A stretch of 64,000 bases of DNA. It comes from Lysinibacillus sphaericus (GTDB lineage Bacteria > Bacillota > Bacilli > Bacillales_A > Planococcaceae). The position numbers and the translations under genes were made by a program. The stretch is taken from positions 3,728,001 to 3,792,000 of the forward strand of contig NZ_CP019980.1 in assembly GCF_002982115.1 (NCBI RefSeq), given 5' to 3'. This document shows, piece by piece, positions 1 to 64,000 of this stretch. Under the pieces are notes generated by a model, which searched no databases, was not told where the DNA came from, and worked only from the letters and a program-made list of their open reading frames with translations. How positions within the stretch are numbered: position 1 is the first letter of the stretch; every line of letters starts with the position of its first letter.

Positions 1-1491
1 ATTTGGATACAGCTCATTTTGAAGTGTCATAAATTTTCGAATAGTCGTTTCATGCTTACTTAGCACTGTTTGTTCTACTTTTTGTTGTAAATACTCAAAC
101 TGTCTAACATGATTTTCTTTGTTTTTTTCAAGTATTTTATCTAATGATATTTGTTGTTCTGCAAAATAGCGCTCAAGTGTAGCGTATTTTTCTAAAAGCA
201 GTTGTTGCATGTCTAAAATTTGACGCTTCGCTTCAGCATCTTGCACTTCAGCAATAAATTGCTCCTTTAAAGCGATTGCTTTACCATTCCATATATCTTC
301 AACCGTTAAATGATATTCACGTAATAGTTGATCTACATGGCGCGTAATAATCGTAATATTAAGACGTGGCGCAAAAATTGGCATTTGTAAACCTAATACA
401 GCAAACGCATCCTTTAATGTCGCCCAGTATGCAAGCTCACCAGGTCCACCAACAAATGCTAATACTGGTATCGTCATTTCCTGCATTAACGGACGCGTAA
501 CAACATTATTACTCAAATTCTCTGGATGTTGCTGTGCCATCGTTAAAAGCTCTTCTTGCGAAAGTTTAATATTTGCTGCTAAATTAACAAATTGATGTTG
601 TCGTCTTTCTAATAAAAAGCGCTCTCCATCTTTAACATAGAACAAATTAGCTGCATCTTCAGTTGCTAATATCGGCTTACCATAACCCGCTCTGTCCAAC
701 GCAGCTTCTTTTTCTGTTACTAGTCTTGCAATTTCTTTACTATGATGAATGAGCTGAACAAAATGGTTACGTTCATATTGACGGAATTTCACATCGGCTG
801 CATCAATCATTAGAAGACCTTCGTCTTTGAACAGCGTATTCATTAGTCGTGCAAAGAAATCAGTAAATGTTTCACTCTCGTTCAACGCAACCAAAAGTTG
901 ATTGAACAACCTTTCAGTGTGCGCTGTTTCACCAAAGTCCTTGATGATCGTATTAATTAATTGGGTCATCGCTTCTTTGTTTAAGTTTGTAGTCGAAGCC
1001 ATTGTTTTTCTTCTTGAACGCTCACCATACGCACGCTTTTTTATATCCGTATCGCGCATTGTAAATGTATGGTTAATTTCCTCTAAGTCATGATCTTCCC
1101 CAGCAATCCAAAAAATCGGTACAACTGCTCGTTGAAGCTTTTCACTTTGCTCTTTTGCTAATGTTATGACCGAAATTGCTTTATGAACTGAGTAAAGAGG
1201 GCCAGTTAGTACACCCGCTTGTTGCCCACCGACAACTGCAACAGCTCCTTGCTCTAGTTGTTGCAAATGCTCATTCGTTTTATCTGATAAGCCAAGTGGC
1301 TCCATAAACTGACGAATTATTGCTGTTAACTCTTTTTGATCACCTGCTCGCTGTTCTAAATATTTCGCTCGCATTTCAAACGACTTATCATTGTATTCAT
1401 ATTCAAAAAACTCATGAATGGCAGTATTTGGCGACCAATAATCTGCTAGCACACGATTTTTTACGGGTACTTGGATTGACTCCAGTTTCAT
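1..1491 (-). CDS. bshC: Bacillithiol biosynthesis cysteine-adding enzyme BshC (3' end cut by window edge)
   Basis: Cytoplasmic ligase that adds cysteine to glucosaminyl-malate in the last step of bacillithiol synthesis. The frame is open from an ATG at 1491 to the left edge, giving about 497 of roughly 540 residues, so only the C-terminus is missing. Recognisable stretches include VAVVGGQQAGVLTGPLYS near residue 90, WIAGEDHDLEEINH and, further on, VLAFVGGPGELAYWA, all typical of the BshC (YllA) family; the C-terminal part is rich in Leu/Glu/Lys and coiled-coil-like. It follows the DUF3397 gene by about 100 bases, and bshC sits beside ylbQ/panE and upstream of the mraZ/dcw cluster in B. subtilis. 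The catalytic mechanism of the family is poorly defined. Confidence 0.95.
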   Translation of the reverse strand, partial: MKLESIQVPVKNRVLADYWSPNTAIHEFFEYEYNDKSFEMRAKYLEQRAGDQKELTAIIRQFMEPLGLSDKTNEHLQQLEQGAVAVVGGQQAGVLTGPLYSVHKAISVITLAKEQSEKLQRAVVPIFWIAGEDHDLEEINHTFTMRDTDIKKRAYGERSRRKTMASTTNLNKEAMTQLINTIIKDFGETAHTERLFNQLLVALNESETFTDFFARLMNTLFKDEGLLMIDAADVKFRQYERNHFVQLIHHSKEIARLVTEKEAALDRAGYGKPILATEDAANLFYVKDGERFLLERRQHQFVNLAANIKLSQEELLTMAQQHPENLSNNVVTRPLMQEMTIPVLAFVGGPGELAYWATLKDAFAVLGLQMPIFAPRLNITIITRHVDQLLREYHLTVEDIWNGKAIALKEQFIAEVQDAEAKRQILDMQQLLLEKYATLERYFAEQQISLDKILEKNKENHVRQFEYLQQKVEQTVLSKHETTIRKFMTLQNELYPN

Positions 1492-1592
1492 TTAACACAA
1501 ACTCCTCTACTCACTAAATCATCGTATTCCTTGTAAACATTTTTTAATGCTATTATTTTACCCCTTCTGTCTTCAACATGAAAAGAAAATGC

Positions 1593-1988
1593 TTATACAG
1601 ATTGTAAATATTCTACAACAGATTGAATCATACCGACTAGACAAATTAAAAGATACGCTGTACTAAGTACTAAAAATAAAAAACGCCAAATTTTTCGCAA
1701 TAGCGGCCTCACTTCAATTTCCTTTTTCGTACGCCAATCAACATATGTAAAAACAATCGCTAGCACAATTGCTAGCATGACTAAAAGAGCTCCCACATTC
1801 ACTCCCCACAGCGCACCAATTGCCAATGGCACAGAAAAAAACAGCCAAAACGTCGTGACATCTGATGCGGCACCAAATGCATGAGTGCCTCTAATATTAA
1901 CCTTTCGACTAACAGCATAGACAATTACAAATAACAGAATTGGACAAAAAATAATAACACTTATGACTATATGTAAAATATCTTTCAA
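1593..1988 (-). CDS. DUF3397 family membrane protein
   Basis: Small integral membrane protein of 131 residues with four predicted hydrophobic segments (about 4-26, 44-66, 68-90 and 102-124) and almost no soluble part. Length and placement between panE and bshC match the DUF3397 family of Bacillales, whose function is unknown. The start is a TTG at 1988 that overlaps the panE stop by four bases (TTGA), with a GGTGA-type ribosome binding site inside the end of panE, so the two are probably translationally coupled. No catalytic motif is visible. Confidence 0.75.
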   Translation of the reverse strand: MKDILHIVISVIIFCPILLFVIVYAVSRKVNIRGTHAFGAASDVTTFWLFFSVPLAIGALWGVNVGALLVMLAIVLAIVFTYVDWRTKKEIEVRPLLRKIWRFLFLVLSTAYLLICLVGMIQSVVEYLQSV

Positions 1989-2887
1989 TATTGTTCACCG
2001 CTCTCTTCCATCGCTAGAACTTGGTGATATAAAGTTCGCAAAGTAGGTAAAGAATAACCGTTTGCTGAAGCTTTTTGTAAAACTGCCCCTACAATCGTGT
2101 CAACTTCGCTTTTTCTACCCTGCATGCGATCAGCTAGCATCGAGGATGTATTCTTCCCTGTTTTTTCACACAAAGTTATTACTGCTGAAAATGGAATTGT
2201 CTGTTGCATGTCTACAAAGGCCTCTGCTAACTCTTGATATATGGTATGCATTAAAAAGAACGCATGCTTATTTGTTAATAACTCACCATTCTTGATTTGC
2301 AATATAGCCGTTAATGGATTAATCAGACAGTTCAATACAGCTTTTTCAAAAAGCATTTGTTCGGCATTTTCAACCATTTCTATTGGGCATAAAGGATTTT
2401 GCATCTGTAGCAACTGATGAAATATTCCATCGTTCCCACGCGCTATCCCTATTTTACACAGACCCATCCCTCTATGCTGGACTGTAGTTAAATTAATTAT
2501 TTGGGCACCAAAAGAAACCGAGCAAAAGGCTATCGTTTGCTGCGGTAAACGTAAAGCTTCATCGAAATGCGCTAAACCATTTTGCACAAATAGCAATGGC
2601 ACCTCTTTTGGAACATCTAATAATTGTTTATAAATATTTTGTAGTTGCCGATATTTAACTGCTATTATAATCAAATCGGGTTTCGATATCGTCTTCAACT
2701 CTACTGTAGAAGCAATTTGATGCACTGTCTGCGTTCCATCTAACTGAACCCTCGTTAAGCGCTTTAATTGAAGTTCATGTGCTTGTTCCTGTCTTCTCAC
2801 CACTAACGTTACGTGCATATGAGCTTCTGCCAGGAAACTAGCCATTAGCTGGCCTACTGCTCCAGCTCCAATAACTACTACATTCAC
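1985..2887 (-). CDS. panE: 2-dehydropantoate 2-reductase (ketopantoate reductase family)
   Basis: NADPH-dependent reduction of ketopantoate to pantoate on the route to coenzyme A. The N-terminal Rossmann motif VVVIGAGAVGQLMA is followed by an alpha-helical ApbA/PanE C-terminal domain with a conserved KAVLNCLINPLTAI helix. About 300 residues, normal for the family. The open frame extends to a GTG at 2905, but the GTG at 2887 (MNVVVIGAG) is preferred: it gives the usual family N-terminus and has GGAGGTG nine bases upstream. It corresponds to ylbQ in B. subtilis by position. It is the second pantothenate/CoA-linked gene in the window along with coaD. Some family members act on other 2-ketoacids, so the substrate is inferred. 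Confidence 0.88.
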   Translation of the reverse strand: MNVVVIGAGAVGQLMASFLAEAHMHVTLVVRRQEQAHELQLKRLTRVQLDGTQTVHQIASTVELKTISKPDLIIIAVKYRQLQNIYKQLLDVPKEVPLLFVQNGLAHFDEALRLPQQTIAFCSVSFGAQIINLTTVQHRGMGLCKIGIARGNDGIFHQLLQMQNPLCPIEMVENAEQMLFEKAVLNCLINPLTAILQIKNGELLTNKHAFFLMHTIYQELAEAFVDMQQTIPFSAVITLCEKTGKNTSSMLADRMQGRKSEVDTIVGAVLQKASANGYSLPTLRTLYHQVLAMEESGEQY

Positions 2888-3040
2888 AATGTTCGCCACC
2901 TCCACTTAATGAAAAGAGGCTATCTAACAGTAAAAGCAAACTTTTAAACAGCCTAAATTGACAAAGCCAATCAACACTTTTCCAACATTTACTACACTCG
3001 TCCTATCATAACACAATCATTACTTTGCCTTACGCTATAG

Positions 3041-3078
3041 AAGGAGGTGCCTCAGAAATACCTCTGAGACACCTCCTT
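3041..3078. repeat. Perfect-looking hairpin carrying SD and anti-SD arms
   Basis: An inverted repeat of about 16 bp with a single mismatch separates rsfA from panE. One arm reads AAGGAGGTG, the other CACCTCCTT, which equals the 16S rRNA anti-Shine-Dalgarno sequence. There is no convincing T-run on either side, so a normal rho-independent terminator is not certain. The rest of the 375-base gap between panE and rsfA (2888-3262) shows nothing else I can support. Confidence 0.6.
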
Positions 3079-3262
3079 TGCAGGTGTTTCTATTATACAA
3101 GATTGGTTGGTAATTACGATACAATAATGGTTGTTTTCATACAATGAAGGTAAACATATAGTCAACATTTGCGTTTACACCTTGATTTCTTTAGCTTCAT
3201 TTTCTTATAAGCACTGTCGCTAATCAGCCATCTCTACTAATAGGCATTTTTCTTTTAAAATG

Positions 3263-3640
3263 TTAATCTTTCATTAACGAATAACCTTGCTGTAACCATT
3301 TCACTAGCTTTTCATGCTCGTTTTGTAATTCACGATGTTTAATTTCAAGATTTTGATAAGCTTCCGTTAATTCATCAAAACTCGTTAACGCTAATTTTAA
3401 ATGGCTTCGCATAGATTGTTGAGGTTGATTGCGAACAGCTAAAAGCGATTGACTATATTGCCCACGTAATGTTTTATTCCAACGAAAACCACATGCTTGT
3501 TTTGTACGTCCAAGCTCATTAGCAGCCATTTCAAATGCCTCTAACTGCGTTTTACCGTTTTGCACATTATGCAAGACAATTTCTGCTAATCTTTCATCGT
3601 CTTCCTTTGTCCATTGATCTTTTCTTTTTTTCAGTTCCAT
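3263..3640 (-). CDS. rsfA: RsfA-type prespore transcription regulator
   Basis: 125-residue DNA-binding protein. An N-terminal Myb/SANT-like domain (residues about 4-60, KRKDQWTKEDDERLAEIV ... CGFRWNKTLR) is followed by a C-terminal heptad-rich coiled coil (about 82-118). This is the architecture of B. subtilis RsfA (YlbO), a sigma-F-dependent modulator of prespore gene expression. Position next to panE and near rpmF/ylbN matches ylbO-ylbP-ylbQ synteny; ylbP is absent here. ATG at 3640 with GGTGAT upstream. Related Myb-like proteins in Bacillales are also called RsfA-family, so strict orthology is likely rather than proven. Confidence 0.82.
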   Translation of the reverse strand: MELKKRKDQWTKEDDERLAEIVLHNVQNGKTQLEAFEMAANELGRTKQACGFRWNKTLRGQYSQSLLAVRNQPQQSMRSHLKLALTSFDELTEAYQNLEIKHRELQNEHEKLVKWLQQGYSLMKD

Positions 3641-3703
3641 AATCTATCACCCTCACATTTTTTACTACTATATGCGTTACCAGGCAAAATAGAATCACAG
3701 GAC

Positions 3704-3740
3704 GAAAAAAGACAGTGATTATGTTTCGAGCTAATCACTG
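3704..3740 (-). terminator. Rho-independent terminator after the crotonase gene
   Basis: Nine-base arms CAGTGATTA / TAATCACTG (3713-3721 and 3732-3740) followed on the minus strand by TCTTTTTTC. It lies ten bases past the stop of the gene ending at 3751. Confidence 0.88.
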
Positions 3741-3750
3741 CCACTATACA

Positions 3751-4518
3751 CTACTTACTGTTCTTTTTTGTTAGAAAATTATTAACTGCCTCGTGATGCG
3801 CTTCACTTTCCCATAATTTTGCACATGTGCGAACTTCCTCCATAACGCGCTCATACATATTACGCTCTCGCCATTTACGAAGTTCAATTTCTTTATACGC
3901 TTTGTGCACGGAAGGATGTATTTTGCGCATATGTTCAATAAACTCATTCAAAGCAAGTTCCTTCGATCCTTCAAATACACGCATTGCCCAACCAATCTCA
4001 TATAGTAAATCAGCCGGATATGGCTTTGCATCCACTAGCATCTTCATTGCGCGGTCATGGCGTAAACCTCGTTCAAATAAGTAGGTTCCACCACCCCAGC
4101 CACTTGTAATTGCTAATGTCCCTTGAATAAAGCCACATTTAGCATGGCTAGCCACTAAACGAAAATCACAAGCAGTGGCAATCTCGCAGCCACCGCCTAC
4201 AGCAGTCCCATTAATCAGTGCTATCGTCGGTACTGGTAATGTAGCAAGATCATATAAGATTTCCCCCATCTTACTTAACATTCCAAAGGCTTCATCTTCA
4301 GTTTCAAGAGAATGAAATTCTGATAAATCCCCTCCTGAACAAAAAGATTTTTCCCCCGCTCCTGTCACGACTAAAAAACGCACATCGTCATGATTTTGTA
4401 TATATGTAATTACTTCTCGAAGACCATTCATTACCTCATCATTCACAGCATTACGCTTTTCTTCACGGTTTATGGTAAATGTCATGATCCCATCTTGATT
4501 ATCAATACTATAAGCCAC
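3751..4518 (-). CDS. Crotonase (enoyl-CoA hydratase/isomerase) family protein, atypical active site
   Basis: 255-residue crotonase-fold acyl-CoA enzyme. The first oxyanion-hole region (CSGGDLSEF, about 60-68) and the second (INGTAVGGGCEIATACD, about 102-118) are intact, so it should bind and polarise a CoA thioester. The two catalytic glutamates of true enoyl-CoA hydratases appear replaced, by Q132 and K159, and the following loop reads TSGWGGG. A tryptophan here recalls ethylmalonyl/methylmalonyl-CoA decarboxylase-like crotonases, so hydration is doubtful. Start is GTG 4518 with GGGGGAAC upstream. It is a single-gene unit with its own terminator, inserted between rsfA and rpmF where B. subtilis has no such gene. 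The substrate is unknown. Confidence 0.85.
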   Translation of the reverse strand: MAYSIDNQDGIMTFTINREEKRNAVNDEVMNGLREVITYIQNHDDVRFLVVTGAGEKSFCSGGDLSEFHSLETEDEAFGMLSKMGEILYDLATLPVPTIALINGTAVGGGCEIATACDFRLVASHAKCGFIQGTLAITSGWGGGTYLFERGLRHDRAMKMLVDAKPYPADLLYEIGWAMRVFEGSKELALNEFIEHMRKIHPSVHKAYKEIELRKWRERNMYERVMEEVRTCAKLWESEAHHEAVNNFLTKKNSK

Positions 4519-4731
4519 TATAGTTCCCCCTTTGTCCCCATCAATTATACGTCGGCTAAATCGGAGCCCACTTGAAAAGACCCTCTGAAAATGTATAACG
4601 TTTGCTAATACCTTATCACTTATTCAGCAATCGTTCGAAACCTCACTGAAGCAAGCTAAATAAATTGTATCACACTATTGTTATAGCACTATATAAATTT
4701 AAAATATTTATGAAAAATTCTGTTATTTCAA

Positions 4732-4779
4732 GCAAACAAAAAGGCTAGTAAAGAGCCATGGTCTCTTTACTAGCCTTTT
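4732..4779 (-). terminator. Strong terminator after rpmF
   Basis: Perfect 17-base arms at 4739-4755 and 4763-4779 (CTCTTTACTAGCCTTTT) with a seven-base loop, followed on the minus strand by T residues. It ends the ylbN-rpmF transcript. Confidence 0.93.
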
Positions 4780-4797
4780 AAGTGAGCAAACACTGTA

Positions 4798-4971
4798 TTA
4801 TTTGCTTACTACTTCTTTACCTTTGTATTGTCCGCAAGCTTTGCAAACACGGTGTGATAATTTTGCTTCACCACAGTTTGGGCAAGCTACCATACCAGGT
4901 ACAGATAGTTTGAAATGCGTACGACGCTTTCTTTTTGCAGTTTTAGAAGTTCTTCTAAATGGTACAGCCAT
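4798..4971 (-). CDS. rpmF: 50S ribosomal protein L32
   Basis: 57-residue ribosomal protein starting [19 protein letters not shown], a hallmark L32 N-terminus. It carries an intact zinc ribbon, CPNC at about 31-34 and CKAC at about 44-47, so this is the zinc-containing (C+) form. The frame could begin three codons earlier at a GTG, but that codon lies inside the AAGGAGGTG ribosome binding site; ATG 4971 gives correct spacing and the universal start. It is 24 bases downstream of ylbN, forming the widely conserved DUF177-rpmF pair. Confidence 0.98.
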
Positions 4972-4995
4972 TGATGGCACCTCCTTACAGATCGT

Positions 4996-5529
4996 CTATT
5001 CGTCTGTTTGATCAAAATACTTAGCTAAAGCAGCTAGTCTTGGATCCACTTTTGGTTCGTCAGTTTTTTTGTGAAGCGCCACGTCTTCATCTGTTGCGTA
5101 AGACCAATTTTTACCACCTTGCACTTGTCCTTCGGTATTCTCTTTGAATACTTGCAATGGTACCTCAAGAAGCACTAGCTCCTCAATAACTGGCTTCATG
5201 TCGATTACTTCACCATCAAGATAGTGAATATCACCGTCATCTTCCCCTCTTTTTTCTTCGTCAATCCAGCTGAATATTTCAACTGTCTCAACTTCGATAG
5301 GAAACTCAACATCTTCCCATGTGCGAGCACAAGGTAGTGTTAACGTTGCTGTCACAGTTAGCTGACAAGTCATTTGCGATGCACCGAATGTACATAGCCC
5401 TTTTACATGAACGGGCGAAATTGCTCGAATATCCTGGTTTCGCTCCATCACCTCATCCAATTGGACATAGGTATCGATCGGCATTCCGTCTTGACGGTAT
5501 TTAGATAATTGATGAATTGACCATTTCAT
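4996..5529 (-). CDS. ylbN: YceD/DUF177 family protein YlbN
   Basis: 177-residue protein of the YceD (DUF177) family, linked in bacteria and plants to accumulation or maturation of 23S rRNA. The typical centre is present at about 75-105: a Cys-containing segment (CQLTVTATLTLPCAR) leading into an acidic strand-rich region, with an acidic tail ending in YFDQ. ATG 5529 is chosen because GAGGTGATT precedes it at good spacing and the product begins MKWSIHQL like relatives; an upstream in-frame extension lies across the promoter and is rejected. It is co-transcribed with rpmF from the promoter at 5560-5588. Confidence 0.93.
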   Translation of the reverse strand: MKWSIHQLSKYRQDGMPIDTYVQLDEVMERNQDIRAISPVHVKGLCTFGASQMTCQLTVTATLTLPCARTWEDVEFPIEVETVEIFSWIDEEKRGEDDGDIHYLDGEVIDMKPVIEELVLLEVPLQVFKENTEGQVQGGKNWSYATDEDVALHKKTDEPKVDPRLAALAKYFDQTDE

Positions 5530-5559
5530 TCGTTTAATCACCTCGAGACAACACTGTTG

Positions 5560-5588
5560 ATTATATAATGTGTAAAAATAGATGTCAA
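5560..5588 (-). promoter_or_regulatory. Consensus sigma-A promoter for ylbN-rpmF
   Basis: On the minus strand TTGACA (5583-5588), a 17-base spacer and TATAAT (5560-5565): a perfect match to the sigma-A consensus. The expected start lies about 24 bases before the ylbN ATG. Confidence 0.93.
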
Positions 5589-5728
5589 GATAATTTCTTG
5601 TCACCACTCGAAAACCCACCTATAATTAAGTACATCTAATTTGTATTTAGCCTCTTGTCGTAACCGACAGTAAATCATCAGTAGCTATAAGCAAAATTTC
5701 AGATAGAGGCACTGTAACACTATTTGTA

Positions 5729-5756
5729 GCATCTTGACTGGTCAAAATCAAGATGC
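5729..5756. repeat. Perfect 9-bp inverted repeat upstream of tmcAL
   Basis: GCATCTTGA at 5729-5737 and TCAAGATGC at 5748-5756, ten bases apart, no T-run on either side. It ends 31 bases before the tmcAL start codon. It could be an operator or a 5' leader hairpin; no function can be assigned from sequence. Confidence 0.5.
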
Positions 5757-5787
5757 GAGAAAAATATAAATAAAGGGGGTTTTACAT

Positions 5788-6999
5788 GTGAAAGCAGTCG
5801 GCATTGTTGTTGAATACAATCCTTTTCATAATGGACATGCTTATCATTTGGAACAGGCAAAAAAAGTAGCGCAAGCGGATATAGCAATCGCTGTGATGAG
5901 CGGGACATTTTTGCAGCGCGGTGAACCGGCCATGGTAGATAAATGGACACGTACAAAAATGGCACTCGCTAGCGGTGTGGATATTGTTATTGAGCTACCG
6001 TATGTCTATAGTACCGCACCTGCAACTGATTTCGCAAAGGGGGCGATTTCATTATTGTCGGCAATCCGCTGTGATGCATTTGCCTTTGGTAGTGAAGATG
6101 GTTCCATTCAGCCCTTTTTGAACACCTATCAGTTAATTTCGCAACACCGTACTGAATACAACTCGCTTATTAAAGAAAGTGTGCAAACAGGTGTTAGCTA
6201 TCCTAAAAGCTTACATTACGCCTATGAACAGCTTTCTCAAAAGTTCCCTGCACCATACATTGATTTAGCACAACCGAACAACATACTCGGATTCCATTAT
6301 ATTGAAGCAGCTATGATGTTAGGGAGCAAAATTAAGCCTTTAACCATTCCTCGTATAGCAGCAGGATATCACGATGCACTACAGGAAGGGGCATCGATAG
6401 CAAGCGCAACTGGAATTCGCAAAGCGCTCGCTTCGACAGGATCTTTACAAAGTGTGCAAGAAGTACTGCCGGATGCATCTTTTCATTATTTACAAGATTG
6501 GATTTTACAATACAAGAAATTCGCTAGTTGGGAGGCTTTTTGGCCGCTCCTACAGTTTACCCTTATAAGACATAGTGCAAGCGAGTTAACACGCTATGCA
6601 GAAGTTACAGAAGGTATTGAACATGCGCTACTAAAAGCAGCTAAAACAAGTAACTCCTTTAGTAGTTTTATGGAGAAAATTAAATCTAAACGCTATACAT
6701 GGACACGTCTACAACGCATGCTAACACATATTTATACTGGTTTTACAAAAGAGCAGCTAAAAAGCTTTCAAGCGCCTTCAACAATTCGCTTACTCGGTAT
6801 GAGTACAAAAGGGCAAGCTTACTTAGGCGTACATAAAAAGGATTTCACATTGCCTTTAATAAGCCGAGTTGCCTCTACGAATGATGCGATGCTAGCAGTA
6901 GATATACATGCTGCTGAAGTTTATAGTTCTAGTATTGAACTAGGCGCACAGCAGGCTACATTACCAAAAGATTATCAAATGCCGCCGATACGATTTTAA
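5788..6999 (+). CDS. tmcAL: tRNA(Met) cytidine acetate ligase TmcAL
   Basis: Acetate- and ATP-dependent enzyme that makes N4-acetylcytidine at the wobble position of elongator tRNA-Met. 403 residues, close to B. subtilis YlbM. The N-terminal nucleotidyltransferase-like domain starts VGIVVEYNPFHNGHAYH with the HxGH motif (H14-H17 region), followed by VAMSGTFLQRGEPA-like and IELPYVYSTAPATDFA segments, all characteristic of the family. Start is GTG 5788 with AGGGGGT upstream; the overlapping ATG is followed at once by a stop. It is a monocistronic gene divergent from ylbN-rpmF, the same arrangement as in B. subtilis. Confidence 0.95.
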   Translation: MKAVGIVVEYNPFHNGHAYHLEQAKKVAQADIAIAVMSGTFLQRGEPAMVDKWTRTKMALASGVDIVIELPYVYSTAPATDFAKGAISLLSAIRCDAFAFGSEDGSIQPFLNTYQLISQHRTEYNSLIKESVQTGVSYPKSLHYAYEQLSQKFPAPYIDLAQPNNILGFHYIEAAMMLGSKIKPLTIPRIAAGYHDALQEGASIASATGIRKALASTGSLQSVQEVLPDASFHYLQDWILQYKKFASWEAFWPLLQFTLIRHSASELTRYAEVTEGIEHALLKAAKTSNSFSSFMEKIKSKRYTWTRLQRMLTHIYTGFTKEQLKSFQAPSTIRLLGMSTKGQAYLGVHKKDFTLPLISRVASTNDAMLAVDIHAAEVYSSSIELGAQQATLPKDYQMPPIRF

Positions 7000-7144
7000 C
7001 GAGACGGCCTAACTTATCAATATTGATAGCTACTACCGTGGGAGAGGACACCTTAAGCTCCTTGGAAGGGGCTGGAGTATAACTTTTTATATAATAATAA
7101 GGGCATCTGTCATTATTACGCTAATGCCCTTTAATGCGCGCCCT

Positions 7145-7262
7145 AGTTGCTGATAGCTTAAGACAATGACTTCTGCGAGAACAGCACATAATATTAGACG
7201 CAACAGCGACAGTTACGGCTATCCTATGCCAAGCTGATAGCATCGTCGTTGCGGACATCGAC
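7145..7262 (-). repeat. Diverged copy A of a GC-rich dispersed palindromic repeat (reverse orientation)
   Basis: Read on the minus strand this block resembles the element at 59835-59945: both contain a GACG-GATGCT core followed by CTGTTGCGTCT and a CAG-AGTC end. It is richer in G+C than the flanking intergenic DNA and lies just before the hairpin at 7271. The remaining sequence of the 7000-7335 gap includes a weak AAGGGCAT/ATGCCCTT hairpin at 7099-7131. Confidence 0.45.
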
Positions 7263-7270
7263 AACATAGT

Positions 7271-7310
7271 AAAAAGTGTTAGATTGATTGTCAGCAATCT
7301 AACACTTTTT
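7271..7310. terminator. Bidirectional terminator hairpin (repeat copy A)
   Basis: Sixteen-base arms AAAAAGTGTTAGATTG / CAATCTAACACTTTTT at 7271-7286 and 7295-7310. T-runs on both strands suit it to end tmcAL on the plus strand and ylbL on the minus strand. Almost the same sequence recurs at 13955 and 60025. Confidence 0.88.
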
Positions 7311-7335
7311 CAGTTTGACAAGTTAAAATATCACA

Positions 7336-8382
7336 TTATTTTGGTGCTAGCTGTTTTAAATAAGCAATCGCATCATCGACTGTTTTCACAGGGACAATTT
7401 TCATTTTCGTCCCAATTTCTTTAGCCGTTTTGACAGCCGTCGCATAGTTCGATTCTAACTCAGGATATTTTGCTTTCATTTCAGGTGTAATCTCATCATC
7501 AGGTGCAAAAAATATTTCCATACCGTCACGATCGGCTGCAATAATTTTGTAGTCAATACCACCAATACGCCCAACAGAACCATCGATTAACATTTCACCA
7601 GTTCCAGCCACAGCATAGCCTTTTGTTAAATCCTCATCGATTAATTGATTTAATATTTCTAGTGTAAACATAAGCCCCGCGGAAGGTCCGCCAATATCTT
7701 CGGTTTTCATCGTAACATTTGGATTAGTTTCAATCGATTTACTCTCCGCATAAGTAATCCCTAACCCAGCTCGTTTTTCCTCTGCTTGCGGAATTTCTTT
7801 CAAGGCAATGGTTTCTTGTTGTTCCTTTTTATCGCGTAAAAACTGAATCGTCACTTTATCGCCGAGTTGTTTTTTGGATAAAAGCTCCACAAGCATTTGT
7901 TGATTCGTAATTTCGATACCATCCACTTTCGTTATTTCATCCCCAGCTTTTAATAATCCATCTGAAGCGCCACCATCTAAAACATTTAATACAAATACGC
8001 CATTGAAATGTATTTTCGCCTCTAGGCCCGCTCTTTGAAAAGCTACATATTTTGCATTGAATTGAGAATCTGACATTAATTTCAGTTGACGAACATTATA
8101 TTCTTCGTCATCCTCTAATGGATTTCTTACTTGTTTAATATCCATTATTTTTTCATATTTTTGTGTTTTCGCCCAGAGATACGAAAACGGTGTAGCTTGT
8201 TGCATAGCAACTGTCATTAAACTCATCGAACCCGCCTCATCAGAATGATTATTGGCGACAGTGACAAATTTACTAACATCGTATGCACTTCCAGGCTTCA
8301 TAATATACGCGTCTAGTCGGTATAACATAAAAAAACAAAGCGCGACTAAAAACACTGCATAAAGACCAATTTTTTTCTTCAT
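7336..8382 (-). CDS. ylbL: Membrane-anchored PDZ/Lon-like serine protease YlbL (SepM family)
   Basis: 348-residue cell-surface protease. An N-terminal membrane anchor (about 5-21) is followed by a PDZ domain (about 125-200, GGASDGLLKAGDEI) and a Lon-type proteolytic domain with the Ser-Lys dyad visible as S234 (GGPSAGLMF) and K279 (GIDYKI). In B. subtilis YlbL, with CtpA, degrades the SOS division inhibitor YneA; in streptococci the relative SepM processes a competence pheromone. ATG 8382 has AGGAGGTG upstream. It is divergent from ylbJ, as in B. subtilis. The role in checkpoint recovery is by homology. Confidence 0.93.
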   Translation of the reverse strand: MKKKIGLYAVFLVALCFFMLYRLDAYIMKPGSAYDVSKFVTVANNHSDEAGSMSLMTVAMQQATPFSYLWAKTQKYEKIMDIKQVRNPLEDDEEYNVRQLKLMSDSQFNAKYVAFQRAGLEAKIHFNGVFVLNVLDGGASDGLLKAGDEITKVDGIEITNQQMLVELLSKKQLGDKVTIQFLRDKKEQQETIALKEIPQAEEKRAGLGITYAESKSIETNPNVTMKTEDIGGPSAGLMFTLEILNQLIDEDLTKGYAVAGTGEMLIDGSVGRIGGIDYKIIAADRDGMEIFFAPDDEITPEMKAKYPELESNYATAVKTAKEIGTKMKIVPVKTVDDAIAYLKQLAPK

Positions 8383-8501
8383 CGAATGGACACCTCCTAA
8401 GACGCACGCAAAACTATTAGTTCATGTTTTTGCCTTTTTTACATATATTGATTTTAGCATTTGCCTATGTGAATGACAAAAAGTTGAAACGAGATGATAT
8501 C

Positions 8502-9401
8502 ATGTTTGCGACAATTCAAATAGCGCTCTGCATACTTCTTATCCTATTACTCTTGTTGTTCCCACAAACTGCTCATAGTGGTACCGATTTAGGATTAAAT
8601 CTTTTTATGGAGGCGTTATTCCCTTATTTATTGCCTTATCTTATTTTAACGCAATGGTTACTTCGTTTAACCGCTCCTATGCGTGCAAAAACAAAACGAA
8701 TTTCTCTATACGTACAAGCCTATCTTATTAGCGCACTTGGTGGATACCCGACAGGAGCCACAACTATTGTCTATTTAAAAAATAGTGGACAATTACACTT
8801 AAAAGAGGCGAACTTTTTACTTGCCGTTTGTCATGCCCCAAGCCCTCTTTTCGTACTAGGTTTTGTCAGCCTTGATTTATTAAACAGTAATACGTTTGGT
8901 TGGCTGTTTTTATGTTTACTACATAGTTTTAATATTTGTTGCTTAGTAGTTGGTTATTTTTTATTTCGTAAAACCGACCCTCCTACCATTTCTGTACACA
9001 ATACCGTCTTATATACAGCCCCATTTTCAGAGAGCATAAAAGAAACGGCACCAACCATTCTATTAGTTGGCACAACCATCATTTTTTTCACAACCATTCA
9101 AACCATATTACAACAAGGATTAGATAAAATGTTACCTGCTATTCCACAAACAGTTGAGCTTGCAATCGCCGCGATTCTTGAAGTAACAAACGGATTAAAA
9201 ATGACGGTTACTGAGTTTTCTGATTTCCCGTATTTATCATTACTCGTTGTCATAATGTTGACAATGCAAAGCATAAGTATTCATTTACAAATTTTTGTTA
9301 TTGCAAAATCAGCCAAACTTTCTGTCAGACCTTACATCAAATTTCGCCTTCTTAGCATAATCATTGTACCAACAATTTATGCTGCTTTTTTCTTACTATA
9401 G
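8502..9401 (+). CDS. ylbJ: Sporulation integral membrane protein YlbJ
   Basis: Polytopic membrane protein of about 300 residues with seven or eight hydrophobic segments and the family signature SALGGYPTGATTIVYL (a GNPAGA-like loop in B. subtilis) followed by CHAPSPLFVLG. YlbJ is a sigma-E-dependent sporulation protein of the nucleoside-recognition/Gate superfamily, needed for normal spore resistance in B. subtilis. The frame opens at an ATG at 8424, but no ribosome binding site precedes it; ATG 8502 has GAGATGAT, one base from the anti-SD complement, so the shorter form is preferred. At either length it is shorter than the about 400-residue B. subtilis protein. Confidence 0.82.
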   Translation: MFATIQIALCILLILLLLLFPQTAHSGTDLGLNLFMEALFPYLLPYLILTQWLLRLTAPMRAKTKRISLYVQAYLISALGGYPTGATTIVYLKNSGQLHLKEANFLLAVCHAPSPLFVLGFVSLDLLNSNTFGWLFLCLLHSFNICCLVVGYFLFRKTDPPTISVHNTVLYTAPFSESIKETAPTILLVGTTIIFFTTIQTILQQGLDKMLPAIPQTVELAIAAILEVTNGLKMTVTEFSDFPYLSLLVVIMLTMQSISIHLQIFVIAKSAKLSVRPYIKFRLLSIIIVPTIYAAFFLL

Positions 9402-9430
9402 TGCCAGTCACCCAAACAATTCTGAATTTT
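9400..9430 (+). repeat. Short dispersed palindrome, copy 1 (at ylbJ stop)
   Basis: AGTGCCAGTCACCC then AAACAATTCTGA, beginning inside the TAG stop codon of ylbJ. It shares AGTGCC-GNCACT-CACAATT with sites at 18224, 35433 and (shorter) 59994. Confidence 0.6.
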
Positions 9431-9461
9431 CCTTGCTTAAGCAGCGTAAAATGGTTGTATA

Positions 9462-9512
9462 TAAAAAAGACTATAGAATGGACTCGAATTTTTTCAAGTC
9501 CGTCTATAGTCT
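9462..9512 (-). terminator. Terminator after coaD
   Basis: Long imperfect stem built on AGACTATAG / CTATAGTCT (from 9468 and to 9512) and followed on the minus strand by TTTTTTATA, just past the coaD stop. Confidence 0.9.
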
Positions 9513-9517
9513 ACAGA

Positions 9518-10006
<489 letters not shown>

Positions 10007-10573
10007 TTACTCTCCCTCTTCCCCAGCACAACGATAAACCGAAATAATCGTTCCGCCATATGTTTCTTGTCTCTGTAATAGAAAAGCACCAAAGCTAGAA
10101 GGCAATTCTACCTCTTTTGCATGTTCACATAAAATAATACCATTGCGTTGTACTTTATCATGCTCGACAAGCACCTGTACTAAATCATAGTATTCTTTAT
10201 GATGATAAGGCGGATCTAAAAATACAAGATTAAATGTAATATCACGCTTTAACAGCGCTTTCACAGCACGCTTTGCATCAATGCGAAAAAGCTCTGAACA
10301 ATCTTCATAACGACACTTCTTGATATTTTCCTGTAATACCTGATAGGCTTTTACGTCTTTTTCAATGAAGACAGCATGTTCTACACCTCGACTAAGCGAT
10401 TCAATTCCTAAACCGCCACTTCCAGCAAATAAATCGAGTGCTGTTCCTCCATCAAAAAAGGGACCGATTATATTAAAGATGGATTCTTTTACCTTGTCTG
10501 TTGTAGGTCTTGTTGTACTCCCCGCAACAGCCTTTAAGGGCATTCCTTTGCGTTCTCCTGCTACTACTCTCAT
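10007..10573 (-). CDS. rsmD: 16S rRNA (guanine(966)-N2)-methyltransferase RsmD
   Basis: S-adenosylmethionine-dependent methylation of G966 of 16S rRNA in the small subunit. 188 residues. N-terminal substrate-contact segment MRVVAGERKG followed by RPTTDKVKESIFNI, SAM-binding motif I ALDLFAGSGGLGIESLSRG, and the catalytic motif LVFLDPPYH (DPPY). It starts at ATG 10573 and is fused end-to-start with coaD in one operon; corresponds to ylbH. All motifs are standard. Confidence 0.96.
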   Translation of the reverse strand: MRVVAGERKGMPLKAVAGSTTRPTTDKVKESIFNIIGPFFDGGTALDLFAGSGGLGIESLSRGVEHAVFIEKDVKAYQVLQENIKKCRYEDCSELFRIDAKRAVKALLKRDITFNLVFLDPPYHHKEYYDLVQVLVEHDKVQRNGIILCEHAKEVELPSSFGAFLLQRQETYGGTIISVYRCAGEEGE

Positions 10574-10615
10574 AGATGTAATTCACCCCGTACTTTCTGC
10601 TACATATAGAAAGCA

Positions 10616-10649
10616 TTTTTGCAGCGAAAGACATCCTCCGCTGCAAAAA
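10616..10649. repeat. Hairpin between the stalk-domain gene and rsmD
   Basis: Arms TTTTTGCAGCG (10616-10626) and CGCTGCAAAAA (10639-10649). It sits one base after the stop of the gene ending at 10651. A-T rich arm ends could supply a short U-run, so a weak terminator is possible, but there is no clean T-run beyond the stem. Confidence 0.5.
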
Positions 10650-10650
10650 A

Positions 10651-12075
10651 TTATTCTTGTTCTTGTGTTAACACTTGAATACGACCATCACTTTTTTGTA
10701 GTTCTACTAAAAATAGACGTTGTAACCAAGCTTCTTCTACATAATAATGATCCACAATTTTTATAATTGGATCAGAGATTGTGGAATATCTACGTTGATT
10801 GAACACGTAAAATCCAGATTCCTTTGGGAAACGGAATGTTCGATTATCACTATTTACATAATAGCCGTTTTTCCCTTCACTAGCTGTATAACCTAGGTAT
10901 GGTAGCAATGTATCAGCACTGTATAATACTTGACCCTCATATAAAATAACATGAACATCTTTTTTAATTGTGCCATCTACATAAATACTACGCTCATCTT
11001 CCAATAATAATGGATACGTACCATTTTCTTGGCTTGCATTCAATTGGAAATACGAAGTTTTTGCATTCAATACTGTTGATAATAGCTTGTCCATTGAAAC
11101 CGGCGATATCGGCTCTTGTCCAAGATTGTGCATCGCATCTTTCCATGCCACCTGTTGATCTGACGTCATGTACTCTTTTAATGTCTTCACAATTGCCTTT
11201 GACTTATCTGAGCCAATTGAATCCTTCACTAAATAGGATGCCACAACTTCCGCTAACCATGCCGGTGAATTTTCAAATGTATATTGCGATTGAATTTGCG
11301 AAAGAATCACTTCCTGCTCCACCGCTTGAGGTGTTAGCGTCGGTAAAAATAATAAACGTTCATCATGTTGGGCAACAGGATTGTTCTCTTGAATAATCGC
11401 TATATGCTCATCATTTAAAAACTTGATATTTTCAAGTGATTTTAAGAAATCGTTTGAAATTGCCTGCTGTGCATAAATTGTTAAAACAGGCGTCTGTTCT
11501 TGTGCCTTTAAATTACCAGCCTGCCAATAAATATCACTCACTGCACCGTTTCCACTAAACATCGTATAGTTAACAAGTGATAATTGTTGCTGACCTACTA
11601 AAGGTAAACCTGTAATCCATTGACCAACAGTTTTACTATCTGTTGAAATATGAATGACAGAATAAGATACTTCTCCATTCGTTAAAGTAGCAAATACATT
11701 TTGAAGAAGCATTTTGTCTTTCAGTCCGCCCTCAATAGGGATTATGTATGAAACAGATTGTGATTTTGTTTCGCCTTTAGCAAAATAGGATGCTTCCTCT
11801 GATAAACGTTTACAACTATTTTCATTCTCGATAAAACATGTTGGGTTTGTTGCATCGTCCGGCCATTTAATTTTCACCTTTTGATTTGGTAAATTTTTAA
11901 AATGATGACGAATATCAAGACTATTTTCACGATACACAATCTCAATTTCTTGCGAATAGTGGAATGGACCACCGTTTCCTGATTCTAAATCAGAAGAATA
12001 TGCCTGATATTGGAAAAACAACACACCTGTAACGACTAATACTAAAATTGTAAAGAAACTCATTGCAAATTTCAT
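10651..12075 (-). CDS. Membrane-anchored secreted protein with C-terminal stalk-like domain
   Basis: 474-residue protein of unknown function. An N-terminal uncleaved signal/anchor (about 4-24, SFFTILVLVVTGVLFF) precedes a large extracellular region. The last 90 or so residues (IYVDGTIKKDVHVILYEGQVLYSADTL... region followed by GYTASEGKNGYYVNSD) resemble the copper-amine-oxidase-N/stalk fold common in Firmicute surface proteins. The middle part, with a Cys pair near the N-terminus (CFIENENSC), is not recognised. ATG 12075 is chosen because GGGAGGTC precedes it; the frame extends 21 codons upstream across the divergent start region. Divergent from the DUF7147-type gene with only 56 bases between. 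Confidence 0.7.
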   Translation of the reverse strand: MKFAMSFFTILVLVVTGVLFFQYQAYSSDLESGNGGPFHYSQEIEIVYRENSLDIRHHFKNLPNQKVKIKWPDDATNPTCFIENENSCKRLSEEASYFAKGETKSQSVSYIIPIEGGLKDKMLLQNVFATLTNGEVSYSVIHISTDSKTVGQWITGLPLVGQQQLSLVNYTMFSGNGAVSDIYWQAGNLKAQEQTPVLTIYAQQAISNDFLKSLENIKFLNDEHIAIIQENNPVAQHDERLLFLPTLTPQAVEQEVILSQIQSQYTFENSPAWLAEVVASYLVKDSIGSDKSKAIVKTLKEYMTSDQQVAWKDAMHNLGQEPISPVSMDKLLSTVLNAKTSYFQLNASQENGTYPLLLEDERSIYVDGTIKKDVHVILYEGQVLYSADTLLPYLGYTASEGKNGYYVNSDNRTFRFPKESGFYVFNQRRYSTISDPIIKIVDHYYVEEAWLQRLFLVELQKSDGRIQVLTQEQE

Positions 12076-12131
12076 GTGCTTGACCTCCCGCAGCATGATA
12101 CTATGTGTATTGGAAAGGATGTGCAATATAA

Positions 12132-12521
12132 ATGCCACAACAATTTATAGAATTAGGAGAAGGCTATGGCGATGTTTATGAACTACTTGAAATTATTAAA
12201 ACAAATCAAGGTCGCTTTCACCAAGCCTTTATACTAACGTCTACAAAAGAAGATAAAAAGGTTGCTTCTTTAGCTATTGCTTTAAAACCAGTCGGAGAAA
12301 GTAAATTCATGCCGATTTATATTTGTCGCGAAGGAATTCCATTTCAAGAGGACAAGCCTTCAAAGCGTCAAATCATGTTCGAAGAAAGTATTGAACAACT
12401 GGGTCGAAAAGCGGTTGTTGTAGAAATAAAGCACTCATCTATATTTTCGGAGCCAAAACTATTTTATCAATACTTAATTGGAATAATGAGACTACATCAC
12501 TATATCCCAGCATTAAATTAA
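12132..12521 (+). CDS. DUF7147-type conserved Bacillales protein
   Basis: 129-residue soluble protein beginning MPQQFIELGEGYGDVYELLEI. This N-terminus matches a conserved Bacillales family that databases have labelled methylthioribose kinase; the length and lack of kinase motifs argue against that label, and the newer DUF7147 name fits better (from memory). Predicted mixed alpha/beta with a hydrophobic C-terminus. ATG 12132 with AAAGGATG upstream at a rather long spacing. It ends two bases before the convergent ylbG, which places it at the ylbG-ylbH boundary of B. subtilis. Function unknown. Confidence 0.7.
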   Translation: MPQQFIELGEGYGDVYELLEIIKTNQGRFHQAFILTSTKEDKKVASLAIALKPVGESKFMPIYICREGIPFQEDKPSKRQIMFEESIEQLGRKAVVVEIKHSSIFSEPKLFYQYLIGIMRLHHYIPALN

Positions 12522-12523
12522 TG

Positions 12524-12796
12524 TTATAGGCCCGTTTTATAGTCATATTCCTTCGCTTTATCCGGCTTTGCATTTTCGAACTCAGTTTTAACGAAGGGAC
12601 GATAAGATTCCACAACGTCTTTCACAAATGGAAGGCGTTGTAATTTTATTGTCATCATTTCAATGTCCTCTCGATCGCAATACAGTACTACATATTTTTG
12701 CTTACGAGAAATGTAATGAACATGACCATATTTTCGAAGTGATTTCGCATGTTTTAATTGATGGACGTAAACGATTAGCCCTTGTCGTTCGTTCAT
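12524..12796 (-). CDS. ylbG: YlbG family protein (DUF2129, UPF0298)
   Basis: 90-residue cytoplasmic protein with the family core [25 protein letters not shown] (in part) and C-terminal [11 protein letters not shown], nearly the same ending as B. subtilis YlbG. Function is unknown. The frame could start five codons earlier, but the ATG at 12796 has GAGGGAA at proper spacing and gives exactly the B. subtilis length, so it is preferred. Convergent with the preceding gene, no terminator seen between them. Confidence 0.9.
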
Positions 12797-12863
12797 ATAG
12801 TTTTCCCTCATTTCTTACATAAAAGCATACCATAGACCGGAAAATGATAGCAACAGAGTTTAG

Positions 12864-12893
12864 CTGACAGAACGCTCATTTTTCCGTTATAAT
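12864..12893 (+). promoter_or_regulatory. Sigma-A promoter for the GDPD gene
   Basis: CTGACA (12864-12869), an 18-base spacer and TATAAT (12888-12893). The start point would leave a leader of about 120 bases before the ATG at 13022. Confidence 0.7.
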
Positions 12894-13021
12894 GGAAAAG
12901 CATAGCGCGTTTATCGACAGATTTACATTCTCTCATGCTAGATAAAAGTGCTTTAGCTAAAACATTGCAAGTGAATTCGCCAGCACCTTTTATATTAATT
13001 TGATTGTTAAGGAGGACGAAT

Positions 13022-13927
13022 ATGGGTAAGAAAACGAAGATAGCTATTGCAATAGCAGCAGCCAGCGCAGCTGCTTGGGCAGGTAGTAAAGCTATTTCTA
13101 AACCTCAACAGCGTGAAGGGAAACAAGCATTACAATTTGATCGCCCGATTATTTTGGCACATCGCGGCGGAGCACATTTAGAACCCGAGCATACAATGCT
13201 TGCTTTTGAAAAATCGGCACAACTAGGTGTAGACGGCTTTGAAATAGACATTCGCTTAACAAAAGACGAAGAAATTATCGTCTTCCATGATGCTACCGTA
13301 GACCGTACAACTGAAGGTTATGGTGCAGTATCAGAAATGACATTAGAAGAAATAAACGCATTAAATCATGGTTATCAGTTCGAGAATTTAGCAGGCGAAT
13401 ATCCTTATCGGGATACAAAAGTTGACGTTGTTACACTACGTGAACTGCTAGAAAGCTATCCAAATATGTTAATCAATATTGATATTAAAGATGCACCAGA
13501 TACGTATGAAGGTAGTTTAATGCCTTCAAAACTATGGCGATTAATAGAAGAATTAGGCGTAGAGAATCGAGTTGTTGTCACTAGCTTTTATGGTGAACAG
13601 ATTGACCGTTTTAATTTATATGCACAAAATCAAGTCGCACTTGGCGCAGGTGAGTCTGATGTTCGTAAAGCATTCGCTTCATTCTCAAGTCAATTCGGAC
13701 ATTTATATCATCCAAAAGTAGATGTATTCCAAATTCCTCCAAAGTCAGGTGTCGTGTCACTCGATTCACCAAAGTTTATTCAGTTTTTAAACAACTTAAA
13801 TATTCCAGTTCATTATTGGACAATTAACGATTTAGTGACTATGAATAAATTAATCCATAACGGCGCAAAAGGTATTATTACCGATCGCCCTGATATCGCA
13901 GTTGAATTACTAGTACAACATGACTAA
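13022..13927 (+). CDS. Glycerophosphodiester phosphodiesterase family protein
   Basis: Hydrolyses glycerophosphodiesters to glycerol-3-phosphate and an alcohol. 301 residues: a short hydrophobic N-terminal segment (about 5-22, Ala-rich) that may anchor or export it, then a GDPD TIM-barrel. Metal and catalytic motifs are seen: AHRGG, LEPEHTMLAF (the usual ENT is EHT here), GFEIDIRLTKD and VFHDATVDRTT. The C-terminal barrel strand carries HYWTIND and KGIITDRPD. ATG 13022 is selected over an upstream TTG because AAGGAGG lies just before it. It is transcribed alone, with a promoter and a terminator of its own. Substrate range is not predictable. Confidence 0.9.
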   Translation: MGKKTKIAIAIAAASAAAWAGSKAISKPQQREGKQALQFDRPIILAHRGGAHLEPEHTMLAFEKSAQLGVDGFEIDIRLTKDEEIIVFHDATVDRTTEGYGAVSEMTLEEINALNHGYQFENLAGEYPYRDTKVDVVTLRELLESYPNMLINIDIKDAPDTYEGSLMPSKLWRLIEELGVENRVVVTSFYGEQIDRFNLYAQNQVALGAGESDVRKAFASFSSQFGHLYHPKVDVFQIPPKSGVVSLDSPKFIQFLNNLNIPVHYWTINDLVTMNKLIHNGAKGIITDRPDIAVELLVQHD

Positions 13928-13954
13928 AGACAAAAAGAGTCTGGGACAAAAGAG

Positions 13955-13996
13955 AAAAGGTGTTAGATTGATGGCAGTCAATCTAACACCTTTTTT
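13955..13996 (+). terminator. Terminator after the GDPD gene (repeat copy B)
   Basis: Seventeen-base arms AAAAGGTGTTAGATTGA / TCAATCTAACACCTTTT around a six-base loop, then TT on the plus strand. Preceded by GAGTCTGGGACAAAA, a motif frequent in Firmicute intergenic DNA. Related copies at 7271 and 60025; the changes A to G and T to C in the two arms are compensatory. Confidence 0.92.
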
Positions 13997-13997
13997 G

Positions 13998-14137
13998 CTG
14001 CGCCGTTGTTGTCCGCTTCGACGGTGTTTTCCGCTCAGCACAGTAAGCTGCAATCCTCGCTAACGCGCAAAATGCCAGCATCTTACGCTGTGTGCGTTCT
14101 GAGCAGGATTCACCGCCTCCGTTACCAACAACTAGAT
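13998..14137 (+). repeat. GC-rich dispersed palindromic repeat, copy B
   Basis: A 140-base imperfect inverted repeat. The left half (CGACGGTG-TTTTCCGCTCAG then CACAG-TAAGC) is complementary to the right half (CTTACGCTGTGTGCGTTCTG then AGCAGGATTCACCG). The left half also aligns with the block at 59835 (CGACGGATGCTTTCCGCTGG). It lies between the GDPD terminator and the end of the dehydrogenase gene. No protein is encoded. Confidence 0.7.
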
Positions 14138-14207
14138 AGCTAAGTTCTCCATATAGCAAAAATTTATGAACACCTTTCCTCTGTTCCTTAAATTTTTTTA
14201 GTTACGC

Positions 14208-15260
14208 TTATGATAACTGATTTAAAATTGCATCCGTTACCTCTCTCATTGTAGCCGTTCCTCCTAAATCTCCCGTTTTTATGCCTTGAGCTAAAGTAGC
14301 TTCCATTGCATTTAACACCTTACTGCCGAGTTCTTGATAGCCTAAAAAATCAAGCATCATTTTACCTGTCCATATTTGCCCAAGTGGGTTGGCAATTCCT
14401 TTTCCAGCAATATCAGGTGCAGACCCATGAACCGGTTCAAACATCGAAGGATAGTCCCGTTCAATATTTAAGTTAGCCGCCGGGGCTATGCCAATACTTC
14501 CCATAATAGCGCCACCTAAATCTGTTAAAATATCACCAAATAAATTGGACGCAACGATTACATCAAAGTTTTCTGGTTTCATGACTAAAAAGGCAGCTAA
14601 TGCATCAATATGATTAGTCGTATGTCCTATCGTTGTATAATCTTTTGCAACTTCCGCAAAAACATCATCCCAAAAAGGCATGCTGTATGTTAATCCATTC
14701 GATTTTGTCGCACTCGTTACATGCTGGCGACGTGTTTTAGCCATTTCAAAGGCATATCGCATAGCCCGTTCCGTTCCTTTTCGCGTAAAAATTGCATTTT
14801 GAATGGCGATTTCATCCTGCCCACTATGCATACGACCACCACTCTCAGAATATTCCCCTTCTGAATTTTCACGGACAACAACAAAGTCAAAGTTATTTGG
14901 ATTACGCAACGGCGATGGTAAGCCCTGTAAAAGCTTTGCTGGACGGACATTAATGGACTGCTTCATTTCACGACGAATTTTAATCAGCAAGCCCCACAAA
15001 GATATATGATCTGGTACTAAATCAGGCATACCCACTGCACCTAAAAAAATTTGGTCATAGCCTCGTAATATTTCAATACCATCATCAGGCATCATTTTAC
15101 CTGTCTCTAAGTAATAGTCACACCCCCAAGGAAATGTTGTCCATTCAAATTTAAAGCTTCCATCTAATTGTGCAATTTTATCTAAAACTTCTATTGCGGC
15201 AGGCACTACTTCTTTCCCTATACCATCTCCTGGTATCACAGCTATTCGATATATTTTCAT
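14208..15260 (-). CDS. Tartrate / D-malate dehydrogenase (isocitrate/isopropylmalate dehydrogenase family)
   Basis: NAD- and metal-dependent oxidative decarboxylase of 2-hydroxyacids. 350 residues with the family start IAVIPGDGIGKEVVPAAIEVL, the substrate loop containing SINVRPAKLLQGLPSPL, VVVRENSEGEYSESGGR, and the metal aspartates in the NLFGDILTDLGGA region plus EPVHGSAPDIAGKGIANP. The tartrate dehydrogenase (TtuC/DmlA) subgroup is favoured by RPAKLLQG and the lack of leucine-pathway neighbours. ATG 15260 has GGGGTC upstream; an upstream TTG in frame is rejected. Monocistronic and absent from this spot in B. subtilis, so probably an accessory catabolic gene. Confidence 0.85.
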   Translation of the reverse strand: MKIYRIAVIPGDGIGKEVVPAAIEVLDKIAQLDGSFKFEWTTFPWGCDYYLETGKMMPDDGIEILRGYDQIFLGAVGMPDLVPDHISLWGLLIKIRREMKQSINVRPAKLLQGLPSPLRNPNNFDFVVVRENSEGEYSESGGRMHSGQDEIAIQNAIFTRKGTERAMRYAFEMAKTRRQHVTSATKSNGLTYSMPFWDDVFAEVAKDYTTIGHTTNHIDALAAFLVMKPENFDVIVASNLFGDILTDLGGAIMGSIGIAPAANLNIERDYPSMFEPVHGSAPDIAGKGIANPLGQIWTGKMMLDFLGYQELGSKVLNAMEATLAQGIKTGDLGGTATMREVTDAILNQLS

Positions 15261-15475
15261 TTCATTGACCCCTTTTTCCAACTTTACTTACACACTTACT
15301 ATATAATTTTTCTTGCAAAAAAAATAGCGCGATGTCGCTTTGATGTACTTTTTGAACTTATAGAAATAAAACATGTTGCTTTACGTTCCATGCGCCCCAA
15401 TCAACCAATATCATATACAAATAAAATGATTTGCTCCTCCCTCCTAAAAAGAAGGATTCTTTTATAAATTTTCAC

Positions 15476-15511
15476 AAAAAAAGACACAACACCTCGAGAG
15501 GTATTGTGTCT
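15476..15511 (-). terminator. Terminator after ylbF
   Basis: AGACACAA-ACCTC / GAGGT-TTGTGTCT stem (15482-15511) followed on the minus strand by six T. The rest of the gap 15261-15475 shows no supported feature. Confidence 0.9.
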
Positions 15512-15544
15512 AGACATGAAGCAATGTTAATTCGCACTGCTTAA

Positions 15545-15991
15545 TTATGCTGAACAAGAGCATGAGCCACCTGTGCCACAACCGCTTCCACATGAAGAAT
15601 TCGATGCAAAGAACGGATTGCTAACTGGTACTTTCACTGCTTCCGATACGGTTTTACCAATAAGCAAGCTTATTTCATCAAGCAAATCTTGAAAATCATT
15701 TTCAGCTAACTTTAATGCTGAAATCTTTTCATTTAAATCGAGTGCTCGCTTTTGCTGACGAATCGATTTCATAATTGTATGATAATCCGGATGATATTTT
15801 CCGAAACGTTGTACATCTTCGTATTGCTCCTTCATGCGACCAAATGCATAAATAGCTTCGACTAATTGCGTATCACTATAGACAGCATTATACGCGAGCT
15901 TTAGCGTATGCGCAGGTTCAGAGGAAAGAATCATTTCACAAAGCGCATCGGCCTCATCCAAAATGATTGCCCATTCAGAGGTCATCATCAT
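15545..15991 (-). CDS. ylbF: YlbF, RNA-maturation/competence regulator of the Y-complex
   Basis: 148-residue alpha-helical protein of the YlbF/YmcA family. In B. subtilis YlbF, YmcA and YaaT form a complex with iron-sulfur clusters that directs RNase Y and affects competence, biofilm formation and sporulation. The C-terminal tail is Cys-rich (C134, C138, C144, C146 in a Gly/Ser linker), the expected cluster-ligand region; helical core at about 5-115. First ATG of three in a row at 15991, with GGGGGAA upstream. It is separated from ylbG here by unrelated genes, unlike in B. subtilis. Confidence 0.92.
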   Translation of the reverse strand: MMMTSEWAIILDEADALCEMILSSEPAHTLKLAYNAVYSDTQLVEAIYAFGRMKEQYEDVQRFGKYHPDYHTIMKSIRQQKRALDLNEKISALKLAENDFQDLLDEISLLIGKTVSEAVKVPVSNPFFASNSSCGSGCGTGGSCSCSA

Positions 15992-16077
15992 TTTAATTCC
16001 CCCAATCTATTTCCCATCATAACAGATTTTATGGTAATTTTACATTATTGATATTTCTAAATAAAGGAGTTTTATAA

Positions 16078-16581
16078 TTGGGTACATCATCTAAAGGGCA
16101 AATTGAAGAATTACTCGCTACTATTTTACAACATAGTACAGCGGAGGATGAGGAAGTATTGCTACACTTGCTCAATGGCATTCGCGATAAACAACAAGGC
16201 ATACATCGACGTTATATAAATGCCGCTTTACATATGGTAGGCAACTTTGAACCCGAAGTGAGTGAAGTACGAATACCTATTACGCCCGTTATTCATAATA
16301 CTATTAAAGTCCCACATGGAGGCATTATTGCAACAATCGCTGATGCAGCAATGGGAGGATTAGCTTCACGTTCTGTTGCAGAAGGCTTTAATGTTGTGAC
16401 TACTAATCTTAACATTTCGTATATAGCAACCACGACCAATAAAGAGTTAATCGCACGAGGACGTTTTGTTCATAAAGGGCGACAAACGCTTGTTATGGAA
16501 TGTGATATCGAGGATGAGACAGGGCGTAAACTGGCGATTGCTACCGCTACTTTCTTCGTTATTCAGCGCCGTCCGTCTTAA
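16078..16581 (+). CDS. PaaI-type hotdog-fold thioesterase
   Basis: 167-residue acyl-CoA thioesterase-like protein. A helical N-terminal extension of about 45 residues precedes a single hotdog domain with the PaaI/4HBT signature VPHGGIIATIADAAMGGLAS (about 80-99), then NLNISYIATTTNKELIARGR and a C-terminal strand ATATFFVIQ. Start is TTG at 16078, forced by AAAGGAG twelve bases upstream and no ATG nearby. Its 3' end overlaps the convergent murE-like gene by 23 bases. The acyl-CoA substrate is not evident; the context with a cell-wall ligase gives no clue. Confidence 0.85.
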   Translation: MGTSSKGQIEELLATILQHSTAEDEEVLLHLLNGIRDKQQGIHRRYINAALHMVGNFEPEVSEVRIPITPVIHNTIKVPHGGIIATIADAAMGGLASRSVAEGFNVVTTNLNISYIATTTNKELIARGRFVHKGRQTLVMECDIEDETGRKLAIATATFFVIQRRPS

Positions 16582-18031
16582 CTTCTGAAAAATAATCTTT
16601 AATACATTGTTGGTCGGAAAAAGGGAATTTTTGATTTTTTATTTGCTGCGTTTGTTCATGCCCTTTTCCGGCAACAAGAACAATATCCCCTTTTTGTGCT
16701 TTTGCCAATGCCTGATGTATCGCTACTTTACGATCCAAAAAAATTTCATAGTATTGCTGTTCAGAGAAACCTGCAATAATACTTTCATTAATGACTATCG
16801 GGTCCTCATCACGCGGATTATCAGTCGTTAAAAAAATTACATCTGCATACTTACTTGCCACAGCCCCCATGGCAAATCGTTTTGCCTTATCTCTATTACC
16901 GCCACAACTAAATACAAGATAAATGGTCTTCTTACTATCGAAAGTTTGTAGTACAGCCTGCAATGCTTCTGCTGTATGTGCGTAGTCTACATATACATCA
17001 ATACCAAGCGGGTTATCAATTCGCTCAAGTCTGCCCTCCGGAAGCTTTAGCGCCCACATATGCTCAGCAAGTTCATCAATGGAGAAACCTAGACGCCACA
17101 CCGCCATTAGTGCAGCTACTGCATTTTGCACATGATATTTACCAACAAAGGGGATAGCGATGATGTGCTCACTTGCTGTCGTTTGCAGACAGATAACTGT
17201 TTTTCCAACGGATTCACTCACAATTTGGATATGTAAATCATTGTGATTGTCAAAACCGAATGAGCATGATTTTTTCTTATCGTAAATACCAACGGAACGA
17301 CAGAAATTATCATCGCCATTTAACACTAATTTTTTCGATAAATCTGCTAGCCTCTTTTTGGCACGCTTATATGCTTCAAGTCCCCCATGGTCTTCTAAAT
17401 GATCCTCTGATAAATTTAAAAATACACCACAGTCAATATCACAATGATCTAATCGATGCTGTTGCAAACCCATTGAGGATGCTTCTAACACAACGTGTGT
17501 CACACCTTGTCGTACACATTGTTTTAATATGGGATGTAGCTCTTTTGCTTGCAGTGTTGTTAATTGCTCATATTCAGTTTGTTGTTTTTGTCCATTAATA
17601 AAGAAGCCCACTGTTCCAATAACTGCTACATTTTTATGTACAGCTTCTAGTAATTGGCTCACAAAATGGCTCACTGTCGTTTTTCCATTTGTTCCTGTAA
17701 TGGCGATAACTGATAATGCCTCTGCCGGAAAAGCGGCCAGTTTTGCACTTGCATAAGATAAAAACAATGCCGTATTGGGCACCCACACAAACGGGATATT
17801 TTGATCGTTAAATGGTATGGCAATACTTTCCTCGGATACAACGGCCGCCGCACCCCTTGCCAGTGCTTCTTTGACAAAACGACTGCCCGATGTCCTTTTC
17901 CCTTTCCGTACAATAAAGATATCTCCAGGCTTCACCGCCTGTGCATAATCCTCAACACCAGTAATTATTGTACGAATGGATCCACCGGTTACACTACATG
18001 GCCAATCTTTCAATAGCTCAGCTAATTGCAA
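16559..18031 (-). CDS. MurE-family UDP-MurNAc-tripeptide ligase with meso-DAP signatures
   Basis: ATP-dependent ligase of the MurE group, 490 residues, which adds the third amino acid to UDP-MurNAc-L-Ala-D-Glu. Three Mur domains: N-terminal UDP-binding (1-105), central ATPase with ITGTNGKTT (111-119) and the carbamylated-lysine segment EAYKRAKKRLA (K225), and C-terminal domain (about 330-490). D404-N-P-R407 and G455-KGHE459 are the residues that recognise meso-diaminopimelate; lysine-type MurE differs at both. The substrate loop reads EASSMGLQQHRL where EVSSHAL is usual. Start is TTG 18031 with AAAGGAGG. It lies outside the dcw cluster, alone, so it is probably a second MurE. The start-proximal promoter resembles sigma-K sites. 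Confidence 0.9.
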   Translation of the reverse strand: MQLAELLKDWPCSVTGGSIRTIITGVEDYAQAVKPGDIFIVRKGKRTSGSRFVKEALARGAAAVVSEESIAIPFNDQNIPFVWVPNTALFLSYASAKLAAFPAEALSVIAITGTNGKTTVSHFVSQLLEAVHKNVAVIGTVGFFINGQKQQTEYEQLTTLQAKELHPILKQCVRQGVTHVVLEASSMGLQQHRLDHCDIDCGVFLNLSEDHLEDHGGLEAYKRAKKRLADLSKKLVLNGDDNFCRSVGIYDKKKSCSFGFDNHNDLHIQIVSESVGKTVICLQTTASEHIIAIPFVGKYHVQNAVAALMAVWRLGFSIDELAEHMWALKLPEGRLERIDNPLGIDVYVDYAHTAEALQAVLQTFDSKKTIYLVFSCGGNRDKAKRFAMGAVASKYADVIFLTTDNPRDEDPIVINESIIAGFSEQQYYEIFLDRKVAIHQALAKAQKGDIVLVAGKGHEQTQQIKNQKFPFSDQQCIKDYFSEVKTDGAE

Positions 18032-18054
18032 GGTCTCTCCTCCTTTCAGTTCTC

Positions 18055-18082
18055 TATCATATGACGGCCTTTATAACGGTGT
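18055..18082 (-). promoter_or_regulatory. Possible sigma-K-type promoter of the murE-like gene
   Basis: On the minus strand CATATGATA (18055-18063) fits the sigma-K minus-10 pattern CATANNNTA, with AC (18081-18082) 17 bases upstream. It lies 24 bases before the TTG start. The pattern is short, so chance occurrence is plausible. Confidence 0.3.
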
Positions 18083-18184
18083 GACGAAAAATGCAGGTGG
18101 CTCCAAGTGCCAAAAACGGTGCAATCTTGCAAGCTATAACCTAGACGAAAAAGAAAAATCATTCAATTTGAAAGTGTTAAGCAC

Positions 18185-18219
18185 AAAAAAAGAATGTCTT
18201 GATGTAATCAAGACATTCT
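18185..18219 (-). terminator. Terminator after the CAP-domain gene
   Basis: Perfect 13-base arms AGAATGTCTTGAT / ATCAAGACATTCT (18191-18203, 18207-18219), seven T on the minus strand. Confidence 0.92.
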
Positions 18220-18223
18220 CTAA

Positions 18224-18245
18224 AATTGTGTGAGTGACTGGCACC
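18224..18245 (-). repeat. Short dispersed palindrome, copy 2 (at CAP gene stop)
   Basis: Minus-strand reading GTGCCAGTCACTCACACAATT begins directly after the stop codon at 18246, as copy 1 does for ylbJ. Confidence 0.62.
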
Positions 18246-19358
18246 TTATTCATCGGAATTCTCAACAGATTCTTCGCTTGCATCTTTCTCACTGTCATCC
18301 TTTTGCTTTGTAGGTTCCATAAAAATTTGGGTATAGTAATTTAAAAAGACACCTGACCCTACTACCGTATATTTATCATTTAAAATGACTTTGCGATGTT
18401 CAGGTGAATTTTGCCAACCATGCATTGCTTCAATAGCATCGAAGTACGCAGTCGCTAGATTTTCATTCGCATTATTAAAAACAATACCCTGTGCATCTAA
18501 ACGTTTCTTTAAATCGCCGTTCGTTGGTGATTCATGACCAGAAAAATTTTGTACCTTCATGTCTTCACTGTGTAGTTTTGCCACTTCTTCTAATTTTTCA
18601 TCACGTTCCAATGGCGCTAAATGGTGATGAGCTCGCGTGACGTTAATTAAATCATCAAGCTGTCTAGCACTTGCTTCATTAATTTCCTGTTGTAAAAAGG
18701 AGGATGGTGGTGTTGGACTCACAAGCTCACCTTGATAAATCATTTCATAAGGCTGATGTAGTACTAACGTCTCACTATCTGTAAAGCGAACGCCTTGTAG
18801 CTCACCTGTTTCGCTATCAACATAAAGCTGTGCAAAAAGCCCGTCAAATTTAACGAGTAGTCTTGTCTGCATATCTTCTTCACTCATAGAAAAAATGAAA
18901 ATATTTTCTCCTACATTCGCTGCTACTTCATAGTCAATAATTGTCATTCGGTAAATATCGTCGCGCTTCTGACCAATTTTAAAAGGTGAAGCATCCAACT
19001 TATCTCCGGCTATGTATACTTGTGTCACGATATTATTTTGCACACCTAGCATAAAAAATGTTGACACACTTGTGTTATAAACCCACCATTCGTAACCAAA
19101 TGACGAAGGTTCTTTTCTTGCTGGTTCACCGTATTGTTCTACAATCATCTGAGTTCCTTGTCCAATGAATGTCGACATACCACTTTGCGGACGGGACATC
19201 GCACCTACATCTGGCTGCTCCAGCTCTGTTTTTGGAATAATATTCGAATTGGCATTTGGTCCTTCGAGTGGCTCATTTTCTTTTGCAGTATTAAAGAACA
19301 TAAAGCCGATAAACGCAATTGTTGCACAGGCAATTAAAATGCGAAATAAAGCTTTCAT
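18246..19358 (-). CDS. Secreted CAP-domain protein (YlbC-like)
   Basis: 370-residue exported protein: hydrophobic N-terminal anchor (about 4-23), a CAP-associated N-terminal domain (about 60-200, beginning MSTFIGQGTQMIVEQYGEP) and a C-terminal CAP/SCP domain (about 235-350). CAP motifs seen: RAHHHLAPLERDEKLEEVAKLHSEDM, FSGHESP and the AMHGWQNSPEHRKVILND signature. The tail is Asp/Glu/Ser-rich. Layout is that of B. subtilis YlbC, whose function is unknown; secreted bacterial CAP proteins have been tied to cell-envelope and germination roles. ATG 19358. Divergent from the yugN-like gene. Confidence 0.88.
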   Translation of the reverse strand: MKALFRILIACATIAFIGFMFFNTAKENEPLEGPNANSNIIPKTELEQPDVGAMSRPQSGMSTFIGQGTQMIVEQYGEPARKEPSSFGYEWWVYNTSVSTFFMLGVQNNIVTQVYIAGDKLDASPFKIGQKRDDIYRMTIIDYEVAANVGENIFIFSMSEEDMQTRLLVKFDGLFAQLYVDSETGELQGVRFTDSETLVLHQPYEMIYQGELVSPTPPSSFLQQEINEASARQLDDLINVTRAHHHLAPLERDEKLEEVAKLHSEDMKVQNFSGHESPTNGDLKKRLDAQGIVFNNANENLATAYFDAIEAMHGWQNSPEHRKVILNDKYTVVGSGVFLNYYTQIFMEPTKQKDDSEKDASEESVENSDE

Positions 19359-19393
19359 ACACGACTCCTTTTCTTCACCATTATTGTAAGTTA

Positions 19394-19423
19394 TTATATC
19401 AATTGTAAACGTGTTGACACAAT
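19394..19423 (-). promoter_or_regulatory. Probable sigma-A promoter for the CAP-domain gene
   Basis: Minus strand TTGTGT (19418-19423), 18-base spacer, TATAAT (19394-19399). Good minus-10, weak minus-35. Confidence 0.45.
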
Positions 19424-19431
19424 GTTGTCAT

Positions 19432-19460
19432 TGCAACAATGTCGAATATGCTCTATTATA
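19432..19460 (+). promoter_or_regulatory. Probable sigma-A promoter for the yugN-like gene
   Basis: TTGCAA (19432-19437), 17-base spacer, TATTAT (19455-19460). It overlaps a pair of ACAATGT direct repeats spaced about 18 bases (near 19420 and 19437) that could bind a regulator. Confidence 0.5.
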
Positions 19461-19506
19461 AAAATGAGCGTATACTTTGTATAAAAAGCTAAAGGAGGAT
19501 TATTAG

Positions 19507-19908
19507 ATGTATTTTGAGAACACTAACCTTGAAAATTTAACAGCTGACCAAGAACTGATTGAAAACATTATGAAAAAAAATGGTTTAGAATGTGACGGTG
19601 CTTGGGATTACGAACGAATGACTTTTGACCGTCGTTTTGATACTCGTGAAGGTCGTTACTACCTACGCGTATTCGCCTATGCGCAATCTGGTGATGTTGG
19701 AGCACACGATGCAGTTCTAACATTAATGAAACCAGTTCTTGGTAAATACTACTATCCACACGGCGTTGAGTATGGTGCAGATGAAGTTTTCCCAGCTCAC
19801 CTTGTCAAAAAATGTGACGAAATCTTAAACAAAGTAAGATTAGACTTAGAAGCATTCGCAATTGAATCTCCTTCTAATAAAAAAGCATTGGAGCCTGTTA
19901 ACGCATAA
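19507..19908 (+). CDS. YugN-like family protein
   Basis: 133-residue soluble protein of the YugN-like family, which is conserved in Bacillales and has no known function. Visible family stretches are NGLECDGAWDYERMTFDRRFD and the central YYLRVFAYAQSGDVG with a later YYYPHGVEYG and FPAHLVKKC. Acidic overall, no membrane segment, no catalytic motif. ATG 19507 with AAAGGAGG eight bases upstream. Monocistronic, with its own terminator at 20004. Confidence 0.85.
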   Translation: MYFENTNLENLTADQELIENIMKKNGLECDGAWDYERMTFDRRFDTREGRYYLRVFAYAQSGDVGAHDAVLTLMKPVLGKYYYPHGVEYGADEVFPAHLVKKCDEILNKVRLDLEAFAIESPSNKKALEPVNA

Positions 19909-20003
19909 TTAGCGCTAACGACATTCTTGTGAAAGCCAATGCCTTCACCACTTGCATCTTATTAAAAATGCGAGCTTGTCATAACAAATAGATATGTATC
20001 AAG

Positions 20004-20029
20004 AAAAGACTGGTGGTCCAGTCTTTTTT
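20004..20029 (+). terminator. Terminator after the yugN-like gene
   Basis: AAAAGACTGG / CCAGTCTTTT stem with a TGGT loop and a T-run on the plus strand. Confidence 0.92.
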
Positions 20030-20095
20030 ATTTTGAGTAAAAAAATTTTTTCTTCTCATACTAACAATATCTTTCAAATGATGTAGGTGAGATTC

Positions 20096-21160
20096 TTGAT
20101 ACAATTTCTTAAACAACCTTTTTTTCGTCATCCAATAATCGTTATCGCTTTAGGATTGATTATACTTTGGTTTTTATCCTTATCTTTTCCCATACTTCTT
20201 GCCTATGTAACCGCATTATTATTAGAACCTCTCATTATCCGAATGAGCAAACGCTTTCGAAAAAAACGAAAAATCATCGTATCCATTTTTTGGTTATTAT
20301 TTTTTTGCATAACGCTATTACTATGTATTTTGGTAGGCTTTATAAGCTGGAAACAATTTTCATCGATTATTATTCATATTCCAGATTACCTTAACCAATT
20401 ATCAGCGCTCTGGATTCAAATTCAATCTAAACTAGCTAACTATACGTATCATTTACCTTTAGATCTCGTAACACAAATTCAATTCATGATAGCACGAGCA
20501 CTTTCTTCCATTGAAAAATTTGCCCTTTCATTAACAAATATAAATGTTTGGTCATCAATACTGACACATATCCCAAATCAATTGTTTGATATTTTCGTTT
20601 ATTGGATTGTGTTATATATGTTGCTTTTAGATTTACCTGCAATTAATCGAAAACTTCTGACTCCTATCCCCTTTCATTACCAACAAAAAATACTCTTTAT
20701 TGGGGAACGAGTGAAAGTGGCATTATTCGGCTTTGTAAAGGCACAATTACTCGTGGGTGTTTGCATTTTTGCAGTAGCCTTAATCGCATTTTACTTGTTA
20801 AAAACACCTTTTCCATTCATATTAGCACTTTTACTTGTCGTATTAGATATTATCCCCTTTTTAGACTCGTTTATTTTGCTAGTACCTTGGGCAATTTACA
20901 AAGCTTTTACAGGTGACTATGTCTTTGCAATTGCCTTAATTGCGCTGACAGTCATTCTTTTCTTAATACGACGCATGATTGAACCAAAAATTATAGGAGA
21001 CAAGATCGGGCTTTCATCACTTTCCACTTTTATCGCAATGTTTGTCGGCTTTAAAATATTTGGTTTTCTCGGTATTTTAATCGGTCCTTTACTTGTTGTC
21101 GTAGCACTATCTTTATTCAATCAGCCTTCTATAAAAAATCTCCCACCTACAAAAGAGTAA
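20096..21160 (+). CDS. AI-2E family transporter, YtvI-like sporulation membrane protein
   Basis: Polytopic membrane protein of about 354 residues with the AI-2E exporter (PerM/UPF0118) layout: two N-terminal membrane segments, a soluble-looking helical middle (about 85-150), then five or six segments including FILALLLVVLDIIPFLDS and the C-terminal EPKIIGDKIGLSSL motif. The basic loop RMSKRFRKKRK after segment two is typical of the YtvI branch, which is sporulation-associated in Bacillus. TTG 20096 is preferred because TAGGTGA lies upstream; a GTG three codons earlier (20087) is the alternative. The transported substrate is unknown. Confidence 0.8.
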   Translation: MIQFLKQPFFRHPIIVIALGLIILWFLSLSFPILLAYVTALLLEPLIIRMSKRFRKKRKIIVSIFWLLFFCITLLLCILVGFISWKQFSSIIIHIPDYLNQLSALWIQIQSKLANYTYHLPLDLVTQIQFMIARALSSIEKFALSLTNINVWSSILTHIPNQLFDIFVYWIVLYMLLLDLPAINRKLLTPIPFHYQQKILFIGERVKVALFGFVKAQLLVGVCIFAVALIAFYLLKTPFPFILALLLVVLDIIPFLDSFILLVPWAIYKAFTGDYVFAIALIALTVILFLIRRMIEPKIIGDKIGLSSLSTFIAMFVGFKIFGFLGILIGPLLVVVALSLFNQPSIKNLPPTKE

Positions 21161-21174
21161 GGAGGGAGATTTTT
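21134..21174. terminator. Shared bidirectional terminator
   Basis: AAAAATCTCCC (21134-21144, inside the end of the transporter gene) pairs with GGGAGATTTTT (21164-21174). It serves the convergent ends of the AI-2E gene and ctaM. Confidence 0.85.
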
Positions 21175-21177
21175 GCG

Positions 21178-21639
21178 TTAAAATCCTAAAATTGCTTTAA
21201 TAACAGACGTTGTTTCACCTGGTTCAAATAGTATATATAACAACATGTATACCATTACACCTGTGACTGCTACAAAAAACCAAATAATACTAGTAATTGG
21301 TCCAATGCGTTTGTGAAGCTTAATGTTCATTTTTAACCCTGAAATAATACTAACAATCCCAAACACTGCCCCAGTAGTTGCTAAAGTAATGTGGAAAATT
21401 AGGAAAAATGTATAATAAGGTTTTAAATCCTCACCGCCACCAAACGCTGTATTACCAATAAAGATCGTACGTGAAGCATAGATGATAAAGAAGCAAAGTG
21501 CAGCAACACCAGCAGCTAACATAACTTTTTTATGCGCTTCTACTTTTCCCTTTATAATTAAGCCCCAACCAATTGCTACAAGTACTGCACTTATCACGAT
21601 AAATGATGTACTTATAGTAGGCAAAATTTGCAATTCCAT
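21178..21639 (-). CDS. ctaM: CtaM/YozB-type DUF420 protein, oxidase assembly
   Basis: 153-residue integral membrane protein with five hydrophobic segments and the DUF420 signature: FIIYASRTIFIGNTAFGG, then YTFFLIFHITLATTGAV and HKRIGPITSIIWFFVA with conserved histidines suited to heme or copper contact. In Staphylococcus aureus the DUF420 protein CtaM is needed for a functional heme-copper oxidase. Here it follows ctaG by 33 bases at the end of the cta gene cluster, which supports the same assembly role for the caa3 oxidase. ATG 21639 preceded by GGGG. Confidence 0.85.
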   Translation of the reverse strand: MELQILPTISTSFIVISAVLVAIGWGLIIKGKVEAHKKVMLAAGVAALCFFIIYASRTIFIGNTAFGGGEDLKPYYTFFLIFHITLATTGAVFGIVSIISGLKMNIKLHKRIGPITSIIWFFVAVTGVMVYMLLYILFEPGETTSVIKAILGF

Positions 21640-21672
21640 TCACAAAACCCCTTATACAATATAAATTTCTTA

Positions 21673-22599
21673 TTAAAGCTGATGTTGTTCTCTTTCCCAT
21701 TTCTGTTGGTGTGCTTTTAATGCATCGGCAGTAATTTTATCAGGATCTTTTTGCTCAGAACGATACCATTTTGTAAAGATAGCCCCGATTAATACACCAA
21801 AAATAATTTCTTGCAATATTTTCATAAGCACTCCACCAAGTTGCTGATCCGCCACAGGCTTCATATCTGTAAATAGCTCTGGTCCAGATAATGATAAGCT
21901 AGATAAAGTGGAGGCCGGCACACATAACTCCATTGCCTTTAACCATGCTTCACCACTCGTATACGTTTCATACATCGCATTCGGTGCGAAAATAATTAAT
22001 GCACACGCAGGTGTAATTAAAACCGCATTGGCAATAATGTAAGCCAATTTATGCAAAGGTTTCATTTCAGAGCTATTTGGCATTTTTTGAATTAAAGGCC
22101 AGTACATTAACACAGCAGAAATAAATAATACAAAAGTATATGTACCATGTAACGTCTCGTTTAATTTAATGTAGTCTAAAACTGACGGTAAATGATAGAA
22201 AGAAAATAGACCAATAAAAACAAATATCGCAACCACTGGTAATGTTAACACTTTAAATAATGATTTGACAACTGGCGCTTCAATCGCAACTTTCCATACC
22301 CACCAAGGAATACCCTTAATAAGGAAAATTGGTACAAGTAATAAAAGAATAGCCATTTGCACCATATGCATCGTAAACATGATATGAGCCATAACATCTA
22401 TTGGAGAGCCTTTTATAATATAAATCGTAATCATTGCCAATACGAAATAAATCGCTTCACCTTTTTTCAGCGGCTCACTGACTTTAAAATCTTTACGCCA
22501 TTTCGTTGTCACTAAAAAATAGATTGCTGTTATAAAAACGAGAACCCCTATTAAATACGGGCTCCATAAAGCTTGGAAACCAAATATACTAAGTGGCAT
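21673..22599 (-). CDS. ctaG: Cytochrome c oxidase assembly factor CtaG
   Basis: 308-residue membrane protein of the caa3_CtaG family with seven predicted segments. Conserved features: WSPYLIGVLVF at the N-terminus, the His-rich stretch DVMAHIMFTMHMVQMAILL, and LNETLHGTYTFVLF. In B. subtilis CtaG is required for assembly of the caa3 oxidase and is thought to help Cu delivery. It follows ctaF, but a 327-base gap with a terminator lies between, so it may have its own promoter. ATG 22599 with AGGAGCG upstream. Confidence 0.93.
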   Translation of the reverse strand: MPLSIFGFQALWSPYLIGVLVFITAIYFLVTTKWRKDFKVSEPLKKGEAIYFVLAMITIYIIKGSPIDVMAHIMFTMHMVQMAILLLLVPIFLIKGIPWWVWKVAIEAPVVKSLFKVLTLPVVAIFVFIGLFSFYHLPSVLDYIKLNETLHGTYTFVLFISAVLMYWPLIQKMPNSSEMKPLHKLAYIIANAVLITPACALIIFAPNAMYETYTSGEAWLKAMELCVPASTLSSLSLSGPELFTDMKPVADQQLGGVLMKILQEIIFGVLIGAIFTKWYRSEQKDPDKITADALKAHQQKWEREQHQL

Positions 22600-22875
22600 A
22601 CTATTAGCGCTCCTTTACCTTATTTCAGCATACATTGCTAACACCTAAAGTGTAATGCACGCTAAAACATTCTACTTATTTTGGAAACAAACTTCTACAA
22701 ACAAAGTTAAGCCTCTGGCACATGTCCTAGATTTAAAAAGCAGACACTATAAATAAAGACCTATTTATACCGAGACGTAATCAAAACTTCAGTACTCCCA
22801 TTATAAAACGCTTACAGCTATACTGCAATGAACGAACGGTGAACAATTTACAAGCGATCAATTTCTGTTTATAAA
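22600..22875. other. Intergenic region between ctaF and ctaG
   Basis: About 276 bases upstream of ctaG with no protein-coding or clear RNA signal; I see no convincing promoter. Several short antisense frames here are not supported. Confidence 0.5.
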
Positions 22876-22914
22876 CGAAAAAAGCACGTCTCTGCAAATT
22901 GCAGAGAACATGCT
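22876..22914 (-). terminator. Terminator after ctaF
   Basis: Imperfect arms AGCACGTCTCTGCA / TGCAGAGAACATGCT (22883-22896, 22900-22914), then TTTTTTCG on the minus strand. It may attenuate rather than fully stop reading into ctaG. Confidence 0.87.
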
Positions 22915-22926
22915 CATTTTTGGTGA

Positions 22927-23271
22927 TTACCACCAAATAATTGTTAAAAATGCTAAGAAGAATGTAAATGCGATTAATATTCCCATCCACATAAAGAATG
23001 CAATCACACCACCGAAGTGTGTTTTTTTGTCTTCTAAGTGCATGAAAGCATAAAGTTGTAGGACAACTTGAACGCTTGCAAGCAATAGTACAAATGGCGC
23101 TATAAAGTATTTAGAAAAACCAGCTGCAACAACAGCGAATGCGATAAATGTTAAGAAAATCATAATCGCAAAGTTGATTACTTGTTTACGCATATGAACG
23201 GCATTATGATGACGATCATATTCAAATTGAGCTTGAGACTTAGCAACTACAGGTGTATCATGTGATGACAT
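22927..23271 (-). CDS. ctaF: Cytochrome c oxidase subunit IVB
   Basis: 114-residue membrane subunit IV of the caa3 oxidase, with three transmembrane helices (about 30-52, 58-78 and 88-110) of the COX4_pro/CtaF type. The FVLLLASVQVVLQLYAFMHLEDK stretch (quoted in part: VQVVLQLYAFMHL) is typical of these small subunits. It starts one base after the ctaE stop and is the last structural gene of the ctaCDEF set, ending at a terminator. Confidence 0.95.
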   Translation of the reverse strand: MSSHDTPVVAKSQAQFEYDRHHNAVHMRKQVINFAIMIFLTFIAFAVVAAGFSKYFIAPFVLLLASVQVVLQLYAFMHLEDKKTHFGGVIAFFMWMGILIAFTFFLAFLTIIWW

Positions 23272-23272
23272 A

Positions 23273-23899
23273 TTATCCGATCACTCCCATCAAGTATACT
23301 GCTGTAAAGATAAATACCCAAACTACGTCAATAAAGTGCCAGTATAAGGCAGCCACGAAGAACTTAGGTGCATTATACAAGTTAAGACCACGTTTAGCGT
23401 TACGGATAAGTAAAGTTGTAATCCAAACTAACCCTAAAGATACGTGGAAACCGTGTGTACCTACTAGCGTATAGAACGCAGTTGCGAATGCAGATTGGTC
23501 AAATGTGAAACCAAGATGCACATAGTGTTGGAACTCATAAATTTCTAGGGCAAGGAAGCCAAGACCTAAAAGTAAAGTGATTGCTAACCAAGTTTGCATA
23601 CCTTTGTAATTAAAATTACGCATATGGTAAATTGCATAAACTGAAGTTAGTGAAGATGTTAATAATAACATCGTCATAGCAAATGCTAACGGTAATTCAA
23701 ATAAACCTTGTGTTGTGAACTCCATGCCAGCTGGCCCTTTGTTCTTAAGTGCTAAATAAGTAGCAAATAAACTTGCGAAAAGTACAACTTCACAGGCAAG
23801 GAAAATCCAGAATCCAACGATTTTATTTTTACCTTCCATCGTTGCTTGTTCAGGATGGTCTGGCCAAGTATGAGGAGTAAATTTAGTATTGTAATCCAT
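23273..23899 (-). CDS. ctaE: Cytochrome c oxidase subunit III
   Basis: 208-residue subunit III with five membrane helices, the short form typical of Bacillus caa3 oxidases. Family motifs visible: EGKNKIVGFWIFLACEVVLF near the N-terminus, GTHGFHVSLGLVWI and YWHFIDVVWVFIF, with the conserved His and Glu residues. Its ATG overlaps the ctaD stop by one base (TAATG), so it is translationally coupled to ctaD. Confidence 0.97.
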   Translation of the reverse strand: MDYNTKFTPHTWPDHPEQATMEGKNKIVGFWIFLACEVVLFASLFATYLALKNKGPAGMEFTTQGLFELPLAFAMTMLLLTSSLTSVYAIYHMRNFNYKGMQTWLAITLLLGLGFLALEIYEFQHYVHLGFTFDQSAFATAFYTLVGTHGFHVSLGLVWITTLLIRNAKRGLNLYNAPKFFVAALYWHFIDVVWVFIFTAVYLMGVIG

Positions 23900-25782
23900 T
23901 ATTTATTTCCTCCTTTACCGTAAAGTTGTTCTTCAATTTCAAGAATGTCTTCTTTGTGTAGGTGGAAACCGTGATCGTCTTTAACAGAACGGACAATCAT
24001 TGCACCAAATGTAATAGCAAGACCGATAATTAACACATAAATTGACCATGATTTATCAGCATCTGCATTATAAAGAGCACCGAATGCTGCGATAAATAAA
24101 CCTAAAGAAATAACGAATGGAATTGCAGAGTTGTTTGGCATATGAATATCACCAATTGGCTCAGCAAATGTTACTTCTTTATTTCCTTCTTGCTTTTCAA
24201 TCCACCATGGATCTAGACCACGAACAAGTGGTGTTTGACGGAAGTTGTAGAATGGAATTGGTTGTGGAATTGACCATTCTAAAGTACGACCGTCGCCCCA
24301 TGGATCGCGACCTGCTGGTTTACCTTTGATAGACATTAAGCAGTTGATTACCATTAAGATAACCCCTACGCCCATCATCAATGCACCGATTGTAGAAATA
24401 TAGTTGAACTGATCCCAACCTTGACCTTCCATGTAAGTGAATACGCGACGTGGCATACCCATTAAACCTAAGAAGTGTTGCACGAAGAATGTTAAATGGA
24501 ATCCGATAAAGAATACCCAGAAAGTCAATTTACCAAGCGCTTCGTTTAACATACGGTTGAAGAAAATTGGCCAGTAGAAGTGCGCTGAACCGAATAAAGC
24601 CGTAACGATACCACCAACGATTACGTAGTGGAAGTGAGCAACGATAAAGTAAGAATCGTGTAATTGGTAGTCAAGTGGAGCAGATGCTTGCATTACCCCA
24701 GTAACACCACCCGCAACGAATGACGGGATGAAACCAAGTGCATATAGCATTGGTGTCGTAACTTTAATAGATCCGCCCCAAATAGTTAAGATCCAGTTGA
24801 ATACTTTCATACCTGTTGGAACGGCGATTGCCATTGTTGCAACAGCGAAGATTGCGTTCGCAGTTGGCCCAAGACCAGTTGTGAACATGTGGTGAGCCCA
24901 AACCATGAAGCCTAGGAAACCAATTAAAATTGTTGCGAATACCATTGAAGAGTATCCGAATAGACGCTTACGAGAGAATGCTGGGATAATTTCCGAGAAT
25001 AAACCGAAAGCTGGTAATACTAAAATATATACTTCTGGGTGTCCGAAGATCCAGAATAAGTGTTCCCAAATTACTGTGTTACCACCCATTGTATGGTCAA
25101 AGAAGTTACCACCGAACATACGGTCAACTAACATCATTAATAAACCAATTGTTAATGGAGGGAATGCGAATAAGATTAATGCACTTGCTACTAATGTAGT
25201 CCAAGTGAATAATGGCATACGCATAAATGTCATACCTGGAGCACGCATTGTAATAATCGTAACGATAAAGTTAAGACCTGAAATTAACGTACCTGCCCCT
25301 GAAATTTGTAAACCAAGTACATAGAAGTCAATACCATGACCTGGAGAATATAAAGATAATGATGCATAAGATGTCCAGCCCGCATCAGGAGCGCCACCCA
25401 TAAAGAATGACAGGTGAAGGAATACAGCACCTAGGAAGAACAACCAGAACCCTAACGAGTTAAGGAACGGGAATGCAACGTCACGTGCACCAATTTGTAA
25501 TGGTACAAGCATGTTCATAAATGCGAATAGTAATGGAGTCGCAGCAAGGAATAACATTGTTGTTCCGTGCATCGTTAATAATTCATTGAAAAAACCAGCT
25601 GACACGAAATCGTTATTTGGTTTCATTAACTGAATACGCATTAATAACGCTTCAAAACCAGCGATAGCGAAGAACAATGTACCGGCTAATAAATACATTA
25701 CAGCTAACTTTTTATGGTCAACAGTTGTAATGTAATCCCAGACAGCTGCTCCAAAGCCCTTTTTCTGTGTATATGAGCTCAC
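23899..25782 (-). CDS. ctaD: Cytochrome c oxidase subunit I
   Basis: 627-residue catalytic subunit of the caa3 oxidase, reducing O2 to water and pumping protons. It has the 12-helix heme-copper core plus a C-terminal extension as in other Bacillus CtaD. The low-spin heme ligand lies in NELLTMHGTTMLF, the CuB/His-Tyr crosslink in FGHPEVYILVLP (about H248, Y252), the CuB pair in VWAHHMFTTG and the heme a3/a ligands in HFHYVIVGG. GTG 25782 is preferred over a TTG six codons upstream, since GGGAGG sits between them. 39 bases after ctaC. Confidence 0.98.
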   Translation of the reverse strand: MSSYTQKKGFGAAVWDYITTVDHKKLAVMYLLAGTLFFAIAGFEALLMRIQLMKPNNDFVSAGFFNELLTMHGTTMLFLAATPLLFAFMNMLVPLQIGARDVAFPFLNSLGFWLFFLGAVFLHLSFFMGGAPDAGWTSYASLSLYSPGHGIDFYVLGLQISGAGTLISGLNFIVTIITMRAPGMTFMRMPLFTWTTLVASALILFAFPPLTIGLLMMLVDRMFGGNFFDHTMGGNTVIWEHLFWIFGHPEVYILVLPAFGLFSEIIPAFSRKRLFGYSSMVFATILIGFLGFMVWAHHMFTTGLGPTANAIFAVATMAIAVPTGMKVFNWILTIWGGSIKVTTPMLYALGFIPSFVAGGVTGVMQASAPLDYQLHDSYFIVAHFHYVIVGGIVTALFGSAHFYWPIFFNRMLNEALGKLTFWVFFIGFHLTFFVQHFLGLMGMPRRVFTYMEGQGWDQFNYISTIGALMMGVGVILMVINCLMSIKGKPAGRDPWGDGRTLEWSIPQPIPFYNFRQTPLVRGLDPWWIEKQEGNKEVTFAEPIGDIHMPNNSAIPFVISLGLFIAAFGALYNADADKSWSIYVLIIGLAITFGAMIVRSVKDDHGFHLHKEDILEIEEQLYGKGGNK

Positions 25783-25821
25783 AACTTTTACCTCCCTCAA
25801 AGTTTGTTACATAAACAAAAA

Positions 25822-26910
25822 TTATTTCTCTACTGATAAGCCCATGATGTAAGTTGCAAGAGCTTGAATTTCTTCATCAGTTAAATCACCATAAACTGGT
25901 GCAGTACCTTCAGGATTCATCATTAAGTTACCTGGTTTGAATTCTCCTGGATTTTTAATCCATGCTTTTAAGCTTTCTTCATTATGGTCTAAGAAACCTG
26001 CAACTCGGTTACGGTCACCGAATGTAGTTAAGTTAGGACCAACGCCGCCAGTACCGCCTACGCCAGATACAGCGTGACAAGCTAAACAGCTGTTAGCAAA
26101 TGTTGCTTCACCTAAATCAGTTGAATCTTTAGAAGCAGTTTGTCCTTCAGTTGCTTTCATGTTTGCTACCCAAGCATCGAATGCTTCTGGGCTAACTGTT
26201 TTTACTTTAAAGTCCATTAGTGCGTGTGAAGGGCCACATAGCTCAGCACATTTACCATAGAATACGCCATCTTTAAGATCTGCTGATTCTTTATCAAATA
26301 CTAAGTAGAATTTGTTTAAGTTTTCTACGTTCGTATCCATTTTACCGCCAATTGCGGGAATCCAGAATGAGTGCTTAACATCAGCAGCTTTTAAGTTAAA
26401 GTAAACTTTTTGACCTGTTGGTACAACTAATTCTTGAGCTGTTACAATCCCTTGGTTAGGATATTCGAACTCCCACCAGTATAATTTTGCAGTTACGTTT
26501 ACTGTTAGAGCCGTTTTGTTACCTGCTTCATCTACTTCGTCCATTGCAGCAACATCTGCAAATTTATAAGTAGCTGTAACAACCGGTACAGATAAGATTA
26601 ATAATAAAATAATAGGAATAACTGTCCAAATTACTTCAAGTGTGTGACTACCTTCTACTTGCTTAGGAATAACATTTTCGCCTACTTTTGAACGGCGGAA
26701 CTTTAAGAATGCAAGTAAATAGATAACAGATACTACAACTATAACTAACGTCATAATTCCAGTAGCCAACAATAATAGGTTGAATTGTTCTTTACCTACT
26801 TGACCAGATGGTTTCAGTGCAGAAATATAATCTTCACCACAACCTGAAAGGAAAACCATCATCACTGCTAGAAGTGAAAAAAGACGCCACTTTTTAAGCC
26901 CTTTCATCAT
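25822..26910 (-). CDS. ctaC: Cytochrome c oxidase subunit II with fused cytochrome c (caa3 type)
   Basis: 362-residue lipoprotein subunit. Signal peptide with lipobox LSGC (C24), two membrane helices (about 44-68 and 92-115), the cupredoxin domain with the CuA ligands H180, C221, C225, H229 and M232, then a linker and a cytochrome c domain with CLACH (C275, C278, H279) and a candidate axial Met near 330. The fused cytochrome c marks the enzyme as caa3, taking electrons directly from the bc complex side. First of ctaCDEF, 98 bases after ctaB. Two adjacent ATGs at 26910 and 26907 are both possible. Confidence 0.97.
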   Translation of the reverse strand: MMKGLKKWRLFSLLAVMMVFLSGCGEDYISALKPSGQVGKEQFNLLLLATGIMTLVIVVVSVIYLLAFLKFRRSKVGENVIPKQVEGSHTLEVIWTVIPIILLLILSVPVVTATYKFADVAAMDEVDEAGNKTALTVNVTAKLYWWEFEYPNQGIVTAQELVVPTGQKVYFNLKAADVKHSFWIPAIGGKMDTNVENLNKFYLVFDKESADLKDGVFYGKCAELCGPSHALMDFKVKTVSPEAFDAWVANMKATEGQTASKDSTDLGEATFANSCLACHAVSGVGGTGGVGPNLTTFGDRNRVAGFLDHNEESLKAWIKNPGEFKPGNLMMNPEGTAPVYGDLTDEEIQALATYIMGLSVEK

Positions 26911-27008
26911 AGCTTAATTAAACCCCTCTTTCTTTGTTGTATTTTCATGTGTACCTAGGACATTGGTTCTGTCTATATGAATTCTTGTGAAAGAAAGAAT
27001 CCCTAAAT

Positions 27009-27926
27009 TTAGCTGAACACCGCAAATATTATAATTGCCACAAATAAGATCGTCATATGATTCAATGAGTAAATAAACATTTTATTTGCCCATTTCATAT
27101 CATCTTTTGTGGTAAAGCCCTTTAAAGCTAGTATTAACCAGCCTAAGTTCAAAGTAGTCGCAAGCACTAAAAATCCAATTCCAAGCTCAGGTAATAGGAA
27201 CGGTAACGGGAATAATAAAAGAATCCAGAAAAACATTGAGTACTTCGTTCGTTTAAAACCTTTCACTACTGGTAGCATTGGAATATTAGCTGCACGATAT
27301 TCTTCAGTACGTTTCATAGCAAGCGCATAAAAATGCGGTGGTTGCCATGCAAACATAATAAGAAAGAGAGCAAGTGCTCCTGGGCCGAGTGCAGGTTCAA
27401 CAGCTGCAAATCCAATTACAGGTGGAATCGCCCCCGAAATACTTCCGACTATCGTGTTACTAACATGCTTTCTTTTTGACCACATTGAATACAGAACAAC
27501 ATAAGCGAATATTCCTACTAGTCCCCACATGCCGGCTGCAAATGATGCCGTAAATAACAAAATTTCACCTACAATTAAAAATGAGAGGGCAATGGTCAAT
27601 ACAAAATTCGGCTTAAATCTACCTGTAACTGTCGGTCTTGACTTCGTTCGTTTCATAATGGGATCAATATCTCGGTCAATGAAATTATTCATTGCACCAG
27701 AACCGCCAATAATTAATGCCGCACCCAGCATGATACAAACGATGACATTAAGCTCTTGCAAGAAATGTCTACCAGTAAACTGAAATGCCAGCCACATCCC
27801 TGTAAACGTTGTGACAAGATTCGAGTTAACGATTCCAATTTTTATCAGAGCTAAGAAATCTTTTACAACAGATGTTGATTCTGGATCAGTGTTTCTAGTA
27901 GCCGATAACGTACGACCGTTTGACAT
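27009..27926 (-). CDS. ctaB: Protoheme IX farnesyltransferase (heme O synthase)
   Basis: Adds the farnesyl chain to heme B to form heme O, the precursor of heme A. 305 residues with seven to nine membrane helices and the UbiA prenyltransferase motifs NNFIDRDIDPIMKRTKSRP (first Asp-rich motif) and the YALAMKRTEEYRAANIPMLP loop. ATG 27926 with AAAGGAGAGG upstream is chosen over a frame extension of 14 codons. It is first in the leftward cta cluster and divergent from ctaA, the enzyme that uses its product. Confidence 0.97.
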   Translation of the reverse strand: MSNGRTLSATRNTDPESTSVVKDFLALIKIGIVNSNLVTTFTGMWLAFQFTGRHFLQELNVIVCIMLGAALIIGGSGAMNNFIDRDIDPIMKRTKSRPTVTGRFKPNFVLTIALSFLIVGEILLFTASFAAGMWGLVGIFAYVVLYSMWSKRKHVSNTIVGSISGAIPPVIGFAAVEPALGPGALALFLIMFAWQPPHFYALAMKRTEEYRAANIPMLPVVKGFKRTKYSMFFWILLLFPLPFLLPELGIGFLVLATTLNLGWLILALKGFTTKDDMKWANKMFIYSLNHMTILFVAIIIFAVFS

Positions 27927-28096
27927 GTTACCTCTCCTTTCATTTTTGTAAGCATATTCCGCTAACAATAACTATAGCGAAATTTGCGATTGATTTCTAG
28001 ACGTTTAGTGAAATTTAGATGAAGTTGTAAAAATTAGCTTTGTCTAGAAATATAATTAAAAACAACATATCTATAGTAAAACATTTTCTAAAATGA

Positions 28097-28138
28097 ATTG
28101 TGAAGGTTAAAGTACGAAATTATGAACAATTTGTGAAA
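28097..28138 (+). promoter_or_regulatory. Candidate ResD-like boxes in the ctaA-ctaB divergent region
   Basis: ATTGTGAAG (28097-28105) and TTTGTGAAA (28130-28138) resemble the TTTGTGAAT-type ResD box, and a weaker TTTAGTGAAA lies at 28004. In B. subtilis ResD activates ctaA and ctaB from this region. The whole 336-base gap (27927-28262) contains no gene. Confidence 0.35.
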
Positions 28139-28262
28139 TGGAATCGACATCTATTACTCCCTTCTCTTTACAAGTTGTATTTTAATTGTATTTTAGATAT
28201 CATCTAGTAGCAGAAACATTACTTTCATGTAATATTGATAGATAAAGTAGGTGACTCATTTT

Positions 28263-29186
28263 ATGCAACATAACAGGTATATGAAGTGGTTTGCTGTTGC
28301 CGCTACACTGGGAATGCTCCTTATTTTACTTGGCGGGGCACTTGTTACAAAAACCGATAGTGGCTTGGGCTGTGGTCGAAACTGGCCAGATTGTAATGGT
28401 TCTCTTATCCCAAAAGAAATTACAACAGAAGTATTAATTGAATTCTCTCATCGTCTTGTTACAGGAGTCGTATCCATCTCAATTCTCGTTCTAACAATTT
28501 GGACATGGCGGAAACTTGGTCATATTCGTGAAGTAAAATTTTTAGGTTTTTTATCGATGTTCTTCTTAATTGCACAGGCACTTATTGGAGCAGCTCAAGT
28601 ATTATGGGGACAAGGAGACTTCATTCTAGCTCTGCATTTTGGAATCTCGCTTATTTCTTTTGCAGCCGTTCTTCTTCTTTCTATGATTGTATTTGAAGTT
28701 GATCGAAAGTTTGATGCAGATAACGTATTTATTGGGAAAAAGCTACGTTGGCATACAATCGCTGTCACAATTTATTCTTATTTAGTCGTTTATACAGGGG
28801 CACTTGTTCGACATACAGATTCTAGTTTAGTATGTCCTGACTGGCCATTTTGCTACAATGAAACACCTTTTGCTCAACCAAACAATATGTACGAATGGGT
28901 TCAAATGGGACATCGACTGGCAGCTATCATTATTTTCATTTGGATTACATACATAACTTGGCACGCTATAAAAGAATACAAACAACAACGTGTTATTTAT
29001 TATGGCTGGATTACTGCTTTCATCATCGTTATTCTACAAGTTTTAGCAGGTATGTTAGTAGTCCTTACTCGATTGAATTTAACAGTAGCTTTATTACACT
29101 CATTATTCATTTCACTTTTATTCGGCCTTCTTTGTTACATGATTATGCTCGTAGCACGTAGCAATTATAATGAAAAAAATAAATAA
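28263..29186 (+). CDS. ctaA: Heme A synthase CtaA
   Basis: Oxidises the C8 methyl of heme O to a formyl group, giving heme A for the caa3 oxidase. About 307 residues and eight membrane helices in two homologous four-helix halves. The extracellular Cys pair CGRNWPDC (first half) and CPDWPFC (second half) and the heme-ligand histidines (FSHRLVTG, ALHFGI, MGHRLAAI, LLHSLF) are all present. ATG 28263 has AGGTGA nine bases upstream; a GTG four codons earlier lies in that site. Divergent from ctaB. Confidence 0.96.
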   Translation: MQHNRYMKWFAVAATLGMLLILLGGALVTKTDSGLGCGRNWPDCNGSLIPKEITTEVLIEFSHRLVTGVVSISILVLTIWTWRKLGHIREVKFLGFLSMFFLIAQALIGAAQVLWGQGDFILALHFGISLISFAAVLLLSMIVFEVDRKFDADNVFIGKKLRWHTIAVTIYSYLVVYTGALVRHTDSSLVCPDWPFCYNETPFAQPNNMYEWVQMGHRLAAIIIFIWITYITWHAIKEYKQQRVIYYGWITAFIIVILQVLAGMLVVLTRLNLTVALLHSLFISLLFGLLCYMIMLVARSNYNEKNK

Positions 29187-29192
29187 CATTCG

Positions 29193-29227
29193 AAAAGGAT
29201 TCGACACGTTGCTGTCGAATCTTTTTT
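29193..29227 (+). terminator. Terminator after ctaA
   Basis: AAAAGGATTCGACA / TGTCGAATC-TTTT stem followed by TTTTTTATTTT. Confidence 0.92.
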
Positions 29228-29504
29228 ATTTTCCATCACATCCTTCCTCCTGACCTCAAAATAATGCGTGCCTTTAATTTTTGCGAAGAAACAACTGGAT
29301 TATATTATTTTTTTGATGTCTTCGTAGTTAAAGAATAGGCCACCTTCAGCAATAAAACGGTGGACAATTGCAACCTATTTGTGGCTAAGTCAGTGCAATG
29401 GCTAAAGACGTTGAATGTCTAGAAAGAAAGTGGGCTTTAATGCTCTTTTCAAACCATCTGTTATGAAAATGGATTTATAACATGCCTTAAGCACTTTCTA
29501 CTAT
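29228..29504. other. Intergenic spacer between ctaA and pycA
   Basis: About 277 bases with stop codons in all frames and no recognised repeat or RNA. I see nothing functional apart from the terminators at its ends. Confidence 0.5.
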
Positions 29505-29556
29505 TAAGAAAAAAGGTTATTAGTGCGCTACAATATAGCTACTAATAACCTTTTTT
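29505..29556 (-). terminator. Terminator after pycA
   Basis: Sixteen-base arms AAAAAAGGTTATTAGT / ACTAATAACCTTTTTT (29509-29524, 29541-29556) with an inner GCTA/TAGC stem, T-run on the minus strand. Confidence 0.93.
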
Positions 29557-29564
29557 ATCGTTAA

Positions 29565-32500
29565 TTATTCAATTTCAATTAATAAATCACCTGTTGAAAT
29601 GGCATCTCCTGCACTTGCGTATACCTCTTTCACTATACCATCCTTTGGTGCCTGTACAGTTGTTTCCATTTTCATGGCTTCGGTAATTAACAAGTGGTCA
29701 CCACGTTTGACAGGGCTGCCTTTAGATACAACGACTTTTAATACAGTCCCTGGCATTGTTGCCCCAATTTGGTTCGGATTGCTTGGGTCTGCCTTGAGAG
29801 CTATGCTGCCATCCACTTCTACCGTCATATCTTGAATGACAAGCTCGCGCGATTGACCATTTAATTCAAAGTAAATAACACGTGTACCATCATGCTGTGG
29901 TTCACCAATCGATACCAGTTTAATAATTAACGTTTTACCTTTTTCGATTTCTACTTCAATTTCTTCGCCTAGCTTTAAGCCATATAAAAACGTTGGCGTA
30001 TCTAGCACTGAAATATTACCGAAGGACTCTAGCGTTTTCGCATACTCTTCAAATACTTTCGGGTAAAGTGCATAAGCGAGTATATCTTTCTTCGTAACAG
30101 GACGATTTAATTTATCCGCCAATACTTCCTCTAGCTGTTCAAAGTTAACAGGCTCTAACAGTTCACCTGGTCGAACAGTAATTGGTTCACGCTCTTTCAA
30201 TACCACTTTCTGAAGTTCCGCTGGGAAGCCCCCATGTGGTTGCCCTAAATAACCTTGGAAAAATTCAATAACGGAATCAGGGAAATCAATCGTTCTCCCT
30301 CTCGTTATAACGGTTTCTTCATTTAATTCGTTTTGCACCATAAATAATGCCATATCACCGACTACTTTAGATGACGGTGTCACTTTCACAATGTCTCCAA
30401 ATAATAGGTTGACACGTGAATACATGCGTTTTACTTCATCCCAGCGATCGCCTAATCCGACAGCCTTTGCTTGTTGTTGTAAGTTGCTGTATTGACCACC
30501 CGGCATCTCATGGACGTAAATTTCAGAATGAGGGCTAATCATGCCACTTTCGAAATCTTTATAGTATTTACGCACATCTTCCCAGTAATAAGAAAGCTTT
30601 TCAAGCGATTCAATCTCTGCACGAATTTCACGTTTACTACCTTTCATCGCATAATATAAAGAGTTAGCACTTGGCTGTGATGTTAAACCTGCCATTGCAC
30701 CGAGTGCAGTATCTAAAATATCTACCCCTGCCTCGATTGCTTTTGCATATAAATAAATCCCATTGCCACTTGTATCATGCGTGTGCAAATGAATTGGTAG
30801 GCTTGTCGCCTCTTTAAGCTCCGATATTAAGCGGTAAGCAGCTTCCGGCTTTAACAACCCAGCCATATCCTTAATCGCTAAAATATGGGCTCCTGACGCC
30901 TCTAGCGACTTCGCCATATCTTTGTAATACTGCACGGAGTATTTTGCACGTCCGTCATCTAAAATATCACCTGTGTAGCAAATCGCAGCCTCTGCAATTT
31001 TCCCTGCATCTCTTGCTGCATCAATGGCAACTTCCATCCCTTTAATCCAGTTTAAGCTATCGAAAATACGGAAGACATCAATACCCGATGCAGCCGACTC
31101 AGCAATAAACGCACGAATTAAATTATCGGGATAGTTCGTGTAGCCTACAGCATTCGCCCCACGCAATAGCATTTGGAACAGCACATTCGGTATTTGCTCA
31201 CGTAGCTTAGCTAAGCGTTCCCATGGATCTTCCTTTAAAAAACGATACGCTACATCAAACGTTGCGCCACCCCACATTTCTAACGAGAAGAAATTATGCA
31301 TCATACGTGCTGTTTCATCTGCAATTTGATACATATCTTGTGAACGCACACGCGTAGCTAATAAGGATTGATGTGCATCACGGAACGTTGTATCTGTTAA
31401 TAACACATCATCTTGTTGTAAAATCCACTGCACTAAACCGTTTGCACCTTGCTCATCTAAAATTTGCTTTGTACCCGATAACGGCCGCCCATTCAAATCC
31501 ACAAGTGGCTTAATAGGCTGTGAGAAAATTGGCTTGGCCTTGTTTTCCACCCCTGGGAAACCATTTAGCGTCACATTACCGATATAACTTAACAGCTTTG
31601 TCCCGCGGTCTTGTCGCACAGGGAAATTGAATAATTCAGGCGTTGTATCAATAAAGCTCGTGTCAAACGAACCTTCTAAGAAATTTTTATGCGTTACTAC
31701 ATTATTTAAAAATGGAATATTCGTTTTTACCCCGCGAATACGGAATTCTTTTAAGTTACGGTCCATTTTCGCAGCCGCTTCTTTAAAAGTCATACCTGAT
31801 GTTGAAATTTTCACAAGCAATGAATCATAATACGGTGTAACAACGGCACCTTGGAATCCGTTCCCTGCATCTAAACGAACGCCAAAGCCACCACTTGAAC
31901 GATATACCATTAACTTCCCTGTATCTGGCATAAAATCATTCGCTGAATCTTCAGTTGTTACACGTGCTTGAATCGCATAACCAATCATCGGAATATTCGC
32001 TTGTTCCGGTATGTGTATTTCTTCACTATGCAAGCTGTAGCCTGCCGCTACCTTAATTTGCGCATGTACGATATCAATGCCTGTAATCATTTCCGTAATT
32101 GTATGCTCTACTTGAATTCGAGGGTTTACCTCGATGAAATAAAAGTCATCGCCCGCAACTAAAAATTCAACTGTCCCTGCATTTATGTACGAGACATTTT
32201 TCATTATTTGAACTGCTGCATCACAAATTCTATTTCTTAAATTTTCTGAAATCGAATTCGATGGCGCAATCTCTACAACTTTTTGATGGCGACGTTGAAT
32301 CGAACAATCACGCTCATATAAATGCACAATATTGCCCATTTTATCGCCTATAATTTGAACTTCAATATGTTTTGGGTGAAGTATGCATTTTTCTACATAC
32401 ACTTCATCAGACCCAAAGGCTGCTTTTGCCTCTGATTTGGCACGTTCATAAGCAGATGCTACATCGTCCTTTGTTTGCACGACACGCATGCCGCGCCCAC

Positions 32501-32999
32501 CGCCACCTAAAGAAGCTTTAATCATAAGCGGGTATCCGTATTGTTCACCAAAAGCTTGTACTTCTTCTACTGAAGCAACTGGACCATCAGTACCCGGAAT
32601 AACAGGAATATCTGCGTTAATAGCTTGTTCACGCGCTTTTACCTTATCGCCAAACATATCTAAATGTTGTGAAGTTGGACCAATAAATAAAATGCCCTCT
32701 TCCTCACAACGACGTGCAAATTCCACGTTTTCTGATAAAAAACCATACCCTGGATGAATCGCATCAACGCCTGCATCCTTAGCGATTGCAATGATGCCTT
32801 CAATATCTAAATACGCATCGATTGGTTTCTTGCCTGCCCCTACTAAATAAGCTTCATCCGCTTTAAAGCGATGGAATGCTCCACTATCCTCACGTGAATA
32901 AATAGCGACTGTGTGAATGTTGAGCTCCGTACACGCACGGAAAATTCGAATTGCAATTTCTCCCCGATTGGCTACAAGGATTTTGTTGATTGATTCCAT
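29565..32999 (-). CDS. pycA: Pyruvate carboxylase
   Basis: Biotin enzyme converting pyruvate, bicarbonate and ATP to oxaloacetate, the main anaplerotic reaction. 1144 residues, full length. Order: biotin carboxylase (1 to about 460; KILVANRGEIAIRIFRA, ATP-grasp loop KASLGGGGRGMRVV), carboxyltransferase (about 530-830; TTFRDAHQSLLATRVR, IKDMAGLLKPEAAY, HLHTHDTSGNG), allosteric/tetramer region, then the biotinyl domain with the lysine in TEAMKMET near 1110. It starts 11 bases after the ftsW stop, so the two are likely co-transcribed, the same order as B. subtilis ftsW(ylaO)-pycA. Confidence 0.98.
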   Translation of the reverse strand: MESINKILVANRGEIAIRIFRACTELNIHTVAIYSREDSGAFHRFKADEAYLVGAGKKPIDAYLDIEGIIAIAKDAGVDAIHPGYGFLSENVEFARRCEEEGILFIGPTSQHLDMFGDKVKAREQAINADIPVIPGTDGPVASVEEVQAFGEQYGYPLMIKASLGGGGRGMRVVQTKDDVASAYERAKSEAKAAFGSDEVYVEKCILHPKHIEVQIIGDKMGNIVHLYERDCSIQRRHQKVVEIAPSNSISENLRNRICDAAVQIMKNVSYINAGTVEFLVAGDDFYFIEVNPRIQVEHTITEMITGIDIVHAQIKVAAGYSLHSEEIHIPEQANIPMIGYAIQARVTTEDSANDFMPDTGKLMVYRSSGGFGVRLDAGNGFQGAVVTPYYDSLLVKISTSGMTFKEAAAKMDRNLKEFRIRGVKTNIPFLNNVVTHKNFLEGSFDTSFIDTTPELFNFPVRQDRGTKLLSYIGNVTLNGFPGVENKAKPIFSQPIKPLVDLNGRPLSGTKQILDEQGANGLVQWILQQDDVLLTDTTFRDAHQSLLATRVRSQDMYQIADETARMMHNFFSLEMWGGATFDVAYRFLKEDPWERLAKLREQIPNVLFQMLLRGANAVGYTNYPDNLIRAFIAESAASGIDVFRIFDSLNWIKGMEVAIDAARDAGKIAEAAICYTGDILDDGRAKYSVQYYKDMAKSLEASGAHILAIKDMAGLLKPEAAYRLISELKEATSLPIHLHTHDTSGNGIYLYAKAIEAGVDILDTALGAMAGLTSQPSANSLYYAMKGSKREIRAEIESLEKLSYYWEDVRKYYKDFESGMISPHSEIYVHEMPGGQYSNLQQQAKAVGLGDRWDEVKRMYSRVNLLFGDIVKVTPSSKVVGDMALFMVQNELNEETVITRGRTIDFPDSVIEFFQGYLGQPHGGFPAELQKVVLKEREPITVRPGELLEPVNFEQLEEVLADKLNRPVTKKDILAYALYPKVFEEYAKTLESFGNISVLDTPTFLYGLKLGEEIEVEIEKGKTLIIKLVSIGEPQHDGTRVIYFELNGQSRELVIQDMTVEVDGSIALKADPSNPNQIGATMPGTVLKVVVSKGSPVKRGDHLLITEAMKMETTVQAPKDGIVKEVYASAGDAISTGDLLIEIE

Positions 33000-33010
33000 A
33001 GGTATCCCCC

Positions 33011-34192
33011 TTATGTTTGTGATTTCCTTCTTTCTACCTTTTCGAACATGGAAACATTAATCAATATCCCCATAGCTAAAGATAGCAAAATTATAGATGT
33101 CCCGCCGTAACTAATGAAAGGCAGCGTGACACCGGTTAACGGGATTAACCCGGTTACACCCCCAAGATTAATAAACGATTGCCAGGCAATCCAGCTCGCA
33201 ATCCCAGCAGCAATCATACGTGCTAGTGGATCTTTTGTTCGCAATGCAATGGAAAAACCTTTATATACAATAAATCCTAAACCACCTAAGACGATTAGAA
33301 CTCCCCAAACACCAAGTTCCTCCATTACAATCGCCATAATAAAATCGGTTTGTGGCTCAGGCAAATAACCTAATTTTTGAATAGATTGACCGAGTCCTCT
33401 ACCTTCTAGACCGCCACCGCCAATTGCATAATAACTATTGACAACTTGGTGACCTACTCCATTTTCAAATTCAAATGGATTAAAATAAGATTCGATACGT
33501 CCTTTACGGTTCCCTTTTAATAATTCACCTTTAAATAGCCAGAGCATGCCTAGAATAGCTGTACCAAATGCACCTAACACACCAAAAAACTTCCAAAACG
33601 TTTTAAAAGGAATACCACTTGCTGCGACCACAGATACAGCGATACCGCATAAAATAATAACTGCCCCTAAATCTGTTTCAAAGGCTACACCAGCTACAAC
33701 TAGTATCCAAAGGAAAATTGGATAAAAAATCTCTGTTGGCTGAAGCTTTTCAAATGTATACTTTTGAGATTTCCGATAAAATGCTGCTGCAAAATATAAA
33801 ATTATAAATAGTTTCGCATATTCGGAAGGCTGGAAATTCCCCAATCCTGGTACACTGATCCAACTTTGAGAGCCTACTTCCTCTGCCCCATTACCAGCTA
33901 CTTTTACCCAAGTAAAGAGCACAATTAACACAATCGTCAGTAACAACATAATATTCTTATTTGCATAATGCTTATAAGGGAAAAATGCTGCGGCCACAAA
34001 TCCTAAAGACGCGACTGCTAAGTTAATAAGTTGTTTTTGATAAAAATAATCAGGTGCTTGTTCTTTGTGAACGATTGCCACCATCATACTTGAGCTATAA
34101 ATCATTACTAAGCCAAATAAACTTAACAACAAAACCGTAAAAAATAATGGGTAATCAAAATTTTGAGCATATCGTTTTAAGTATTGTTTCAT
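33011..34192 (-). CDS. ftsW: Septal peptidoglycan polymerase FtsW
   Basis: 393-residue SEDS-family glycosyltransferase that polymerises lipid II at the division septum with its partner class B PBP. Ten membrane helices; family motifs QSWISVPGLGNFQPSEYAKL, ETDLGAVIIL (the catalytic Asp region), GRIESYFNPFEFENGVGHQ and the C-terminal GLIPLTGVTLPFISYGGTS. Both SEDS proteins FtsW and SpoVE/RodA look alike, but the ylaN-ftsW-pycA order identifies this as FtsW (ylaO). ATG 34192. A terminator separates it from ylaN. Confidence 0.95.
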   Translation of the reverse strand: MKQYLKRYAQNFDYPLFFTVLLLSLFGLVMIYSSSMMVAIVHKEQAPDYFYQKQLINLAVASLGFVAAAFFPYKHYANKNIMLLLTIVLIVLFTWVKVAGNGAEEVGSQSWISVPGLGNFQPSEYAKLFIILYFAAAFYRKSQKYTFEKLQPTEIFYPIFLWILVVAGVAFETDLGAVIILCGIAVSVVAASGIPFKTFWKFFGVLGAFGTAILGMLWLFKGELLKGNRKGRIESYFNPFEFENGVGHQVVNSYYAIGGGGLEGRGLGQSIQKLGYLPEPQTDFIMAIVMEELGVWGVLIVLGGLGFIVYKGFSIALRTKDPLARMIAAGIASWIAWQSFINLGGVTGLIPLTGVTLPFISYGGTSIILLSLAMGILINVSMFEKVERRKSQT

Positions 34193-34210
34193 TGGAAAAC
34201 CTCGTTCTAG

Positions 34211-34248
34211 AAAAAAAACTCAAATCGCAAGCAGCGTTTGAGTTTTTT
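34211..34248 (-). terminator. Terminator after ylaN
   Basis: AAAAAACTCAAA / TTTGAGTTTTTT arms (34213-34224, 34237-34248), T-run on the minus strand, five bases past the ylaN stop. Confidence 0.88.
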
Positions 34249-34252
34249 CTTT

Positions 34253-34534
34253 TTATTTGTCTGTATACGCGTCATGTAGTACAGAAAGTTCCTTCTCGAG
34301 TGAATCGAGAATGGCCTTGCCTTTTTCGCGTTCAATAAGTCCAAGCTTCACAGCAAAGTCAATTTCACGTGAAAGGCCGAACATTTGTGTATCTAATACT
34401 TCTTCATATAAAGGGCATTGTGGCATCGTTAAATGATCCATTTGTACTCGAATGAGGCGAGCAATTTTATCTGCATCAGCAACTAAAAGCTCCAAAGCCT
34501 TCTCTTGAAAGGAAGTTTGTGATTTCGTATCCAT
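34253..34534 (-). CDS. ylaN: YlaN family protein (UPF0358), linked to iron homeostasis
   Basis: 93-residue all-helical cytoplasmic protein of the UPF0358/YlaN family, found only in Firmicutes and essential in B. subtilis under iron-limited conditions; it has been reported to bind Fur. Family core [20 protein letters not shown] followed by [23 protein letters not shown] matches closely. ATG 34534. Immediately upstream of ftsW, as in B. subtilis. Confidence 0.95.
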
Positions 34535-34716
34535 GAGGACGCCCCCATTATCTGATATTTCTTCGATTCTATCTTAATAAAGTTTATCTTTTAGTCGCTA
34601 AAAATGCAAGTGTCTTCGTCGGAAAATAAACAATCCGAATTATATTTCTTTATTATCTCCTTGCATTAGCGTTATACTAATTCATGGATATACAAGATTT
34701 GAGGAGGATTTCTATT

Positions 34717-35217
34717 ATGGAAACAATTATTCCTATTAAGGGTGCAGTTTCGTATCAACTAACATTAGATCCAACGGTTTGGATTTTTGACGATCGTAAA
34801 TTAGACTTAAATACGTACTTCCAGGCAAGTGCAGTAGAGGAAGATGCGGATACAAAATATATGCGCGAAGTCGGTGCTCACTGGTCACGTGAAATCATGG
34901 AAGGTGCTACTTTCCCACCAACATTAAAATCAGAACGAAAATTCGACCGCAAAGGGATGGAAACGGGCACTTTCGGTATCGAATTAAGTCACTTCTTGAA
35001 AAATGCTGAAGTTAAACCCGAAGCGACAACAATCGTCATTGAATGCAAAAACGGGGAAGAACATGCATTTACAATTGAAGAAGCACAGACATTAATTTTT
35101 AAATACAGTCAGGATGGCAAACCTTTAACCGAAGATGGACCCGTTCATGTATTATTTGGAGACGGCTCCAATGTAGACAGCCCTATTAAAAATGTGTTAG
35201 CCATTCGTGCGGAATAG
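34717..35217 (+). CDS. Conserved Bacillales protein, often labelled peptidyl-prolyl isomerase
   Basis: 166-residue soluble protein beginning METIIPIKGAVSYQLTLDPTVWIFDDRK. I recall close relatives in Bacillus carrying the label peptidyl-prolyl cis-trans isomerase, but I see no parvulin, FKBP or cyclophilin motif, so the label is not supported here. Conserved pieces are REIMEGATFPPTLKSERKF and the C-terminal KPLTEDGPVHVLFGDGSN, suggesting a beta-rich fold that ends in a glycine-rich loop. ATG 34717 has GAGGAGG nine bases upstream; an earlier in-frame ATG is rejected. It is followed after 12 bases by ylaI, so the two form an operon. Confidence 0.75.
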   Translation: METIIPIKGAVSYQLTLDPTVWIFDDRKLDLNTYFQASAVEEDADTKYMREVGAHWSREIMEGATFPPTLKSERKFDRKGMETGTFGIELSHFLKNAEVKPEATTIVIECKNGEEHAFTIEEAQTLIFKYSQDGKPLTEDGPVHVLFGDGSNVDSPIKNVLAIRAE

Positions 35218-35229
35218 GGAGGGAATGCG

Positions 35230-35433
35230 ATGCGCGTAAAATGTGTCATTTGCGATACTATTAACCAGTTAGATGATGATTTACCGTTAGCAAAAAAACT
35301 GCGTAATCGTCCGATTCATACGTATATGTGCGACACATGCCATGATCGAATTAAGGAAAATACGGTGGCACGTATTGAAACGGGAAATTTCCGCTTTTAC
35401 CGTACCTCACCACAAATGGACAAAGAATTTTAA
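35230..35433 (+). CDS. ylaI: YlaI family zinc-ribbon protein (DUF2197)
   Basis: 67-residue protein starting MRVKCVICDTINQLDDDLPLAKKLRNRPIHTYMCDTCHDRI (recognised in short pieces such as VKCVICD and TYMCDTCHDRI), almost the same as B. subtilis YlaI. CVIC and CDTC form a four-cysteine zinc site. Function unknown; size and charge suggest nucleic-acid or protein binding. The start at 35230 has GGGAGGGAATGCG upstream. Confidence 0.9.
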   Translation: MRVKCVICDTINQLDDDLPLAKKLRNRPIHTYMCDTCHDRIKENTVARIETGNFRFYRTSPQMDKEF

Positions 35434-35455
35434 GTGCCAGGCACTCATACAATTT
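35433..35455 (+). repeat. Short dispersed palindrome, copy 3 (at ylaI stop)
   Basis: AGTGCCAGGCACTCATACAATT begins in the TAA stop of ylaI. This copy is the most symmetric (AGTGCC-A-GGCACT). Confidence 0.65.
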
Positions 35456-35488
35456 AAAAAGCGCTCGCTCTAGCAGATTTAACAGTAC

Positions 35489-35527
35489 AAAACGCAAAAC
35501 CCTATTCATACAGGTTTTGCGTTTTTT
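35489..35527. terminator. Bidirectional terminator between ylaI and the ABC permease gene
   Basis: AAAACGCAAAACC / GGTTTTGCGTTTT stem (35489-35501, 35513-35525) with T on both sides. Confidence 0.92.
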
Positions 35528-35529
35528 AC

Positions 35530-36324
35530 TTAGCCATTATTTTTGATAATCACTTTTTCCAGCAATTCGACAACTTGATACATAATTGTCGCGAAGAAAG
35601 CGATAATGAGCAGTGACATAAGGACAAGATTAAAGTTAAATACTTGGAAGCCATAAATAATTAAATAACCAAGCCCCTTTGAAGCAACTAAAAACTCACC
35701 AACAATCACACCAACCCATGACAAACCAACATTCACTTTCAAAGTCGAAATAATAGTTGGAAAAGAAGCAGGCAAAATCACCTCTTTGAAAGTTTGCCAA
35801 CGAGTTGCACCAAAAGTTTGTAACACTTTACTGTAATTGGGATCCACACCTTTAAAAGCGGTGTACACAACAATGGTAGTAATGATGATAGATATCAGAG
35901 CACCCATTGCAATAATCGAAAAATAACCTGGTCCAAGTGCAACGATTAAAATCGGCCCTAACGCCACTTTTGGCATAGCATTTAATATTACTAAATACGG
36001 ATCTAAAATTTTGGATAACATCGGAGACCACCAGAGGACAGTTGCAATCAAGGTCCCTAATAATGTTCCAGCAATAAAGCCGATAATCGTCTCCATTAAC
36101 GTCACACCAACATGTAATGTGAGTGTGCCGTCGCTTACTTTTTCAATAAACGTTTGCCATACATAGGTTGGTGAGCTAAAGATTAAACGGTCAATCCATT
36201 CAAGCCTCGAGAGCAGCTCCCACCCCCCAAAAAAGACCAGTAAAATAATGATTTGATATAGACGAACGAAGCGCTTTTCCTTCTTTAGCAATTGTTGATA
36301 TTGTTTAAACAATGTATTATCCAA
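35530..36324 (-). CDS. ABC transporter permease, SsuC/TauC/ThiX family
   Basis: About 264-residue inner-membrane subunit with six membrane helices and the ABC permease coupling loop ([23 protein letters not shown]). Most similar in style to the taurine/sulfonate/thiamine-precursor group. The stop-proximal frame could begin at ATG 36360, but that lies 44 bases inside the ATPase gene without a ribosome binding site; TTG 36324 has AAGGAG ten bases upstream and overlaps the ATPase stop by eight bases, implying coupling. Last gene of a three-gene operon (binding protein, ATPase, permease). Substrate not determined. Confidence 0.85.
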
Positions 36325-37084
36325 GACTCTCCAGCTCCTTCCAAATCGTTTGGAATACATCTGAATAAGCTGGATGTTGCCTTACATCGAACGGAGATAA
36401 TTGTTGTAACTCAGAAGGTATTTCAAACACTTTGTGTAACATGCCTGGATTAGCCGAGAAAAGAAATACCCTTTCACTCATAGCGATTGCCTCACCAATA
36501 TCATGTGTGACAAGAATCGCCGTTTTCTGATAGGTCTTTAATGTTTCGACAACTAAATCTTCAAGCTTTAACTTAGATTGATAATCGAGCGCTGAAAATG
36601 GTTCATCTAGCAATAATATTTTCGGATTAACCGCTAAAGTCCTTGCAAGTGCTACGCGTTGACGCATTCCTCCGGATAACTCTCTCGGATAATAACTTCC
36701 GACATGTGGCAAACCAATTTCATGTAAGAGCGCATTGGCCGTTACTTTATGCGTTTTATTATCCCGCTGCATGATTTTTAAACCAATGGTGACATTGTCC
36801 TCAATCGTTTTCCACGGGAATAGATAATCTTGTTGAAGCATGTAGCCGATAAGTGCCTGATTATGTGGCGCAATAATTTCGCCATCAATAAAAACCTTGC
36901 CTTCCGTTGCAGGAAATAACCCAGCAATAATAGACAAGAGTGTCGTTTTTCCACAGCCACTTGGCCCTATAAAAGAAACAAACTCCCCTTCACGAATATC
37001 TAGATTAATATCTTTTAAAACTTCCTTTGCCTGCGTACTAGAAAAATAACTATGGTGAATATGATCTAGTTTTAAAAATTCCAT
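36317..37084 (-). CDS. ABC transporter ATP-binding protein, SsuB/TauB/ThiZ family
   Basis: 255-residue nucleotide-binding subunit with all motifs: Walker [10 protein letters not shown] (about 42-50), Q-loop ([10 protein letters not shown]), signature LSGGMRQR, Walker [13 protein letters not shown] and the switch histidine in [10 protein letters not shown]. The C-terminal residues are typical of nitrate/sulfonate/taurine-type importers. It starts immediately after the binding-protein stop (adjacent, no gap). It energises uptake with the permease at 35530-36324. Confidence 0.92.
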
Positions 37085-38077
37085 TTACTCTGCAGCCTTT
37101 TTTGCAAACTTTGTATTCACAAGCTCTTCATATTTTACTCGTTGAGGAAGTTCACCTGCTTCCTCCATAATTGTTTGTAAGTTATCCCACTCTTCTTCAT
37201 CCAAAATTGGATCTGTTGCATAAGAGCCTTGTGATTTATAACGTTCGACCACCGTCTCAATTAACGCTACATCAACATTTTCAAAATACGGCTGAATTAT
37301 TTTTGCCACTTCTGCCGCACTTTTCTCTTGTACAAAATCTTGTGCTCGCTTTAGCGCATTAGTAAATCCTTGCACTGTTTTAGCATCATCCTTTAAGTAG
37401 CTACTTTTTGCCATAAAGGACGTGTATGGTAAATGGCCTGATTCCGTGCCAAATGAAGCAACAATATAACCTTTCCCTTCTTTTTCAAACACACTCGCTG
37501 TCGGTTCAAACAACTGAACATAATCTCCTGTTCCTGAAGCAAAGGCTGTAGCGATATTGGCAAAATCAATATTTTGAATAAGTGTTACATCTTTTGTAGG
37601 ATCAATGCCATGCTTTTTCAAGACAAACTCCCCAGCCATTTGTGGCATTCCACCTTTACGTTGCCCTAAAAATGTTGATCCTTTTACATCTTCCCATGAA
37701 AAATTATCCATCTTTTCACGGGCTACTAAAAATGTACCATCTGTTTGTGTTAATTGTGCAAAGTTTTGAATCGGATCGTTCGCACCTTGAGCTGTTACAT
37801 AAATGGATGTTTCTGAGCCAACTAAGGCAATATCGATGCCATCTGAAAGTAACGCTGTCATCGTTTTATCGCCACCGGCAATCGTTTGTAGCTCAACAGA
37901 AAGTCCTTCCTCTTCAAAAAAACCTTTTTCAAGCGCTACATATTGCGGAGCATAGAAAATCGAGCGCGTCACTTCTCCGACCTTTACTTTTTCTAGCTCC
38001 GCTTTATTACACGCTGCCAATGAAAGGAGCAACAAAGCAATACTACTAAATAACAAACCTTTTTTAAGCCAACGCAT
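37085..38077 (-). CDS. ABC transporter substrate-binding lipoprotein (SsuA/THI5-NMT1 family)
   Basis: 330-residue lipoprotein. Signal peptide with lipobox LAAC (C23) and a periplasmic-binding-protein type 2 fold: TRSIFYAPQYVALEKGFFEEEGLSVEL is the hallmark start of the SsuA/NMT1 family. Such proteins bind sulfonates, taurine or the thiamine precursor HMP. No TPP or SAM riboswitch was found upstream, so regulation gives no hint of substrate. ATG 38077 with AAGGAGG upstream. First gene of the operon with ATPase and permease following without gaps. Confidence 0.9.
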   Translation of the reverse strand: MRWLKKGLLFSSIALLLLSLAACNKAELEKVKVGEVTRSIFYAPQYVALEKGFFEEEGLSVELQTIAGGDKTMTALLSDGIDIALVGSETSIYVTAQGANDPIQNFAQLTQTDGTFLVAREKMDNFSWEDVKGSTFLGQRKGGMPQMAGEFVLKKHGIDPTKDVTLIQNIDFANIATAFASGTGDYVQLFEPTASVFEKEGKGYIVASFGTESGHLPYTSFMAKSSYLKDDAKTVQGFTNALKRAQDFVQEKSAAEVAKIIQPYFENVDVALIETVVERYKSQGSYATDPILDEEEWDNLQTIMEEAGELPQRVKYEELVNTKFAKKAAE

Positions 38078-38244
38078 TCCATTTCCTCCTTGATTGATAA
38101 ATAGCCTATCGAGACTAACTTATTCACGTTAGAAGATTTAGGTGCCAACCATTTTGTCATATGTCATTCAATTGATTGAACATAGATGCACAGCTATTCT
38201 TACATAGGTAGATTGCCTAAGACGTAAAAATTTTCTCTATCAAA

Positions 38245-38279
38245 GAAAAAAAGCCCTAGCAAATAAATGCTAAGACTTT
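38245..38279 (-). terminator. Terminator after ylaH
   Basis: Minus-strand RNA stem of 12 pairs with two G-U pairs (38250-38261 with 38268-38279), then TTTTTTTC. The wobbles exist only on this strand, confirming direction. Confidence 0.85.
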
Positions 38280-38333
38280 TTTTATGCCCTTAAAACTTAA
38301 GGTAAGTTTTATGGTAAAGGAGCCAAGCTACTA

Positions 38334-38732
38334 TCATTGATTGGCAGCTTGTTGCTCTTCTCTTTTTTCTCGCCACATACGTGTTTTGTATACAATCAAA
38401 ATTAACGCCGCTACGATGAGGCCTTCAATCATAGGTAGGAATAACGCGAAAAATGTCAACATAATACACCCCAAAAATAGGAACACATAAATGACAATAT
38501 TTTGAGATAGCTTTAACTTTTTTGCAAAGCCTAATTTATAGACAATTGCAGAAAGTACAAAGACAAGAAGAAATACAACATAGCCTGCAACTTCATAGCT
38601 TGGTAAATTTTCATATAGAAATCTTGTAATACCAGCCATTCTCCCATAAACCTTTGTTGTTTCCTCTGCATTTGTTGATGCAGCAACTTGAATAACATTT
38701 AGTTCACCCAATAAAGCGGACTTTATATCCAA
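38334..38732 (-). CDS. ylaH: YlaH-like membrane protein
   Basis: 132-residue protein with three hydrophobic segments (about 48-68, 77-95 and 97-116) and a soluble N-terminal part, ending in a basic tail. Matches the YlaH-like family of Bacillales in size, topology and its place directly after typA (ylaG). Function unknown. The start is TTG 38732, with GAGGGAG upstream and no ATG that would keep the conserved N-terminus. Confidence 0.85.
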   Translation of the reverse strand: MDIKSALLGELNVIQVAASTNAEETTKVYGRMAGITRFLYENLPSYEVAGYVVFLLVFVLSAIVYKLGFAKKLKLSQNIVIYVFLFLGCIMLTFFALFLPMIEGLIVAALILIVYKTRMWREKREEQQAANQ

Positions 38733-38763
38733 GACTCCCTCTCCCTTTCATATCAGCGGAAAA

Positions 38764-40608
38764 TTATTGTTCAGCGTTTTTTAATTTTTTCGCTGCTTTC
38801 TCACGTTCGTTTTTATCTAGAATTTTTTTACGAAGGCGAATTGATTCAGGTGTGATTTCTAAGTACTCATCATCCCCTAAGTATTCAAGCGCTTCTTCTA
38901 GAGATAAAATACGTGGTTTTTTAATAACATTCGTTTGGTCTTTATTTGCTGAACGGATGTTTGTTTTTTGTTTCATTTTTGTAATATTTACAGTGATATC
39001 AGCGTCACGAGTATTTTCGCCAACAATCATACCTTCGTAAATATCTGTACCTGGCTCCAAGAATAGTGTACCACGGTCTTCAATCTGCATCATACCATAA
39101 GTTGTTGATTTACCAGTTTCCATTGAAACGAGTACACCTTGGTGACGACCACCAATTTTCCCTGGTAATAATGGTTGGTAGCAATCAAACGTATGGTTGA
39201 TAATACCGAAACCTTTTGTCATCGACATAAATTCAGTTGTATAACCAATTAATCCACGAGCTGGTACTAAGAACGTTAAACGCACTTGACCACTGCCGTT
39301 GTTCACCATATCAAGCATTTCACCTTTACGAGTACCAATAGATTCAATAATAGAACCAACATTTTCTTCAGGTACATCGATTTGAACACGTTCGAATGGT
39401 TCACATTTAACACCATCGATTTCACGCACGATTACTTGTGGTTTTGATACTTGTAATTCAAAACCTTCACGACGCATATTTTCAATCAGGATTGATAGGT
39501 GAAGCTCACCACGACCTGAAACTGTCCAAGCATCTGGAGAATCAGTATCTTCAACGCGTAAAGATACGTCTGTTTGTAATTGAGCACGTAAACGCTCTTC
39601 TACTTTACGAGAAGTAACCCATTTCCCTTCACGACCTGCAAATGGAGAATTGTTTACTAAGAAAGTCATTTGTAAAGTTGGCTCATCGATACGTAAAGGC
39701 GTAAGCGCTTCTTGATGTTCAACAGGGCAAACTGTTTCTCCTACGTTGATATCTTCCATACCAGAAACGGCGATTAAGTCACCAGCTTTTGCTGTCTCAA
39801 CTTCTTCACGTTTTAAGCCGAAGAAACCAAAGATTTTTGTTACACGGAAGTTTTTCACTGTACCGTCTAATTTCATCAAAGCAACTTGTTGACCTACTGA
39901 AATTGTTCCACGGAATACGCGACCAATTCCGATACGTCCAACGAAGTCATTATAGTCAAGTAATGCTACTTGGAATTGTAATGGGTCTTCTGAGTTATCA
40001 ACTGGTGCTGGGATAGCTTCAATAATTTTTTCAAATAGACATTTCATATTTTCTTCTTGTTTAGATGGATCAGCGTCTAAAGAAGCCGTACCATTTACAC
40101 CTGAAGCATACACAACAGGGAAGTCTAATTGATCGTCATCTGCACCTAACTCGATGAATAACTCTAATACTTCATCTACTACTTCAAGTGGACGAGCTGA
40201 GTCTTTATCTACTTTGTTCACTACTACAATCGGTGTTAACTTTTGTTCTAACGCTTTTTTCAGTACGAAGCGTGTTTGCGGCATACAACCCTCATACGCA
40301 TCGACAACTAGTAAAACGCCATCTACCATTTTTAAAATACGTTCTACCTCACCACCAAAGTCGGCGTGTCCAGGCGTATCAAGGATGTTGATACGAGTTC
40401 CGTTATAGTTGACAGCAGTATTTTTTGCTAATATTGTAATACCACGTTCACGTTCGATATCGTTAGAGTCCATTGCACGTTCTTCAACACGTTCGTTTGA
40501 ACGGAATGTACCAGATTGTTTTAATAATTGGTCGACTAAGGTAGTTTTACCATGGTCAACGTGGGCGATAATTGCGATATTGCGAAGATCTTGACGTAAG
40601 TTTGTCAT
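38764..40608 (-). CDS. typA: Ribosome-associated GTPase TypA/BipA
   Basis: 614-residue translational GTPase. G1 AHVDHGKTTLVD, G2 ERERGITI, G3 DTPGHADFGGEV, G4 NKVDKD; then EF-G-like domains II, III and V (FMSMTKGFGIINHTF) and the BipA C-terminal domain (SANKDQTNV...). It assists 50S assembly and growth under stress or cold. ATG 40608. Corresponds to ylaG; ylaH follows after 31 bases and ylaF lies divergently upstream, as in B. subtilis. Confidence 0.98.
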   Translation of the reverse strand: MTNLRQDLRNIAIIAHVDHGKTTLVDQLLKQSGTFRSNERVEERAMDSNDIERERGITILAKNTAVNYNGTRINILDTPGHADFGGEVERILKMVDGVLLVVDAYEGCMPQTRFVLKKALEQKLTPIVVVNKVDKDSARPLEVVDEVLELFIELGADDDQLDFPVVYASGVNGTASLDADPSKQEENMKCLFEKIIEAIPAPVDNSEDPLQFQVALLDYNDFVGRIGIGRVFRGTISVGQQVALMKLDGTVKNFRVTKIFGFFGLKREEVETAKAGDLIAVSGMEDINVGETVCPVEHQEALTPLRIDEPTLQMTFLVNNSPFAGREGKWVTSRKVEERLRAQLQTDVSLRVEDTDSPDAWTVSGRGELHLSILIENMRREGFELQVSKPQVIVREIDGVKCEPFERVQIDVPEENVGSIIESIGTRKGEMLDMVNNGSGQVRLTFLVPARGLIGYTTEFMSMTKGFGIINHTFDCYQPLLPGKIGGRHQGVLVSMETGKSTTYGMMQIEDRGTLFLEPGTDIYEGMIVGENTRDADITVNITKMKQKTNIRSANKDQTNVIKKPRILSLEEALEYLGDDEYLEITPESIRLRKKILDKNEREKAAKKLKNAEQ

Positions 40609-40649
40609 TATTCCACTCCATATTCTTTTTTCGAATGTTTAACTGTGAT

Positions 40650-40679
40650 ATTATAGCACAAGAAGGATGTAAATGTCCT
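40650..40679 (-). promoter_or_regulatory. Probable sigma-A promoter for typA-ylaH
   Basis: Minus strand AGGACA (40674-40679), 18-base spacer, TATAAT (40650-40655) preceded by the extended minus-10 TGC. Confidence 0.65.
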
Positions 40680-40749
40680 TATTAGAATTTCTATCATTCT
40701 AAAAAAATATTTTTAATCACAAATTTACTATAAATTAGGGGGCTCGGTT

Positions 40750-40935
40750 ATGAATCGTGGAAAAATCGTAATGGCCATTTATGCACTAGCAGCTGTGCTA
40801 GCAATGTGTTCTATCGGGTATTCAGTAGCAGCAAGTAATATTTGGGGAGTAATAGCAGGTATTGTAGCTACTTGTGTCATTTTTATGACAGCTTTTAAAA
40901 TGAAGCGTAAACTTCGCGAACAAGGCTTACTTTAA
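40750..40935 (+). CDS. ylaF: YlaF family small membrane protein (DUF5325)
   Basis: 61-residue protein with two membrane helices (about 5-26 and 30-50) joined by a short loop and ending in a basic segment KMKRKLREQGLL, the signature of YlaF. Function unknown. ATG 40750 with TTAGGGGG upstream. Divergent from typA, as in B. subtilis. Confidence 0.88.
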   Translation: MNRGKIVMAIYALAAVLAMCSIGYSVAASNIWGVIAGIVATCVIFMTAFKMKRKLREQGLL

Positions 40936-40971
40936 TGTTAGTATTTGCACTCTAACTACCTATATGTGTCT

Positions 40972-41010
40972 AAAAAGAGGCATTGTCCATAATAGACAAC
41001 GCCTCTTTTT
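40972..41010. terminator. Bidirectional terminator between ylaF and the M20 gene
   Basis: AAAAAGAGGCATTGTC / GACAACGCCTCTTTTT arms (40972-40987, 40995-41010), one A/G mismatch (G-U on one strand), T-runs both ways. Confidence 0.92.
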
Positions 41011-41087
41011 GGCTATATTTCACAACATATTTGTTTAATGTTTAGCTACTATCTCCTCAGCCTGCAAGCAAACAAGTGATGCTTTCA

Positions 41088-42281
41088 TTAATAGTCTTTT
41101 GCCAAATAATCTAACGTTGCTTGACCTAAAACATTGGCGGCAATCCGCAATGAACGTTCATCAATATCGAATTTTGGATGATGGTGTGGATACACTTCTT
41201 GCCATGCTGGATTTTTTGCCCCAGTAAAGAAAAATGCCCCTGGTATTTCCTCTAAATAGTACGCAAAATCCTCACCACCCATCGTAGGGTCAACAAATTC
41301 AACCGCTTCGACATCTGCTACTTTTCTTGCTGACGCCATCACATGCTCTGTTTCTGCCGCATGATTCACCACTGGTGGGTAACCACGACGAAACTCATAT
41401 TCATAGTCCGCTTTTGTTAAATAACAAGTTGCCTTTAATAGCTCTTCAATTTCACGCTCCAGTAAATCGCGCTCCTCCTCATGGAAGGTCCGGACAGTCC
41501 CCTTCATATAGACTTGGTCTGCAATGACATTAAAAGGGTTTAACGCCTCAATATGACCAACTGATACTACCGCAGGACGCAATGGATTAATACGACGTGC
41601 TACAAGTTGTTGTAAATTTGTAATAAATTGCGCTGCCAGCAAGATGGAATCCTTCGTATCGCTTGGATTTGAGCCATGACCACCCTTTCCTTTAATCTTA
41701 ATGTAAATGCCATCAGCCGCAGCCATAAATGGTCCAATTGCTGTTTGCACCTTACCAAGTTCTGTTGGTGCCCATAAATGTGTGCCAAATATTACATCGA
41801 CACCTTCTAAACAGCCATCAGCAATCATTGATTTCGCCCCACCTGGTGCAAGCTCCTCTGCATGTTGATGAATAAAGACAATTGTCCCCGCTAAGTTTTC
41901 TTTCATTTGATTTAATGCCTTCGCCAAAATTAATAATGAAGCTGTATGTCCATCATGACCACATGCATGCATGCGCCCTTTTATTTTTGATTGGAATGGC
42001 AGACCTGTTTCTTCTGTAATAGCTAAAGCATCAAAGTCTGCACGTAATGCCACTGTTTTCCCTGCCTTAGCACCAACTAACTTCGCTACAACACCGTTAC
42101 CCCCAACACCTTCACGTACTTCATGCCCTAAAGCACGATGAAATGCAGCAATCGTTTTCGGTGTTTCAATTTCTTCAAAGGAAAGCTCGGGATTTTCATG
42201 AAAATGACGACGAAGTTGAATCATTTCCTCTTCATATCGTTTTAATAAATCAACTAACTGCTCTTGCTGTAATACTGCCAT
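41088..42281 (-). CDS. M20 family amidohydrolase (peptidase M20D)
   Basis: 397-residue zinc hydrolase related to IAA-amino acid hydrolases, N-acyl-amino acid amidohydrolases and AbgB. Metal-binding motifs MHACGHDGHTA, IHQHAEELAPGGAK, THLWAP and the C-terminal PTMGGEDFAYYLE plus YPHHHPKFDID are all present. Preferred start ATG 42281 with GGGGTG seven bases upstream. It follows the AbgT-type transporter by 12 bases; together they suggest import and cleavage of an amide such as an aminoacyl conjugate. p-Aminobenzoyl-glutamate is the E. coli AbgT substrate, but is not certain here. Confidence 0.9.
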   Translation of the reverse strand: MAVLQQEQLVDLLKRYEEEMIQLRRHFHENPELSFEEIETPKTIAAFHRALGHEVREGVGGNGVVAKLVGAKAGKTVALRADFDALAITEETGLPFQSKIKGRMHACGHDGHTASLLILAKALNQMKENLAGTIVFIHQHAEELAPGGAKSMIADGCLEGVDVIFGTHLWAPTELGKVQTAIGPFMAAADGIYIKIKGKGGHGSNPSDTKDSILLAAQFITNLQQLVARRINPLRPAVVSVGHIEALNPFNVIADQVYMKGTVRTFHEEERDLLEREIEELLKATCYLTKADYEYEFRRGYPPVVNHAAETEHVMASARKVADVEAVEFVDPTMGGEDFAYYLEEIPGAFFFTGAKNPAWQEVYPHHHPKFDIDERSLRIAANVLGQATLDYLAKDY

Positions 42282-42293
42282 TAGTAACACCCC

Positions 42294-43820
42294 TTATTTT
42301 AAGTATATATAATCTCCAGGCCCTAGTGGTAAACCAAGTAGGAACCAAATGGCGAACAGTATAATCCAACCGATTGCAAAGAACACAGAGAATGGTAGTA
42401 ACGCGGAAATTAGTGTCCCCATCCCGATATTTTTATCGTAGCGTTTGGCAAACGATAGCAAAATAGCAAAATACGGTAGCATTGGTGTAATTGGATTGGT
42501 AATAGAGTCTCCTACTCGATAGGCCATTTGCGTAACAGCAGGAGAATAGCCTAAGTAAAGGAACATTGGAACGAAAATTGGCGCAAGTAAAGCCCACTTC
42601 GCAGAAGCGCTGGCGATAAGTAAATTAACGAAAGCACATATTAAAACAAATCCTATCATCATTGGTAAACCTGTAAAATTTAATGCTTGTAAAAGTTCCG
42701 CTCCTTTAATGGCTAAAATAGCACCGATATTACTCCAGTTAAAAAAGGCAATCATTTGCGAAGCGGCAAATGCTAAAACAATAAATGGTGCCATATCCGC
42801 AATCGATTTAAAAATTTTCTCAGCCACTTCCTTGTCATTTTTCACTTCTTTTGCCGCAATGCCATAGGCAAGACCTGGTAAAAGGAAGAAGAATAACATA
42901 ATCGGCACAATACCTGACATAAATGGTGAATTTAAAAAGCCCCCTGTTTCCGGATCACGTAAAAGACCGTTAGACGGAATGACCGTAAATGCAATAACTG
43001 CACTATAAATGACTGTCACCAGTCCTGCCCATCGTAAACCACGCTTTTCTAAAGCAGTTAGCGGTTCTAACATTTCAACCTTGCCTTCAAACTTACCAAA
43101 GCGAGGCTCAGTAAACTTTTTGGCAACCCACGTACCAATCCCAATTAGTAAAAATGTCGAAGCAATTAAAAAATAATAGTTCATCGTTGCTCGACCTGTG
43201 TAGCCAGAATCTGCAATCTGTGCTGATGATTCCGTAATTCCCAATAACAATACATCAAGTGAACTAATTAAAATATTGGCACTAAAGCCTCCAGCTACTG
43301 CGGCATATGTAATAATTAAACCTGCTAGTGGGTTTCGACCAATGCTCATAAAAATCATCGCTGCAATTGGCGGTAAAATAATGAACGCTGCATCGGCAGC
43401 TAGATTCCCCACTAAACCTGTGAAAATAATAAATGGCACGATTAATTTTGTCGGAGCTGACAGCACTAGCTTTTTCATTACGGCAGATATAAGCCCTGTT
43501 TGCTCGGCTAAACCAATACCAATCATTGTCACAATCACTAATCCCAAAGGAGCGAAGCCTGTAAATGTTGATACCATTTGCGTTAATATTAAAATAAGAC
43601 CTTCTTGACTTAGCAGATTTTTTACTTGAATAACATCTTCAGTGCCTGGTTGAACTGCTGAAACACCAAACATCGATAATATCCATGATAAAACAAGCAC
43701 AATACCTGCTAAAATAATAAATAGCGTGATGGGGTCTGGTAGTTTATTACCTGCCTTTTCAATGCTATCTAGCATTCTATCAATCCAAGATTTTTTTACT
43801 GTGTCTAAATTTTTTTGCAT
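42294..43820 (-). CDS. AbgT family transporter
   Basis: 508-residue polytopic membrane protein with about a dozen helices and AbgT signatures: LPDPITLFIILAGIVLVLSW near the N-terminus, LVGNLAADAAFIILPPIAAM, AAVAGGFSANILISSLDVLL and GDSITNPITPMLPYF. The family moves p-aminobenzoyl-glutamate in E. coli and sulfonamides in other bacteria, driven by the proton gradient. It is first of a two-gene operon with the M20 hydrolase and is divergent from the regulator at 43967. ATG 43820 preceded by AAGGAGAGGGG. Confidence 0.93.
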   Translation of the reverse strand: MQKNLDTVKKSWIDRMLDSIEKAGNKLPDPITLFIILAGIVLVLSWILSMFGVSAVQPGTEDVIQVKNLLSQEGLILILTQMVSTFTGFAPLGLVIVTMIGIGLAEQTGLISAVMKKLVLSAPTKLIVPFIIFTGLVGNLAADAAFIILPPIAAMIFMSIGRNPLAGLIITYAAVAGGFSANILISSLDVLLLGITESSAQIADSGYTGRATMNYYFLIASTFLLIGIGTWVAKKFTEPRFGKFEGKVEMLEPLTALEKRGLRWAGLVTVIYSAVIAFTVIPSNGLLRDPETGGFLNSPFMSGIVPIMLFFFLLPGLAYGIAAKEVKNDKEVAEKIFKSIADMAPFIVLAFAASQMIAFFNWSNIGAILAIKGAELLQALNFTGLPMMIGFVLICAFVNLLIASASAKWALLAPIFVPMFLYLGYSPAVTQMAYRVGDSITNPITPMLPYFAILLSFAKRYDKNIGMGTLISALLPFSVFFAIGWIILFAIWFLLGLPLGPGDYIYLK

Positions 43821-43966
43821 AAGCCCCTCTCCTTCTCTGTGTTATTCGACTTGTGCTATTCATCTTAATCCTCATTTAAGACATTGATAGCATGTGTCCT
43901 TAATACAAAGAAACCATATTTTTAGAATATTTTCAATATTTAATTTATAGTTAAGGAGCTTACTCT

Positions 43967-45265
43967 ATGTATAAAATTAATGTTTTCACCGCTAAACTAT
44001 CTCTCTCATGGGTAACGCAACTAGAGAAAATCAAGCCATCTTTTTGCCATTTCCATTACCATCCCTACACAGATTTTGAGCATTTAAATGCGCTGCTACA
44101 GCAACATTTACTAGCTGGAGATGGTGCACTTTTTAGCGGGCAAATCCCATACTTTTTTTCGCAAACATATTTTCCAAACACGGCTATCCCCATGCTCTAT
44201 TTTGATATTTCAGAGCGAGATTTTTACCGTGTCTTAACGGAGTTATTTTATGACAATACAATTGCTATGAATCGGATTGCCATTGATTTTTGTTATGAAG
44301 AGAATGAATACCTCGGCATTCATGAATGGTCAATCGGTAGACAGCCCTATCTATTTAGTCAAACAATGAACGAGTTCGCAAGCAACGATATTGTTGAGAA
44401 GGCTGCTAATTGGCATATTCAGTTACATCGCGACAATAAAGTAGATTTAAGCTTTACGCGCATTGCAGAAATGCGCGAGCGATTGGCACAGCTAAATATA
44501 CCGTTTATCGCGTTTCACCCATCACTCCATGCTATGCAATTAACATTGGATCAGTTGGTCAATCAGCTTCAGCTTCGACAACTTGAGCAAAATAAAGTAG
44601 TCGTTGTCCATATTTTAATTCCGATTGATAAATCCAATATCGATGAATTGGAATATCGACAAATTGCTTTATATAAAGCCATTTTAGATTTTAAGCAACG
44701 CTATGCAAGCACCTTTATCGTGCATCGCGAAGCTTCTTATATGGCCCTTATTACAACCTATCAGCAATTTTTAATCACAACCGATGATTATAGCCATTGT
44801 CAACTTGTAGATTTTTTAGATGATACATTACAATTTCCTGTAAAAATAGGTTGGGGTATCGGTAACTCTTTAACTGAAAGTCAGAAATACGCAAAAAGGG
44901 CTGCTACGCTCTGCTCTTCCAAGGAAACGCAAGGCTATATTATTGAACATGAAAAAGAAATTGGTCCGTTGCTAAACGGGACTTTATTGCAGTTTGATAA
45001 CGAAAAACAACAGCTCTTACAAAAATTAAGCGTTACCCATGATCTTCCTTTATTACAATTGCAAAAAATCGAGGCTGTTATCGAAAGATTAGCAACAACT
45101 ATCGTCAATGGCGAACTGCTAAGCAAGCATTTAGGCATTACTGTACGTTCTGCAAACCGCATTTTAAAACAACTGCATGAAAAAAATTTAGCTGTTGAAT
45201 TACCTAGCACTACTTCCACCACTCGAGGACGTCCGAAAAAATACTATCAGCTCGATTTAAATTAG
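43967..45265 (+). CDS. Transcriptional regulator: novel sensor domain, degenerate GGDEF-like domain, winged HTH
   Basis: 432-residue soluble protein, most likely the local regulator of the AbgT/M20 pair it diverges from. Residues 1-200 are an unrecognised, aromatic-rich domain. About 205-330 resemble a degenerate GGDEF domain: a strand VVVVHILIPI, a long helix with KAILDFKQRY, and VKIGWGIGNSLTESQKYAKRAA, where catalytic GGDEF residues are absent. About 365-432 form a winged helix-turn-helix (LSKHLGITVRSANRILKQL then TTRGRPKKYYQLD). The arrangement echoes CdaR/PucR-type regulators, although those end in a different HTH. ATG 43967 with AAGGAGC upstream. Confidence 0.7.
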   Translation: MYKINVFTAKLSLSWVTQLEKIKPSFCHFHYHPYTDFEHLNALLQQHLLAGDGALFSGQIPYFFSQTYFPNTAIPMLYFDISERDFYRVLTELFYDNTIAMNRIAIDFCYEENEYLGIHEWSIGRQPYLFSQTMNEFASNDIVEKAANWHIQLHRDNKVDLSFTRIAEMRERLAQLNIPFIAFHPSLHAMQLTLDQLVNQLQLRQLEQNKVVVVHILIPIDKSNIDELEYRQIALYKAILDFKQRYASTFIVHREASYMALITTYQQFLITTDDYSHCQLVDFLDDTLQFPVKIGWGIGNSLTESQKYAKRAATLCSSKETQGYIIEHEKEIGPLLNGTLLQFDNEKQQLLQKLSVTHDLPLLQLQKIEAVIERLATTIVNGELLSKHLGITVRSANRILKQLHEKNLAVELPSTTSTTRGRPKKYYQLDLN

Positions 45266-45272
45266 CGCATAC

Positions 45273-45312
45273 AAAAAACTGTTTAGGAATCAACAGTCCT
45301 AAACAGTTTTTT
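45273..45312. terminator. Bidirectional terminator after the regulator
   Basis: Perfect AAAAAACTGTTTAGGA / TCCTAAACAGTTTTTT arms (45273-45288, 45297-45312) between convergent genes. Confidence 0.93.
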
Positions 45313-45317
45313 AAAAG

Positions 45318-46115
45318 TTATACATCATAAGGGACAATATATTTTTCTAATAATTCATGATGAATAGAAGGATTTGCAATAATAAAAGTATCTTGATGTA
45401 GTAAATCTACAGTTCGTCCATGTAAATTGGTTGCAATAGCCCCAACTTCATTTGCAATAATTGTTCCGCCGGCAATGTCCCATGGGGATAGCCGCATCGA
45501 TACATAAGCGTCTAATTTTCCACTAACAACAAAGGCAATTTCCATTGCTGCAGAGCCATAAGAACGCGTACCTCGAACTTTACGAATTAGGTCAATGACT
45601 TTTTCATGATGTATATGGCGATTGGGTGCAACCCAATGTGCATTAATGCCAATAACAGACTCTTCAATGGTCACTGGTTGTAACTTACGTAACGGTGACG
45701 CATTATACCAAGCACCCTGTCCAGCAATTGCATAAAATAAATCTTCGCGCATTACATCATATATGTAACCAAGTTTCCCTATACCATCAATAAATATTCC
45801 AATTGAAATCATAAAGTGGCGATGTTGCTTTACAAAATTCATCGTTCCATCAATCGGGTCGATAATCCATACAACGCCATCTAATGACTCCACTTTCTCC
45901 CCCATACCCTCTTCGCCTATAATATGATGGGTAGGATCAAAAGATTTAATTTTTTCTATAAAAAACAATTCTGTTTCACGGTCTATATTTGTAACAAGGT
46001 CATTCGCATTCGATTTTGTCTCGATCACTAAATTATACGAAAAGGCATTACGAATACGGTTTCCCGCTTCAACAATAATACTTTTTGCAAATTGATCAAT
46101 CTGCTTTAAATCCAT
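45318..46115 (-). CDS. Inositol monophosphatase family protein (YktC)
   Basis: 265-residue Mg2+-dependent phosphatase of the inositol monophosphatase/SuhB family. Metal and catalytic motifs GEEG (about 68-71), WIIDPIDGTMNF (about 83-94) and LSPWDIAGGTII are all present. B. subtilis YktC dephosphorylates inositol monophosphate. ATG 46115 has GAGGGGTGG upstream, and the frame extension of ten codons before it has no such signal. Flanked by a ykzI-like gene and yktB as in B. subtilis. Confidence 0.92.
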   Translation of the reverse strand: MDLKQIDQFAKSIIVEAGNRIRNAFSYNLVIETKSNANDLVTNIDRETELFFIEKIKSFDPTHHIIGEEGMGEKVESLDGVVWIIDPIDGTMNFVKQHRHFMISIGIFIDGIGKLGYIYDVMREDLFYAIAGQGAWYNASPLRKLQPVTIEESVIGINAHWVAPNRHIHHEKVIDLIRKVRGTRSYGSAAMEIAFVVSGKLDAYVSMRLSPWDIAGGTIIANEVGAIATNLHGRTVDLLHQDTFIIANPSIHHELLEKYIVPYDV

Positions 46116-46384
46116 AAAAACCCACCCCTCGAATATAGAAAACATTTACGCCCGTCACACACAACTTGCTTATCTGTGGTATTCAAGCAATAAAACTACC
46201 GTAGCTACACACTTTAAACGTACTCTGGTTCTAGACAGTAAAATGGCCTACACACTCTCCACAATAAGAGTGAGCATCATGTACAATGTGACCCTTTAAG
46301 AGCTTTGCATGTGTAGCGTCAAATGAAGAAAGATGAAAACTCCATTATCTAACAATGGTATATTGTCTATTTTACCCTTTATAA
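46116..46384. other. Intergenic spacer upstream of the inositol monophosphatase gene
   Basis: About 269 bases with no gene. Only the terminator at its right end is supported; a promoter for the phosphatase gene must lie here but is not clear. Confidence 0.5.
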
Positions 46385-46427
46385 CAACAAAAATCACCTG
46401 CTGTCGGAATATTCAGCAAGTGATTTT
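46385..46427 (-). terminator. Terminator after the ykzI-like gene
   Basis: AAAATCACCTGCTG / CAGCAAGTGATTTT arms (46390-46403, 46414-46427), TTTTTGTTG on the minus strand. Confidence 0.88.
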
Positions 46428-46448
46428 CATATGGGGGTTAATTTTTTT

Positions 46449-46646
46449 TTACGCATAGGCGTGCAAACTTTCCAGCTCCATCTGTATTTCAGCTAGACGC
46501 TTTTTACTTTTTGCGATTGCACCTTCGTCTTTCTCATTCATCGCTAAGAAGAGTGAGGCTAGCTCATAATCTAATTCTAATTGTAAAATGCGTTCATATT
46601 GCTTTTCAATGTCAACTTTACGTATAATTTTTACGACTTGTTTCAT
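46449..46646 (-). CDS. Small helical protein, YkzI-like
   Basis: 65-residue, highly charged, predicted two-helix protein beginning MKQVVKIIRKVDIEKQYERI. Position between yktC and yktB matches ykzI of B. subtilis (from memory of gene order); no function is known. ATG 46646 is preferred to an earlier GTG because AAGGGACGTG precedes it at correct spacing. No domain or motif seen beyond coiled-coil-like heptads. Confidence 0.7.
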   Translation of the reverse strand: MKQVVKIIRKVDIEKQYERILQLELDYELASLFLAMNEKDEGAIAKSKKRLAEIQMELESLHAYA

Positions 46647-46768
46647 AAAAGTCACGTCCCTTTTTTATTTTTTTCAAAACCTTATACGATTCGCTAAAGT
46701 TCTTGTTATAAGATTTTTTCCCATTTTTTTAATAAAATAAACCTTATAATCGAAAGGAGTTATTAAAA

Positions 46769-47395
46769 ATGCCTACACTAAAATGGACTAATAAAGATTT
46801 TAATGTGTTTCAAATAAATGGTTTAGAACAAAGAATGGATGCCTTAAATTCTTGTGTACGACCAAAGTTCAATAAACTAGGAGAGAACTTCTCTGCTTTC
46901 TTTTCCAGTCATCTTGGAGAAGAATTTTACCCCCATGTTGCTAAACACGCCCGCAGAACGGTAAATCCACCAAATGATAGTTGGGTTGCCTTTGCTCCTT
47001 ATAAAAGAGGCTATAAAGCATTGCCTCACTTTCAGATTGGTCTTTGGAGCACACATTTATTCATCGTCTTTGCTATTATTTATGAAGCACCGCAAAAAAA
47101 TTTAATGGCACAACGTTTACTAGCCAACAAACCCTTGCTACAACAGCTTCCGAATGATTTTATTGTTTCTGGGGATCATATGTCACCAGAGGCAATTTCC
47201 ATCGAAGACGCGAAAGAAGAAAAACTAGATGAATTGCTTATCCGTCTACGTGATGTTAAAAAAGGGGAATTTTTAGTTGGCCGTCATATTCCACGAGAAG
47301 ACGCGATAAAATTGTCTGTTAGTCAATTCCAACAATTAGTAGAGGAAACATTCACTGCATTACTTCCAATTTATAAAATTATTCAAGAAAAATAA
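46769..47395 (+). CDS. yktB: YktB family protein (DUF1054, UPF0637)
   Basis: 208-residue soluble protein. The family start LKWTNKDFNVFQINGLEQRM and the middle SWVAFAPYKRGYKALPHFQIGLW and LFIVFAIIYEAP match YktB/DUF1054, known in Bacillales with a solved structure but no assigned role. ATG 46769 with GAAAGGAG upstream. Divergent from the ykzI-like gene. Its terminator may be the long hairpin at 47771. Confidence 0.9.
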   Translation: MPTLKWTNKDFNVFQINGLEQRMDALNSCVRPKFNKLGENFSAFFSSHLGEEFYPHVAKHARRTVNPPNDSWVAFAPYKRGYKALPHFQIGLWSTHLFIVFAIIYEAPQKNLMAQRLLANKPLLQQLPNDFIVSGDHMSPEAISIEDAKEEKLDELLIRLRDVKKGEFLVGRHIPREDAIKLSVSQFQQLVEETFTALLPIYKIIQEK

Positions 47396-47770
47396 AATGG
47401 CCTATTCATTTTTGAAAATGTGGCATAAAAATCTTACAAGAAATTTATAAGGTTTAACAATTTTGGACGAGGTATTTATCCATTAACCGTTTCTGTAAAT
47501 TGTAAGCTAAAGGACTGAAGCACTTTCTTTTGAGGTTGTTGAGGATTTTGCACAGCAAGAATTATCAATCACTTGTTGTGGCTAAAGTTTTTTCTATAGC
47601 CTTGAGCTATGTCAGTGTATATTATTGGAAAATCCAAAATCTGTGAACATTTTTAAAAAAATTGATATTGCTGTAGTTTATGCAGACAACTATAAATTAA
47701 CACCATAATGCTAGTGAATTCTTAAGAAGAATTATTATTTTAACATATCATTATAAATAGTAAGCTAGCA
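47396..47770. other. Intergenic spacer downstream of yktB
   Basis: About 375 A/T-rich bases, stop codons in all frames except a 46-codon frame without a start codon at 47506-47643, which has no recognisable similarity. It may be a long 3' untranslated region leading to the hairpin at 47771, or an unrecognised RNA. Confidence 0.4.
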
Positions 47771-47854
47771 AAATCCGCTTTGCTTTCAACGGGCACAAAT
47801 ATTCACAATCCATTATGTACATCTGTCCAGAAGGCAGGGCGGGTTTGTTTTTTT
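47771..47854 (+). terminator. Long plus-strand terminator hairpin with wobble-only variation
   Basis: 47771-47787 pairs with 47830-47846 in an unbroken 17-pair RNA stem; four pairs are G-U, which on the minus strand would be A-C mismatches. An inner five-pair GGGCA/TGTCC extension follows, then a large loop. TTTTTTT begins two bases after the stem. Direction is therefore plus, toward the end of yktB transcription or of an independent RNA. Confidence 0.7.
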
Positions 47855-47886
47855 ATAAAAAAAGCATGCTAGAGTATTCCCTAGCA
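47853..47886 (-). terminator. Terminator after yktA
   Basis: TGCTAG / CTAGCA stem (47867-47872, 47881-47886) extended with mismatches, then GCTTTTTTTA on the minus strand. Confidence 0.72.
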
Positions 47887-47906
47887 CACTATTTCCAAGC
47901 CAATGT

Positions 47907-48194
47907 TTAACGTCTTTGCTTTGGTACAACTTTGATTATCGTACCATCAACCGCTTCTTTTGCTTGCTTCACTACTGGATAGCTAACATATCCACTAGCA
48001 TCTTCGAATTCACGGAAAATGGTTTTTTCCTCTGCTTGTGAAGGCACAATTTCTTTAAATCGACGATATTTTGCCAGCATCACTTCACGTTTAATGCCCT
48101 TTTCATACGCAAGTTCAATGCCTTCAAAAAATTTTACAACATCGACAATTTCTTCTGTTGACCAATCAATTGAAAACGGATAAGAATATTCCAT
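47907..48194 (-). CDS. yktA: UPF0223 family protein YktA
   Basis: 95-residue cytoplasmic protein starting [23 protein letters not shown], the signature of the UPF0223 family (B. subtilis YktA), an all-helical fold of unknown function. The central [13 protein letters not shown] and C-terminal [10 protein letters not shown]-like segments are conserved. ATG 48194. It begins 22 bases after the nitronate monooxygenase stop, so the two may be co-transcribed. Confidence 0.9.
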
Positions 48195-48215
48195 TTGAAC
48201 GTAACCACCTTTACA

Positions 48216-49175
48216 TTAGTGTCCCCATTTTACCCGGATACTTTCCGCTTCTGCAACCATTCTTGTAATTAGCTCGTCCACCGTTGGGATATCATGGATC
48301 ATGCCCGTCACTTGTCCTGCCCAACCAATACCAGCATCCTTTTCTCCATCGTAAATAAAACGTTTATTGGCACTGCCACTAATATAGTCTTTTAAAGCCT
48401 CATAAGTAGGCGTTTCACGCTCTATTTCTAAAATTTTTGCTGTGAAGTCACTCCGTAACGCGCGTGCAGGCGCCCCAATAGAGCGTTTAATCACCGTTGT
48501 ATCTGCCTCAGAACTCGCGAGTAATGCGTCTTTATAGGCTTGCGAGGCATCCACACATTCCTTCGTCGCAATAAAGCGTGTGCCCATTTCAATGCCCTCT
48601 GCACCAAGTGCATGTGCGGCCATCCAACCCCGACCATCGCCAATGCCACCAGACGCAATCACAGGAATTTTTACACTATCGACCACTTGAGGTACGAGCA
48701 CCATTGTCCCAACGTCATCACGCCCAAGATGGCCACCACCTTCTTGTCCAACAACCATCACTGCATCTGCCCCTAGTTCTTCAGCTTTCTGAGCCTGTCT
48801 ACGGGCTGCAACAAGCACTAGCTTTTTAATGCCTGTTCCTGCAAGTAAATCAAAAATCGGTGCGGGATTACCGCCTGTCATTGTGACAACAGGTACATTT
48901 TCTTCAACAGCAACTCGCACCATATCTTCATAGCCTGTGCCATGCATTCCAATGGCAAAATTTACACCAAACGGCTTATCTGTTAATGTTCTTAGTTTTT
49001 GTATCTCTGCACGCAATAAGTCTGGGTCGCGTAAACTCATCGCCGTTATTTGCCCTAAACCGCCAGCATTTGACACAGCTGCTGCTAAATCAGCATATGC
49101 TAAATAGGCTAATCCCCCCTGGATTATTGGATATTTAATCTTTAATAGTTCGGTAATACGTGTCTCCCATTTCAT
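48216..49175 (-). CDS. Nitronate monooxygenase / FabK-like FMN enzyme
   Basis: 319-residue flavoenzyme (2-nitropropane dioxygenase family) with a TIM barrel. Conserved pieces: KYPIIQGGLAYLAYADLAAAVSNAGGLG, ALGAEGIEMGTRFIATKEC (FMN phosphate site and C-terminal loop), VGQEGGGHLG with the active-site His, and VIASGGIGDGRG. Such enzymes oxidise toxic alkyl nitronates; the enoyl-ACP reductase FabK is a close relative, and sequence alone does not fully separate them, though absence of fatty-acid neighbours favours nitronate monooxygenase. ATG 49175. Confidence 0.85.
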   Translation of the reverse strand: MKWETRITELLKIKYPIIQGGLAYLAYADLAAAVSNAGGLGQITAMSLRDPDLLRAEIQKLRTLTDKPFGVNFAIGMHGTGYEDMVRVAVEENVPVVTMTGGNPAPIFDLLAGTGIKKLVLVAARRQAQKAEELGADAVMVVGQEGGGHLGRDDVGTMVLVPQVVDSVKIPVIASGGIGDGRGWMAAHALGAEGIEMGTRFIATKECVDASQAYKDALLASSEADTTVIKRSIGAPARALRSDFTAKILEIERETPTYEALKDYISGSANKRFIYDGEKDAGIGWAGQVTGMIHDIPTVDELITRMVAEAESIRVKWGH

Positions 49176-49268
49176 CGAATCTCTCCTTTCGTTCCATACT
49201 ATCTTCTCGTAATCACGAAAAAATCCTTTTATTTTTTTAATTAAAGTCTATTTTTTCATGTCGTTAGG

Positions 49269-49277
49269 TGCTATAAT
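49269..49277 (+). promoter_or_regulatory. Probable extended minus-10 promoter for speA
   Basis: TGCTATAAT: extended minus-10 TGN followed by a perfect TATAAT (49272-49277), about 45 bases before the start codon. No clear minus-35. Confidence 0.55.
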
Positions 49278-49321
49278 TCATTTGTTTTCTTAGATATTAT
49301 AAAAGTGAGGTGGTACCTGCG

Positions 49322-50791
49322 TTGTCACAATTAGAGACTCCATTGTTCGACGTATTACTAAAACATCGGAACAGACATCCAATTCAGTTCCATATTCCAG
49401 GCCATAAGAAAGGGCACGGTATGGATCCTGCTTTCCGAGAATTCGTCGGCGACAACGTTTTATCAATTGATTTAATCAACATTGCTCCACTAGACGATTT
49501 ACATTCACCAAAAGGTGCTATCAAGGATGCGCAAGCACTGGCAGCAGAAGCCTTTGGTGCTGATCATACATTCTTTTCCGTTCAAGGTACTAGTGGCGCC
49601 ATTATGACGATGATACTGACCGTCGTCGGTCCAGGTGATAAAATTCTAGTACCACGGAATGTTCATAAATCCATTATGTCAGCGATTGTTTTCGCTGGTG
49701 CAATTCCTATTTTTATTCATCCTGAAGTAGATAGTGAATATGGCATTTCTCATGGTATTTCGGCGGAAGCTGTAGAAAAGGCTTTAAATGCTTATCCGGA
49801 CGCCAAGGCTGTCCTTGTTATTAATCCAACTTATTACGGCTTCTCTGCGGATTTAAAACGCATTGTCGAAATTGTCCATCGCCGTAATATTCCAGTCGTT
49901 GTAGATGAAGCACATGGCGTGCACATTAAATTCCATGACGAGCTACCATACTCAGCAATGGAAGCAGGCGCGGATATGGCTGCAACAAGCGTACATAAGC
50001 TTGGAGGCTCCATGACGCAAACTTCAATTTTAAACGTACGTGAAGGACTAGTTTCAGCTAAGCGCGTACAAGCAGTCTTTTCTATGCTGACAACAACATC
50101 AACATCCTACCCATTACTTGCATCGCTCGACACAGCTCGTCGTCAGCTTGCAATTCATGGCTATGATTTAATTGGGGATGCACTACGTCTAGCAAAAGAT
50201 GCGCGTAAACGCATTAACCAAATTCCACATTTAAAATGTGCAGGTAAGGAAAAGCTTCACTCGTCCGCAACATACGATATGGACCCACTAAAACTGTTAA
50301 TTAGTGTAAAAGATTTAGGCATATCAGGGCACCAAGCTGAGGAATGGCTTCGTCACAATGCAAATATTGAAGTAGAGTTATCGGACTTATACAATATTTT
50401 ATGTTTAGTGACATTAGCAGATACGAAAAAAGAAATTAATCTTCTCATCAATGCTTTAAGCCGTATGTCAAAAGCTTTTGATTCAGAAGCTGCTGTTACT
50501 GAAACAGTTGTCAATGTACCTGAAATTCCAGCACTTGCAATGTCACCTCGTGATGCTTTTTATGCAGATACAGAAGTAGTCCCTCTTGCAGAAGCAGACA
50601 ATTGTATTTGCGCTGAATTTATTATGGTCTACCCACCTGGAATACCTATTTTTATTCCCGGGGAAATAATTACACAAGAAAATATTCGTTATATTCAAAT
50701 GAATATTGAAGCTGGTTTACCAGTTCAAGGACCCGAAGATACAACATTACAAACAATTCGTGTTATTAAAGAACGCAGAGCAATTATTTAA
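49322..50791 (+). CDS. speA: Arginine decarboxylase (SpeA, class III fold)
   Basis: PLP-dependent decarboxylase of arginine to agmatine, the first step of polyamine synthesis in Bacillus. 489 residues in the ornithine/lysine/arginine decarboxylase family: HIPGHKKGHGMDPAFREFVG near the N-terminus, FFSVQGTSGAIMTM, VVVDEAHGVHIKFHDELP and the PLP lysine in TSVHKLGGSMTQ (K226). TTG 49322 gives MSQLETPLFD, matching the B. subtilis start, and has GAGGTGG upstream. Divergent from the nitronate gene and monocistronic with a terminator. Near-identity to SpeA in the motifs makes the call firm, though relatives act on lysine. Confidence 0.93.
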   Translation: MSQLETPLFDVLLKHRNRHPIQFHIPGHKKGHGMDPAFREFVGDNVLSIDLINIAPLDDLHSPKGAIKDAQALAAEAFGADHTFFSVQGTSGAIMTMILTVVGPGDKILVPRNVHKSIMSAIVFAGAIPIFIHPEVDSEYGISHGISAEAVEKALNAYPDAKAVLVINPTYYGFSADLKRIVEIVHRRNIPVVVDEAHGVHIKFHDELPYSAMEAGADMAATSVHKLGGSMTQTSILNVREGLVSAKRVQAVFSMLTTTSTSYPLLASLDTARRQLAIHGYDLIGDALRLAKDARKRINQIPHLKCAGKEKLHSSATYDMDPLKLLISVKDLGISGHQAEEWLRHNANIEVELSDLYNILCLVTLADTKKEINLLINALSRMSKAFDSEAAVTETVVNVPEIPALAMSPRDAFYADTEVVPLAEADNCICAEFIMVYPPGIPIFIPGEIITQENIRYIQMNIEAGLPVQGPEDTTLQTIRVIKERRAII

Positions 50792-50796
50792 AAAAC

Positions 50797-50834
50797 AAAG
50801 CTACCTCTTCATTTTAGAAGGGGTAGCTTTTTAT
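50797..50834 (+). terminator. Terminator after speA
   Basis: AAAGCTACCTCTT / AAGGGGTAGCTTT stem (with a wobble), T-run. The rest of the gap to 51063 is A/T rich and shows nothing else. Confidence 0.9.
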
Positions 50835-51063
50835 AGTTGAATCATACAGTTGTAAGCATTCTTACATAAAATACCTTTATTTTACAAACCTAAAATCCCC
50901 ATTCTTTTTCTATCCCTATATTTACACTCTTTCATTCTATTAGTTAAATTCTATTGCATTGCTTTCATCAAATTGAAAAAGATTGTATTAATAATTGTAT
51001 AAAGCAAAAAAATAGCTTATGTGCTGTCCTTTACTTACAATATTTATAAAGGGAGTGAATTGT

Positions 51064-51660
51064 ATGAATACATGGGATGAACGCTTTAACACAATTGAAT
51101 ACGTCTATGGCGAACAGCCAAATGCGTTTATAGAAAACTATGTAGAATTTTTAGAGGGGTATGTTAATGTTGCCGCATATGCTGAAGGAGAAGGTAGAAA
51201 TGCCGTTTATTTAGCTTCTAAAGGGCATGTGGTAACGGCTTTTGATTATGCAAAAAGCGGTCTTGAAAAAACAGCACAGTTAGCAAAAAAGCATGGCGTT
51301 ACTGTCAACACACAACTGCAAGATTTACTGCAAGATGAACTACCAGTAGAAACATTTGACGCTGCCGTGATGGTATTTGGTCATTTTCCCGCAGAACAGC
51401 AACATGCCGTTTTTCAACGCATCGTCAATTCGGTTAAACCCGGCGGTCGTATTATGATGGAATTATATTCCACGTCTCAATTATCCTATGCAACAGGCGG
51501 TCCACAAAATATTAATTTCCTATATAATCCAGCATCGGTGCTTACGTGGTGTCAGCCCTATAAAATTATTCATTTCTTTACCGGTGAACAAATACGCCAT
51601 GAAGGTACTCTACACACAGGACTTGCACATACCATTCAATTAATCATTGAAAAAAGTTAA
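51064..51660 (+). CDS. Class I SAM-dependent methyltransferase
   Basis: 198-residue methyltransferase with a Rossmann-like core. The SAM-binding region reads AAYAEGEGRNAVYLASKGHVV (quoted in short pieces such as GEGRNAVYLA), in which GEGRNA corresponds to motif I; motif II carries the acidic DYAK; and VKPGGRIMMELY is the post-I strand. The EGRNAVYLA variant is typical of a TehB/Mtf-11-like small methyltransferase group. ATG 51064 with AAAGGGAG upstream; a frame extension of 15 codons is rejected. The substrate is unknown. Confidence 0.85.
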   Translation: MNTWDERFNTIEYVYGEQPNAFIENYVEFLEGYVNVAAYAEGEGRNAVYLASKGHVVTAFDYAKSGLEKTAQLAKKHGVTVNTQLQDLLQDELPVETFDAAVMVFGHFPAEQQHAVFQRIVNSVKPGGRIMMELYSTSQLSYATGGPQNINFLYNPASVLTWCQPYKIIHFFTGEQIRHEGTLHTGLAHTIQLIIEKS

Positions 51661-51690
51661 CTATGCTTGTGTCAAGCGAAAATGCTAGCA

Positions 51691-51732
51691 CCCTTTACAA
51701 GCCCATTATGCCTTGTAAAGGGCTTTCTTTTA
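51691..51732 (+). terminator. Terminator after the methyltransferase gene
   Basis: CCCTTTACAAG / CTTGTAAAGGG arms (51691-51701, 51712-51722), then CTTTCTTTTAT. No T-run on the minus strand. Confidence 0.85.
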
Positions 51733-52407
51733 TAAAAATAGATAGACAAAGAGTGGACAGAGAAAAGCTCCTATAATCGCTGTTAACCCCATAGAAAGCG
51801 AACCAACCGATAATTCTTGCTCACCATACTCTCTTAGTTTTACAAGCCCAACACCGTGCGAGGCACTTCCTACTGCTACACCTCTACTGACAGCAGAATC
51901 AATCTTTCCATATTTCAATACGAATGGCCCAATAATAGCGCCAACAAAACCTGCAATCATAACAAAAACCGCCGTTAAAGGAGGAATTCCGCCAATTGTT
52001 TCACTTACCTGCATGCCAACAGGCGTTGTTAAAGATTTAGGTAACGCCGTCAGCATCCAACTTTCTTTAACACCGATCCATTTGAGCATAACAAAAATGG
52101 TTACTAATCCAGTTATCATCGCTAATATGATACCGGATAAAATAGAAACTTTATATTTCATAATGATGGCTCTCTGATTATAAAGCGGGTAGGCAAGTGC
52201 AACAACAGCTGGCCCCAACATTTTTTGTAGCCATTCTCCTCCTACCATATAGGTTGAATATGGAATATTAAAAACAAGTAAGATAGCTGCACTGACAATA
52301 GTTGTCGTCACTAATGGAATTATTAATGGATGGGGAAACCGTTGATACAGCTTTGTAAATAATATAAACAGTCCAATTGTACCAAGTACAACAATAAGTT
52401 CAATCAA
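51730..52407 (-). CDS. lrgB: LrgB family membrane protein
   Basis: About 225-residue polytopic membrane protein of the LrgB/CidB/YohK family with seven or so helices and the signature PKSLTTPVGMQVSETIGG, plus VAVGSASHGVGLVKL near the C-terminus. LrgAB pairs modulate murein hydrolase activity and pyruvate uptake in Staphylococcus and Bacillus (PftAB). TTG 52407 is preferred because it falls right after AGGGAG and overlaps the lrgA stop by eight bases; the frame could extend to 52434. The pair with a pyruvate-related role fits the neighbouring pdh genes, though they are separate transcripts. Confidence 0.85.
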   Translation of the reverse strand: MIELIVVLGTIGLFILFTKLYQRFPHPLIIPLVTTTIVSAAILLVFNIPYSTYMVGGEWLQKMLGPAVVALAYPLYNQRAIIMKYKVSILSGIILAMITGLVTIFVMLKWIGVKESWMLTALPKSLTTPVGMQVSETIGGIPPLTAVFVMIAGFVGAIIGPFVLKYGKIDSAVSRGVAVGSASHGVGLVKLREYGEQELSVGSLSMGLTAIIGAFLCPLFVYLFL

Positions 52408-52843
52408 CAAATAATTCTCCCTTCCCCTCTTCAATAGTTACTGCTTGTTCTTTCTTCGCTACTTCTCTTTTTTCAATCAGTTGGGTGAGTATTCCCGTTA
52501 CATAAATAGCTATTAATGTACTAGCAATAACCGCCAAAATAATCAGCAGACCCGTTGTTGACATCAGTTCTGGATAATCAATAATACCAACAGTTGCTGG
52601 AATAAAGAACAATGTTAAAACGCCAATTAAAAAGCCAGCACCATCTTGAATGTATTCTACTTTCATTAGTTTAAAATTGAGTAAAAGTGCCAATAACAGT
52701 AAGCCAATTACACTTCCTGGAAGCGGAATATGTAAGTAAGACACAATGCCCACACCGATGTAATAAAAAATATTAAGTATGCCAATTTGGACAATAATAC
52801 GAACAACTCGCATCAATGTCATAGTAAAATTTTCGTTCATCAT
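52400..52843 (-). CDS. lrgA: CidA/LrgA family holin-like protein
   Basis: 147-residue membrane protein with four helices and the family stretch IPLPGSVIGLLLLALLLNFK (about 38-57) followed by FLIGVLTLFFIPATVGII. Members act with LrgB/CidB partners at the membrane. ATG 52843 preceded by GGTGG. Upstream of and overlapping lrgB, so one operon. The charged tail ends in a Glu/Lys-rich stretch. Confidence 0.88.
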   Translation of the reverse strand: MMNENFTMTLMRVVRIIVQIGILNIFYYIGVGIVSYLHIPLPGSVIGLLLLALLLNFKLMKVEYIQDGAGFLIGVLTLFFIPATVGIIDYPELMSTTGLLIILAVIASTLIAIYVTGILTQLIEKREVAKKEQAVTIEEGKGELFVD

Positions 52844-53061
52844 TTCGCCACCGTTCCCCCCCTGTTACGCTTATTCTACAACTGAAGGAATTTTCTGTCT
52901 ATTACAATTTTAGAAAAATAATAGAAAAAAGAGTCAACCCAAACACGAATGAGTTGCTCCTTTGTGTACAAAATCCGCTTAACTGCGCACTTTTTCTATA
53001 TTTACGCTATTGCAATAATTTAAATAAAAAGTACTAAATATAACGACATACTTGTCGCTCC

Positions 53062-53844
53062 CTATAAGGCGTGCCCAGAACCACCGTCAATATTTACAGC
53101 TGTTCCTGTTACATAACTTGCTGCTTCTGACACTAAGAAAGTAATGACATTAGCTGCTTCTTGCGTTTCCCCTACACGACCTAGCGGAATAGATTGACCA
53201 ACTTTACGAGAGTAGTCATCCCACGAAAGGTCTTGTGCTTCTTTTTTCCATAAATTTTCAATTTGATCACTTCGAATTAAACCAATACACACTGAATTCA
53301 CACGAATATTATCTTTTCCTAAATCTTTGCTCATGGCCTTCGTTAAAGCGAGCCCAGCTGCTCGACTAACAGTAGTAGGAAGTGAACTTGCAGGAGGCGT
53401 TTTAGCCATTACTGCCGTTACATTAACAATCGCACCGCCGCCTACCTTTCGCATATAAGGCACAGCATATTTAGAGCAATTGATAGCACCAAACACTTTT
53501 AAATCGATATCAGCTTGCCAAACTTCACTGCTGACCGTTTCAAACGGATTAGCTGACGCTGTGCCTGCGTTATTAATCACAATATCTACGCGTCCATAAT
53601 GATCCACAGTACGTTCTATAAGCCTCTTACAGTCTTTTTCCTTCGTAATATCCGTCGGTACAATTAAGACTTCCTCGCCCGTTTCATTCTTAATGCATCC
53701 AGCGGCCACCTGTAGCTGTTTTTCACCACGTGCACTAATTACTACCTTTGCACCTTCTTTTACTAGCTGCATCGCCGTATAATAACCAATCCCTTTACTT
53801 GAACCAGTAATAATTGCTACTTTTCCCTTTAAGCCTAATTCCAT
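53062..53844 (-). CDS. Short-chain dehydrogenase/reductase family protein with altered catalytic residues
   Basis: 260-residue SDR protein. The cofactor motif is intact (ITGSSKGIG, 12-20; NNAG at 91-94; C-terminal GTAVNIDGG), but the active site is changed: catalytic Tyr and Lys (YxxxK) are T157 and R161 (TTVSRAAG) and the catalytic Ser position is A144. An uncommon BKR-like subgroup of SDRs without the canonical tetrad is known; activity cannot be assumed. ATG 53844 with GTGGGGCGAA upstream. Single gene beside pdhD but with its own transcription; no terminator seen after it. Confidence 0.88.
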   Translation of the reverse strand: MELGLKGKVAIITGSSKGIGYYTAMQLVKEGAKVVISARGEKQLQVAAGCIKNETGEEVLIVPTDITKEKDCKRLIERTVDHYGRVDIVINNAGTASANPFETVSSEVWQADIDLKVFGAINCSKYAVPYMRKVGGGAIVNVTAVMAKTPPASSLPTTVSRAAGLALTKAMSKDLGKDNIRVNSVCIGLIRSDQIENLWKKEAQDLSWDDYSRKVGQSIPLGRVGETQEAANVITFLVSEAASYVTGTAVNIDGGSGHAL

Positions 53845-53912
53845 TTCGCCCCACCTCTATGTTTTCAAATAGTTATTTACTAGTTTTACTGTATCAAAGT
53901 TAGTAAAATTAT

Positions 53913-53955
53913 ACAAAAAAACGACTATAAAGCGAACATGCTTTATAGTCGTTTT
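53913..53955 (-). terminator. Terminator after pdhD
   Basis: AAAACGACTATAAAGC / GCTTTATAGTCGTTTT arms (53918-53933, 53940-53955), seven T on the minus strand. Confidence 0.94.
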
Positions 53956-53965
53956 ATATGTTCAA

Positions 53966-55381
53966 TTATTTTTTCGCTACAATATGGATTGGGTTGCCTA
54001 GTAATACTTCAGCAGCTTCCATTGTAATTTCACCTAATGTTGGGTGAGCATGAATTGTTAACGCGATATCTTCAGCAGTCATACCGCCTTCGATTGCTAA
54101 GCCCATTTCAGCGATCATATCAGATGCACCAGCACCTACGATTTGAGCACCAATTAATAAGCCATCTTCTTTACGCGCAACTAGTTTCACGAAACCTTCT
54201 GTTTGGTTTAATGCAAGCGCACGGCCATTTGCTGCGAATGGGAATTTCGCTGCAGTATATTCAATACCTTCAGCTTTTGCTTGATCTTCGTTATAACCAA
54301 CTGTTGCCATTTCTGGATCAGTGAAGCATACAGCAGGAACAGCTAGATAATCTACGATTGATTTCTCGCCAGCGATTGCTTCAGCAGCCACTTTACCTTC
54401 ATAAGAGGCTTTGTGTGCAAGCTGAGGACCTGCTACGATATCACCAATTGCATAGATGTTCGGAATGTTTGTACGGCATTGTTTGTCAACTTTAATAAGG
54501 CCACGTTCACCGAATTCAATGCCAACACCTTCAAGACCCATTTCATCTGTATTTGGACGACGACCTACAGTTACTAATACATAATCAGCTTCAACTTTTT
54601 TCTCTTCTCCGCCAACTTCATACGTAACAACTACGCCGTTTTCTGTTTCTTCAACGCCTTTAGCAGATGCGTTTACTTCAATTTCAACGCCTTTCTTTTT
54701 AAGGCCTTTTTTCACGATTTGTGTCATTTGTTTTTCGAAACCAGCAAGAATATCTTTGCCACCTTCGATAATTGTTACTTGTGAACCTAGGTTTGCATAA
54801 GCTGAACCTAGCTCTGTTCCAATGTAACCTCCACCGATTACAACTAATTTACTAGGTACTTCTTGTAAAGAAAGTGCGCCAGTAGAGTTTAGTACACGCT
54901 CAGAGAATTTAAACGTTGGAATTTCGACTGGACGAGAACCTGTTGCAATAATAACATTGTTAAATGTATATGTTTGAGCAGATTCACCATTGATGATACG
55001 CACTGAATGAGCGTCAACGAAATACGCTTCACCTTGTACTATTTCAACTTTATTTCCTTTAAGTAAGCCTTCAACACCGCCAGTTAATTTCTTAACAACA
55101 CTGTCTTTAAAAGCTTGCGCTTTTGAAAAGTCTAATTTCACATCAGAAGCGATGATACCCATGTCATCTGAATGTTTAGCATGCTCAAAGCGGTGACCCA
55201 CTGAAATTAATGCTTTTGATGGAATACAACCTACGTTTAAGCACACACCACCAAGTACATTTTTTTCAACGATTGTTACTTTTTGGCCAGTTTGAGCTGC
55301 ACGAATTGCTGCTACATATCCTCCAGGACCTGAACCAATGACAAGAGTATCTGTTTCGATTGGGAAATCTCCTACTACCAT
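53966..55381 (-). CDS. pdhD: Dihydrolipoyl dehydrogenase (E3)
   Basis: FAD enzyme that reoxidises the lipoyl group of the pyruvate dehydrogenase complex with NAD+. 471 residues. [15 protein letters not shown] for FAD, redox cysteines C47 and C52 in [13 protein letters not shown], second Rossmann [10 protein letters not shown], and the C-terminal active-site [11 protein letters not shown] 55381. Last of the pdhABCD operon, five bases after pdhC. It may also serve other lipoyl complexes. Confidence 0.97.
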
Positions 55382-55386
55382 TTTTG

Positions 55387-56730
55387 TTACGCCTCCATTA
55401 ATAATAATTCTGGCTCACTTAACAAACGCTTTAAGTGATTTAAAGCATTTTGCGCAGTGGCTCCATCGATCATGCGATGATCAAAGCTCAATGATAATGC
55501 TAACACAGGTGCAGCTACAATTTCACCATTTTTTATTACAGGTTTTTCAGAAATTCGACCAATACCTAAAATCGCTACTTCAGGGTGGTTAATTACTGGC
55601 GTAAACCATTGGCCACCTGCAGAACCGATATTCGTGATAGACATGGAAGCGCCCTTCATTTCATGCGGAGCAAGTTTACCATCTCGCGCTTTTGTCGCTA
55701 AGTCATTAATTTCATTTGAAACTGCAAATACTGATTTGCGATCTGCATGTTTAATAACTGGAACTAATAAACCTTTTTCTGTGTCTGCTGCAATACCGAT
55801 ATTGTAGTAGTGCTTTTGAATAATTTCTTGTGTTGCATCATCTAAAGAACGGTTAAATTCTGGGAATTCACGCAATGTTGAAATAAGCGCTTTTACTACG
55901 TATGGTAAATACGTTAATTTTACACCTTTTTCAGCAGCAATATCTTTGAATTTTTTGCGATGTGCTACAAGAGCTGTTACATCAACTTCATCCATTAGTG
56001 TAACATGAGGTGCTGTTTGTTTCGAGTGAACCATTGCCTTGGCAATCGCCTTGCGAATACCAGACATTTTTTCACGTGTTTCTGGGAAGTCTCCTTCAAG
56101 AACAACTGGCGCAGCTTGGGCAGTTTCTTGTTGAGCAACTGCTTCTTCATTTGCCACTGGAGCTTCTGCAGCTTGCACTGCTCCACCACCATTTAGGAAA
56201 TTCTCAATATCTTCCTTTAGAATACGACCGTTTTTACCAGTACCTGACACTTCATGAATATTTACTTCATTGTCTCTTGCAAATTTACGAACAGAAGGCA
56301 TTGCAATAATACGTTTTGTACTATCTGCTGTTTCTTGTTTTACAGCTACTTGCGCTGTTGCTGGAGCTTTTGGTGCTTCTTCTTTAGCAGGCGCTTTTGC
56401 TACATCCTGACCAGCTTCAGCCGTTGACTGAACTTGTGCCTCCGTTTTCGCCTCTGCATGATCGTCACCTTTAAGTTTTAAATCTTCGTAGCCTGGAGCA
56501 TCTAAACGGATTAATACATCGCCAACAACAGCAACTGTACCTTCTCCTACTAAGATTTCCTCTACTTTCCCTTCAACTGGTGAAGGAATTTCTACAACTG
56601 CTTTATCGTTTTGTACTTCACAAAGAATATCGTCTTCTTTGACAGTATCCCCAGCTTTAACGAACCATTTTACAATTTCGCCTTCGTGAATACCCTCGCC
56701 AATATCCGGTAATCTGAATTCAAATGCCAT
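55387..56730 (-). CDS. pdhC: Dihydrolipoyl acetyltransferase (E2) of pyruvate dehydrogenase
   Basis: 447-residue core enzyme. One lipoyl domain (1-80; lipoyl lysine K43 in [11 protein letters not shown]), an Ala/Glu/Pro-rich linker, a peripheral-subunit-binding domain (about 125-165; [18 protein letters not shown]), a second linker, and the catalytic domain ending in [17 protein letters not shown] 56730 has AAAGGATGG upstream; an extension of 11 codons is rejected. It is 47 bases after pdhB. Confidence 0.97.
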
Positions 56731-56777
56731 GTGTACCCATCCTTTCTCTTTGCTTTTCTTCAAATATGCAAACTACA

Positions 56778-57755
56778 TTAGAATGTTAAGACTTTTTTCG
56801 CTGTTTCCATTACATCTTTATAGTTCGGTAACCAAACACCTTCAGCTTGTGGGAATGGGTACACTGTATCCGGTGCTGCTACTCGAAGTACAGGTGCTTC
56901 TAAACTCAAGATAGCTCGTTCTGTAATTTCAGCGACAACATTCGCAGCAATACCTGCTTGTTTTTGTGCCTCTTGAACAACGATTGCTCGGCCTGTTTTC
57001 TCAACTGACGCAATGATTGTTTCAATATCGATTGGTTGAATTGTACGTAAATCAATAACTTCTACAGAATGCCCTTCTTTTTCAAGTTCTTCTGCTGCTT
57101 TTAAGCTTTCATGTACCATTAAGCCATATGCAATAATTGTTAGATCTTTACCTTCACGTTTTACATCTGCCTTACCTAATGGAATTTCATATGCTTCCTC
57201 AGGTACTTCTTCGCGGAATGAGCGATATAATTTTAAATGCTCTAAGAAAATGACTGGATTGTCATTGCGAATAGAAGAAATAAGTAATCCTTTAGCATCG
57301 TAAGGTGTTGATGGTACAACGACTGTTAAGCCCGGCTGTGCCGTCATTAAACTTTCTAAGCTATCTGAGTGCATTTCTGGTGTATGCACACCGCCACCAA
57401 ATGGAGAACGGATTGTAACAGGTGCGTTATATACACCACCGCTACGGTAGCTTAAACGAGCTAATTGTCCACTGATTGAATCCATCACTTCATAGACGAA
57501 GCCGAAAAACTGAATTTCTGGAACTGGTCGGAAACCTTGAAGCGAAAGACCAATTGCTAAGCCACCAATACCTGACTCTGCTAATGGTGTATCGAATACA
57601 CGATCTACACCAAATTCTTTTTGTAGGCCTTCAGTTGCACGGAAAACCCCACCGTTGACGCCTATATCTTCCCCGAATAACAGAACGTTTTCATCATTCT
57701 TTAATTCTGTGCGAAGCGCATCTGTAATTGCTTGAATCATCGTCATTTGTGCCAT
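56778..57755 (-). CDS. pdhB: Pyruvate dehydrogenase E1 component, beta subunit
   Basis: 325-residue thiamine-diphosphate subunit. [18 protein letters not shown], the cofactor-binding [16 protein letters not shown] near the C-terminus and the transketolase C domain with [10 protein letters not shown] are all typical of the beta subunit. Forms the E1 heterotetramer with pdhA, three bases upstream. Confidence 0.97.
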
Positions 57756-57758
57756 AGC

Positions 57759-58877
<1,119 letters not shown>

Positions 58878-58945
58878 TCACATCTCCCTTTCAACTGTAT
58901 TAAAATAAATCACTTTCAAACTAGTACAACTTATTCTTAGGACTC

Positions 58946-58974
58946 AGTATACTGAATAAAATACAGTCGGTCAA
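58946..58974 (-). promoter_or_regulatory. Sigma-A promoter for pdhABCD
   Basis: Minus strand TTGACC (58969-58974), 17-base spacer, TATACT (58946-58951), about 65 bases of leader before pdhA. Confidence 0.85.
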
Positions 58975-59269
58975 TCATATATTACGCCTTATACCAAAGA
59001 ATTTTTCTACAAAAACGTTAAGAGTAGACTGTCCTATACTGTATCACTAATAATAAAAATCTGTATTACAACAACTTCCTTTAAGCGCTCAAACATTACG
59101 TTTCTCTAAATAATGACCAATAGTAGAATACCCCAGTTTTCTGTAATCTAATAGCTACACAAAAATTTTTTAAGTTTATTCAAATAAAGTCTTTTTTCAT
59201 GTGCATGTTTTAATGCGTGATGTATACTTATAAATAAGGTAATACAAAGATTGAAAGGAAGATTCTCAC
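58975..59269. other. Intergenic region between pdhA and def
   Basis: About 295 A/T-rich bases upstream of the divergent def gene. TATACT at 59222-59227 could be its minus-10, but no good minus-35 is seen. No ORF or repeat. Confidence 0.45.
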
Positions 59270-59827
59270 ATGATTTTAATGGATGATATAATTCGCGAAG
59301 GCCATCCGACACTCCGCACTAAAACAGAGGAAGTTCAATTTCCTTTAACTGATGAAATAAAACAGCTTGCTACAGATATGCTACAGTTTTTAATTAACAG
59401 TCAAGATCCTGAAATTGCCGATAAATATGATTTACGCAGCGGGATTGGATTAGCTGCTAACCAAGTAAATAGTCTACACCGCATGTTTGCCCTTCACTTA
59501 AAAGATGACAAAGGAGAACAATTGAGCTTTATCGCAATCAATCCGAAAATTGTTAGCCACTCTGTTGAAAATACCTATTTGCCAACTGGCGAAGGTTGCT
59601 TATCTGTTGATCGCAATGTCCCTGGGTATGTGCCACGTCACGCACGTATAACCGTGAAATTTAAAACAATGGACGGCGAAGAGAAAAAAATGCGTCTAAC
59701 TGGCTTGCCAGCTATCGCCTTCCAGCATGAATTAGATCATTTAAACGGCATTATGTTTTATGATCGCATCAATGAAAAAAATCCATTTGCTGAAATTCCA
59801 GACGCTGTTCCATACGAACGCGACTAA
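59270..59827 (+). CDS. def: Peptide deformylase
   Basis: Removes the N-formyl group from nascent proteins; metal-dependent, cytosolic and ribosome-associated. 185 residues with all three motifs: GIGLAANQVN (motif 1), EGCLSV (motif 2, Cys ligand) and QHELDHL (motif 3, HExxH). Longer than E. coli-type, with an insertion after motif 1, like B. subtilis YkrB/DefB, which also lies beside pdhA. ATG 59270 with GAAAGGAAG upstream. Confidence 0.96.
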   Translation: MILMDDIIREGHPTLRTKTEEVQFPLTDEIKQLATDMLQFLINSQDPEIADKYDLRSGIGLAANQVNSLHRMFALHLKDDKGEQLSFIAINPKIVSHSVENTYLPTGEGCLSVDRNVPGYVPRHARITVKFKTMDGEEKKMRLTGLPAIAFQHELDHLNGIMFYDRINEKNPFAEIPDAVPYERD

Positions 59828-59834
59828 GACTCAC

Positions 59835-59945
59835 TAGTAGCTGCGACGGATGCTTTCCGCTGGCGCACACGTAAGCGCCTACCATCGCTGTCGCGCGGTC
59901 TGTTGCGTCTTACATTGCTTGCGTTCCCCCAGGAGTCTACGTGGA
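59835..59945 (+). repeat. GC-rich dispersed palindromic repeat, copy C
   Basis: Block with CGACGGATGCTTTCCGCTGG, CACACGTAAGCGCC, CTGTTGCGTCTTACATTGC and CCCCAGGAGTCTACG. Shares its core with copy B and, inverted, copy A. No protein coding. Confidence 0.6.
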
Positions 59946-59993
59946 TTTTTACTTGGCAAGTCATAAATACATGGCTAGCACGGAAATTGAATT

Positions 59994-60009
59994 AGTGCCT
60001 GACACTTAC
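59994..60009 (+). repeat. Short dispersed palindrome, copy 4 (partial)
   Basis: AGTGCCTGACACTTAC, lacking the CACAATT tail of the other copies. Lies between repeat copy C and the hairpin at 60025. Confidence 0.5.
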
Positions 60010-60024
60010 TCTTATATGCATAGC

Positions 60025-60064
60025 AAAAAGTGTTAGATTGATTGCAGTCAATCTAACACTTTTT
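60025..60064. terminator. Bidirectional terminator hairpin (repeat copy C)
   Basis: AAAAAGTGTTAGATTGA / TCAATCTAACACTTTTT arms (60025-60041, 60048-60064); ends phnX on the minus strand. Nearly identical to 7271-7310. Confidence 0.92.
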
Positions 60065-60088
60065 CGCTTTTATTCTATCTGCTATCTT

Positions 60089-60877
60089 TTAAACTAATCG
60101 CGCATTAATCGTCTCAATTAATGCCGGCAGTTCACGCATTGTTTGAATCGTATAGTGTGCACCCGTTTGTTCAAAAATAGCTTTTGTTTTTTCAATAACG
60201 GCTTGTTGCTCTTCATCAGATAGACTCATAAATTCTTGTTCCGTTAAACCCATTTCAGAACTTCCGACTATAACGCCAACAGCCCAAACTCCGGCATTTA
60301 ATGCCTCTTGTATATCTGACGTAGTATCCCCGACTTTAACGACTTGCTTCGTCGCTTTCACGCCAAGTTCTTCTAAATTTCTGAAAATCATATATGGATA
60401 GGGACGTCCCTTATCTCCTATATCAGTCGGTGTAACTAAAAAATCAGGCTTGTATCCTTTCTCAGCAGCGTGATGTGTCACGACTTCCATCATAGCGGCA
60501 GTATAGCCTGTTGTGGAGCCAATGCGTATTCCGGCTTGTCTTAATTGTTGAACCGTTTCTTTCACATGTGGAATCGGGTCCGTATACTTAGCAAGCGATG
60601 CCATTAATTTCGTTTCAAACTGCGAATACAGTGCCTGTACATCTTGTTCTGTAAATGAACGGCCATACACACGTGCCCATGCTTCACTCACTCTTGGCAT
60701 CTCAAGCATCGTCCGAATATGGTCAATTTTCAACATGCCCATCGGTTTGCGTGCTTCTTCTAGTGTCACCGCAACACCTGCATCTTCAAAAATAGTAAGA
60801 AATACATTGACAGGTGCAAAACAACCAAAGTCAACCGCTGTACCTGCCCAATCAAAAATTACCGCTTCAATTTTCAT
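60089..60877 (-). CDS. phnX: Phosphonoacetaldehyde hydrolase (phosphonatase)
   Basis: Cleaves the C-P bond of phosphonoacetaldehyde to acetaldehyde and phosphate. 262-residue HAD protein with the nucleophile Asp in FDWAGT (D9), the Schiff-base lysine in MGMLK (K50), and the C-terminal VGDTTSDIQEALNAG acidic motif. Its ATG overlaps the phnW stop by 11 bases, so the two enzymes of the 2-aminoethylphosphonate route are coupled. Last gene of the island, closed by the hairpin at 60025. Confidence 0.96.
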   Translation of the reverse strand: MKIEAVIFDWAGTAVDFGCFAPVNVFLTIFEDAGVAVTLEEARKPMGMLKIDHIRTMLEMPRVSEAWARVYGRSFTEQDVQALYSQFETKLMASLAKYTDPIPHVKETVQQLRQAGIRIGSTTGYTAAMMEVVTHHAAEKGYKPDFLVTPTDIGDKGRPYPYMIFRNLEELGVKATKQVVKVGDTTSDIQEALNAGVWAVGVIVGSSEMGLTEQEFMSLSDEEQQAVIEKTKAIFEQTGAHYTIQTMRELPALIETINARLV

Positions 60878-61967
60878 TATTTTTCACCGCCATATAGTTT
60901 TCAATAACATTACATAATGTAGTCATATCTTCCTCATGAACATCCCCTATATTACCGATTCGGAATGTATCAAATTCAGTTAGCTTTCCAGGATAAATAA
61001 CAAAGCCTGCTTGTTTCATTTCATGATAGAAATGCTCGAAAGAAAATCCTTCATATGGATATAAAAACGTCGTGATAATCGGTGATTGCATTTCCGCTGA
61101 AATATAAGCTTCAAAACCACAGCGTGATAATCTTTCACGCAATAGTTGATTATTTTTAGCATATCGTGTGTAGCGTGCCGCAACGCCACCTTCTTCAGCA
61201 AGTTCCTCCAACGCCTTTGCAAAGGCCGCTACAACATGTGTTGGTGATGTAAAACGCCATTTCCCGTCTTCACTCATCACTTCCCATTGTTTGTATAAAT
61301 CTAATGCTACACTCTTGGCTTGTCCTTTACATTTTTCTAACGCTTCTATTTTCGCAACAACAAATCCAAAACCTGGCACGCCTTGAATACATTTGTTAGC
61401 ACTACTGATTAAAAAATCAATTTGCATATTCGATAAATCCATTGGCACGCCACCAAAGCTACTCATTGCATCTACAATAAATGTTTTATTAAACGATTTT
61501 ACAACTTTGCCTATTTCATCAATAGGATTTAATATCCCCGTTGTCGTCTCACAATGGACAATCGCGACATGCGTAATAGCAACATCTTTTTCAAGTATAG
61601 CTTGTACTTCTAAAGGTGATGGTTGCTCATGATACGGTACACTGTAAACAACATGCTGTAATTGAAGGACTGTTGCCATTTCTACGATTCGTTCCCCGTA
61701 CGCTCCATTTGTAATAATGAGTACCTTATCTGCATTTCCAATAGCAGTTGTCAGAACCGATTCAACGACAAAGCTCCCACTTCCTTGCATTAAAATAGCT
61801 GTATAGTCTGTTTCATCAACCTGCGCTATCGCCACTAACTGTTTGCGTATTTCTTGTGTAACTTGCTTGTAGTCGTCATCCCATGTACAGCGATCCACTA
61901 GCATCTCTTTTTTTACTGCTTCTGTAGTTGTTAGTGGACCGGGAGTTAATAATTTGTAGGTATTCAT
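60867..61967 (-). CDS. phnW: 2-aminoethylphosphonate:pyruvate transaminase
   Basis: 366-residue class V aminotransferase that converts 2-aminoethylphosphonate and pyruvate to phosphonoacetaldehyde and alanine. N-terminus LLTPGPLTTTEAVK, PLP lysine in SSANKCIQGVPG (K192), and the residue set HCETTTGILNPID typical of PhnW. 14 bases after the binding-protein gene and overlapping phnX. Confidence 0.95.
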   Translation of the reverse strand: MNTYKLLTPGPLTTTEAVKKEMLVDRCTWDDDYKQVTQEIRKQLVAIAQVDETDYTAILMQGSGSFVVESVLTTAIGNADKVLIITNGAYGERIVEMATVLQLQHVVYSVPYHEQPSPLEVQAILEKDVAITHVAIVHCETTTGILNPIDEIGKVVKSFNKTFIVDAMSSFGGVPMDLSNMQIDFLISSANKCIQGVPGFGFVVAKIEALEKCKGQAKSVALDLYKQWEVMSEDGKWRFTSPTHVVAAFAKALEELAEEGGVAARYTRYAKNNQLLRERLSRCGFEAYISAEMQSPIITTFLYPYEGFSFEHFYHEMKQAGFVIYPGKLTEFDTFRIGNIGDVHEEDMTTLCNVIENYMAVKNNEN

Positions 61968-61981
61968 ATTGTTAGGCTCCT

Positions 61982-62968
61982 TTATTGTTGTGCTTCTTTA
62001 AAGAATGTTTGATGTTTTTCTAATAAATCGACAGTTAAAGTCGTATCCCATTTTTTTAAGTATTTTGGAACATATTTTTCCTCTACTTGCTCGCCTTCAT
62101 AAAGTGCTACAGGATATTGTTTTAACAAATCTGCTCGCGCCTCAGTCGCAATGACCTTTGCTATTTCACTCGCCAATGCCTCGTCCCCTTCTTTATCTAC
62201 AACGGCAACAGATTCTGTTAACGTGAAGTTACCTTCCGTTGGGTCAATATAGTCGATTGGTAAGCCCTCATTTTTGGCATCAATTGCTTGAATACGTAAG
62301 CCAAACCCTGCTGCGACTTCTCCTGTTTTCACCTTTTTAATAGGGCCAGAACCAGAACTTTCAATATGCGGTCCAGCATTTTTAATTAAATCTGCTAATA
62401 CTTGCTTTCCTTCTTTTTCGCCATATTCACTCATAATCGCCTGTACTAATAGCCAGCCAGTAGAGGAGTCTAAAATATTTGGAAAAGAAACTAAATCTTT
62501 ATATTCTGGCTTCGTTAAATCTTTAATTGTTTGTGGCACAGGTAGCCCTTTTTGCGCCAATAAATCTGTATTGATAAAAATAGACCCGACATTCCCTAAA
62601 ATCGGTAATGCATAAGTTGAACCACCATCTAACGGCTTTAACTCAGAAGTTAGTTCAACAAACATTGATTTAGATGTTTGAGCACTTTCGATAAAGTAAG
62701 AAGCCATTGTTACCACATCCGCTTCAATATCCTTACCCTCTGCCATCATTTTCCCACCTAATTCAGATGTACCGAATGATTGGATAATATACTTTCCTTC
62801 ATACCCCTTTTTATCGAGTGTGGTTTGCATTACTTCAATTGCTTCATCATCAGCATTAGAATAGATAATAACTTGATCCTTCGTATCAGCCTCCGCACCT
62901 CCACACGCTGCTAATACAATTGCAGAACTAACCGTTCCAAACATCATGACTGTCGACTTTTTCATCAT
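61982..62968 (-). CDS. ABC transporter substrate-binding lipoprotein for 2-aminoethylphosphonate (PhnS-like)
   Basis: 328-residue lipoprotein of the iron/AEP type 1 extracellular binding-protein family: signal peptide with lipobox LAAC (C22), then DQVIIYSNADDEAIEVM and SGSGPIKKVKTGEVAAGF. The substrate is inferred from position upstream of phnW-phnX. Its start overlaps the permease stop by one base (TAATG). Two adjacent ATGs; the first has AAGGAGATG upstream. Confidence 0.87.
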   Translation of the reverse strand: MMKKSTVMMFGTVSSAIVLAACGGAEADTKDQVIIYSNADDEAIEVMQTTLDKKGYEGKYIIQSFGTSELGGKMMAEGKDIEADVVTMASYFIESAQTSKSMFVELTSELKPLDGGSTYALPILGNVGSIFINTDLLAQKGLPVPQTIKDLTKPEYKDLVSFPNILDSSTGWLLVQAIMSEYGEKEGKQVLADLIKNAGPHIESSGSGPIKKVKTGEVAAGFGLRIQAIDAKNEGLPIDYIDPTEGNFTLTESVAVVDKEGDEALASEIAKVIATEARADLLKQYPVALYEGEQVEEKYVPKYLKKWDTTLTVDLLEKHQTFFKEAQQ

Positions 62969-64000
62969 TACATCTCCTTAAACTTTTCTTTATTTGTTGT
63001 TATATAGTCACAACCTAATTTCACAATGAGGTTTGTACATAAAATAAAAATTGAGAGAACAAAAATATCCGTATACTTCGCAAAATGCTGCAATTCTTTA
63101 ATGCGCGTTGAGACAAGCATCGTTTTCGTACTGACAAGGAAAATTACACCACTAACTGTCACCATGGCATTTAAAAAATAGTAGCTAAACATTTGAAAAA
63201 TAGTAGGTCTTATATTCGGCAAAATAACGCGAATGACCGTTTGAAGCCAAGAGTCCTTTAATAACTCTCCCGTCACTTCCCATGTTGGGTCCATTTTTTG
63301 CAAAGAGTTTTTCGCCATTAAATACGGTGTTGTAAAGAAATGGACAACCGTATAGGCAATAATGATAAAGAAGGTCCCTTTAAGCGAACTCCCATTGAAG
63401 AAAAATAAATAAGAAAGACCGAGTACCATACCTGGCACTGTATTGGTAATCATTGACGCAAAATCTAATGTACTTCTCCCTTTTAACGGTGTTCTGACAT
63501 TTAGAAGTGCTGAAACAAACGCGATGCCCACACCTAAAATTGCTGTAAAAAAGGCAACAATAAGAGAATTCATATAAACCCTTGTTAAATTTTTTTCTGC
63601 TAAAACATTTTGTACATGTTCCAATGTGAAACTAAAGTCATATGGATAGCCCTTAGTAAACGGCACGATAAACATTGTTGAGAAGATGATAAAAATCGTA
63701 CTTACGCATACTAACGATAGCACTGTAAATATACTGTCTCGAAGACGATGCACGACTAGAGCACTTTGACTGACATGCTTATATTGAAAATTAAATCGAT
63801 CTAGCACGCTTAGCATCACGATGCCAAGTACAGCAGGTACAAGCATAAGTACGGAAATTACCGCCCCTTGCTCAAATCGCACAATAGAGCCAAGCATCGC
63901 TTGATATAGCTCTGTTGCAATCACTTTATAACCCCCACCTACCGAAGCAGGGATACCAAAATCGGTAAAACTTAAAATAAACGTTAAAATAAATGCTCCA
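62968..64000 (-). CDS. ABC transporter permease, fused two-domain PhnUV/FbpB-like (5' end cut)
   Basis: Membrane permease cut by the right edge; the frame stays open to 64000, so the GTG at 63924 is not the true start. The visible 344 residues begin FILTFILSFTDFGIPASVGG and include helices of one permease half, a middle linker, and the second half with NSLIVAFFTAILGVGIAFVS and the coupling loop ending ILPNIRPTIFQMF. The first 25 or so visible residues look like the end of the first half, as in the fused permeases of the 2-aminoethylphosphonate and ferric-iron type. Drives uptake with the binding protein that follows; the ATPase must lie beyond the window. Confidence 0.85.
   Translation of the reverse strand, partial: GAFILTFILSFTDFGIPASVGGGYKVIATELYQAMLGSIVRFEQGAVISVLMLVPAVLGIVMLSVLDRFNFQYKHVSQSALVVHRLRDSIFTVLSLVCVSTIFIIFSTMFIVPFTKGYPYDFSFTLEHVQNVLAEKNLTRVYMNSLIVAFFTAILGVGIAFVSALLNVRTPLKGRSTLDFASMITNTVPGMVLGLSYLFFFNGSSLKGTFFIIIAYTVVHFFTTPYLMAKNSLQKMDPTWEVTGELLKDSWLQTVIRVILPNIRPTIFQMFSYYFLNAMVTVSGVIFLVSTKTMLVSTRIKELQHFAKYTDIFVLSIFILCTNLIVKLGCDYITTNKEKFKEM

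Follow-up and report, generated by a model that had tools for sequence, protein, structure and literature searches.

The gene described here, murE2, lies in a window of 64,000 nucleotides of Lysinibacillus sphaericus, which corresponds to positions 3728001-3792000 of a 4.68 Mb single-contig genome (G000:C1). It occupies positions 16559..18031 of the minus strand as an open reading frame of 490 codons with a TTG start, preceded by the ribosome-binding site AGGAGG (18039..18044, minus), and encodes a 490-residue candidate sporulation-specific diaminopimelate (DAP)-adding UDP-MurNAc-L-Ala-D-Glu ligase. The upstream neighbour is a CAP-domain gene (18246..19358, minus) with the Pfam domains CAP_assoc_N and CAP and a match below cut-off to the YkwD profile TIGR02909. 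Downstream lies ylbF (15545..15991, minus). An earlier note on this DNA had placed the gene alone between ylbF and the CAP-domain gene. It does lie between the two, but is not quite alone, since a convergent hotdog thioesterase gene (16078..16581, plus) intervenes before ylbF, its 3' end overlapping the last 23 bases of murE2. An intrinsic-terminator-like hairpin with a T run (18189..18221, minus) separates the CAP-domain gene from murE2, so that murE2 is probably its own transcription unit; an operon with the CAP-domain gene was considered and judged unlikely, with this hairpin in between. The order CAP-domain gene, murE2, ylbF was found in representatives (one to three each) of all 13 spoIVA-bearing genera of the family. 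The thioesterase gene stands between murE2 and ylbF in only some of the genomes inspected, and in genus g6 ylbF is located about 3.5 kb further on from murE2.

MurE2 scored 435.5 bits against the murE profile TIGR01085 (cut-off 257.3), with residues 22-480 of 490 aligned, and 437.9 bits against the NCBIfam DAP-ligase model NF001126 (cut-off 373). Its score against the L-lysine MurE equivalog NF010628 was 296.8 bits, under the cut-off of 536. All three Mur ligase Pfam domains (N-terminal, middle and C-terminal) are present, and the PDB matches are headed by the MurE enzymes 8f5d, 2wtz and 4bub. A contig search, which returned 19 Lysinibacillus matches and one distant match in all, found the protein to be 100% identical to its counterpart in Lysinibacillus mangiferihumi M-GX18, bearing out the supposition of the earlier note that the organism was a Lysinibacillus, and 84-92% identical to the proteins of 18 other named Lysinibacillus records. 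An alignment of 28 murE2 orthologues shows no variation in the P-loop TGTNGKTT, in K225, D404, N405 and R407, or in GKGHE; on our reading of that alignment, K225 would be the position of the carbamylated lysine. This invariance of the ligase residues indicates that MurE2 has been kept as an enzyme.

One other MurE is encoded in the genome (G000:C1:3867665-3869128), 33% identical to MurE2; six further matches to MurE2 are weaker (E 1e-13 to 2.7) and represent other Mur-like ligases. A gene that we take to be prfC-like (peptide-release-factor-3-like; L009:7904-9481) adjoins this second murE. The closest solved relative of its product is the L-lysine MurE of Staphylococcus aureus (4c12), at 487 bits versus 306 for the next distinct PDB sequence. 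Both murE genes were found in 19 of the 19 named Lysinibacillus genomes, L. sphaericus 2362 included. In Bacillus, MurE sits in the dcw cluster between spoVD and mraY, and it was in the dcw cluster that a second murE had been anticipated; a second murE does exist, but outside that cluster. No murE was found in the dcw cluster here (L010, L011) between the presumed spoVD-like and mraY-like genes, which stand side by side, and murE2 is not at this position either but adjoins ylbF instead. The profile NF001126 does not discriminate the two enzymes, because both exceed its cut-off, the vegetative MurE scoring higher than MurE2 (525.6 versus 437.9 bits); NF010628 was missed by the vegetative MurE as well (430.9 bits versus a cut-off of 536). 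The vegetative wall of Lysinibacillus is described as Lys-Asp in three papers (PMC5011910, PMC6971209, PMC10434897). Two murE genes and a reported Lys-Asp wall stand in place of the sole murE and DAP-containing vegetative wall that the earlier note had named as speaking against its proposal.

The DNPR and GKGHE motifs, on which DAP addition had originally been proposed, are both present in MurE2 at the residues given, DNPR at 404-407 (16811..16822, minus) and GKGHE at 455-459 (16655..16669, minus). GKGHE had been called diagnostic of DAP; here it is not, as GKGHE is found in this genome's lysine-type murE too. Where MurE2 has DNPR the vegetative MurE has DDPR, and not the DDPN or DNPA that had been expected of it. 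DDPR, in which Asp replaces the Asn of DNPR, was found in 13 of 13 distinct vegetative lysine-type enzymes from 12 genera. Among 70 distinct murE2 orthologues, the site reads DNPR in 60, DNAR in five, DNCR in two, DNSR in two and DSPR in one (L058), so the Arg is kept in all 70, the Asn in 69 and the Pro in 61. MurE2 retains both the Asn and the Arg of DNPR, as expected of a meso-DAP-type enzyme. Structures of the Escherichia coli and Mycobacterium tuberculosis enzymes, as described in PMC3829189, have the second (Asn) and fourth (Arg) positions of DNPR binding the DAP carboxylate; S. aureus MurE has DNPA, and its A409R variant gained no DAP activity (PMC3829189). Judging by this variant, it takes more than the DNPR motif to fix specificity. 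The PDB-match alignment gave DDPR for the Thermotoga LD-lysine ligase 4bub, as in the vegetative MurE here, and the MurE of other Bacilli families has DNPR in 22 of 25 cases and lacks it in three. The central loop of MurE2 (EASSMGLQQHRL, residues 183-194; 17450..17485, minus) had been singled out as unusual, and the wider comparison agrees: the loop reads EVSSH in 13 of 13 vegetative enzymes, and its His position is occupied in the 70 murE2 orthologues by Met (46), Leu (13), Ile (6) or Gln (5) and by His in none.

Some further Mur ligase genes were observed. In L. sphaericus 2362 the lysine-type murE also occurs as a further, defunct copy (G074/G278:C1:4678347-4679797; 61-65% identity) with many stop codons. 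The 20 genomes of genera g2 and g5 are all without a close match to the lysine-type MurE. Nine inspected genomes of these two genera (L074-L082) have a MurE-like ORF, 518-562 codons long and lacking both DNPR and GKGHE, which in L078 scored 290.8 bits on TIGR01085; it may encode a vegetative enzyme for another residue, e.g. ornithine. Apart from the dcw cluster, a group of genes at L244:4354-11162 (G000:C1:2702353-2709161) comprises two Mur ligase genes, what is presumably an ATP-grasp-type gene, and a gene for a 744-residue protein. The Mur ligase gene that was scanned (4354-5739) is MurF-like, and the 744-residue protein has an ATP-grasp-like part followed by a MurF-like C-terminal part.

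A total of 151 genomes of the family, from 19 genera, were searched with MurE2, the vegetative MurE and spoIVA (TIGR02836), the last as the one marker standing for sporulation, and the lists were collated by hand. spoIVA was over cut-off in 113 of the 151 genomes and murE2 was found in every one of the 113, in G020 by a weak match at the same site and in five g3 genomes by a first piece of 46-51% identity. In G099, murE2 is present and the spoIVA match, which starts at a contig end, is under cut-off. No murE2 was found in the 34 genomes without any spoIVA match (genera g7, g8, g9, g10, g13 and g16), where the best MurE2 match had an E value of 6e-60 to 3e-72 and an identity of 31-34% among the matches listed. 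For 16 of the 34, a single match to both the MurE2 and the vegetative MurE queries was obtained, the vegetative gene; the remaining 18 (g8, g13) have further MurE-like genes. At the site itself, 10 of 10 non-sporulators inspected among the 34 have the neighbours and lack murE2; no CAP match was seen at the site in the non-sporulator G027. Three genomes of genus g2 (G001, G038 and G054) have spoIVA fragments only and about 110 codons of murE2 left at the site, split in G038, which also has a leftover aspartokinase piece containing a stop. The sole genome of the four in g2 with spoIVA over cut-off is G020. Its murE2 (L083/L208) is shortened and fast-changing, with a 439-codon frame, GKGNE for GKGHE and a very long branch in the MurE tree (L083), and may be beginning to decay.

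On a tree built from eight neighbour proteins of 31 genomes, six changes of state are needed, with the states of murE2 and spoIVA identical in 31 of 31; a sign test (0.031) only restates these six independent changes, because the two genes shared one label, coinciding in all 31 rows. murE2 has the distribution of a sporulation gene, being present in the genomes with spoIVA over cut-off and not found in those without a spoIVA match. The co-occurrence with spoIVA shows a role in the spore, not which spore layer. Across the sampled family the second MurE accompanies sporulation and is no peculiarity of Lysinibacillus. A search of 121 genomes of the class, 112 belonging to other families, found no full-length MurE2 match above 37% identity outside the family. 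One partial match outside it (G238) had 40% identity over 288 residues, and an order-level search with MurE2 gave matches within the same family alone. In the MurE tree a branch with SH-aLRT 93 sets the MurE2 proteins apart from the lysine-type vegetative enzymes (100) and from the MurE of other Bacilli; the tree does not tell which other MurE gave rise to the group. Between genera, MurE2 is 38-57% identical to the window protein among the matches listed, and vegetative MurE 56-82%.

Upstream of murE2, a -10 box of the sigmaK/sigmaE type, CATATGATA (18055..18063, minus), is conserved across genera. It is preceded at a distance of 16 nt by the conserved -35-like element CGTCACA (18080..18086, minus), whose AC lies 17 nt before the -10 box. 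The box CATANNNTA was found within 100 nt upstream of murE2 in 61 of 66 loci from 11 genera, compared to 1.99 expected from dinucleotide shuffles, the loci not being independent, as those of the same genus are related (24 are from Lysinibacillus and 14 from g11). These 66 were drawn from 83 murE2-type loci by omitting 17, namely 11 duplicates, five of g5 with a start that is not fixed, and L083. Every locus has the box in nine of the 11 genera, five of seven in g3 and one of four in g12; in the five loci where the exact box is missing, the three g12 misses read CATACGATG and one g3 miss reads CATACGCTG. No CATANNNTA was present within 100 nt upstream of 13 distinct vegetative murE genes. Across the window the box is no rarity (41 found versus 51.7 expected), and the promoter evidence therefore consists in its conservation and place. 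It occurs within 100 nt upstream of two of the 57 predicted genes of the window, murE2 and an RsfA/GerR(YlbO)-like regulator gene (3263..3640, minus; best NCBIfam match TIGR02894, 94.7 bits, below the cut-off of 126.45), which has CATATAGTA at 3666-3674. A further gene of the window, which we take to be ylbJ-like (8299-9401), has CATAATATA about 125 nt upstream. For B. subtilis, PMC517825 gives gerR as a sigmaE gene and lists ylbJ as a sigmaE cortex gene.

The spoIVA gene of the same genome has TCATATTT, then 13 nt, then CATATAGT. Upstream of murE2, AC is found 17 nt before CATANNNTA in several genera, and a GTNACA/GTGTCA-like element is conserved. Compared with the consensus sequences, the murE2 -35 element looks, if anything, more sigmaK-like than sigmaE-like. 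A sigmaA-like match, GTCACA-18-TATGAT, is also present (9 of 12 positions), such hits being as frequent in the region as in shuffles (8 found versus 8.1 expected). With its conserved upstream -10 box, murE2 has the -10 feature looked for in a mother-cell (sigmaE/sigmaK) gene.

In genera g3, g4, g5, g6, g12 and g17, murE2 has a divergently transcribed neighbour, an aspartokinase-like gene some 245 codons long. It was found in 17 of the 19 loci scanned (the misses were L110 and L117), for example at L103:4537-5268 (+), L106:2117-2929 (-), L101:4519-5304 (+) and L209:2225-2968 (-), and a variant is present in G020. The L101 and L209 genes match the catalytic half of the aspartate kinase NF006068 (254 and 267 bits, positions 2-246 of 405); they are under its cut-off of 474 because a half-length protein must score below a full-length cut-off. 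A Pfam scan of these two proteins gave AA_kinase alone and no ACT domain. In a search of 21 genomes, no aspartokinase was found at the murE2 locus in seven genomes of g1, g11, g14, g15, g18 and g19, nor at the same locus in six non-sporulators, one per genus; it is absent from the murE2 locus in Lysinibacillus as well. The aspartokinase matches in G100 and G020 contain stops. No CATANNNT-like box common to the loci was found before the divergent gene. A GAATAYATT-like conserved stretch was noticed between murE2 and the aspartokinase gene. Aspartokinase catalyzes the first step of the DAP pathway. Judged from its domains, an aspartokinase lacking the regulatory half is expected to be free of lysine feedback, a predicted property that would suit a lysine-rich cell in need of DAP.

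A spore-cortex DAP ligase, as the earlier note had suggested, is the reading to which the second, S. aureus-like murE, the co-occurrence with spoIVA, the promoter box and the DAP-binding Asn and Arg all lend support. We infer that murE2 very probably encodes the mother-cell sporulation isozyme of MurE that adds meso-DAP for the cortex, the lysine-containing vegetative wall being supplied by the second MurE. murE2 would be made in the mother cell during sporulation, its product would add meso-diaminopimelic acid to UDP-MurNAc-L-Ala-D-Glu, and the cortex would be built from DAP precursors, with the vegetative wall being made with lysine via the prfC-linked DDPR MurE. Given separate MurEs for cortex and vegetative wall, the switch in wall chemistry would be an isozyme change driven by a sporulation sigma factor. 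Tipper and co-workers reportedly described, around 1970, a DAP-adding activity made only in sporulation of Bacillus sphaericus 9602, which is said to have a DAP cortex and a lysine vegetative wall. No paper assigning a gene to that enzyme was found in the open full-text literature; as subscription papers were mostly outside the search, no priority is claimed for the gene assignment.

The co-occurrence and the promoter box point to sporulation only, and murE2 could be a sporulation gene that serves a different part or process of the spore (germ-cell wall, coat-associated peptide or regulation) and not the synthesis of bulk cortex precursor. A middle-domain loop altered in 70 of 70 orthologues and the greater divergence of murE2 between genera, compared to the vegetative enzyme, would suit such a role. 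We nevertheless regard it as improbable, because the ligase residues are invariant in the 28 aligned orthologues, and because the sole other MurE of this genome is lysine-type, while the cortex of B. sphaericus reportedly contains DAP. Still less probable is that murE2 encodes an isozyme for lysine, or of broad specificity, whose role is just to raise the precursor supply in sporulation. GKGHE is common to the lysine enzyme, and a motif swap alone left the specificity of S. aureus MurE unchanged (PMC3829189); against this, the DAP-carboxylate Asn and Arg are kept in murE2, with Asp for Asn in 13 of 13 vegetative enzymes, and the presence of a divergent aspartokinase suggests a supply of DAP. 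That murE2 is a paralogue with a constitutive or accessory role, retained by chance near ylbF in sporulating lineages, as the weak sigmaA-like match might hint, is hardly credible in view of six separate tree changes each common to spoIVA, the joint decay with spoIVA in g2 and the conserved sporulation-type box.

If MurE2 is the cortex DAP isozyme, an activity reportedly described half a century ago would acquire its gene and its promoter, together with a series of natural gene losses, and why spores need DAP would become testable in an organism that grows with no DAP in its wall; loss of murE2 is expected to hit the spore and spare growth. Beyond this single genome, we lean towards the view that the whole family alternates between two peptidoglycan chemistries through a switch of isozymes. 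The cortex would have stayed with DAP while the vegetative wall changed, in most genera to lysine, added by a DDPR enzyme, and in the two genera with a DNPR-less MurE to some other composition, and the ancestral switch would have been a divergent pair of murE2 and a feedback-less aspartokinase, making DAP flux blind to lysine during sporulation. On this view DAP would be strictly required for the cortex but dispensable for the vegetative wall. Since both murE genes are over the cut-off of one NCBI DAP-ligase model, automatic naming can hide such a switch. Flies infected with L. fusiformis are reported (PMC10434897) to show a stronger Imd-pathway response, as to Gram-negative infection, despite the Lys-Asp wall. 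This response might be explained by DAP that MurE2 would make in sporulating cells or in spores.

Among known systems, the DAP-adding enzyme of B. sphaericus 9602 is from the same organism group, and is reported to be sporulation-only and to supply DAP for a cortex beside a lysine wall; it is known as an activity. The dcw-cluster MurE of Bacillus (DNPR, DAP) shares the predicted reaction, the motifs and the three domains with MurE2. In contrast to it, murE2 is located beside ylbF, has an altered EASS(M/L/I/Q) loop and would serve one wall, not both, and full-length MurE from the 112 other-family genomes does not exceed 37% identity to MurE2. The L-lysine MurE of S. aureus (4c12/4c13) is the nearest solved relative of the vegetative MurE (487 bits) but is far from MurE2 (223 bits), and has DNPA where MurE2 has DNPR. 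Finally, the DapG-type aspartate kinase (NF006068) is matched in its catalytic half by the divergent gene, which differs from it in that no ACT domain was found and in its position opposite murE2.
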